From: a bacterium
Lineage (GTDB): Bacteria; UBP4; UBA4092; JAOAEQ01
DNA length: 33,763 nt
Assembly (NCBI GenBank): GCA_026416715.1
Contig: JAOAEQ010000028.1
Location: forward strand, 1 to 33,763
Direction: 5' to 3'
The notes under the pieces are model-generated. The model had not been told where the DNA came from, did no database searches, and worked only from the letters and a program-made list of their open reading frames with translations. This document shows positions 1 through 33,763 of this stretch, in pieces. A program made the position numbers and the translations under genes. The stretch's first letter is position 1, and every line of letters starts with the position of its first letter.

Positions 1-1176
1 TACCGTATAATAACTGATAAAGGTGACGTTATTGCGCAAAACGATTTGCCGCAAAATATTGCACTACCATCTCCTGCCTTGATTTCTGAAAAACCGACGT
101 TTGCGACTATTCCTGGGCGGGGAGAACATTCGTTGAGAATAGTTATATTCAAAACACTCTTTCGGGAAGATGCTGAAGCTGCTGAACCGGAAATAGCTCA
201 TACGAATATCGCACAAACCGTTATTATTTATTGCGGTGGTTCCCTATATAAAATCAATGAAGATTTGGAAGATTTACAATCCCGCCTGATTATTATTGGA
301 TTAATAACTTTTTTATGCGCTGGGCTTGGCGGATTTTCCCTATCAAATCGAGCGCTCCGTCCAATAAACCAGATTAGCCATAACTTATCGAGAATATCCG
401 ATACTCATTTAAACGACCGAATTGATAGTGCGAAATTTGATATCGAATTGCATCCGTTAGTGAATCAACTTAACGCAGCGTTAGACCGATTAGAAATCGC
501 CTTCCATCGGGAAAGGCAGTTTACCGCTGATGCCTCGCATGAACTCAGAACTCCATTATCCGTTATCGTGAATAATATTGAAGTTCTACTGAAACGACCA
601 CGAACTTCTGAAGAACATCTGGAAGTCCATCAATCGAATCTGCGAACCGCACAGCATATGCAGAAGATTATTGAAGGACTCTTAACCTTATCCCGAATCG
701 ATGCTGGGCAAGTATGGTTGCAAAAGAAACCGGTACCTCTTTATCCGTTAGTTGAGGATATTTTAGTACTGCTTAAAAATAAAGCTGCGGAGAAACAGGT
801 TCGATTAAATAATGAAGTAGATAAATCTATTCAAATTACCGTCGATTCGGATAAATTTAAACAAGCACTATTGAATCTTATCGAAAATGCAATTACTTAT
901 AACCGGCAGAATGGAAGCGTCACGATAAAATCGAACCTGCTCGATAATCAAATTGCACTGGATATCATTGATACCGGAATCGGTATTCCCCCAGAACATC
1001 TGAACCGGATTTTCGAACGGTTTTACCGAGTTGACCCTTCGCGGTCAGAGCTTACTGGCGGATGTGGATTAGGACTAGCGATCGCTAAAAGTATCATCGA
1101 ATTACATCAGGGAATTATTTCTGTCACTAGTAATCCAGCCGGTAGTATTTTTTGCGTTATTCTTCCAATAAATTAA
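1..1176 (+). CDS. Sensor histidine kinase (5' end outside the window)
   Basis: This is the C-terminal part of a membrane-bound two-component sensor kinase. The reading frame is open from base 1, so the TTG at 46 is not the real start. The visible part begins in a periplasmic sensor segment, then has one membrane helix (IIIGLITFLCAGLGG), a HAMP linker, a HisKA dimerisation domain with the phospho-acceptor His in SHELRTPL (codon 538-540), and a HATPase domain. The ATPase shows an N box (NLIENAITYN), G1 box (DTGIGIP), F box (FERFYRV) and G2 box (GCGLGLAI). The order matches the CusS/heavy-metal-sensor type of kinase, in which the response regulator gene usually lies just upstream, here out of view. 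Two secreted-protein genes follow closely on the same strand, the second with a PepSY domain, so they may belong to the same regulon. The signal sensed cannot be told. Confidence 0.93.
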   Translation, partial: YRIITDKGDVIAQNDLPQNIALPSPALISEKPTFATIPGRGEHSLRIVIFKTLFREDAEAAEPEIAHTNIAQTVIIYCGGSLYKINEDLEDLQSRLIIIGLITFLCAGLGGFSLSNRALRPINQISHNLSRISDTHLNDRIDSAKFDIELHPLVNQLNAALDRLEIAFHRERQFTADASHELRTPLSVIVNNIEVLLKRPRTSEEHLEVHQSNLRTAQHMQKIIEGLLTLSRIDAGQVWLQKKPVPLYPLVEDILVLLKNKAAEKQVRLNNEVDKSIQITVDSDKFKQALLNLIENAITYNRQNGSVTIKSNLLDNQIALDIIDTGIGIPPEHLNRIFERFYRVDPSRSELTGGCGLGLAIAKSIIELHQGIISVTSNPAGSIFCVILPIN

Positions 1177-1225
1177 TCTTCTATTAATCTATGATTTGAT
1201 ACACTTATGTATGAATCGTGAGGTT

Positions 1226-1234
1226 AAGGAGGTG
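1226..1234 (+). promoter_or_regulatory. Ribosome binding site that decides the GTG start at 1244
   Basis: AAGGAGGTG is a full match to the anti-Shine-Dalgarno sequence, 9 nt before GTG 1244. It makes the upstream TTG (1196) and ATG (1211) unlikely starts. The 14-mer AAGGAGGTGAATTC (1226-1239) recurs exactly at 1982-1995 in front of the PepSY gene. Confidence 0.7.
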
Positions 1235-1243
1235 AATTCGACA

Positions 1244-2002
1244 GTGAACCACTTGCGAAAAATATTGCTATTTATCGGAATAGCGGTGATACTAGGCAGT
1301 ACAATAGCGTTTGCTATAGAAAGCGGCAAAGATACTGCTAAAATAATAACATCATCAAAATCAGCGAAATCGGTATGGCGTGATTCTTTCTTCGTTGATA
1401 AGAAGAATCTAAGGCCGATAGGAGAGAATCCTTACTTTATCCTAAAACCCGGATATAAATTATCATATCAAGAAGGAGATATCCGTATTACCCAGACCGT
1501 TCTTCATGAAACTAAGGTAATTGATGATGTAGAAGTAGGTGTTATTGAAAATCGAGAGGAGAAAAACGGTAAGGTATTTGAAGTTACGAAAGATTACTTT
1601 GCTATTGACACTATCACCAACGATGTCTATTATTTCGGAGAAGATGTTGATGTGTATAAAGACGGTAAAATAGTCGGCCATGATGGTGCTTGGGTGTCCG
1701 GAATAAACGGTGCGAAATTTGGGCTGATGATGCCAGGAAAAATTAACGTTGGTGATAAATACTATCAGGAATTAGCTCCGAAAGTTGCCATGGACCGTGC
1801 TGAAATCATAGAGACCGGTTTAACGATAGAAACTCCGGCTGGAATATTTACGAATTGTATCAAGGTAGAAGAGACCACCCCGATGGAACCGAAGGCCAAA
1901 GATTATAAATGGTATGCACCAGGTGTGGGAATGATTAAAGATAATGATATGATACTCATCAAAATTGAACAACCAAAAAATAAGGAGGTGAATTCTAGAT
2001 GA
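1244..2002 (+). CDS. Secreted protein of unknown function, upstream of PepSY gene
   Basis: A protein of about 252 residues with an N-terminal signal peptide (hydrophobic stretch LLFIGIAVILGSTIAFA, probable cut after AFA). The rest looks like a soluble beta-rich periplasmic protein with motifs such as NDVYYFGEDVD, LMMPGKINVGDKYYQE and YKWYAPGVGMI. I do not know a function; it resembles conserved hypothetical secreted proteins. The frame is open up to a TTG at 1196. I chose the GTG at 1244 because a strong ribosome site (AAGGAGGTG, 1226-1234) precedes it, and because the same 14 bases, AAGGAGGTGAATTC, precede the next gene. The stop overlaps the next start (ATGA, 1999-2002), indicating translational coupling with the PepSY gene. 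Confidence 0.8.
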   Translation: MNHLRKILLFIGIAVILGSTIAFAIESGKDTAKIITSSKSAKSVWRDSFFVDKKNLRPIGENPYFILKPGYKLSYQEGDIRITQTVLHETKVIDDVEVGVIENREEKNGKVFEVTKDYFAIDTITNDVYYFGEDVDVYKDGKIVGHDGAWVSGINGAKFGLMMPGKINVGDKYYQELAPKVAMDRAEIIETGLTIETPAGIFTNCIKVEETTPMEPKAKDYKWYAPGVGMIKDNDMILIKIEQPKNKEVNSR

Positions 2003-2568
2003 AAATGAAATGTTTGGGTATAGCATTGCTAATTCTAAGCCTATTCCTTTTCTTCGGGTTAGCAAATGCAGTGGAACAAAAAGCTGAATCGGAAAAAGCA
2101 GAAAAAGCCGAGAAATCTGAAATGAGCGAAAAGCAGACACTGGCTACCTCTGCAAAAGTGAGTATGGCCGCAGCACTTGCGACCGCCTCAAAACAGGTTG
2201 CAGGGACCGTTCTCGCTGCAGAATTGGAAAATGAAGATGGAAAAACAATCTTTTGCTTTGAGATTCTACCAACCCCAACAAGTGAGATTGTTAAAGAGGT
2301 AAAAATTGACGCGGTGACGGGAGCCTTCCTTGGCATAGAAGACGAAAATGCAGAAAAAGAAGTAGGTGAAAACGCTAAGGAATCGAAAGAATGGGCTGAT
2401 AAAAAAGGTAAGCATGGTGAGGAATATAGCCGTAAAGAATGCAAAGAGAAAGAGGGTAAAGAAAAAGCTAACGAAAAAATAGAAAAAGGTGATAAGAGAA
2501 TGAAGCAATCGAAGGAAAAGGACGAGAAAGAAGATAACGAGAAGGGAGAAAAAGAAGAGAAAGATTAA
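1999..2568 (+). CDS. Secreted PepSY-domain protein with a Lys/Glu-rich tail
   Basis: 189 residues. A signal peptide (residues 1-24, LLILSLFLFFGLANA) is followed by a short charged linker and one PepSY-like domain (about 50-115: KVSMAAALATASKQVAGTVL, then AELENEDGKTIFCFEI, then VKEVKIDAVTGAFLGIEDE). The last 75 residues are almost only Lys, Glu, Asp, Asn and Gly and are probably disordered. PepSY domains are known as periplasmic protease-inhibitory or modulatory modules and often sit beside two-component systems, which fits the kinase gene upstream. The start overlaps the preceding stop by 4 nt and has its own AAGGAGGTG site (1982-1990). The charged tail could bind cations or the cell surface, which is inference only. 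Confidence 0.85.
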   Translation: MKMKCLGIALLILSLFLFFGLANAVEQKAESEKAEKAEKSEMSEKQTLATSAKVSMAAALATASKQVAGTVLAAELENEDGKTIFCFEILPTPTSEIVKEVKIDAVTGAFLGIEDENAEKEVGENAKESKEWADKKGKHGEEYSRKECKEKEGKEKANEKIEKGDKRMKQSKEKDEKEDNEKGEKEEKD

Positions 2569-2609
2569 ACCGGTTTTGACGGCTACCCTCTAAAAAGAAA
2601 AATATTTAA

Positions 2610-2651
2610 CCGCAGAGAACGTAAAAGAGACAAGTTATTGGTTCTCTGCGG
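2610..2651 (+). terminator. Inverted repeat after the PepSY gene, probable terminator
   Basis: Perfect 11-bp arms CCGCAGAGAAC (2610-2620) and GTTCTCTGCGG (2641-2651) enclose a 20-nt loop, followed by CATTTTCTT. It lies about 40 nt after the PepSY stop. The left arm starts like a 9-bp-unit repeat (CGCAGAGAA) whose relatives appear inside the coding gene at 16436. Confidence 0.6.
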
Positions 2652-2736
2652 CATTTTCTTATGATTAAAGTTAGGATTAATATATATAATAAATTATAGC
2701 ATTTTTTCATTTAACAAGCGTCTTTTTCTTATATAG

Positions 2737-2742
2737 TATAAT
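2737..2742 (+). promoter_or_regulatory. Candidate -10 box for the zinc-ribbon protein gene
   Basis: TATAAT at 2737-2742, about 80 nt before ATG 2823. The best -35 (TTAACA, 2711-2716) is 20 nt away, longer than ideal, so only the -10 is convincing. The remainder of 2652-2822 is AT-rich and I see nothing else in it. Confidence 0.4.
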
Positions 2743-2822
2743 GAAGAGAAGGCGGATTTGTTCGATTCAAAATTAATAATCAGGATATTTTTTATTTTTA
2801 CAATAAGGAGGCGGCGGTAACA

Positions 2823-3815
2823 ATGAAAATCCTGTCAAGAAAAATAATGGCGTGGAGTATGCCAGGATTGATATTAGTAGTTTGTTTTATGCTGGGTAGT
2901 ATTCTCTATGCCCAAGAAGAAGGCAGGGGACCGGGAGCTATTGGGATTAATCGCGCCCGCGAGGTAACCGGAGAAAAGGTTAAATGTCCGCAATGCGGTA
3001 CGCTCAATGACCCGACGAATAATAATTGTGTAAGTTGTGGATATGCCTTGAAATCCGGAGGGAGTTCCACCCCACCACCATCCGTTTCTGTTGACGAATA
3101 CCGCCGGTTTCAAGCCGCCGCTCCGCAAGTCGTTCCAGATGGCAGTACACCAGGAAACCAACCTCAAGTGAAGGAAGAAAAACGATATACCGTGGTAGAA
3201 GGGGTCCATGAGAGCTGTGTAAAATGCAATAAAGAGTTACGTAAACCCAAGAAACGAGAAATTTTCGAATCCCAGTTAGCGGGATTCTATGACGATGGTG
3301 CCCATGGTGATGAAGTTGCGGGGGATGGTATTTATAGTAATATTACCGAAGAGAAAGACCGCCTTTGCGATGAATGTTGGGATCAATTTCAATCCCTGCA
3401 ACGGTTAGTAAAATATTCGCAACAGGATAGTCCGGTAGAATTTTATATGGTTTCGGTGGCGGCCGAAGACCCGTCAACAACCCCTCCCTCGCCCATACCG
3501 ACCCAAGGATATTGGGCTTCCCGGCGCGATGGACGAGACGGTTTTTTTGCCGATTATACGACGCGAATTTTTGCCTCATACAAAGATCCGATTACCAAAG
3601 AGTTTTACAAACAATTCCAGTGGACGGTCGAAGAACTAGCGGCAATCAAAGCCGAAAAGAAACGGCAGACATTGGAACAGCGGTGGCAGCAACAACAGAA
3701 TCACCAACAGGAACCAACAAGAGATACTCCTATGTATGGTGAAGTGCAACCCGAACAATACCGAAGTAGTTATTTCGGTGAACAACATAGCGGCCCGCAC
3801 ACAGGACCAGAATAG
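2823..3815 (+). CDS. Secreted protein with two zinc-ribbon-like Cys pairs, function unknown
   Basis: 330 residues, with a strong ribosome site (AAGGAGGCGG) before ATG. A signal peptide covers residues 1-30 (IIVVCFMLGS-like core ending LYAQ). A compact zinc ribbon follows: C55-x2-C58 ... C69-x2-C72. A proline/serine linker leads to a second set, C132-x2-C135 ... C182-x2-C185, whose two halves are separated by 46 residues. That gap holds DDGAHGDEVAGDGIY (157-171), a motif common in secreted calcium-binding-like modules. The C-terminal third contains an aromatic-rich stretch (YKDPITKEFYKQFQWT) and a Gln-rich tail. Zinc ribbons are typical of cytoplasmic proteins, so one behind a signal peptide is unusual. 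The gene stands alone with its own promoter candidate and terminator. I do not recognise a characterised homologue. Confidence 0.85.
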   Translation: MKILSRKIMAWSMPGLILVVCFMLGSILYAQEEGRGPGAIGINRAREVTGEKVKCPQCGTLNDPTNNNCVSCGYALKSGGSSTPPPSVSVDEYRRFQAAAPQVVPDGSTPGNQPQVKEEKRYTVVEGVHESCVKCNKELRKPKKREIFESQLAGFYDDGAHGDEVAGDGIYSNITEEKDRLCDECWDQFQSLQRLVKYSQQDSPVEFYMVSVAAEDPSTTPPSPIPTQGYWASRRDGRDGFFADYTTRIFASYKDPITKEFYKQFQWTVEELAAIKAEKKRQTLEQRWQQQQNHQQEPTRDTPMYGEVQPEQYRSSYFGEQHSGPHTGPE

Positions 3816-3921
3816 GAAGCTCAGATATAATGTATTAGTTTCAGTATCAGGAATGTTCAAATGAAAATACAGATTGATATTATTTAATAAAGTATAGACA
3901 TAGGTTGATATGGAATAAATT

Positions 3922-3959
3922 AAACCGTAGGAATGTTATATTTTAGATTCCTACGGTTT
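3922..3959 (+). terminator. Rho-independent terminator of the zinc-ribbon protein gene
   Basis: Perfect 13-bp arms (AAACCGTAGGAAT, 3922-3934; ATTCCTACGGTTT, 3947-3959) with a 12-nt loop, followed by TTATTATT. It sits about 105 nt after the stop at 3815. The rest of the 3816-4064 gap is AT-rich; TATAAT boxes at 4018 and 4056 are possible promoter elements for the next gene. Confidence 0.8.
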
Positions 3960-4064
3960 TATTATTAAAAATATCATTTAATCAATTAAAAATATACTCG
4001 ATTGAGTTCGAATATTCTATAATATATATTTTAAACTTTGAATAAATAAGTTACATATAATGCA

Positions 4065-6416
4065 ATGAATTTTATAGTTAAAAGAGTCATTGGAAGTGTT
4101 GTTATCATCATTATCCTAGGTGTTCTATTTTGGTTAGATGTTCCATTAGATACCCTGCGACGGAGCCATGAATATCCCGGAATAACCTATATCACTGCAC
4201 ATTATTTGAGTTTCTTCGGTTCCGGAGGCGTATTAGCGGGAATCGCTGGATTACTCTTCTTATATGGACTACTCAAAGATTCAAATAAAACCATCCAGAT
4301 TGCGCATCAACTTATCATTGCGCTGCTGATAACCGGAATAATCATTTGTATACTTAAATTGACCATCGGTAGGATTCGACCGAAATTGCCGAATAAAGGA
4401 ATGTTTGTTTTCTTCCCGGGATTTACTGCTCAAGCTGGAGTTCAATCTTTTCCGTCTGGGCATACCGCAGCAATATTTAGTTTCGCGCCTATATTCACTT
4501 TATTGTCCCCTATACTTGGTATTATCGCATATGCCATGGCAACGCTCGTTGCGATAACGCGAATTCATTCCGATTTGCATTTTATCACCGATGTAGTTAT
4601 CGGCGCAGGATTAGGGATACTCATCGGAACGATCGTTGTTCATAAGGCGCATGCGGGAAATAAGTTCTTTCGATTATCTCTTTCAAAAAGGAATCTTATC
4701 CTATATTCACTGTTAATAATTTTAATTTTAAGTAGTTTCCTGTTCTTCTACCGACTGGGGACCCCAGGACTTTTCGATTTAGATGAATCAGTTTTTGCAG
4801 AAGCAACGCGGGAAATGCTCGAAACCGGCAACTGGATAACCCCCTATATGAATTACGAACTCCGATTCGATAAACCGATTCTCATCTACTGGCTGATGGC
4901 TATTGCTTATAAAATGTTTGGAATTAACGAGTTTGCTGCTCGGTTTTGGTCAGCTTTAAACGGAACAATTCTAGCGCTATTTATCTTTTATTTCGGCGTG
5001 AAATGGAACGATATTAAATTCGGATTATTAAGCAGTCTGATTTTTTTGACCTGTTTGGAAACGATGATACTTGGTCATGCAGCAATAACCGATATGACCT
5101 TATTACTGTTTATAACTGGCGCATTACTTGCATTTTATCGGGCATACAGTTCAGAATTCGCAAATGGAAAACGATGGTATTATCTTTTTTATACCGCAAT
5201 GGCGCTAGCGCTTTTAACGAAAGGAATAATCGGAGTAGTTTTTCCCGTGGGTATCATTCTAATATTTCTCATACTTACACGCCAGGTGAAAACAACCCTT
5301 CAAGAAGCGAAGGTATTAGCGGGATTCGGAATGTTCCTGATTATAGCGCTACCGTGGTATATTCTCGTTTATCTGCAAAACGGTTGGGCGTTTATTCAGA
5401 AGTTTATCATATTCCATCATCTATACCGATTCACTGAACCTATTGGTGGTCATTCTGGAAATGTATTCTATTATATTCCAATTATTCTATTCGGCTTTTT
5501 CCCTTGGAGTAGTTTTCTTTATTCAGGAGTCACCGCTTCTATTCCTTGGCGATGGAAACAATGGAGCACTCTTCCGAAACGAGAGCAATTTCCGATATTG
5601 TGTATCATCTGGATAGCGGTAGTTTTTTTATTTTTCACGGTTGCGCAAACGAAACTCCCAAACTATGTCGCCCCGTTATTTCCGCCGATGTCATTTCTGG
5701 TTGCCTCCTGGTGGTATAAAAAGTTAGATTCCAAATTCCAAACTGCAAATTCCCCAAAAAGACATTTGGATTCCGAAGTGTTATCTGCAGACTCCTCGCC
5801 TAATGCTTGCGAGAAAGAGACGGAACTAAATTCGACCGTTGCCGCTATAACCTTGTTGTTATTGGGTAGTATTCTTGGAATAACATTTATCATATCCCCA
5901 ATAATCATTAAGAATATTGCAGCAAGCGGGAAATTAGCAGGTATGGAATCATTCAAACTCGGATTTATTCCTTATCTGCTTGGAATACTCTTCCTGCTCG
6001 GAACGAGTAGTGCAGCAAATCTTTTATGGAAAAAGAAATATGCTGCAAGCTTCATCGTTTTAATCATTCTAATGCTGCTATTCTGGTTCTTTGCGCTAAC
6101 AGAGTTGGTTCCAATTGTTTATGAATATCAACAAGGACCGATATATCGTTTCGCTACCGGTATCAAGAACGAATTACAACCGACCGATATTATCGTCGAA
6201 TTCGGACATAATAATCCGTCGGTGATATTTTATAGCCAACATCGGATCCTGCGCCTTGGCACCAACCAATTCGACCGATTAACCGAATTATTTCAATCTT
6301 CAAACCGTGTGTATCTTATTTCGAATAAACTGAAACTCCGTGACCAATTCCAGCAACTACCGAAGTTTCAATTGATTGCTATCGAAGGCCAATATCTTTT
6401 TGCGAAGAATTTCTAA
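4065..6416 (+). CDS. Fusion of PAP2 lipid phosphatase and PMT/ArnT-like glycosyltransferase
   Basis: 783 residues, almost all membrane helices. Residues 1-200 form a PAP2 phosphatase with all three signature motifs: KLTIGRIRP (98-106), PSGH (130-133) and R166...H172...D176. From about residue 215 a GT-C glycosyltransferase of the PMT/ArnT (GT39/GT83) family begins: FDLDESVFAEATREML, then RFDKPILIYWLMAIAYKMFG, with a further ten or so helices and a soluble C-terminus. GT-C enzymes take a sugar from a polyprenyl-phosphate carrier and release the carrier phosphate; PAP2 enzymes hydrolyse lipid phosphates or pyrophosphates. One chain may therefore couple glycosyl transfer with carrier recycling (inference). 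Residues 555-592 form an extra loop encoded by a 7-bp repeat array (5728-5755). No Shine-Dalgarno site is visible. The frame is continuous across both domains. Confidence 0.9.
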   Translation: MNFIVKRVIGSVVIIIILGVLFWLDVPLDTLRRSHEYPGITYITAHYLSFFGSGGVLAGIAGLLFLYGLLKDSNKTIQIAHQLIIALLITGIIICILKLTIGRIRPKLPNKGMFVFFPGFTAQAGVQSFPSGHTAAIFSFAPIFTLLSPILGIIAYAMATLVAITRIHSDLHFITDVVIGAGLGILIGTIVVHKAHAGNKFFRLSLSKRNLILYSLLIILILSSFLFFYRLGTPGLFDLDESVFAEATREMLETGNWITPYMNYELRFDKPILIYWLMAIAYKMFGINEFAARFWSALNGTILALFIFYFGVKWNDIKFGLLSSLIFLTCLETMILGHAAITDMTLLLFITGALLAFYRAYSSEFANGKRWYYLFYTAMALALLTKGIIGVVFPVGIILIFLILTRQVKTTLQEAKVLAGFGMFLIIALPWYILVYLQNGWAFIQKFIIFHHLYRFTEPIGGHSGNVFYYIPIILFGFFPWSSFLYSGVTASIPWRWKQWSTLPKREQFPILCIIWIAVVFLFFTVAQTKLPNYVAPLFPPMSFLVASWWYKKLDSKFQTANSPKRHLDSEVLSADSSPNACEKETELNSTVAAITLLLLGSILGITFIISPIIIKNIAASGKLAGMESFKLGFIPYLLGILFLLGTSSAANLLWKKKYAASFIVLIILMLLFWFFALTELVPIVYEYQQGPIYRFATGIKNELQPTDIIVEFGHNNPSVIFYSQHRILRLGTNQFDRLTELFQSSNRVYLISNKLKLRDQFQQLPKFQLIAIEGQYLFAKNF
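5728..5774 (+). repeat. 7-bp unit repeat array inside the PAP2-GT fusion gene
   Basis: Four consecutive 7-mers, ATTCCAA, ATTCCAA, ACTGCAA, ATTCCCC (5728-5755), then a partly inverted arm CATTTGGATTCC (5763-5774). They are translated in frame as the polar loop SKFQTANSPKRHLDSE between hydrophobic segments. The composition is unlike the flanking membrane-helix coding sequence. Confidence 0.6.
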
Positions 6417-6552
6417 CCATAAAATATAATCTATACACACATAGGGCGGAAAGAGGAACCTGGAGCTAAAAAATTAGGATTGTAACCTTTACGTGATTCG
6501 TGAAGTTTACTATTGCATTCTTTGCGATAACTTAGTTTTCGATTTCAACCTT

Positions 6553-7617
6553 CTACTGGTTTACTTCTCGAATCCAACCGTATACCATGAGAACTACTAA
6601 GAGAATTGCTGCGGAGAAGCTTATCGTCGGTGGGAATATTGCCCCCGCTTTTCCTACGATAGCTTGTGGCTCGAGGCCTAACCAAAAATAAACCTGATTG
6701 AGCAGAAGACCAAAAAACACTGCACACCCGGCGATTGATAGAAGATAAACAATCAACGATTTTGTTCCAAAATAGCGGGTTATTAAAGGAAACGCGGCAG
6801 CATTGGTTGCCGGGCCAGTTAATAGGAAAACTAGTGCTGCGCCGGGATTAATCCCTTTCAGGATCAGCGCGGCGGTTATCGGAGTACTACAACTCGCGCA
6901 AACATATAACGGAATTCCAATAAGCAACATTACCAACATAGATAAAAACGTATTTCCCAAATATTTATCTACCCAACTGGTTGGAACAAAATACGTTATC
7001 ATTCCTGCAATTAAGAGACCAAGAATGAACCATTTTGCCGTTTCACCCATTAAATCTATAAACGCATAGCGGAGTCCAAGAGATAATTTTTTCAATATTC
7101 CCATTCTTGCCTGTGGAACAAGTGGAGCGCAATTAGAATCTGAATGACATGCACAATAATTATTATTGGAAGGGGTAGATTCATTAACCGTAACTGATGG
7201 TTCTTCTTTATCAAGCCAATTATTCATTATCCCGGCACCGAGTGCAGTGAAAAAAGCTGAAATCGGACGGAATAAGGTCATAATCGGGTCAATCAATGCA
7301 TAGGTTAATGCGATTGAATCTATCCCGGTTTCAGGAGTTGAAATCATAAACGCCATAGCTGCACCTTTACTTGCACCTTGTTTCCGTAACGAGATTCCCG
7401 CCGGGAGTACGCCGCAGGAACACAATGGAATCGGGATTCCAAATAATGCTGCCCGAATGATCGGTTTAATTCCTTTCCCGCCGAGATATTTTGCAACTTT
7501 TTCCGCAGGAACAAGGATATACAATATCCCTGCCATCAGGAAACCGAATAATAGATATATTGCTGATTCCTGCAATATTTTCCATGACTCCATCAGGATG
7601 CCGAGTAAAATATTCAT
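6553..7617 (-). CDS. SO_0444-type permease (DUF318/ArsP-like family), metal efflux candidate
   Basis: 354 residues, eight or more membrane helices in two homologous halves. Family motifs are GIPIPLCSCGVLPAGISLRK with STPETGID in the first half, and CASCSTPITAALILKG with TGPATNAAAFPLI in the second. The CSCG and CASCSTP cysteines are characteristic of permeases linked to Cu/Zn or arsenic efflux. A central cytoplasmic loop carries NYCACHSDSNCAPL, a Cys/His-rich possible metal site. I prefer ATG 7617 over TTG 7623. It follows a NicO-like gene by 12 nt, so the two form an operon driven by the promoter at 8357-8386. The metal or metalloid handled is not evident. Confidence 0.88.
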   Translation of the reverse strand: MNILLGILMESWKILQESAIYLLFGFLMAGILYILVPAEKVAKYLGGKGIKPIIRAALFGIPIPLCSCGVLPAGISLRKQGASKGAAMAFMISTPETGIDSIALTYALIDPIMTLFRPISAFFTALGAGIMNNWLDKEEPSVTVNESTPSNNNYCACHSDSNCAPLVPQARMGILKKLSLGLRYAFIDLMGETAKWFILGLLIAGMITYFVPTSWVDKYLGNTFLSMLVMLLIGIPLYVCASCSTPITAALILKGINPGAALVFLLTGPATNAAAFPLITRYFGTKSLIVYLLSIAGCAVFFGLLLNQVYFWLGLEPQAIVGKAGAIFPPTISFSAAILLVVLMVYGWIREVNQ

Positions 7618-7629
7618 GCTCAAAATAAT

Positions 7630-8265
7630 TTAGTGGATAAAAATAACAATTATTCCGAGGATAGTCATCAGAGAACCGAGAATGAGTTTTTCATAATGTT
7701 CCAATTTAGCGAAGCGGATGTTTTCGATTCCCCGATACGCGAAATACGTTAAAATCATCATTCCACCAACGGTTCCAAGCGCAACGAACATTGATAATAG
7801 AATGATGATATACCATCCCAGCGGACTCGCTGCAAAATATATCGGCAGTATTGCTTCGCAGGGCGAAAAAGTTAAAATCGCAATTAATGATAATATCGCA
7901 TGTTTATCCGATAACTCAGCAGGATGGCCATGTTCATGTCCATGCCCGAGTTCTTTGAAATGCAATCCGATATAGAGCATTCCCAGCAGGATGAGAATTC
8001 CCGCTGCAATTGGTCCCACGATTCCTTCAACAACTTCTGATACTTTCCAGCCAATCCATGCGATTAAAAAACCGACGACAGTAGTACTTCCAACATGACC
8101 GAGTCCAGCGAGCGATACAACGGATAGCATTTTGCGTAGCGTCCATTGTTGTGCGCGAGCAACTAATATAAAGGGAAGCCAGTGGGTTGGAATCATAGCA
8201 TGGACTGCAGCGATACCAATTGAGATTAAAATAATAAAAGGTATAGTTTGCGGACTAGTCGTCAT
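7630..8265 (-). CDS. NicO/RcnA-like or UreH-like polytopic membrane protein
   Basis: About 211 residues with six predicted helices. Visible motifs are HAMIPTHWLPF near the N-terminus, a His-rich loop HFKELGHGHEHGHPAELSDKH, and TFSPCEAILPIYF in the fourth helix. The HxxxxHW helix and His-rich cytoplasmic loop recall nickel/cobalt transporters of the NicO superfamily and UreH-like proteins. Assignment to a metal is inference. The open frame extends to 8379, but the promoter at 8357-8386 would lie inside that longer version; ATG 8265 lies downstream of the predicted transcription start, so I use it. It is the first gene of an operon with the SO_0444-type permease, which supports a shared metal-handling role. 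Confidence 0.75.
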   Translation of the reverse strand: MTTSPQTIPFIILISIGIAAVHAMIPTHWLPFILVARAQQWTLRKMLSVVSLAGLGHVGSTTVVGFLIAWIGWKVSEVVEGIVGPIAAGILILLGMLYIGLHFKELGHGHEHGHPAELSDKHAILSLIAILTFSPCEAILPIYFAASPLGWYIIILLSMFVALGTVGGMMILTYFAYRGIENIRFAKLEHYEKLILGSLMTILGIIVIFIH

Positions 8266-8340
8266 AATGCTTAACCATTCTATTCTATGATACACTATTT
8301 TTCGAATTTTTATAATGAGTTTACAGATTAAAAATGATAA

Positions 8341-8359
8341 GGTTACTGAAATAGTAACC
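8341..8359. promoter_or_regulatory. Palindromic operator candidate over the permease-operon start
   Basis: GGTTACT-GAAAT-AGTAACC: perfect 7-bp arms around 5 nt. It overlaps the -10 box and the expected start point of the minus-strand promoter, the classic position for a repressor site. No regulator gene is adjacent. Confidence 0.55.
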
Positions 8360-8386
8360 ATACCACGCTGGGTAATCAATTTTCAA
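8357..8386 (-). promoter_or_regulatory. Sigma-70-like promoter of the NicO-like/permease operon
   Basis: On the minus strand TTGAAA (8381-8386), 18-nt spacer, TATGGT (8357-8362). Transcription would start near 8350, about 85 nt before ATG 8265. Confidence 0.55.
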
Positions 8387-8426
8387 ATTTGCATATATTG
8401 TGCTTGCTAAGAGAGGATAATATAAT

Positions 8427-9977
8427 ATGGATAAGAATATCTTATTATTCAATGGGAATATACTTACGTTATCCGAAAAACTCCCGCGATGTGAAGCGGT
8501 ATTTTTGCGAAATGAAAAAATTGTTGCTTGTGGAACATCTCGCGATTTATTAACGCACTATCAATCTGCAAATCAAGTTATTGACCTACACGGGAAAACC
8601 GTTCTACCTGGCTTTATTGATACCCACGTTCATCTCACGGATACTGGGATTGATACGCTTGGTGTAGATTTAAGCGAAGCGCATTCTATTGCGGAAATAC
8701 AGGATAAACTAGCGAACTTCGCGAAACATCTACCGCCAGGAACTTGGGTTATTGGCTATGGGTATGATGATAGCGTTCTGCAAGAGAAACGATTTCCTAC
8801 CCGATACGATTTAGATAAAAATCTTGCTGATTATCCAGTTTGTATTTCACGACGAGATGGACATTCTTTGGTAGTAAATTCTGCCGGATTGAAACTGCTT
8901 CAGCTTTCTCCTGAAACCGATGGGTATGAAAAAGATACCCAGACCGGAGAACCAACCGGAATAATGCGCCGAGTTGCGGTGGGACAGACGAATGAAAAAG
9001 TGTTCGGTCAATTATCTGATGAACAGCGGTTAAAAGGATTAACCACCGCTGTGCAATTTGCGATTTCGAAAGGAATAACCACCATTCATGCACTCGAAGG
9101 TGGGAGCGAAACTGCGGATAAGAATCTAGCGGTATTAATGCAATATCAGGATACCCTACCGGTACGGATTATTATCTATCATCAGACCTGCGATGTCGCT
9201 CGGGTTCAACAAGAAGGATTCCCGCGTATCGGCGGATGTATTCTAGTTGACGGGTCGATTGGTTCTCATACCGCCGCAGTTACCGAACCGTTCAACGACG
9301 ACCCGGGAAATACCGGCGTCCTCTATTTCACGGATGAACAATTATATAGATTTATAGAAACTGCACATTGTGCCGGATTACAAATTTCAATGCATGCGAT
9401 TGGCGACCGCGCTATCGAACAAATCCTAAAAACCTATCGGCAAGTATTAGCGAAATACCCACGGGCTGACCATCGGCATCGGATTGAACATTACGAACTG
9501 CCGCGACCGGAGCAAATCTCGCAAACAGCTGAACTCGGTCTTATCCTGGGAATGCAGCCGACATTCGATTATCTCTGGGGCGGACCGAATCAGCTTTATG
9601 CAACCCGACTTGGCGTTGAACGAAGTTTATTTTCAAATCCGTTCCGAACCATCCTTGATGCCGGGATAAAAATTGCGGGGGGTTCGGATAGTTATGTTAC
9701 CCCAATGGACCCGCTTCTTGGCATTCATTCTGCAGTTAACCATTATTCCCCGCAACAGCGGGTAACGGTTGATGAAGCGATTCGTATGTATACTACAGTA
9801 GCAGCGTATGCTGCGTTTGAAGAGCATCTAAAAGGAACGATTGAACCGGGAAAACTAGCAGATTTAGTTGTTCTAGAAAAAAATCCATATGTAGTTCCCA
9901 CAACCGAATTAAAAGATATCCCGGTATCTATGACAATATGTAGAGGAGAAATAGTCTATTCACAAGATGCAAGGTAA
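8427..9977 (+). CDS. Amidohydrolase family 3 (YtcJ-like) metal-dependent hydrolase
   Basis: 516 residues, a full-length Amidohydro_3 protein. The small beta domain at both ends (VIDLHGKTVLPGF and the C-terminal KGTIEPGKLADLVVLEKNP) flanks the TIM barrel. Metal and catalytic motifs are DTHVHL (H67, H69), DGSIGSHTAAV, QISMHAIGDRA, HRIEHYE and GGSDSYV. Homologues hydrolyse N-formyl, amide or exoenzyme-like substrates; the true substrate cannot be inferred. ATG 8427 is preceded by GAGAGG about 12 nt upstream. It is divergent from the permease operon across a 161-nt gap and is followed by tilS 43 nt later on the same strand, possibly co-transcribed. Confidence 0.9.
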   Translation: MDKNILLFNGNILTLSEKLPRCEAVFLRNEKIVACGTSRDLLTHYQSANQVIDLHGKTVLPGFIDTHVHLTDTGIDTLGVDLSEAHSIAEIQDKLANFAKHLPPGTWVIGYGYDDSVLQEKRFPTRYDLDKNLADYPVCISRRDGHSLVVNSAGLKLLQLSPETDGYEKDTQTGEPTGIMRRVAVGQTNEKVFGQLSDEQRLKGLTTAVQFAISKGITTIHALEGGSETADKNLAVLMQYQDTLPVRIIIYHQTCDVARVQQEGFPRIGGCILVDGSIGSHTAAVTEPFNDDPGNTGVLYFTDEQLYRFIETAHCAGLQISMHAIGDRAIEQILKTYRQVLAKYPRADHRHRIEHYELPRPEQISQTAELGLILGMQPTFDYLWGGPNQLYATRLGVERSLFSNPFRTILDAGIKIAGGSDSYVTPMDPLLGIHSAVNHYSPQQRVTVDEAIRMYTTVAAYAAFEEHLKGTIEPGKLADLVVLEKNPYVVPTTELKDIPVSMTICRGEIVYSQDAR

Positions 9978-10020
9978 TGTAAAGGAATCTTAGCAATTTC
10001 AATGTATTGAATATGCAACC

Positions 10021-11484
10021 ATGCTTTTATCTAACGTGGCGAAAACCATAGCTAAATATCAGTTATTTCAATCCGGTGATAAAGTCGTTATCGGTGTTTC
10101 CGGCGGACCGGATTCGATCGCGTTACTCTATTGTCTTAATGAATTGAGAGAAGAATACCAGCTGAAACTAATTATCGCCCATCTCAATCATCAAATTCGC
10201 GGAAAAGAAGCGGATGCGGATGCTCGGTTCGTTCAATCCCTAGCTAAAAAACTACAATTTCCATGTTTCGTTAAATCGGTCAATGTTCCAGCATTGGCAA
10301 AAAAAGAAAAGAAATCGCTGGAAGAAACGGCGCGACAGATTCGGTATGCGTTTCTCTGGGAATTAGCGGTTAAGAAACAAGCGAATAAAATTGCACTTGG
10401 TCATACTGCGGATGACCAGATTGAAACAATAGTAATGTGGTTTTTACGCGGGTCCGGACCGGAAGGATTAAGCGGAATGCCAGTCGTTCGCCAGAGCGAA
10501 GTACCTAGTACCCAGTACCAAACAGAGAGAAGTGTTCGATGTAAATGCAAGCATCCAATTTATATTATACGCCCGTTACTGGAAACATCAAGAAAAGAAA
10601 TTCTGGAATATCTGAACCAGCATAAAATCTCGTTTCGGCAGGATACGACAAACCTAAAACCAATCTATCTTCGGAATCGGATTCGGTTAAAACTGCTACC
10701 GCTGTTGGAAAAAGAATATAATCCGAATCTTCGGGAGACGTTATTACGCACCGCTACTATTCTCCGCGATGAACAGGATTATTTTAATTCCGCAGCGAAT
10801 ATGTTATTTCCCTGTTTATGGAATCGCGAACGAACTGATTGTATTGCACTTAACATAACCGAATTGCGACGGTTAGATAAGGCAATACATCGGCATCTCG
10901 TTCGTCAGGCGATTGAACGGGTTCTCGGTTCATTATCCGGGTTCGGATTCGAACATATCGAAGCGATACTTGAACTAGTGAAATCCGGTGGAGATGGATT
11001 AATGCTGCATTTACCGCATCAGCTAACAGTTCGGATTGAACAGGATCATCTATGTTTCTACCTCGAACACCCGATAAAGAAAACTATTCAACCGAATAAA
11101 TTGATTGCAGTTCCCGGAACCACGCAAATCGAGACGTTGGGAATTAAAATTAAGACCGAATTGCGTACAGCATCTCCGTCTGCATCCGCTAAAATCCGTT
11201 TGAATCAGAATGATATAGCATTGCTTGACGCAGATAGAATTCAGTTTCCATTAACCCTCCGCACGTGGCAACCAGGGGATATCTTTTTCCCACTCGGAAT
11301 GACCGGAAAAAAGAAACTGCACGATTTCTTTATTGATGAAAAGGTTCCGCGAACGCAACGCGATAAAATTCCACTTATCGTTGCAAAGAACGGTGATATC
11401 CTTTGGGTGGTGGGTAAGAGAATCAACGAGAAGTATAAAGTTACTTCCGGAACGAAACGAATTCTGCGAATAACCTTTACATAA
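10021..11484 (+). CDS. tilS: tRNA(Ile)-lysidine synthetase TilS
   Basis: 487 residues. TilS converts the wobble C34 of tRNA-Ile(CAU) to lysidine so that it reads AUA. The N-type ATP-pyrophosphatase P-loop SGGPDS is at residues 27-32, HLNHQIRGKEADAD follows, and HTADDQIETIVMWFLRGSG is the catalytic/adenylate segment. The C-terminal domain ends with RTWQPGDIFFPLGMTGKKKL and VPRTQRDKIPLIV, so both TilS domains are present. Between GMPVVR and IIRPLLE (residues about 158-181) there is an extra loop of some 24 residues absent from typical TilS, encoded by a 7-bp repeat array at 10500-10520. No strong ribosome site precedes ATG. The gene converges on efp. Confidence 0.95.
   Translation: MLLSNVAKTIAKYQLFQSGDKVVIGVSGGPDSIALLYCLNELREEYQLKLIIAHLNHQIRGKEADADARFVQSLAKKLQFPCFVKSVNVPALAKKEKKSLEETARQIRYAFLWELAVKKQANKIALGHTADDQIETIVMWFLRGSGPEGLSGMPVVRQSEVPSTQYQTERSVRCKCKHPIYIIRPLLETSRKEILEYLNQHKISFRQDTTNLKPIYLRNRIRLKLLPLLEKEYNPNLRETLLRTATILRDEQDYFNSAANMLFPCLWNRERTDCIALNITELRRLDKAIHRHLVRQAIERVLGSLSGFGFEHIEAILELVKSGGDGLMLHLPHQLTVRIEQDHLCFYLEHPIKKTIQPNKLIAVPGTTQIETLGIKIKTELRTASPSASAKIRLNQNDIALLDADRIQFPLTLRTWQPGDIFFPLGMTGKKKLHDFFIDEKVPRTQRDKIPLIVAKNGDILWVVGKRINEKYKVTSGTKRILRITFT
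10500..10520 (+). repeat. 7-bp unit repeat array inside tilS
   Basis: Three copies in tandem: AGTACCT, AGTACCC, AGTACCA. Read in frame as part of EVPSTQYQT, inside a loop that typical TilS proteins lack. Confidence 0.65.
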
Positions 11485-11486
11485 AC

Positions 11487-11553
11487 CACTAAGTCACCAA
11501 AGCACTAAGTATAATGATACAGATTTTTTCTTGGTATCTTAGTGTCTTGGTGA
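11487..11553. repeat. Inverted 8-bp unit repeat pair between tilS and efp, likely bidirectional terminator
   Basis: Left array: CACTAAGT, CACCAAAG, CACTAAGT (11487-11510). The right arm (11530-11553) contains CTTAGTGTCTTGGTGA, which pairs with 11494-11509 with two mismatches. It fills the convergent gap, starting 3 nt after the tilS stop and ending 5 nt before the efp stop. AT-rich flanks suit termination in both directions. Confidence 0.65.
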
Positions 11554-11557
11554 TAGA

Positions 11558-12127
11558 TTATTTTTTGGTCACGCGTTCAACATATTTCCCGGTATGCGAA
11601 CTCACTTTAACTATATCACCAACTTTAATAAACTGCGGAACCAAGATTTCCATCCCATTTTCAAGCGTAGCGGATTTATAAGTTGCATCTGATTCCCCGC
11701 GAATTCCTGCTGCCGTTGAAACCACTTTCACTTCAACCAATTCTGGTAAAATAACCCCGACCGGATTCCCTTCATATAACTGGATCGGAAGTTTCATTCC
11801 TTCTTTCAGGAATTTTTCAGCAAATTTGCCCAGTAATTCTTTTCGAAGCGAAACCTGTTCGTAGGTTTCAGGGTCCATAAAATAATATTCTTCTTCGGTG
11901 GCATAGAGATATTCGAATTGCCGAGTTTCGAGCTCAACATCATCAAGTTTATCATTCTGATGGAATTTCCGGTCGAGTTCTGCGCCGGTAGATAACTTCC
12001 GAAGTTTCGCATGGATAAATCCAGCAAACTGAGCAGTTCCGGATTTATGCTCGACTTCAAGCACCCGATATAATTCATTGTCTATCCGGAGTGTAGTTCC
12101 ATGTTTCAATTCCGCAGCGATTATCAT
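11558..12127 (-). CDS. efp: Translation elongation factor P
   Basis: 189 residues, the normal EF-P length with three beta-barrel domains. EF-P binds between the P and E sites of the ribosome and relieves stalling at polyproline. The C-terminal half carries the family signature SATLENGMEILVPQFIKVGD. The domain-I tip normally has a Lys or Arg (position 34) that is modified. Here the tip reads EHKSGTAQFAG, with Gln33 where I align the usual Lys. The overall sequence (EYLYATEEEYYFMDPETYEQ, AKLRKLSTG) fits a subfamily that I recall as having a glycine-rich GGGKMGG-type tip in other bacteria. A strong AAGGAGG lies 10 nt before ATG. The gene has a long leader with a 14-bp hairpin and is downstream of mutS on the same strand. 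Confidence 0.95.
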   Translation of the reverse strand: MIIAAELKHGTTLRIDNELYRVLEVEHKSGTAQFAGFIHAKLRKLSTGAELDRKFHQNDKLDDVELETRQFEYLYATEEEYYFMDPETYEQVSLRKELLGKFAEKFLKEGMKLPIQLYEGNPVGVILPELVEVKVVSTAAGIRGESDATYKSATLENGMEILVPQFIKVGDIVKVSSHTGKYVERVTKK

Positions 12128-12188
12128 AAGGACATACCTCCTTAAAACTAGGTAGTATATGTGCTACTTGGTTCGGCGATATAGCAGA

Positions 12189-12225
12189 GTTAGACCGAAC
12201 GAGTTTCGAGTTCGTTCGGTCTAAC
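12189..12225 (-). promoter_or_regulatory. Perfect 14-bp hairpin in the efp leader
   Basis: Arms GTTAGACCGAACGA (12189-12202) and TCGTTCGGTCTAAC (12212-12225) with a 9-nt loop. It sits 62 nt upstream of the efp start. No T-run follows on the minus strand, so it is not a classic terminator. It could be a leader regulatory structure or a mobile palindrome. Confidence 0.5.
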
Positions 12226-12388
12226 ACAATTTCTACTGCCATAATGGCAATGGGTATTTTTCGGTTGCAATTGAACTTGACTGGTTTCGATTAACCTGCC
12301 CTCGTTAAAGTTAATTCGTGTACCTACGTCTACAAAATATAGGTTAGATTAAAACGCAATAAGGGGAATTGTCAAGTCAAATTCTACC

Positions 12389-12460
12389 CACCAAGGCATT
12401 AAGACATCAAGAGGATCATTAAAATGTAAAAAATAAATATGCTTGGAGCCTTGGTGGTAG
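12389..12460 (-). repeat. Inverted 8-bp unit repeat pair abutting the mutS stop
   Basis: CACCAAGG, CATTAAGA, CATCAAGA (12389-12412) and an opposing arm GCTTGGAGCCTTGGTGGTAG (12441-12460). The outer parts pair as a hairpin with one bulge. It is the same family as 11487-11553 and ends 1 nt from the mutS stop, so it probably serves as the mutS terminator. Confidence 0.6.
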
Positions 12461-12461
12461 A

Positions 12462-15149
12462 TTAGGGTTTATGTTTTATTTTTTCCTGCAGTTCCTGAAG
12501 TTTCTGCAACGCTTGGAGAGGAGTTAAGTTCGATAAATCGAGCGATTTAAGTTCGTCAACAACCGGATGGCTAACGAAATCGAAGAACGATAACTGTATT
12601 CCGGAGACCATTTCCGGCTGAGGCGATTTCGTTCCTACTTCCGGATGGGTTGCCGCGAGTTCTTCTTTCGCAGTTCGGCTATATTTTTCTAAATCGAACA
12701 GAACTTCTTTTGCACGCTGGATAACCGAGAGCGGAAGTCCAGCCAATCGGGCAACAGCAATTCCATAACTTTTATCGCAAGGGCCAGGAACAATCTTATG
12801 CAAGAATATAACTTTTTCGTTCCATTCACGAACCGCAACATTATAATTTTTCATCCCAGCTAGAACTGAAGCGAGTTGGGTTAATTCATGATAATGGGTA
12901 GCAAATAAAGTTCGCGCATGTACCATATCGTGAATATATTCTGCTACTGCCCAAGCGATTGATAAGCCATCAAAGGTACTGGTTCCACGACCGATTTCAT
13001 CTAGAATTAATAGACTACGAGATGTAGCATTATGCAAGATATTTGCCGTTTCATTCATTTCAACCATAAAGGTTGATTCGCCACGAAGTAAATTATCCGC
13101 AGCACCGACCCGCGTGAAAATACGATCAACTAACCCGAGTTTAGCGGATTTCGCCGGTACATACGACCCGATTTGACCTAGTAAACTGATTAATGCTACT
13201 TGCCTGATGTAGGTTGATTTCCCTGCCATATTCGGTCCGGTAATCAGCAATAACCGATTTTCGTTGGTATCAATATAGGTATCGTTTGGAACAAATTGCT
13301 GTTCCGGCAGGAACCGTTCGATAACCGGATGCCGGCCATCTTTAATTTCGATAATCGGTTCTTCCGTCAATTCCGGTAAACAATAATCATATCTGACCGC
13401 AACTTCCGCTAACGTTGATAGAACATCAAGCAATGCGAGTGCATCTGCGGTCTGCTGGATACGTTTCGTTTGCGCAATAACTTTCTCCCGTATTTCACTG
13501 AATAGCTGATATTCCATTTCAACCATTTTCTCTTCAGCGCCGAGAATTTTCGATTCCCACTCTTTAAGTTCCGGAGTGGTGAACCGTTCCGCATTAGCGG
13601 TAGTCTGTTTCCGTTCATAATCCGCAGGAACGAAAGCAAGATTCGGTTTGGTAACCTCAATATAATATCCGAAAACGTTATTGAATTTAACTTTCAGCGA
13701 TTTTATTCCAGTTCGTTCGCGTTCGCGAGCTTCCAGTTGTGCGACCCAATTTTTGCCACCGCGACTAATTTCCCGCAGTTCATCTAACGGCGGAAAATAG
13801 TTATCTTTAATCAAACCACCTTCTTTAACCGATAACGGTGGGTCATCAACAATCGCACGATGAATTAAATCACGCAGTTCGGGAATATCGTCGAGGGAAT
13901 TTATAGTTTGCTGTAAAAGGGAAGGGGGCGATTCATCTATTCCAATATTTTTGCGCGGAATACATTGCGTCAGTACCTTGTTTATGTCAGGAACTATATC
14001 TAACGATTTTTTAAGGGAAAGAACATCCCGAGCATTTGCCACGCCACAACCGATTTTACCAAGAAGCCGTTCTAAATCGTAAATGTTATCTAATAACTCA
14101 CGCAAGTTCCGGCGCAAGGTATGATCGTGATAAAAGAAATGAACCCCGTGCTGTCGCTCTTTAATTTTTTCAATATTTAATAAAGGTTGGCTAAGCCAAT
14201 GTCGTAGTTTCCGTCCACCCATTGCGGTTATTGTTTCGTCGATAACCCCTAAAAGCGACCCGGATTTCGATTTTTCCCGCTGGGTATAAAATAATTCTAG
14301 ATTTTGACTGGTGGTAGCATCCAAGATAAGATATTCTTCCGTAGAATAGGTTCTTATTGAAGTTATATGGGATAACTCCGTTTTCTGGGTATCTTTCAGA
14401 TAGGCAAGAATAGCGCCGGCTGACCCAACAGCTAGTTGTAACGATTCACAACCGAATCCTTTCAGGGTTGTTGTCTGGAAGTGTGCGGTCAGTTTCGGAT
14501 ATGCGGTATCATAAGCGAATTGATATTCCTGATATGGATAAACCGTCAGTGCTGGTTGCTGGGAGCAAAGTCCGAACATCGGACTTTGCTTAGATAACGA
14601 ATCGGGTAGCAAACATTCCCGAGGTGATAACCGTTCTAGTTCAGTCTTAAGTTTAATCAAATCAGGGGTATCAGTAAATTCGGTTACCAAAAATTCGCCC
14701 GTAGATAAATCCGCTATTGCGAATCCTATCTGGATCCGGTTAGCATCAAATTTAGGGTTGATAGCGATAAGATAATTATTAATCTTTTCATCAAGCAGAC
14801 TGCCTTCAAGAACCGTTCCGGGAGTAACTACTCGGACTATCTGCCGTTTCACCACACCTTTCGCGAATTTCGGATCTTCCATCTGCTCACAAATAGCAAC
14901 TTTGCATCCCTGTTTAATTAATCGCGCAAGGTAAGCATTAACCGCATGATGCGGCACTCCAGCTAACGGAACTGTTTGATCTTTTCCAACATGTTTTTTC
15001 GTTAGCGTAAGTTTCAGCAGTTTGGCACCGAGAATTGCATCATCGCCGAACATCTCATAGAAATCGCCTACCCGAAATAAAAGAATTGCATCAGGATGCT
15101 GGGATTTCAGCTGATGATACTGCCGCATTAACGGAGTAAACTGTTCCAT
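12462..15149 (-). CDS. mutS: DNA mismatch repair protein MutS
   Basis: 895 residues, complete MutS1. The mismatch-binding domain has the Phe-x-Glu motif at F30-Y-E32 (GDFYEMF). The core and clamp domains follow, and the ABC-type ATPase shows Walker A GPNMAGKST (638-646), the signature RGESTFMVEM and Walker B LILDEIGRGTSTFDG (from about 713). The C-terminus has the tail region after the helix-turn-helix (LSFFDF...). MutS recognises mismatches and recruits MutL, which is not in this window. Start ATG 15149 gives the standard EQFTPLMRQY opening; its ribosome site is weak. A repeat-unit hairpin abuts its stop codon. It is divergent from the GT-C gene at 15390. Confidence 0.97.
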   Translation of the reverse strand: MEQFTPLMRQYHQLKSQHPDAILLFRVGDFYEMFGDDAILGAKLLKLTLTKKHVGKDQTVPLAGVPHHAVNAYLARLIKQGCKVAICEQMEDPKFAKGVVKRQIVRVVTPGTVLEGSLLDEKINNYLIAINPKFDANRIQIGFAIADLSTGEFLVTEFTDTPDLIKLKTELERLSPRECLLPDSLSKQSPMFGLCSQQPALTVYPYQEYQFAYDTAYPKLTAHFQTTTLKGFGCESLQLAVGSAGAILAYLKDTQKTELSHITSIRTYSTEEYLILDATTSQNLELFYTQREKSKSGSLLGVIDETITAMGGRKLRHWLSQPLLNIEKIKERQHGVHFFYHDHTLRRNLRELLDNIYDLERLLGKIGCGVANARDVLSLKKSLDIVPDINKVLTQCIPRKNIGIDESPPSLLQQTINSLDDIPELRDLIHRAIVDDPPLSVKEGGLIKDNYFPPLDELREISRGGKNWVAQLEARERERTGIKSLKVKFNNVFGYYIEVTKPNLAFVPADYERKQTTANAERFTTPELKEWESKILGAEEKMVEMEYQLFSEIREKVIAQTKRIQQTADALALLDVLSTLAEVAVRYDYCLPELTEEPIIEIKDGRHPVIERFLPEQQFVPNDTYIDTNENRLLLITGPNMAGKSTYIRQVALISLLGQIGSYVPAKSAKLGLVDRIFTRVGAADNLLRGESTFMVEMNETANILHNATSRSLLILDEIGRGTSTFDGLSIAWAVAEYIHDMVHARTLFATHYHELTQLASVLAGMKNYNVAVREWNEKVIFLHKIVPGPCDKSYGIAVARLAGLPLSVIQRAKEVLFDLEKYSRTAKEELAATHPEVGTKSPQPEMVSGIQLSFFDFVSHPVVDELKSLDLSNLTPLQALQKLQELQEKIKHKP

Positions 15150-15165
15150 AACGTTTAGACCTAAT

Positions 15166-15307
15166 TTCGAAATTCAAAGTTCGAATATCGAAGCAAAAAG
15201 ATAACCATAAAAACTTGAAAACGGAAACACCTAAAGACCGAATTTTGTTTTTCGATTATCAGTTTGTTTATCGGTGTATTATTCAGGAGGTTAGATTTCG
15301 ATATTCG
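15166..15307. repeat. 7-bp unit repeat and inverted copy in the mutS/GT-C divergent gap
   Basis: Left array: TTCGAAA, TTCAAAG, TTCGAAT, ATCGAAG (15166-15193). A perfect inverted 11-mer links CGAATATCGAA (15182-15192) to TTCGATATTCG (15297-15307). The two arms bracket about 105 bp of the divergent promoter region. Confidence 0.5.
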
Positions 15308-15322
15308 GATTTATTTATATTT

Positions 15323-15337
15323 ATTATATCTTATAAT
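15323..15337. promoter_or_regulatory. Candidate divergent -10 boxes for mutS and the GT-C gene
   Basis: TATAAT on the plus strand at 15332-15337, 52 nt before ATG 15390. A minus-strand TATAAT lies at 15323-15328, facing mutS. No good -35 is visible for either, so confidence is low. Confidence 0.3.
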
Positions 15338-15389
15338 GAAGTATACTTTAATCCTTTATCCCTTTATGGTAAGATTTTAATTTAACATT

Positions 15390-16979
15390 ATGGATAAAGA
15401 AAAGAAAATTCTGCTGATAATTCTGTTATTTACTCTTGCATCACGCCTGGTTTTCTTACACTGGAACGCTGGCGAGTATACCGATGGTATCATCCAGATG
15501 ACCTTGTTTACTACGGCAAAAGAGAATACGTTTTATCCGCCGTTATATTCCTGGTTGATTCAACTATTTACCCTAATATTTCGTGATTTAGAGACCAGTG
15601 CTAAATTGGTCTCGATGCTCGCCGGGACATTAAGCATTATCCCGATATATCTCATTGCAAAACGGTTGTTTAATGCCAAGTCCGGATTCTATGCCGCTAT
15701 GTTATTTGCCATCTCGCCTGAAATCTGGCGATGGCATATTCGGATTATGACGGATTCGTTGTTTACCCTGTTTTTTATCTGGAGCATCTATTTTATTCTG
15801 TGCATCCGACAACCGACATCCGACATCCGAAATTTATCTTTCGCATGGTTTTTTGCCGGATTAGCGAGTCTAACCAGATATCAAGGGATTGCACTCATTC
15901 CGCCATTGTTACTCCAAACTGTATATATCATTCGTCGTGGTTTCTTAGATACAGCTGAGTCCGACGTACCACGTATCCCATACCGAGTAATTTTATCTTA
16001 CGCAAGTGTAGCAATTATTCCTTGGCTTTCTCTCATCTGGTGGGTAGGAACGCGCGGATTTGGCCATATCGGGCAATATGCTGAACGAACCGGTGAAAAT
16101 TGGGTGATTAGTATAATGTCATATCTAACCATGGCAGAATCATTTGTTCTTTATATCCCGTATGAACTAACTTACCTAGTGTTTAGCCTTTTTATTTATG
16201 GGATAATAACAATGAATCAGAGAACGGGTGAATGGGTGAATAGACGAACAGAAAGCAAAACTGGTTTTTTCCAAAGTACCGATTCTGCGGTTTGCCAATT
16301 CAATATTATCTTTATGTATCTTTTTGTCGTTTGGCTCATTATCCATTCACCATTTGAATCGTTCCAGTATCGGTATTTTATCCCGATATTTCCATTTTTC
16401 TTGATACTCGCAGCGTATGGGATAACTAGATTTACCGCAGAGAATGCAGAGCATGCAGAGAAAAGACAAAAAGGGTTGCGAGTTAAAAAAACCATTGTCG
16501 TTATTACAATGATGAGTTGCCTTATATTTTCATTATTTTCACTTTATCTTCAGCGGGATACTTTCGGAGATATAAAACGTGCGGCAATTGCGTTGAAAGA
16601 ATCACAGATTCCGAAAGATACACGAATTTTCGGAAATGAACTCTACCGTCCGGGAATGGATAACTTGAAACTCGAATTCTGGTCAGGATTGAACGTTGAA
16701 CCGTATAATCTCGAAACGCGGGAACACGTGCTACCAGGAGACTATATTGTACTCCATAATGTTTATGGCAATATAGTCGGTGAATTAGATTTTTTACAGA
16801 GCCGGTATAAGGTTAGTAAAATATATCAATCGCTCGCGCAAACGGTTCCATTACTTCCGGATATTATGGTATCTCCACCGTTCACCAGCCATCCGGCATG
16901 TATGCTATTTAAATATTTCCCACAAAAGTTTATAACCATTATCGTGCGGATAGAAAAACGTAACGATTCTTCCGAATGA
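15390..16979 (+). CDS. GT-C (PMT/GT39-like) membrane glycosyltransferase
   Basis: 529 residues with about ten membrane helices. The N-terminal half has GT-C features: a first outer loop with HWNAGEYTDGIIQMTLF, then FYPPLYSWLIQLF (like the PPLxY motif of dolichol/undecaprenyl-phosphate mannosyltransferases), FNAKSGFYAAMLFAISPEIW and the TDSLFTLFF helix. A C-terminal soluble domain ends without further helices. It likely transfers a sugar from a polyprenyl-phosphate donor on the outer face of the inner membrane. The gene carries three separate repeat-coded stretches in loops: residues 138-147 (IRQPTSDIRN), 279-285 (TGEWVNR) and 349-358 (TAENAEHAEK). It is followed 55 nt later by the YfhO gene, probably one unit. 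No ribosome site is visible. Confidence 0.85.
   Translation: MDKEKKILLIILLFTLASRLVFLHWNAGEYTDGIIQMTLFTTAKENTFYPPLYSWLIQLFTLIFRDLETSAKLVSMLAGTLSIIPIYLIAKRLFNAKSGFYAAMLFAISPEIWRWHIRIMTDSLFTLFFIWSIYFILCIRQPTSDIRNLSFAWFFAGLASLTRYQGIALIPPLLLQTVYIIRRGFLDTAESDVPRIPYRVILSYASVAIIPWLSLIWWVGTRGFGHIGQYAERTGENWVISIMSYLTMAESFVLYIPYELTYLVFSLFIYGIITMNQRTGEWVNRRTESKTGFFQSTDSAVCQFNIIFMYLFVVWLIIHSPFESFQYRYFIPIFPFFLILAAYGITRFTAENAEHAEKRQKGLRVKKTIVVITMMSCLIFSLFSLYLQRDTFGDIKRAAIALKESQIPKDTRIFGNELYRPGMDNLKLEFWSGLNVEPYNLETREHVLPGDYIVLHNVYGNIVGELDFLQSRYKVSKIYQSLAQTVPLLPDIMVSPPFTSHPACMLFKYFPQKFITIIVRIEKRNDSSE
15803..15830 (+). repeat. 7-bp unit repeat array inside the GT-C gene
   Basis: CATCCGA, CAACCGA, CATCCGA, CATCCGA in tandem, read in frame as IRQPTSDIR between two hydrophobic helices. 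Confidence 0.65.
16226..16241 (+). repeat. 8-bp unit doublet inside the GT-C gene
   Basis: GGGTGAAT twice in tandem. A loosely inverted ATCCATTCACCATTT follows at 16341-16355. Read in frame as GEWVN within an extra polar loop. Confidence 0.45.
16436..16462 (+). repeat. 9-bp unit repeat array inside the GT-C gene
   Basis: CGCAGAGAA, TGCAGAGCA, TGCAGAGAA in tandem, giving AENAEHAEK in frame. The 9-bp period equals three codons. The same unit opens the arm of the intergenic hairpin at 2610. Confidence 0.7.
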
Positions 16980-17034
16980 TTGCGATTGGTTCAGTAGAGA
17001 TGTTCATACAATTCGTTGCGATTCGATACATACG

Positions 17035-19410
17035 ATGAATATGAAAAAAGATTGGTTTGCAATAGGTATATTATTAATTTTAGTTTTACTCCTCTTTGGG
17101 AAAATAATCATCAACAACGAATATTTTTCCGGATTAGATTTGGTGAACGCATTTTATCCCTGGAAAACATTTTTAGTCCAATCGGTTCAAGCTGGAGAAT
17201 TACCGCTCTGGAATCCGTATACCTTCTGTGGTAATCCGTTTATCGCGAATTTTCAAGCGTGTATCTTCTATCCGTTAGATATGGTTTTCTTTTTCACCTC
17301 ACCAGCAAATGCTTTTCGTATCCTGTTAATTTTGCATATTTTCTTATCGGGACTGTTTACCTATATTCTGGCGCGATATCTGCATTTGAACCGGACCGCA
17401 AGCATCTTTTCTGCAAGCGTTTTTATGTTCAGCGGATTTATCTTTGTTCGGTTATCCGCTGGACATTCAACGATGATTAATGGATACGCCTGGATTCCGT
17501 TCATTTTCTATTTATTCTTAAAAACTATCAGTGAGAAAAAAAGTATATTATTTCTTTTCCTATCAATTATCCTCGCGATGCAGTTTCTATGTGGTCATCC
17601 GCAAGTTCCCTATTATACCTTGTTTGCGCTAGGTATCTATTTATTTGGCTATACAGTATTTCAATGGCAGTCTGAGCGAAAACTTAAACCGCTCATGTAC
17701 CCGTGGATAACGTTTATTGCCGGAGGTATTGTTGCAGGAACACTCGCCGCAATCCAGATGATACCTGCTTGGGAATTAACCCAATTATCCGCAACTCGCG
17801 CCGGTGGCGTTCAATATGAACTTGCAACCGTTGCTTCGTTATCGCTGAAATATCTTCTCCTTTTTTTCGCGCCAATGCTGTTAGGAAGCCCGCTAGATAA
17901 TACTTTCTGGGGTGGGTTGGCTGGGTTCACTGAAACCGCTGGATATCTAGGGATAATACCGCTGCTTCTAAGCATTTATGCAGTTTATCGAACCAGGCGA
18001 ACGCAAATGACCATATTATTTTCTTTAATTGGACTAATTGCGTTGCTTTTCGCCTGCGGGAAGCATACGCCATTCTACTGGCTGTTCTACCATTATTTCC
18101 CTGGATTCAATTTATTCCGCTGTCCAGCGCGGTGGTTAATGTTCGTTACATTTGCAGTTGCGATATTAAGCGGTATAGGATTACATAATCTGATTGAGTT
18201 TGCTCAAGAGAAGAAAGAGCTTAAAAAGTATCTTATCTTTTTATGCTTCATAGGAACAATCATTGTCTTAACTATCGGAGTGCTTAACTCATTTAAACGA
18301 GACATAATCATCACGCTATTTCAAAATGAGATAGCTTCTTTATCCGAGTTTTATGGACCCTCGGTACCGAAAGAACAATTAGCCGCATTGATTCCGCAGG
18401 ATGCGATGGTCAACCGTTTCCAGGTCATTATCAATACACTATGGAAAGGATTTGGTTTATTCTTAATTTCCAGCAGTATTTTCTATATTTTCTGGCGAAG
18501 TAAAACAGCTACTTGGTATCTAAAAGTTCTACCGATAGTAGTTTTATTAGGCGATTTATGGTCGTTCGATGTATGGTTTATCACCACGGATAAAGCAGAA
18601 AAATTTGCCGAGAATTATTATTTCAATTCGCCGGAAGTGCAGTTCCTGAAATCAGATAATACCTATTATCGCATTCTTTGTCTAGATGAGGTTCTCTCCT
18701 GGATGCATACGACGGAAACCGGTCCGACTGCGGAGTTCCGCCCGAACCGACCGATGCTACATCAAATCTATGATACACGAGGGTACGACCCGGTAACCTT
18801 ACGGAGTTATGTTGATTATATCAATCGAATGCAAGGATACCCGCAACGGTCATATCAAGGGGGACTTCTCTATATCCCGTCAATAGAAAAATGTGATTGG
18901 CAAATGTTATCCCGATTAAATGTTAAATACATTTTAACCGTCAATGAGGTGAACGACCCGAATTTAGACTTGGTGTTTTATGACCGATTGAAAATATACC
19001 AGAATAAAACGTTTATCCCGCGCGCATATTTTGTTCACGACCAGCGACAAGAGAATATCGTTAGAACCGAAATTAATATCGAAACATATACCCCAAACCG
19101 AATTGAAGTAAGTGTATCGAATAATTCGACGGGATTGTTAGTATTAAGTGAACTCGCTTATCCCGGCTGGCAGGTTACCGTTGATGGGAAAAAGAAAGCG
19201 ATGGTGGTGTATGAAGAGATATTCCGAGCAGTAGAATTGGAGCCAGGAAAACATCAGATACAGTTCAGGTATCAACCGTTATCGTTTCGTTTAGGCAAGT
19301 TGGTTTCGTTGATAAGTTTCCTAGCATGGAGCATGGTTTTATTGATAAAATTGATTGTAACAAGGTATACAAGAAAAAAAGTTTGTAACTCCGTTTTCGT
19401 TTTGGAGTGA
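17035..19410 (+). CDS. YfhO family membrane protein
   Basis: 791 residues. The N-terminal two thirds have about 11 membrane helices with YfhO-type segments (GLDLVNAFYPWKTF, ELPLWNPYTFCGNPFIAN, GHPQVPYYTLFALGIYLFG). The C-terminal third is a soluble domain with PNRIEVSVSNNSTGLLVLSE and YPGWQVTVDGKK, then a last helix. YfhO proteins are GT-C-like membrane proteins implicated in glycosylation of cell-surface polymers; in Bacillus and Listeria they act with lipid-linked sugars on teichoic acids. Here the partner is probably the GT-C gene immediately upstream. The exact product is unknown. The start could also be ATG 17041. There is no clear ribosome site. Confidence 0.88.
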   Translation: MNMKKDWFAIGILLILVLLLFGKIIINNEYFSGLDLVNAFYPWKTFLVQSVQAGELPLWNPYTFCGNPFIANFQACIFYPLDMVFFFTSPANAFRILLILHIFLSGLFTYILARYLHLNRTASIFSASVFMFSGFIFVRLSAGHSTMINGYAWIPFIFYLFLKTISEKKSILFLFLSIILAMQFLCGHPQVPYYTLFALGIYLFGYTVFQWQSERKLKPLMYPWITFIAGGIVAGTLAAIQMIPAWELTQLSATRAGGVQYELATVASLSLKYLLLFFAPMLLGSPLDNTFWGGLAGFTETAGYLGIIPLLLSIYAVYRTRRTQMTILFSLIGLIALLFACGKHTPFYWLFYHYFPGFNLFRCPARWLMFVTFAVAILSGIGLHNLIEFAQEKKELKKYLIFLCFIGTIIVLTIGVLNSFKRDIIITLFQNEIASLSEFYGPSVPKEQLAALIPQDAMVNRFQVIINTLWKGFGLFLISSSIFYIFWRSKTATWYLKVLPIVVLLGDLWSFDVWFITTDKAEKFAENYYFNSPEVQFLKSDNTYYRILCLDEVLSWMHTTETGPTAEFRPNRPMLHQIYDTRGYDPVTLRSYVDYINRMQGYPQRSYQGGLLYIPSIEKCDWQMLSRLNVKYILTVNEVNDPNLDLVFYDRLKIYQNKTFIPRAYFVHDQRQENIVRTEINIETYTPNRIEVSVSNNSTGLLVLSELAYPGWQVTVDGKKKAMVVYEEIFRAVELEPGKHQIQFRYQPLSFRLGKLVSLISFLAWSMVLLIKLIVTRYTRKKVCNSVFVLE

Positions 19411-19492
19411 GTACCTCCGAGTTTTAACGCGAAGCGTGAGATAAAAGGAGACAAATTAGGTTTACCGCAGATCCTTCGTACATTAATGTATT

Positions 19493-20725
19493 ATGAAATT
19501 AAGCAGTAAATTATTCATAGTTTTTATCCTGCTTCTCCTTGCAGTTTTATTTAGTTTTGCAATTTATTGGAAAAAGAACCGTCCGATAGTAATCGCAGCG
19601 TTTACGGTTAAACGAGGCGATTTAATAACATTTGTTTCCGCTTCCGGTTCGATTGAAGCTGATACGAAAGTGAAATTGAGCAGCAAAATCGGTGGTCGAG
19701 TTCTTGCAGTGAAAGTGAAAGAGGGTGACCTGGTTAAATCGGGGCAACTATTAGTTCAACTTGATTCCGCAGAATTAACCGCACAACTTCACCAAGCGAA
19801 AGCTGCTCTGCAAGGTGCAGAAGCGAATTTAGCGATTGTTAAACGCGGTGCGAGAGCAGAAGAAATTGCTGCTGCGGAAGCGCAGCTCAACGCTGCACAG
19901 GCGAGTTTAGATGAGGCTAAGAAAAACTATCAGCGGATGCAACTGTTATATCAGGATGGAGCAATCAGTGCGCATCAGTTCGATACTGCACAAGCGCAAT
20001 ATGAAGTTGCGCTAGCACAAGTTAAATCTGCTCAAGAACAGTTGCGGTTACTCAAATCGCGTACTACAAATGAAGATATCGCTGCCGCAGAATCGCGTGT
20101 GAAAGAAATAAAAGCTACTCTTGAACAGTTGCAAGCGCAATTGAATAATACACAAATTTATGCGCCGTTCTCCGGAACTGTTACCCAAAAGCTTGTAGAT
20201 GAAGGAGAGACAATTATCCCAGGAGCCCCATTATTATTCCTTGCGGATATGAATACGATTCAGGTCACCTGCAATGTTGATGAAACTGATATCGGTAAAG
20301 TTCGGGTCGGAATGCCAGCGAAAGTATACATGGATTCTTATCCGAACCGAGTGTTTGATGGAATTGTAACCCGTATCGCGACCCAGACCACTGATTTGAA
20401 AGAAAAAGGGATAACTTTTGCGGTGAAACTTAAATTGCTTAGGATTGATGTTCCCTTGCGTATCGGTATGTCAACGGACGTTGATATTCAGGTAGATAAT
20501 CAGAATGATGTTATTTATATCCCGGTAGAATCAGTGTTACGTGAGGGTGATAAATCCTATGTATATGTTATCGAACGTAGTCTTGCCAGGAAACGATATA
20601 TCGAAATCGGTTCCGGGAATGAAGAATATATAGCTATCAAATCCGGATTGAAAGAAAATGAACTGGTTGCCCGAACTGAACTTGATAAACTCCGAGACGG
20701 AGCTCGGGTGCGGGTATCGTCATAA
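19493..20725 (+). CDS. HlyD/MacA-type periplasmic adaptor (membrane fusion protein)
   Basis: 410 residues. One N-terminal helix (LFIVFILLLLAVLFSFAIYW) anchors the protein in the inner membrane. A biotinyl-lipoyl-like half follows (GSIEADTKVKLSSKIGGRVLAVKVKEGDLVKSGQLLVQLD), then a long Ala/Gln/Glu-rich alpha-helical hairpin (about 95-215), the second lipoyl half (IYAPFSGTVTQKLVDEGETIIPG), a beta-barrel and a membrane-proximal domain (IYIPVESVLREGDKSYVYVIE). The adaptor would bridge an inner-membrane ABC or RND pump and an outer-membrane channel. Neither partner is adjacent: the next gene is convergent and a hairpin follows at once, so it must work with a distant pump. Start ATG 19493 has no obvious ribosome site. 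Confidence 0.9.
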   Translation: MKLSSKLFIVFILLLLAVLFSFAIYWKKNRPIVIAAFTVKRGDLITFVSASGSIEADTKVKLSSKIGGRVLAVKVKEGDLVKSGQLLVQLDSAELTAQLHQAKAALQGAEANLAIVKRGARAEEIAAAEAQLNAAQASLDEAKKNYQRMQLLYQDGAISAHQFDTAQAQYEVALAQVKSAQEQLRLLKSRTTNEDIAAAESRVKEIKATLEQLQAQLNNTQIYAPFSGTVTQKLVDEGETIIPGAPLLFLADMNTIQVTCNVDETDIGKVRVGMPAKVYMDSYPNRVFDGIVTRIATQTTDLKEKGITFAVKLKLLRIDVPLRIGMSTDVDIQVDNQNDVIYIPVESVLREGDKSYVYVIERSLARKRYIEIGSGNEEYIAIKSGLKENELVARTELDKLRDGARVRVSS

Positions 20726-20732
20726 TAAGAAA

Positions 20733-20760
20733 AGGCGTTCTAACAAGATTTAGAACGCCT
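20733..20760. terminator. Bidirectional terminator hairpin
   Basis: Perfect 10-bp arms AGGCGTTCTA (20733-20742) and TAGAACGCCT (20751-20760) with an 8-nt loop between convergent genes. The minus-strand side ends in TTTTCTTATT, a fair T-run. Confidence 0.75.
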
Positions 20761-20797
20761 GTAAATATATCTCAGCTTCTACCGGAAAAACCTCTCT

Positions 20798-22162
20798 TTA
20801 TTCAAACAGCTCGCCAAGCGGAACGAAACGTGGTGCAATCGCAGTGTTATCCTCTATAATCAATGGCGCTGAAGTCGGAGTAATCGTAATCACTGCGGTG
20901 GTACCAGTATCACCTTCTTCATCCGTAGCCGTAATGGTTAACGTCCCGGAGATATTTCCCGTTTGGGCAGTAAAAGTTACTTCTGGTCCAGTTAGAGCAC
21001 TCAATTGCCCTAATCCGGTTGTGCTCATTGTCCAGGTGATGGTTCCGACGGTATTGGTTGTATCTGCTGAAATGAGAACAGACCCACCCGGATTTATCGC
21101 TTTAGGTGTATTCGGGGTAACAGGAATTGCGGAGGAATACACTTTCATTCTCCAGTTACCATAATCACTGACAACTAAGTATCGTTTCCCGCTAGCGGTT
21201 ACCACCACTGCATCAGATGGGAAGTTGAAATGAGCATCGTCATTTCCTGATTCGTCCGGCACGCCGAGTACTTGCACGACCGCGCCAGTCGTCGCATTGA
21301 TTATCTGCATCGTATGTCCAATACCACTTCCTACTAAACTGCCGCCGGAATAGATGACCGTATTCTTAACATTATCATAAGCTATTCCAAGTCCGGAAGC
21401 GTTCTGGTCAGCGTTATCTACAATAGTATCACATGCATACTGCAGAATATTGGTTATATCCGCTTCGATTGCGCGACCGGAAACATTATTAAATCGAAGA
21501 ATATCCCGGCTTCGATTTACCCATAGATTATAGATTGTATCTGTTCCGGCAATCGGTTGAATTACAATATCACGTGGATAGGTTCCTGGTTTCAGTTGGT
21601 CATATGTTGCACCACCGGCGATAGATTGGTCGAGCATATTCCGCACGCGAATTTTTCCATTTAACAAATCACCATGGAATAAGTGCCGTCCTTTAGGATT
21701 GGTGGTATCATTATCTACAGCAATACCAGTCGGACGTCCACTTGATGGATTTAGCACCGTCGTTATTTCCGCTAAACTCGGATTCCAGATTTTATAGTAG
21801 CTCGACGCTGCCGCTCCAGTTTCTACCGCACCGTAGATATTCCCATCCGCATCAACAGCTATCCCTAATCCGCCACGATATTGTGGCATTGCCATGGTTG
21901 AAGTATCGAATGCGAGAAATGTTGGGGTGCCAGCCAACCAATTACTGATTTTATAGAAATGAATTGGAGTAGGAGTAGCGTTGCTATTAAATCCGGATGC
22001 GTACAGGTTGTTATTCGCATCTGCAGCTAACCACATATAGCTAACGCCGGGCGTTATCGTGGTATCCACATAAAAAGTTTTATATAACGACCACTTCGCT
22101 GAAAAAGCTAACGAGGTTGATAACAGCAGGATACCACTTAAAATTATTATCTTTTTGAACAT
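20798..22162 (-). CDS. Secreted beta-propeller (NHL-like) protein with an Ig-like C-terminal domain
   Basis: 454 residues with a clear signal peptide (FKKIIILSGILLLSTSLAFS). Residues about 40-340 contain repeated blade-like segments: YMWLAADANNNLYASGF, GLGIAVDADGNIYGAVE, PTGIAVDNDT, PRDIVIQP, ASGLGIAYDNVKNTVIYSGG and FPSDAVVVTASGKRYLVVSD. These are typical of NHL/SMP-type propellers. An Ig/cadherin-like domain follows (ITWTMSTTGLGQLSALTG, then GTLTITATDEEGDTGTTAVITIT). The tail ends APRFVPLGELFE with no obvious sorting motif. Propellers of this kind bind ligands or scaffold at the surface; the ligand is unknown. GGGGGG lies 10 nt before ATG, and a near-consensus promoter lies at 22211-22240. 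Confidence 0.82.
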   Translation of the reverse strand: MFKKIIILSGILLLSTSLAFSAKWSLYKTFYVDTTITPGVSYMWLAADANNNLYASGFNSNATPTPIHFYKISNWLAGTPTFLAFDTSTMAMPQYRGGLGIAVDADGNIYGAVETGAAASSYYKIWNPSLAEITTVLNPSSGRPTGIAVDNDTTNPKGRHLFHGDLLNGKIRVRNMLDQSIAGGATYDQLKPGTYPRDIVIQPIAGTDTIYNLWVNRSRDILRFNNVSGRAIEADITNILQYACDTIVDNADQNASGLGIAYDNVKNTVIYSGGSLVGSGIGHTMQIINATTGAVVQVLGVPDESGNDDAHFNFPSDAVVVTASGKRYLVVSDYGNWRMKVYSSAIPVTPNTPKAINPGGSVLISADTTNTVGTITWTMSTTGLGQLSALTGPEVTFTAQTGNISGTLTITATDEEGDTGTTAVITITPTSAPLIIEDNTAIAPRFVPLGELFE

Positions 22163-22210
22163 TGATTATCCCCCCTTTCTCAAATAATGCACACGTTAAT
22201 TTACGTATAT

Positions 22211-22240
22211 ACTATAGCACCCTTTCTCTAATAATGTCAA
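22211..22240 (-). promoter_or_regulatory. Promoter of the beta-propeller gene
   Basis: On the minus strand TTGACA (22235-22240), an 18-nt spacer, and TATAGT (22211-22216). The -35 is a perfect consensus. Expected start near 22204, giving a 42-nt leader. Confidence 0.7.
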
Positions 22241-22388
22241 ATAATTTAGTCATAAAATCTACAGTAGGGTTGAGTTCAACAGCGAAATTCGACCATCTGC
22301 ATTCAAATGGAAAAAATAAGTTTGTGGAGAGCGGTATAACTCTATGCGAATAATATATATCTCCGTTAAGGTAAAAAACATATTTTTA

Positions 22389-22397
22389 TGGTATAAT
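22389..22397 (+). promoter_or_regulatory. Extended -10 promoter of the EF-Tu-like gene
   Basis: TGGTATAAT (22389-22397), a perfect extended -10. The -35 region is poor. Start expected near 22404, 64 nt before ATG 22468. Confidence 0.5.
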
Positions 22398-22467
22398 CAA
22401 AATCAAAAATTTTAGCAGTATCCCAGGTTCCACTCAATGATTTTATGGGAAGTGAGGTGAATCAACA

Positions 22468-22728
22468 ATGGAAGAAATAAAAATCGGGGTAGTAACGCAT
22501 TATTTTAGTAAAGCGCAGGTTGCGGGAATTAATATTACGGACGGCGAGTTGAAAGTCGGAGATACAATCCACATTAAAGGGCATACGAGCGATTTCACGC
22601 AGAAAGTAGATTCGATGCAAATTGAACATCAACCGGTACAAGTTGCGACGAAAGGACAAACTATCGGGATAAAAGTTATTGACCATGCGCGAGAACACGA
22701 TGTGGTATATAAGGTTATCGCCCCATAG
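22468..22728 (+). CDS. Stand-alone EF-Tu domain-2-like small protein
   Basis: 86 residues, complete. The sequence IKIGVVTHYFSKAQVAGINI, then LKVGDTIHIKGHTSDFTQKV and TKGQTIGIKVIDHAREHDVVYKV, matches the second (beta-barrel) domain of translational GTPases with no GTPase domain attached. Small proteins of this kind are annotated as elongation-factor-like in many bacteria and archaea. Some lie near U32 peptidase genes, but none is visible here. The role is unknown; RNA or tRNA binding is a guess from the domain. A fair ribosome site (GTGAGGTGA) precedes ATG. It is convergent with the methyltransferase gene, 40 nt away. Confidence 0.85.
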   Translation: MEEIKIGVVTHYFSKAQVAGINITDGELKVGDTIHIKGHTSDFTQKVDSMQIEHQPVQVATKGQTIGIKVIDHAREHDVVYKVIAP

Positions 22729-22768
22729 AAGCGTATCCATTGGAATAAAACAACCGCAAATTTGCAGG

Positions 22769-23527
22769 TTATCGGTGTGCAACGAATATAAGGTCTGAAG
22801 AAACCTGCTCGTTGAATGGTGAGAAGGTAAAATCGCCGTAGAACTTAAGTTTGCGGTATCCAACGGTGTGTAATGAGTGAAGCAACTTCGGTTTGGTTAA
22901 CGGCAGAAGTTCGGTGGTATGCCGGTTCATCTCCCATTTGCCCTGCTGTTTGATGAACGTGAACACATCGAGATTTGCTTTTCTGGGTGGGAAACTGTAT
23001 AATCGGAGAAATAAAAGTTCTTTCCCATCGACTTTCGCTGTACGCAATGGCATCGGTGTAATATTCTGGTTCATCAATCGTTGAAAGTTTAATATCTGAA
23101 CAATCAGTATCCCGTTCGGATTAAGGATATCGTGCATCTCTTGAAGCGTAGTATTCAATTCTTTAAGATTCTGTAGTTGCACCAGTGAATTTCCAACACA
23201 AACGATTGCATCGAATCTGCAAGGGATATATTCGGTTAACCGCTTGAAATCCGCATAAACGAACTCAACCGTTTCCCGTTCTTTTTTTGCGAGCTTTCGA
23301 GCTTGTTCTAACATCGGTTCGCTGATATCAGCGCCGATAACTTCGAAGCCAAGTTTTGCAAACGCTACCGCATGCCGACCACTACCACAGGCACAATCGA
23401 GTACGGTTTTAACTTTATACTGCGTAAATAGCTGTTGATAGAATGGCAATTCGCGTGTTAACCGAGCAGTCCAGTCTATCATTGCGTCGTAATATTCACT
23501 TTTCATTTTAAATTTAGCATCTAGCAT
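22769..23527 (-). CDS. Class I SAM-dependent methyltransferase
   Basis: 252 residues. The Rossmann methyltransferase motif I is VLDCACGSGRHA (42-53), followed by FEVIGADISEPMLEQARKLA (motif II/post-I), FVYADFKRL and FDAIVCVGNSLVQLQN (motif IV region), then LNPNGILIVQILNF. The N-terminal YYDAMIDWTARLTRELPFYQQLF suits the Methyltransf_25/11 small-molecule group. The substrate cannot be told. The start may be ATG 23527 or ATG 23506; neither has a clear ribosome site. It lies 36 nt downstream of the suhB-like gene on the same strand, probably co-transcribed. Confidence 0.88.
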   Translation of the reverse strand: MLDAKFKMKSEYYDAMIDWTARLTRELPFYQQLFTQYKVKTVLDCACGSGRHAVAFAKLGFEVIGADISEPMLEQARKLAKKERETVEFVYADFKRLTEYIPCRFDAIVCVGNSLVQLQNLKELNTTLQEMHDILNPNGILIVQILNFQRLMNQNITPMPLRTAKVDGKELLFLRLYSFPPRKANLDVFTFIKQQGKWEMNRHTTELLPLTKPKLLHSLHTVGYRKLKFYGDFTFSPFNEQVSSDLIFVAHR

Positions 23528-23563
23528 AGTGAATATTAACTTTCATTTGAGTTTAGGAAACAA

Positions 23564-24346
23564 CTATTTTTTCCTGCTTTTGAGAAGATTCATCATTTCG
23601 GAATGGATTTTTCCGCCGTTAGTTGCCAGGATTTCCTGTTGATATATCGAGAATGGTTTTCCTTTAAAATCGGTTACTTTTCCGCCAGCTTCAGTTATCA
23701 TGAGCGTTCCAGCGGCGGTATCCCAAGGGTAGAGTTGCGATTGCCAAAGTCCGTCATACCGTCCCATTGCTACATAGCATAACCCTAATGCCGCACAACC
23801 GTCGCGTCGTACCCCTTGACAGTTGATTGAAATAGTATAAAAATTTTCAAAATCGTACCCAGGATTTTCCCGTAAATCGTAAGAAAATCCAGTTGAAACT
23901 AGCGCATGAATTAAATCCGGAGTTTTGGAAACGTGGATACGTTTTCCATTTAAAAATGCACCGTTACCTTTTTCTGCAGTAAATAGTTCATTTAACATCG
24001 GCGCATAGACTACGCCATAGATAATTTCTCCATCTTTTTCGACGCCAATTGAAACGCAGAATGTCGGATGTCCATGCGCATAGTTAACCGTTGCATCCAG
24101 TGGGTCTATAATCCATTTATACGGAGAATCTTTCGCACCGGTCGTTCCCTCTTCAGCAAGAATCTGATGGTCGGGAAACGAACGGCGAATCCGGTCGGTT
24201 ATCTTTTTCTCGCAGAGATGGTCAACCTCAGTAACGACATTCACCTCACCTTTATACATAACTCTAATTATCTTCCCAAGATTCTTCTTCTGGATTTCGC
24301 CTGCTTCTTGCGCTGCAGCTAGCGCAACTTCGATAATCTTTTTCAT
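23564..24346 (-). CDS. suhB: Inositol monophosphatase family protein (SuhB-like)
   Basis: 260 residues, full length. Metal-site motifs are E65-E66 (LAEEGTTG), the W-I-I-D-P-L-D-A-T signature (78-86, D81 and D84), then NYAHGHPTFCVSIG, and the C-terminal WDTAAGTLMITEAGG with its metal-binding Asp. The enzyme would dephosphorylate inositol-1-phosphate or a related sugar phosphate using Mg2+. Family members also act on fructose-1,6-bisphosphate, PAP or NADP, and E. coli SuhB doubles as an rRNA antitermination factor, so the symbol is tentative. It is followed by the methyltransferase gene after 36 nt. The ribosome site is weak. Confidence 0.9.
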   Translation of the reverse strand: MKKIIEVALAAAQEAGEIQKKNLGKIIRVMYKGEVNVVTEVDHLCEKKITDRIRRSFPDHQILAEEGTTGAKDSPYKWIIDPLDATVNYAHGHPTFCVSIGVEKDGEIIYGVVYAPMLNELFTAEKGNGAFLNGKRIHVSKTPDLIHALVSTGFSYDLRENPGYDFENFYTISINCQGVRRDGCAALGLCYVAMGRYDGLWQSQLYPWDTAAGTLMITEAGGKVTDFKGKPFSIYQQEILATNGGKIHSEMMNLLKSRKK

Positions 24347-24645
24347 ACGGAAATTATTAGTACCTCGTTTTCGATGTGGTTTTTTCGACTTAGCTTTAGC
24401 TAATAGGGTATAGAGTTTTAACTTTAAAGATTACCACCTGCAACTAACGTTGGGTAGAGAACGTTTCTTTTTGAACATATATTATACAGTAGGATTATGC
24501 GAATAAGTAACGCTAGTTTAGCTTTCGTCGTCGGTCTTATTCAATGTAGGGTGTTGTGAGGCTGATGTTTCTATCGTTCTCGCTAAATTGCCAAGATAAA
24601 TGCAAAAACTTCCCATGAAATTACAACGATATTATGCTACAATGA
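24347..24645. other. Divergent gap between suhB-like and endonuclease Q genes
   Basis: No gene seen. A minus-strand TATAAT (24481-24486) with a poor -35 may serve the suhB-like gene, leaving a leader of about 130 nt. On the plus strand an extended -10, TGCTACAAT (24635-24643), lies just upstream of the endonuclease gene. Confidence 0.4.
24635..24643 (+). promoter_or_regulatory. Extended -10 close to the endonuclease Q start
   Basis: TGCTACAAT, one base from the extended -10 consensus. Transcription would begin near 24650, only about 5 nt before ATG 24655, so the message may be leaderless. Confidence 0.45.
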
Positions 24646-24654
24646 ATGTTACCT

Positions 24655-25893
24655 ATGCGAATTATTGTCGATTTCCATATTCATTCGAAATATAGCCGAG
24701 CGACGAGCAAAGATATGGATATCCCCGAGCTGGCGCAATGGGCGAAATGGAAAGGTATCAGCTTGCTTGGTACCAGCGATTTCACGCATCCGGTCTGGCT
24801 TTCAACGTTGAAACTGAAGCTGAAACCACGTGGTGATGGTTTATTTGAATACGATAATACCGTGTTCATCTTAACGACAGAAATTTCTAATCTCTGGACT
24901 TGGAAAAACGTGGGGAAACGCGTGCACAACCTGATTTTTGCGCCTAGTTTCGAGGTCGTTGATAAACTCAATCGGAAACTATCGAATTACGGCAGTTTAA
25001 CCTCTGACGGAAGGCCAATGTTATCACTTTCCGGCGCAGATTTGGTTAAATTAGTGCTGGATATCTCATCGGAATGTATGGTTATCCCGGCGCATGCCTG
25101 GACTCCGTGGTATTCAATCTTCGGGTCAATGTCAGGATTCGATAGTATCCAAGAATGTTTCGGAGACCAGGCGAAATATATTTATGCAATTGAAACCGGG
25201 TTATCCAGTGACCCGGCGATGAACTGGCGATTATCTGCACTCGATACCATAACCTTGATTTCGAATTCGGATGCGCATTCTCCAACGCGCTTGGGTAGGG
25301 AAGCGAACGTATTCGACCTGCCGGAGCTCTCGTATCAAGCAGTGACTGATGCAATTAAACAGAAAGATAAATCGAAATTTCTCTATACCATCGAATTCTA
25401 TCCTGAAGAGGGAAAATATCATTACGATGGACATCGGGTGTGCCAGCAGCGGTTTGCACCAAAAGAAACGAGGAAACTAAACGGGATTTGTCCGGTATGC
25501 AAGAAATCGGTTACGGTCGGAGTGATGTATCGTGTTGAACAACTTGCTGACCGAAATGAAGGTTTTATTCCACAGAACGCTATCCCGTATAAAAATCTGG
25601 TTCCGTTAGAGGAGATTATTGCTGAAGCTTTTGGAAAAGCACCGGGAACCGCTGCAGTCCAGAATCAATATCAGCAATTGGTGTCTACTTTCCAGAACGA
25701 ATTCCATATTCTGCTGGACTTATCTGAAGAAGAACTCAAACGTGGCGGAATGCCATCTAAAATTATCGAAGGAATTATGAAAGTCCGAAAGGGACAGTTA
25801 ACTATCCAGCCAGGTTACGACGGCGAATATGGGATTATTTCTATCTTCCCGAAAGAAACCGAAACTCAAGCTGACCAGCTCTCCCTATTTTGA
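24655..25893 (+). CDS. Endonuclease Q (PHP-domain deaminated-DNA endonuclease)
   Basis: 412 residues. The PHP metal-binding core begins IIVDFHIHSKYSRATSKDM and continues with LGTSDFTHPVWL, TTEIS, VIPAHAWTPWYSIFGSMSGF, YAIETGLSSDPAMNWRLS and ISNSDAHSPTRLGREANVF. A Cys zinc site follows (HRVCQQRF... GICPVCKK), then a C-terminal helical region. This order is diagnostic of endonuclease Q, which cuts 5' of deaminated bases (uracil, hypoxanthine, xanthine) and abasic sites. EndoQ is known from Thermococcales, some methanogens and a limited set of bacteria. ATG 24646 is an alternative start; 24655 fits the promoter better and gives the usual short N-terminus. Neighbours are not repair genes. Confidence 0.85.
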   Translation: MRIIVDFHIHSKYSRATSKDMDIPELAQWAKWKGISLLGTSDFTHPVWLSTLKLKLKPRGDGLFEYDNTVFILTTEISNLWTWKNVGKRVHNLIFAPSFEVVDKLNRKLSNYGSLTSDGRPMLSLSGADLVKLVLDISSECMVIPAHAWTPWYSIFGSMSGFDSIQECFGDQAKYIYAIETGLSSDPAMNWRLSALDTITLISNSDAHSPTRLGREANVFDLPELSYQAVTDAIKQKDKSKFLYTIEFYPEEGKYHYDGHRVCQQRFAPKETRKLNGICPVCKKSVTVGVMYRVEQLADRNEGFIPQNAIPYKNLVPLEEIIAEAFGKAPGTAAVQNQYQQLVSTFQNEFHILLDLSEEELKRGGMPSKIIEGIMKVRKGQLTIQPGYDGEYGIISIFPKETETQADQLSLF

Positions 25894-25998
25894 TAACCGG
25901 ATAACCGGAATAGTAAAATAGAGATTTTTCACCGTGGGATTCGCTAAGTCTGCGGGTAAATTTCTTTCCGCCGACTTTAGCCAAGCTCTTCCTTGCCA

Positions 25999-26028
25999 TT
26001 GATAACCCATCGCACTTAATGGTATGAT
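25999..26028 (+). promoter_or_regulatory. Promoter of the MFS gene, apparently leaderless
   Basis: TTGATA (25999-26004), 18-nt spacer, TATGAT (26023-26028). The predicted start is within 3 nt of ATG 26038. Confidence 0.6.
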
Positions 26029-26037
26029 TTACTATCT

Positions 26038-27303
26038 ATGCCAATATTCCGTCAGGTCGCTACTACGCCGCAACAGAAAAAGAGAAAAGGAATTTTCGGA
26101 TTAAGTGGAAATGTTATTGCGTTAGGGTTCGTAAGTTTTTTAACGGATGTAAGTAGCGAAATGATATATCCGTTATTGCCGGTATTTTTGACCACGATAC
26201 TTGGGGTAAGTTATTCTTTCGTCGGATTAATTGAAGGGGTAGCGGAGACTACCGCAAGTATCGTTAAATTCTTTTCCGGCTGGATTTCGGATAAACTGCG
26301 AAAACGGAAAACACTCGTTTTTATTGGATATAGTTTATCTTCGGTTACGCGCCCGTTAGTTGCGCTCGCTACCGCAGGTTGGCATATTCTAGCAATCCGC
26401 TTTGCTGACCGTGTCGGCAAAGGGATTCGGACTTCGCCACGAGATGCACTGGTAGCCAGTTCCTGTTCCGAATCTGACCGCGGAAAAGCGTTTGGATTCC
26501 ATCGGGGTATGGATCATGCGGGAGCGGTGCTCGGTCCCTTGTTAGCGTTCGGTCTACTTGCCCTAATGCCGAATCAATATCGGTTAGTGTTCGCATTAGC
26601 GTCAATTCCCGGAATTATCTCATTGTTTGTTGTCTCGCTGTTTGTTACAGAAAGTGTTCCTAAATCGAATTCCCGCCGTTCGGAGAGCGAGAATACGCCT
26701 GCTAAAGGAGAACTAACCGCTGAAATTAAAAAGATTTCATTATCCATCAAGCCGTTTGATAAACGATTCAAATGGTTTCTCGTTATTGTTATCTTGTTTA
26801 CCTTAGGGAATTCAAGCGATGCGTTTCTGATACTTCGGGCGAAAAGTCTGGAAGTTCCGGTAGCGTTATTACCGATTCTCTGGGTTGTTCTGCATATCGT
26901 TAAAATGGTAAGTTCGATGCCAGGTGGAATACTTTCCGATAACATTGGTCGGAAAAAAGTTATCATCGCTGGATGGCTGGTTTATGCTCTGGTATATTTC
27001 GGATTTGCGTATGCTTCAGCGGCATGGCATATCTGGTTACTATTTGCGGTCTACGGCTTTTTCTTCGGGCTTACCGAAGGAACGGAAAAAGCCTTGGTAG
27101 CCGATTTGGTGCCGAACGAACTCCGAGGAACAGCTTATGGACTCTACAACTTTGCTATCGGCATTGCCGCGTTACCTGCAAGTCTTCTGATGGGCATTAT
27201 CTGGCAAATATTTGGAGTTATCCCAGCATTTTTATTTGGAGCAAGTTTAGCGTTTATCGCCGCTATTTTATTCGTACTTACTATTCCCTTGGAAAAAAAG
27301 TAG
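26038..27303 (+). CDS. Major facilitator superfamily transporter
   Basis: 421 residues with 12 predicted helices. The first helix region has GFVSFLTDVSSEMIYPLLPVFL, typical of a family of uncharacterised bacterial MFS proteins. The loop 2-3 signature is FSGWISDKLRKRKTLVFIG and the equivalent in the second half is MPGGILSDNIGRKKVIIAG. RFADRVGKGIRTSPRDALVA and FGFHRGMDHAGAVLGPLLAFG lie between. A long polar central loop (about 210-240) joins the halves. The substrate is unknown. A good promoter (TTGATA, 18 nt, TATGAT) puts the expected start of transcription at 26035, right at the ATG, with no ribosome site, suggesting leaderless translation. Confidence 0.88.
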   Translation: MPIFRQVATTPQQKKRKGIFGLSGNVIALGFVSFLTDVSSEMIYPLLPVFLTTILGVSYSFVGLIEGVAETTASIVKFFSGWISDKLRKRKTLVFIGYSLSSVTRPLVALATAGWHILAIRFADRVGKGIRTSPRDALVASSCSESDRGKAFGFHRGMDHAGAVLGPLLAFGLLALMPNQYRLVFALASIPGIISLFVVSLFVTESVPKSNSRRSESENTPAKGELTAEIKKISLSIKPFDKRFKWFLVIVILFTLGNSSDAFLILRAKSLEVPVALLPILWVVLHIVKMVSSMPGGILSDNIGRKKVIIAGWLVYALVYFGFAYASAAWHIWLLFAVYGFFFGLTEGTEKALVADLVPNELRGTAYGLYNFAIGIAALPASLLMGIIWQIFGVIPAFLFGASLAFIAAILFVLTIPLEKK

Positions 27304-27365
27304 CCGTAATTATATCTACCAACTTGAAAGAACCAACAACTTTATTGCTGTGCGACAGTGGAGAG

Positions 27366-27396
27366 GAATCGGAATTGATCGGTTCAATTCCGATTC
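27366..27396 (+). terminator. Hairpin after the MFS gene
   Basis: Perfect 13-bp arms GAATCGGAATTGA (27366-27378) and TCAATTCCGATTC (27384-27396) with a 5-nt loop. A weak T/C-rich tail (TTCTCCGCTT) makes it a moderate terminator candidate. Confidence 0.5.
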
Positions 27397-27435
27397 TTCT
27401 CCGCTTATAGAACATTTTTGTAACCAGCCGAAATT

Positions 27436-28350
27436 ATGGTATATCGACCCAAATATCTGACTTTATATCTTTCGGGAAAATTAGTTGACCGTGCAAAGGA
27501 GTTAGTTAACCGATTATCGAACTGCAATCTCTGTCCGCAAAACTGTCAGGTTAACCGAATTAAAGGAGAAATAGGATTCTGTAAAACCGGTCGGTTGCCA
27601 GTGGTCTCGAGTTATAACCTGCATTTCGGGGAAGAACCGCCAATATCTGGCCATCGTGGTAGCGGGACAATCTTTTTTGCCCATTGCAACCTAGCCTGCG
27701 TTTTCTGCCAGAATTATTCTATCAGTCAACAAGGTGAAGGAACCGAAGTGTCAATTGAGCAATTAGCGAATATGATGATTTCACTGCAAGAATCCGGTGC
27801 ACATAATATTAATTTCGTTAGTCCAACCCATGTTATCGCTCAGATTGTTGAAGCGTTAGTTATTGCTGTTCGGAAAGGATTGTCGCTACCGCTGGTATAT
27901 AACTCTGGGGGATATGATTCGCTATCAACCTTGCAATTGCTGGAGGATATTTTCGATATCTATATGCCGGATGCGAAATACGGACGAGATGAAATTGCAC
28001 GGAAATATTCTAACGCTAAAAATTATGTTGCGGTAAACCAAACGGCGCTGATTGAAATGCATCGGCAGGTAGGTGTATTGAAACTTGATGCTGAACAGGT
28101 CGCATATCGCGGGCTTTTGGTTCGCCATCTGGTTCTGCCAAACGGATTAGCAGACAGCAAAGCAGTGTTTCAGTTTATCGCGGAAAAGGTTTCGAAAGAA
28201 ACCTACATTAGTTTAATGAGCCAATATTTCCCAGCAAATAAAGCGCATCGGTTTCCCGAACTTTCCCGGAGAATAACCCGTGAAGAATATTCTATTGCAG
28301 AACGCGCGATGCGTAGTGCAGGGTTATCTAATGGTTGGAAACAATGGTAA
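27436..28350 (+). CDS. pflX: PflX-type radical SAM protein (PFL-activating enzyme homologue)
   Basis: 304 residues. The N-terminus carries a four-Cys site, C30-x2-C33-x3-C37 ... C49 (CNLCPQNCQVNRIKGEIGFC), found in the COG1313/PflX group. The radical SAM cluster motif C84-x3-C88-x2-C91 (CNLACVFCQN) follows. Further conserved blocks are INFVSPTHVIAQIVEAL, VYNSGGYDSLSTLQLL, DIYMPDAKYG and RHLVLPNGLADS. The family is homologous to pyruvate-formate-lyase activases but its target is unknown; no glycyl-radical enzyme gene is nearby. The protein is cytoplasmic with no signal peptide. No ribosome site is visible before ATG, and it is separated from the MFS gene by a hairpin. Confidence 0.87.
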   Translation: MVYRPKYLTLYLSGKLVDRAKELVNRLSNCNLCPQNCQVNRIKGEIGFCKTGRLPVVSSYNLHFGEEPPISGHRGSGTIFFAHCNLACVFCQNYSISQQGEGTEVSIEQLANMMISLQESGAHNINFVSPTHVIAQIVEALVIAVRKGLSLPLVYNSGGYDSLSTLQLLEDIFDIYMPDAKYGRDEIARKYSNAKNYVAVNQTALIEMHRQVGVLKLDAEQVAYRGLLVRHLVLPNGLADSKAVFQFIAEKVSKETYISLMSQYFPANKAHRFPELSRRITREEYSIAERAMRSAGLSNGWKQW

Positions 28351-28411
28351 TTTAAATAAATTCAAAGTTCTAACAAAGCGCCCGTTCCACAGAGAGAGCT
28401 TTTTGCTTTGT

Positions 28412-30718
28412 TTACATTGGTAAGCGGAAAATGAAGGTACTACCTTTACCGAGTTCGCTTTCCGCCCAGATTTTCCCATGATGCGATTCGATAATCAACC
28501 GGCTAATAGCTAATCCAAGGCCGGTTCCATTAGGTTTATGTTCTTGTGGGAGACGAACCGAATGGAACTTATCGAAAATTGTTTCAAGATGCTCTTTCGG
28601 AATTCCAATGCCGGTATCTTGAACTCTAACTTCTAAATATTTAACTGATGAACCGAACTCGGTTACTTCACGAATAGCTTCTGTAATAGTCACCTTACCA
28701 TGTTCCCCAGTATATTTGATCGCATTGCCGACCAAATTGGCGAGAACTTGCATAAGCCGGTCAGGGTCAGCGTGAAGGATTATTTTTTCACTCAATGGGA
28801 TAAACTGTAAATCAATCTGTTTTTCTTTTGCTAACGGTGTAAAAGTTAGAAGGGTATCGTTAATCAACTGATGCATATCGACCGCCTGATGATTGAAAGG
28901 CATTTTTCCGGCTTCCATTTTTGCAATATCTAGCCAATCATTAATCAACCGGGTTAACCGTTGGGTGTTTTTAATAATTAACTGCAGTGATTTCTGCTGG
29001 GATTCGGTAACATCACCAGCCATACCATCGCGAATCAGATTTGCGGCGCCAAGAATTGCAGTGAGTGGAGTACGGAGTTCGTGGCTCATAAAACTGAAGA
29101 AATCAGATTTTAACTGGTCGATTTCCTTTAATTTTGCGATCATATCATTAAACACTGTTGCTAAATCTTCCAACTCATCTCCGCCGGATACCGGTAGCTT
29201 AACATCCAGATTACCATGCATCACTTCCCATGCAGCCGCACTGAGTAACTCTAAATCGGTAGTTATCCCACGCGCTAGATACCAAGCAATAAAATGAGCT
29301 AGTAAAACAAATAATACTGCTACCCCGGCGATAATTATTAATAGGTTATTCCGCTGGAATTCAATTTCATGGGTGGGGATCCCGGTAAATACCATTCCGA
29401 TTGGCTGGGAATGTGTCCCTAGCAAAGGCACAAAACTCGCATAATAACCCCGCTGTCCATTGTTCCCGATTCGGCCGGTATATGGTTTCCGTTGCGCATA
29501 AACCATATTAACGATGGTCGGCATTTCTTCCGACCATAGTATTTTTTGCCCTTGGATTGTAGACGCAACCGCCCGATTCCATATATATATGGCAGTGGCA
29601 ATCGGTGATTTTTTCGTTTTTCGTTCAAGATATTTATCATTGATAATGTATCCGGCAACTACTATCCCAACAATTTGCTCTCGATTCTTAATTGGTACCG
29701 CACCGGCTATCAATAGTTGGTCGTTATTTCCCTCTAATAATTCCACCACGCTTTGACCAGACGCGGCTTTCCGAATCAACCACCAGGTATTAGGGCTTCC
29801 CCGCAATAACGTCTCGGTAGTTACCTGAGCAATTAACCGCTGGTCAGAATTAAAAATATACACAAAGTCTAGTTTTGTTTCTTTTTCCATTATTCGGCAG
29901 ATATGCTGTATTTCTTTCTCTCGATTTGTTCCTAACATTGAGGTAAGGTTGGAGCTTATTGCAATCAATTTTGTATTTGCAAGGACTAGTTGTTTATCTT
30001 GGTCAATACTTTCTAGAATTCGCTGGGATTGCGTTTCTGTTCGTTGGATAACCTCGAGTTCAATATTTTGCATTAGAACGGTAGTTATCGGAACCGAAGC
30101 GATGGCGATTGTTAATAGAACTAGATTCCGTAGCACCGTATATAGTTTATCTTGAATTTTTAACCGTGGAAGTTTTATGAAACAATAACCAAGCGCAGTA
30201 AATCCAAGGAGTTTAAATCCATGGGCAAGTACCCAATTGAAATCATACAATGCACTAAATGCAAACTGGAATTCACTGATTGCTATTAGAATAAACGATA
30301 CGGATATGAACCCAGAGAAACGACTTTTGTTCGATTTATAATCGGTATAAGCTCGGTAAGCAATCAGCGCACAGAGTAACCCAGCAAAAGTATACAAAGG
30401 ACTCCGCAGCGACATTATTGACGGGAAAATCGCTCGAAATCGTATCAAGTTTCGGTCAGGATGAACTATCGCAATCGCAATTAATATATAGCCTAAAATC
30501 CGACCGAAAAACATTATGCCGAGATACGTATCACCTTGCAAATTGGCTGAATGAATCAATCCGCTCAATCCGATAGCAGTAAATCCGAAGGAATGCAATA
30601 ACATGGCGATATTCTTCTGCCGAAGATATATCTGCCAGCTGATAAACGCAATTGAAAAACATATCAGGAATACATAGAATTCAACTGCGAAATGGATTAT
30701 GCCTAAATAGGTGACCAT
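28412..30718 (-). CDS. Large orphan sensor histidine kinase (7TM-like + Cache-like + HAMP + HisKA)
   Basis: 768 residues. Residues 1-220 contain six or seven membrane helices resembling an integral-membrane sensory domain. About 220-475 is an extracytoplasmic region with Cache-like features (FVYIFNSDQRLIAQVTTETL, AGAVPIKNREQIVGIVVAGY, GYYASFVPLLGTHSQPIGMV). One helix follows (LLIIIAGVAVLFVLLAHFI), then HAMP, then HisKA with phospho-His H546 (SFMSHELRTPLTAIL). The HATPase has NLVGNAIKYTGEHG, DTGIGIPKEH, FDKFHSV and NGTGLGLAISRLI. No response regulator is adjacent, so the partner is elsewhere. Combining a multi-helix sensor with a Cache domain suggests two inputs. The gene converges on pflX, 61 nt away, with a weak hairpin (28372-28412) between. 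Confidence 0.9.
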   Translation of the reverse strand: MVTYLGIIHFAVEFYVFLICFSIAFISWQIYLRQKNIAMLLHSFGFTAIGLSGLIHSANLQGDTYLGIMFFGRILGYILIAIAIVHPDRNLIRFRAIFPSIMSLRSPLYTFAGLLCALIAYRAYTDYKSNKSRFSGFISVSFILIAISEFQFAFSALYDFNWVLAHGFKLLGFTALGYCFIKLPRLKIQDKLYTVLRNLVLLTIAIASVPITTVLMQNIELEVIQRTETQSQRILESIDQDKQLVLANTKLIAISSNLTSMLGTNREKEIQHICRIMEKETKLDFVYIFNSDQRLIAQVTTETLLRGSPNTWWLIRKAASGQSVVELLEGNNDQLLIAGAVPIKNREQIVGIVVAGYIINDKYLERKTKKSPIATAIYIWNRAVASTIQGQKILWSEEMPTIVNMVYAQRKPYTGRIGNNGQRGYYASFVPLLGTHSQPIGMVFTGIPTHEIEFQRNNLLIIIAGVAVLFVLLAHFIAWYLARGITTDLELLSAAAWEVMHGNLDVKLPVSGGDELEDLATVFNDMIAKLKEIDQLKSDFFSFMSHELRTPLTAILGAANLIRDGMAGDVTESQQKSLQLIIKNTQRLTRLINDWLDIAKMEAGKMPFNHQAVDMHQLINDTLLTFTPLAKEKQIDLQFIPLSEKIILHADPDRLMQVLANLVGNAIKYTGEHGKVTITEAIREVTEFGSSVKYLEVRVQDTGIGIPKEHLETIFDKFHSVRLPQEHKPNGTGLGLAISRLIIESHHGKIWAESELGKGSTFIFRLPM

Positions 30719-30765
30719 AGAGTATCAATGCAACAATTCACAATAATGCTAACTCAAGAATGGTG

Positions 30766-30834
30766 GAACGAAAGAACATAGGAACAAAATTTGTATTTTA
30801 TTTTTTAGATTTTACACTTTTAGTTCTTTCGTTC
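30766..30834. repeat. 8-bp unit repeat with inverted copy upstream of the histidine kinase
   Basis: GAACGAAA, GAACATAG, GAACAAAA (30766-30789). A perfect 12-bp inverted match pairs GAACGAAAGAAC (30766-30777) with GTTCTTTCGTTC (30823-30834). Confidence 0.6.
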
Positions 30835-30965
30835 TCATTTCAAATGTATTTAATCCGTATAAAACGGATGTGAAATTTCGGTTCTTCCTACCTTTAAGAT
30901 TAGCACATCAGGATTATTTTTTCTAGTTTTTTTACCTTACCGACTGTGATTATTAAATTGCAACC

Positions 30966-31010
30966 AAAAAAAATGCCGAATAGAAATTTGGTTTCATTTC
31001 TATTCGGCAT
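30966..31010 (-). terminator. Strong terminator directly after rplA
   Basis: Perfect 15-bp arms (ATGCCGAATAGAAAT, 30973-30987; ATTTCTATTCGGCAT, 30996-31010) with an 8-nt loop and, on the minus strand, a run of eight T (30966-30973). It is 17 nt from the rplA stop. Confidence 0.9.
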
Positions 31011-31027
31011 ACCTTACATCATACAAT

Positions 31028-31732
31028 CTATTTAGCTAACAATGCAGGAATCTTGGCAACATCAATTTTGATTCCTGGGCCCATAGTCGTACTAACCGTT
31101 GCACTTTTTAAATAGGTTCCTTTAGCGGCTGCGGGCTTCGCTTTTAGAATCGCATCGAAAACCGCTTTTAGATTCTCGAGAATCCCGGATTCCGGAAACG
31201 ATGTTTTTCCAATCGGAACCGTTATCATTCCGGCTTTATCGGTTCGATATTCAATTTTACCAGCTTTAAACTCTTTGATTGCTTTAGCTACCTCGAACGT
31301 TACAGTTCCCGTTTTAGGGTTCGGCATTAATCCTTTCGGGCCCAACACTTTTCCCAGCTTACCAACGTCGCGCATGATATCCGGAGTAGCAATGGCAACA
31401 TCAAAATCTGTCCATCCTTTACTAACTTTATCCACTAAATCTTCAGCACCAGCATAATCCGCACCGCTTGCTTCCGCTTCTTTAAGTTTTTCTCCTTTAG
31501 CAAAGACTAATACCCGAACCGATTTCCCGGTTCCTGCTGGTAACGAAACGGTGCCACGAACCATTTGGTCAGCTTGTTTTGCGTCTATTCCAAGCTTTAA
31601 CGCTAGTTCAATTGTTTCATCAAATTTTGCCGTAGCTATTTTTTTCACGAGAGCAGGAACTTCTTCTAATTGATATAATTTATTGCGATCAACCAATTTC
31701 GCTATTGCTTGATACCGTTTACTTCGTTTCAT
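31028..31732 (-). CDS. rplA: 50S ribosomal protein L1
   Basis: 234 residues, standard length. Signatures are [66 protein letters not shown] and [22 protein letters not shown]1 binds 23S rRNA at the mobile stalk and in many bacteria represses translation of its own rplK-rplA message. It lies 79 nt after rplK. A strong terminator follows directly instead of rplJ-rplL-rpoB-rpoC, so the usual continuation of this cluster is missing here. Confidence 0.97.
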
Positions 31733-31811
31733 ATCTTATGTTCTCCTTTTGGTCCGAGCGGCGAACCGAGTCGCCTCCCAAAATTATTTGTTATCCAGAA
31801 TACAAAACCAC

Positions 31812-32240
31812 TTATACAACTTCAATTCCCATACTCCGTGCAGTACCTTCAACCATTCGCATTGCTGCTTCGAGAGAACTCGTATTTAAATCCGGCATTT
31901 TTAATTGGGCGATTTCTTTAACCTGCGCTTTGGTTACTTTCCCAATTTTATTCTTGAGCGGATCCCCCGACGCTTTTGCAATACCTACCGCACGTTTCAA
32001 AAGGACAGATACCGGCGGGGTCTTTAAGACAAAACTGAAACTGCGATCAGCATAAATGGTGATTATTGCTGGGATAATCATTCCTTCCTGTCCTTGAGTT
32101 TTTGCATTGAATTGTTTGCAGAACTCCATAATATTAATTCCATGCTGTCCTAAAGCGGGACCAACCGGCGGTGCCGGATTAGCTTGTCCAGCCGGAACCT
32201 GTAATTTAACCTGAGCGACTACTTTTTTCGGAGCTGCCAT
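31812..32240 (-). CDS. rplK: 50S ribosomal protein L11
   Basis: 142 residues, standard length. Signatures are [38 protein letters not shown] and the C-terminal [16 protein letters not shown]11 with 23S rRNA forms the GTPase-associated centre and is the target of thiopeptides and of RelA sensing. GGAGGAGTG lies about 10 nt before ATG. It follows nusG by 54 nt. Confidence 0.97.
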
Positions 32241-32294
32241 AAATTATTTCACACTCCTCCATGGAAAAGAATAAAATTTAGTATTAACGGGAAG

Positions 32295-32825
32295 TTAAAC
32301 CACGCGTTCAACCTGTAAAATATCGACATCAGTTGATACTGTCCGACCTAAAATCGAAATAGCAATTTTTAATTTCCCTTTTTCCTCATCAACCTCTTCT
32401 ACTTTACCGACTAAATCTATATTTCTCCCTTCAATAACACGAACCATATCACCTATCTGAAACTTTTGTCTTGCTTTTGGTTTTTCCCCTTTGTCTTCCA
32501 TTAGTTCTTTAATTTGCTGGAACTCTTCCGGACGAACATTGCCAAGGAATCCGGTTATCCCCGAGATACTTCTGCGAATTTCACTCCAAATTTCTTTCCA
32601 AGTTATTTCATCTAAATCGGTTTCTAATAATATATATCCTGGGAAGCATTTCCGGGCGGTGGTAACTCGTTTCCCTTCTTTTACCTCTGCAACATTTTCC
32701 ATAGGGATAATAATTTGACTGATTCGTTCTTGTAGTCCTTTTTCCGCAATAAATCCTTCTAGTTTCATCTTAACTTTATTTTCATGTCCGGAATAAGTGT
32801 GGACAACATACCATTGTTTTGCCAT
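32295..32825 (-). CDS. nusG: Transcription termination/antitermination factor NusG
   Basis: 176 residues. The NGN domain opens KQWYVVHTYSGHENKVKMKLE and carries CFPGYILLETDLDE. The C-terminal KOW domain is FQIGDMVRVIEGRNIDLVGKVEEVDEEKGKLKI. NusG binds the RNA polymerase clamp and couples it to Rho or ribosomal S10. The 120-nt gap to secE is longer than usual and contains an extended -10 (32858-32866), so an internal promoter may drive nusG. Confidence 0.97.
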   Translation of the reverse strand: MAKQWYVVHTYSGHENKVKMKLEGFIAEKGLQERISQIIIPMENVAEVKEGKRVTTARKCFPGYILLETDLDEITWKEIWSEIRRSISGITGFLGNVRPEEFQQIKELMEDKGEKPKARQKFQIGDMVRVIEGRNIDLVGKVEEVDEEKGKLKIAISILGRTVSTDVDILQVERVV

Positions 32826-32857
32826 AATTAACTCGATTAAATCTAAACCAAAATTGA

Positions 32858-32882
32858 ATTATACCACGTTAACCAGTGGTTA
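32858..32882 (-). promoter_or_regulatory. Internal promoter candidate with palindrome before nusG
   Basis: A minus-strand extended -10 TGGTATAAT (32858-32866) lies next to a perfect palindrome TAACCA-G-TGGTTA (32870-32882). A second minus-strand TATAAT is at 32887-32892. No clear -35. Confidence 0.4.
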
Positions 32883-32945
32883 TAGTATTATACTTATACT
32901 ACCGATATATCTGACTCTGAGAATTCGAATTCGCTGGTAATTTGA

Positions 32946-33164
32946 TTAACGAAACAGGTAAGTTAATACAGTTGATAACGCAATATCAAGGAGATATAAA
33001 TATATCAAAGTTATCACCACCGATATCGCTACTACACCAGTTGACCCAGCGACTGATTTTCGATCTGGCCAAGCTACTTTTTGTAATTCGATTTTAACTT
33101 CGCGAAGAAAAATTTTTATTCTTACAAATATATTCGGTTTTTTTTCCTTAGTTTCGTTTGCCAT
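32946..33164 (-). CDS. secE: Preprotein translocase subunit SecE
   Basis: 72 residues, the short single-helix form found in most bacteria. The amphipathic stretch FLREVKIELQKVAWPDRKSV is the universal SecE signature, followed by one membrane helix (VVAISVVITLIYLYLLDIAL). It clamps SecY in the SecYEG channel. The position between tRNA-Trp and nusG is the normal order. GGTGA is a weak ribosome site about 12 nt before ATG. Confidence 0.95.
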   Translation of the reverse strand: MANETKEKKPNIFVRIKIFLREVKIELQKVAWPDRKSVAGSTGVVAISVVITLIYLYLLDIALSTVLTYLFR

Positions 33165-33184
33165 AAAAATAAATATTCACCGAT

Positions 33185-33204
33185 TAGAATACAATTGTAT
33201 TCTA
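33185..33204. promoter_or_regulatory. Perfect 20-bp palindrome upstream of secE
   Basis: TAGAATACAA followed by its exact reverse complement TTGTATTCTA, no spacer, 20 nt before the secE start. It may be a protein binding site; with no loop it is a poor terminator. Confidence 0.5.
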
Positions 33205-33301
33205 GCTAACCGCAGATGCCTATGCGTCTATTTCATTTCCTATATCAGATGTTTATTATCGCTAGTGTTAATCTTACGCTACTTTGCGAAAGTTTGTTAT
33301 C

Positions 33302-33377
33302 TGGCAGGCCAGGAGGGACTTGAACCCCCAACACCCGGTTTTGGAGACCGGCGCTCTACCATTAGAGCTACTGGCCT
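33302..33377 (-). tRNA. trnW: tRNA-Trp (anticodon CCA), 3' CCA encoded
   Basis: A cloverleaf can be folded on the minus strand: acceptor AGGCCAG/CTGGCCT, D-stem GCTC/GAGC, anticodon stem CCGGT/ACCGG with loop CTCCAAA giving anticodon CCA, T-loop TTCAAGT, discriminator G, and an encoded CCA end (33302-33304). A Trp tRNA between tuf/rpmG and secE is the classical arrangement. Confidence 0.95.
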
Positions 33378-33384
33378 AAATTAT

Positions 33385-33457
33385 AAAATCCAAAATCCAA
33401 ATGAATTTACAGTAATGACTAACATTATCGATATTTAGACTTAGGGATTTTGGATTT
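33385..33457. repeat. 7-bp unit repeat pair between rpmG and tRNA-Trp
   Basis: AAAATCC twice in tandem (33385-33398) and a perfect 13-bp inverted match of AAATCCAAAATCC (33386-33398) at 33445-33457. The right arm ends 5 nt from the rpmG stop. Confidence 0.65.
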
Positions 33458-33462
33458 GAAAT

Positions 33463-33612
33463 TTACTTGGTTTCTTTATGGATAGTATGTTTTCCACACC
33501 AGGCACAGAACTTCTTTATTTCTAATTTATCCTGCGTTTTTTTCTTATTTTTTGTTGTATGGTAGTTTCTTCGTTTACATTCACTACACGCTAAGGTTAT
33601 TGCTGTTCTCAT
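33463..33612 (-). CDS. rpmG: 50S ribosomal protein L33
   Basis: 49 residues, typical L33 length. The start [20 protein letters not shown], with KNKK following, and the end [16 protein letters not shown] show the zinc-binding form with two C-x2-C pairs (ACSEC and FCAWC). L33 is a small E-site protein of the large subunit. It lies between tuf and tRNA-Trp, the usual place. No clear ribosome site was seen. Zinc-type L33 requires zinc; a Cys-free paralogue could exist elsewhere. Confidence 0.95.
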
Positions 33613-33686
33613 AATCTATTGGTGCAATCAAAGTTATCTGGACTGATTTCGAAAAAGACAATTTGATACCATCCGTATTTCCTGTT

Positions 33687-33763
33687 TTATTTAATGATTT
33701 CGCTGACCACGCCTGCGCCGACGGTATGGCCTCCTTCCCGAATGGCGAACCGTAACCCTTGCT
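33687..33763 (-). CDS. tuf: Elongation factor Tu, C-terminal end (cut by window edge)
   Basis: The last 24 residues, QGLRFAIREGGHTVGAGV followed by VSEIIK and stop, are the universal EF-Tu C-terminus. The gene continues beyond the right edge. It heads the cluster tuf-rpmG-trnW-secE-nusG-rplK-rplA; the gap to rpmG is 74 nt. Confidence 0.96.
   Translation of the reverse strand, partial: QGLRFAIREGGHTVGAGVVSEIIK

Follow-up and report, generated by a model that had tools for sequence, protein, structure and literature searches.

A membrane glycosyltransferase gene in the 33,763-nucleotide stretch of DNA analysed here (the window) carries three different short repeat arrays, and we consider it reasonably probable that the gene collected them as pieces of dispersed short-repeat families spreading at the DNA level. 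The best reading of these data is that the lineage has been invaded by dispersed short repeats, which persist in frame at loops able to tolerate them, in the manner of Rickettsia palindromic elements (RPE). The gene itself has probably taken up stray pieces of repeat DNA, which form additional loops without doing harm. We directly observe shared repeat units, the boundary and inverted arms of one family, insertions at arrays 2 and 3 relative to two homologues, and the same pattern in two further enzymes, TilS and a phosphosugar mutase.

Three arrays within one glycosyltransferase gene

The product of the host gene belongs to the PMT_2 family, matching PF13231 with E 8.2e-24 and 85.1 bits against a curated Pfam cut-off of 26.1. 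The gene and its arrays are as follows.

15390-16979, + strand: PMT_2-family glycosyltransferase gene, GT-C type; 529 aa, multi-spanning membrane protein
15803-15830, + strand: array 1, CATCCGA CAACCGA CATCCGA CATCCGA; TRF score 49; encodes CIRQPTSDIR
16206-16265, + strand: 20-residue insertion (aa 273-292) that holds array 2
16226-16241, + strand: array 2, GGGTGAAT x2; TRF score 33; encodes TGEWVN
16437-16462, + strand: array 3, GCAGAG-N3 x3, GCAGAGAAT/GCAGAGCAT/GCAGAGAA; TRF score 45; read as T-AEN-AEH-AEK

All three repeats reported in an earlier note on this DNA are present, and both copies of GGGTGAAT are exact; what the note counted as four CATCCGA units are three exact units and one CAACCGA. 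The reading frame is open through all three arrays, confirming that each is in frame, and the 9-bp unit of array 3 keeps the frame by itself, as had been proposed. One additional unit of 7 or 8 bp shifts the frame, and whole-unit variation would therefore be harmless at array 3 only. The whole-unit length differences among strains that the note named as support would disrupt the frame at arrays 1 and 2.

No solved structure matched the glycosyltransferase, and a single-sequence AlphaFold model was too poor for use (mean pLDDT 43), so the loop placement of the arrays is taken from hydropathy. By this measure arrays 2 (aa 279-284) and 3 (aa 350-358) have hydrophobic spans on either side, in agreement with the earlier description of each array as lying in a loop, whereas array 1 (aa 138-147) begins at the end of hydrophobic span 119-142 and continues into the next loop.

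Homologues of the glycosyltransferase (G001 and G013) align over nearly its full length. In a MAFFT alignment with the homologues of L017 and L018, the 20-residue insertion around array 2 is missing from both, as are about 7 of the array 3 residues AENAEHAEK (16437-16457), and the array 1 loop differs in length among the homologues without net insertion. With homologues only 46% (G001) and 36% (G013) identical as the reference, this pattern suggests that arrays 2 and 3 arrived as one-event insertions; neither a target-site duplication nor a recent empty site was seen. It also makes plausible the low constraint on these loops that the earlier note had offered as one explanation.

Chance expectations were derived from 20 codon shuffles of the 347 predicted genes in a 434-kb sample of the genome. 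At period 7, nine arrays with a TRF score of at least 33 were observed against 0.70 in the shuffled genes, making genic heptamer arrays 13-fold commoner than this null, and three scored at least 45 against 0 in the shuffles. Period-9 arrays scoring at least 45 likewise numbered three, against 0.05. At period 8, five arrays scoring at least 33 were found against 2.5 in the shuffles, whose maximum was also five. Given these counts, arrays 1 and 3 stand well clear of chance, whereas array 2 taken alone does not. Three independent arrivals, as originally suggested, are well supported for two of the arrays only. Genes with at least three arrays numbered 2-3 among the 347, compared with 0.11-0.56 expected (P 0.005-0.014), and under random placement the probability of at least one three-array gene in this sample is 0.11-0.44. 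The clustering of three arrays within one gene is mildly unusual.

Period-7 arrays occur at 3.0 per 100 kb in the 434-kb sample of stretches from this genome, whereas none were present in the 200 kb taken from each of two comparison genomes, one of which is of the same class and has CCGCAGAG at a four times lower frequency. Because of this difference in density, which accompanies the 13-fold excess over the null, the high genome-wide frequency that the note gave as its other explanation is right for this lineage.

Array 3 and a dispersed hairpin family

Array 3 is, by its sequence, a half copy of the hairpin family TTYACCGCAGAG(NNNGCAGAG)n...CTCTGCGGTGAA. In the full form, tandem 9-mers make up two inverted arms that are separated by a few tens of bases. 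Two copies lie in the window.

16431-16466, + strand: half copy within the glycosyltransferase gene; outer boundary TTTACCGCAGAG, three units and an A-rich inner end, without inverted arm
2606-2655, no strand assigned: intergenic hairpin TTAACCGCAGAGAAC...GTTCTCTGCGG, between ORFs 1999-2568 and 2823-3815

Across the 2.96-Mb genome, GCAGAG-N3-GCAGAG matches 13 times, at 12 distinct sites (reversed control, 0), and the TTYACCGCAGAG boundary motif occurs 20 times, again with a reversed control of 0. The gene copy is one of these 20 sites: it has the outer boundary TTYA directly 5' of CCGCAGAG, in the form TTTACCGCAGAG, followed by three tandem 9-bp GCAGAG-N3 units. Most of the 20 sites have further units, a few being lone motif matches, and several are also paired with an inverted arm ...CTCTGCGGTGAA at a distance of some tens of bases. 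Members with more than one unit lie between genes or right at an ORF edge, with the exception of the glycosyltransferase copy, which is the only clear family member within a long ORF in its own genome. We call array 3 a half copy because the inverted second arm, present at several intergenic copies, is absent there.

Folded as single-stranded DNA, two full palindromes are far more stable than shuffled sequences (z -4.5 and -6.2) and a third full copy folds weakly (z -1.6). The intergenic hairpin at 2606-2655, a shorter copy, gives a DNA fold z of -5.4, with 0 of 200 shuffles equally stable, and the gene copy at 16431-16466 shows no single-strand folding beyond shuffles (z -0.08). Full copies bear terminal inverted repeats, a trait of MITEs, which the glycosyltransferase copy lacks. 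In an Rfam search, the repeat itself had no match to a known RNA. Acido-Lenti-1 RNA (RF01687) was found within tens of bases of CCGCAGAG-family hairpins, at L069 11407-11453 and 11691-11736 (- strand) and at L070 16139-16184 (+ strand).

The family extends well beyond this genome. In one scan of GTDB genomes, a 28-bp pattern of the family was found in 72 contig stretches from about ten phyla, as assigned from record titles (Verrucomicrobia, Planctomycetes, Gemmatimonadota, Cyanobacteria, Chloroflexi, Acidobacteria, Nitrospira, Lentisphaerae, Proteobacteria and candidate phyla), many of the loci stemming from the same few genomes. Since the core of this pattern came from the gene copy, independent evidence comes only from the flanks and the inverted arms. 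The inverted arm is nearby downstream in 27 of 73 foreign copies, and the bases outside the pattern (A at -1 in 65/70, T at -3 in 58/70 and T at -4 in 60/70) match the gene copy boundary TTTACCGCAGAG. Nine of 70 distinct foreign copies lie inside ORFs of at least 150 aa (putative genes), in various frames. Three tandem GCAGAG units were detected in 8 of 386 genomes, with the reversed control in 2, a less clean result than for the other families. Another tandem 9-mer family, AACAGGATT, appears nine times in foreign CCGCAGAG-family loci (L144, L148, L167, L173, L192 and L195), with a reversed control of 0.

Heptamer and octamer families

Judged by its units, array 1 belongs to a heptamer family, ATCCGA, that is dispersed in the genome. 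Exact CATCCGACATCCGA and GGGTGAATGGGTGA occur nowhere else in the genome, where matches carry mismatches; allowing at most three, the ATCCGA array recurs in three further places. The first is in frame in another PMT_2 membrane protein gene (L066 5730-7484), in a loop right before the helix GLGFGFALLTK, the counterpart of GLASLTR in the window gene. The second is in frame in thiL, with no net insertion, and the third is outside called genes. Three ATCCGA units were found in 12 of 386 sampled genomes (reversed control, 1) and additionally in 36 viral contig stretches. Array 2 is probably a member of an GGGTGAAT octamer family, three copies of which were found in 2 of 386 genomes (control, 0). 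A further heptamer, TTCTGA x3, was found in 4 of 116 genomes (control, 0).

Two other genes in the window hold heptamer arrays.

5728-5753, + strand: ATTCCAA x3.7, inside a PAP2 and PMT membrane protein gene (4065-6416)
10500-10519, + strand: AGTACC[T/C] x2.9, inside tilS (10021-11484), within an 18-aa insertion

The TilS insertion at the AGTACC array corresponds to a gap of 18 residues against 3a2k, 16 against 1ni5 and a break in 1wy5. In a phosphosugar mutase of this genome, a TCTGACT array of the TTCTGA heptamer family coincides with an 8-aa insert relative to 1wqa. Location in frame within protein genes, a trait of RPE, is seen for arrays 1-3, TilS, the phosphosugar mutase and thiL. From gene to gene, the repeat families differ in the frame and strand in which they are read. 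An apparent heptamer array in GroEL was rejected as chance A-rich low complexity without an insertion.

Other short repeats were noted nearby and elsewhere in the genome. The mutS gene, which adjoins the glycosyltransferase gene, has the 9-base repeat TTCCTGCAG x2.9 at its 3' end (window 12483-12508), and an intergenic octamer, TCTTGGTG x3, lies at window 11529-11552. A cluster of TATCCACA/ACTTATCAACA-like repeats at L061 18776-18952 resembles DnaA boxes and may mark a replication origin.

Discussion

We propose that dispersed short-repeat families spread through this genome as DNA, and that each piece would have entered a loop or loop edge of the membrane glycosyltransferase. There it may have been retained because it adds stop-free residues at sites where homologues vary in length. 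We infer that the host enzyme is still active and that the repeats are neutral for it. Counting against the proposal, array 1 and the thiL array are no net insertions, array 2 alone is within chance, and no Y1_Tnp gene turned up as a mobiliser.

Local tandem duplication would also account for such arrays, if they grew in place by slippage in weakly constrained loops and their likeness to repeats elsewhere reflects convergence on slippage-prone units. Among long simple repeats, those with a 7-bp unit are the most frequent in many bacteria, and slippage has been put forward to explain them (Mrazek 2007, cited in PMC4679880 and PMC4692102); array 2 is short enough for chance or a single duplication. 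We nevertheless regard this origin as unlikely, given that the same ATCCGA, GGGTGAAT and TTCTGA units turn up at unlinked genes and in distant genomes, with reversed controls close to zero, and that the 9-mer family has both a conserved non-repeat boundary, TTYA, and paired inverted arms. The fixed outer boundary of the array 3 family and its occurrence in many phyla, together with the ATCCGA units found again in unlinked genes and distant genomes, suggest that the arrays are more than local expansions, and the pieces would have come as ready-made DNA rather than having grown in place.

The repeats might instead be retained because a nucleic-acid-binding regulator or a nucleoid protein binds them, their genic location being incidental. 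The analogy is with Geobacter metallireducens, in which paired tandem 7-9-mers on opposite strands are annotated as predicted global regulator sites (PMC2700814), and most 9-mer copies here are likewise intergenic. We consider this improbable, as the glycosyltransferase copy is without a second arm and neither a regulator nor ordered placement was seen here.

Surface-sugar genes are classic phase-variable genes, and neither 7 nor 8 is divisible by three, such that gain or loss of a single unit by slippage at array 1 or 2 would shift the frame and switch the glycosyltransferase off or on. Such a contingency locus is very improbable: with merely four and two copies, and a mismatch in array 1, the arrays are short for a hypermutable tract, and similar heptamers lie in tilS and the phosphosugar mutase, which are poor switch candidates. 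It is also highly improbable that the charged loop segments TAENAEHAEKRQK, RTGEWVNRR and IRQPTSDIRN are selected, functional parts of the enzyme, for although they are stop-free, hydrophilic and at or beside loops, the array 2 and 3 segments are missing from two homologues, the 9-mer family is mostly intergenic, and the families are read in differing frames and strands by gene.

The reading we prefer, acquisition of dispersed repeat DNA, has precedents, and by analogy the short-repeat families described here are the same kind of thing as RPE, REPs and the Geobacter, TAACTGA and GGGAATC repeats. RPE are dispersed palindromic families that lie in frame within unrelated metabolic genes and add peptide segments, with no dedicated transposase reported (PMC10969869). 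The likeness is in dispersed DNA families that lie in frame in unrelated genes and add peptide segments there. However, RPE have been described in Rickettsia as complete palindromes that reach ~150 bp, whereas we find 16-36 bp pieces of 7-9 bp tandem units, the glycosyltransferase copy is a half element that is not palindromic (z -0.08), and its family spans many phyla. RPE end in CGTC (PMC3733652) and the family described here ends TTTCACCGC...GCGGTGAAA, which sets it apart from RPE by description.

REPs tagged with GTAG/CGTC are short palindromic dispersed repeats, some of them intragenic, that are associated with RAYT transposases (PMC3733652). The TTYACCGCAGAG family similarly comprises short palindromic dispersed repeats, some in genes, but no GTAG or CGTC end was present in its 70 foreign copies or in its copies here. 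The genome, reported as 100% complete, gave no match to Y1_Tnp (PF01797), for which five control genomes gave matches, and with no such gene detected we reject a RAYT as the mobiliser.

The Geobacter metallireducens repeats are closest in form. As described in PMC2700814, runs of three to five tandem 7-9-mers occur on opposite strands, the distance between them varying, with site classes that include the consensus TCTCCGTS and another, MTYCTGA, as well as a GGGACCG x4 heptamer family within and between genes. TCTCCGTS and MTYCTGA are close to the CTCTGCG and TTCTGA units found here but not identical, and the repeats are presented there, for a single species, as predicted regulator sites or as RNA elements.

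TAACTGA heptamers are common to Beggiatoaceae, Cyanobacteria and Bacteroidetes, being mostly intergenic and sometimes in ORFs, by a mechanism described as unknown (PMC4679880). They resemble our families as one heptamer family across distant phyla, and differ in unit. Their genic copies are at gene ends because the forward orientation has stops in all frames (PMC4679880), whereas the copies here are internal and in frame. GGGAATC heptamers of Xanthomonas and Nostoc are genome-wide, inter- and intragenic, and length-variable between related species (PMC4692102). Unlike the arrays here, they form G-quadruplexes, number nearly two hundred arrays per Xanthomonas genome and differ in sequence. A literature search for the literal repeat strings of the TTYACCGCAGAG family returned no paper, which is not proof of an unnamed family.

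A broader proposal, which we offer tentatively and hold to be rather doubtful, is that many phyla share hairpin or tandem families of fixed 7-9 bp units (CGCAGAG-N2, ATCCGAM, TTCTGAN and GGGTGAAT) that, with no recognised transposase, spread by some process yet to be described and time and again supply enzymes with new in-frame loops. Short tandem 7-9-mers are usually seen as slippage products. The boundary, the inverted arms, the spread over about ten phyla and the insertions in TilS, the phosphosugar mutase and the glycosyltransferase point instead to dispersed DNA elements that may feed peptide loops into proteins. If this is true, the movement of such small pieces of DNA without a visible transposase would need explaining, and these families would represent a widespread and seldom named source of variation in protein length.
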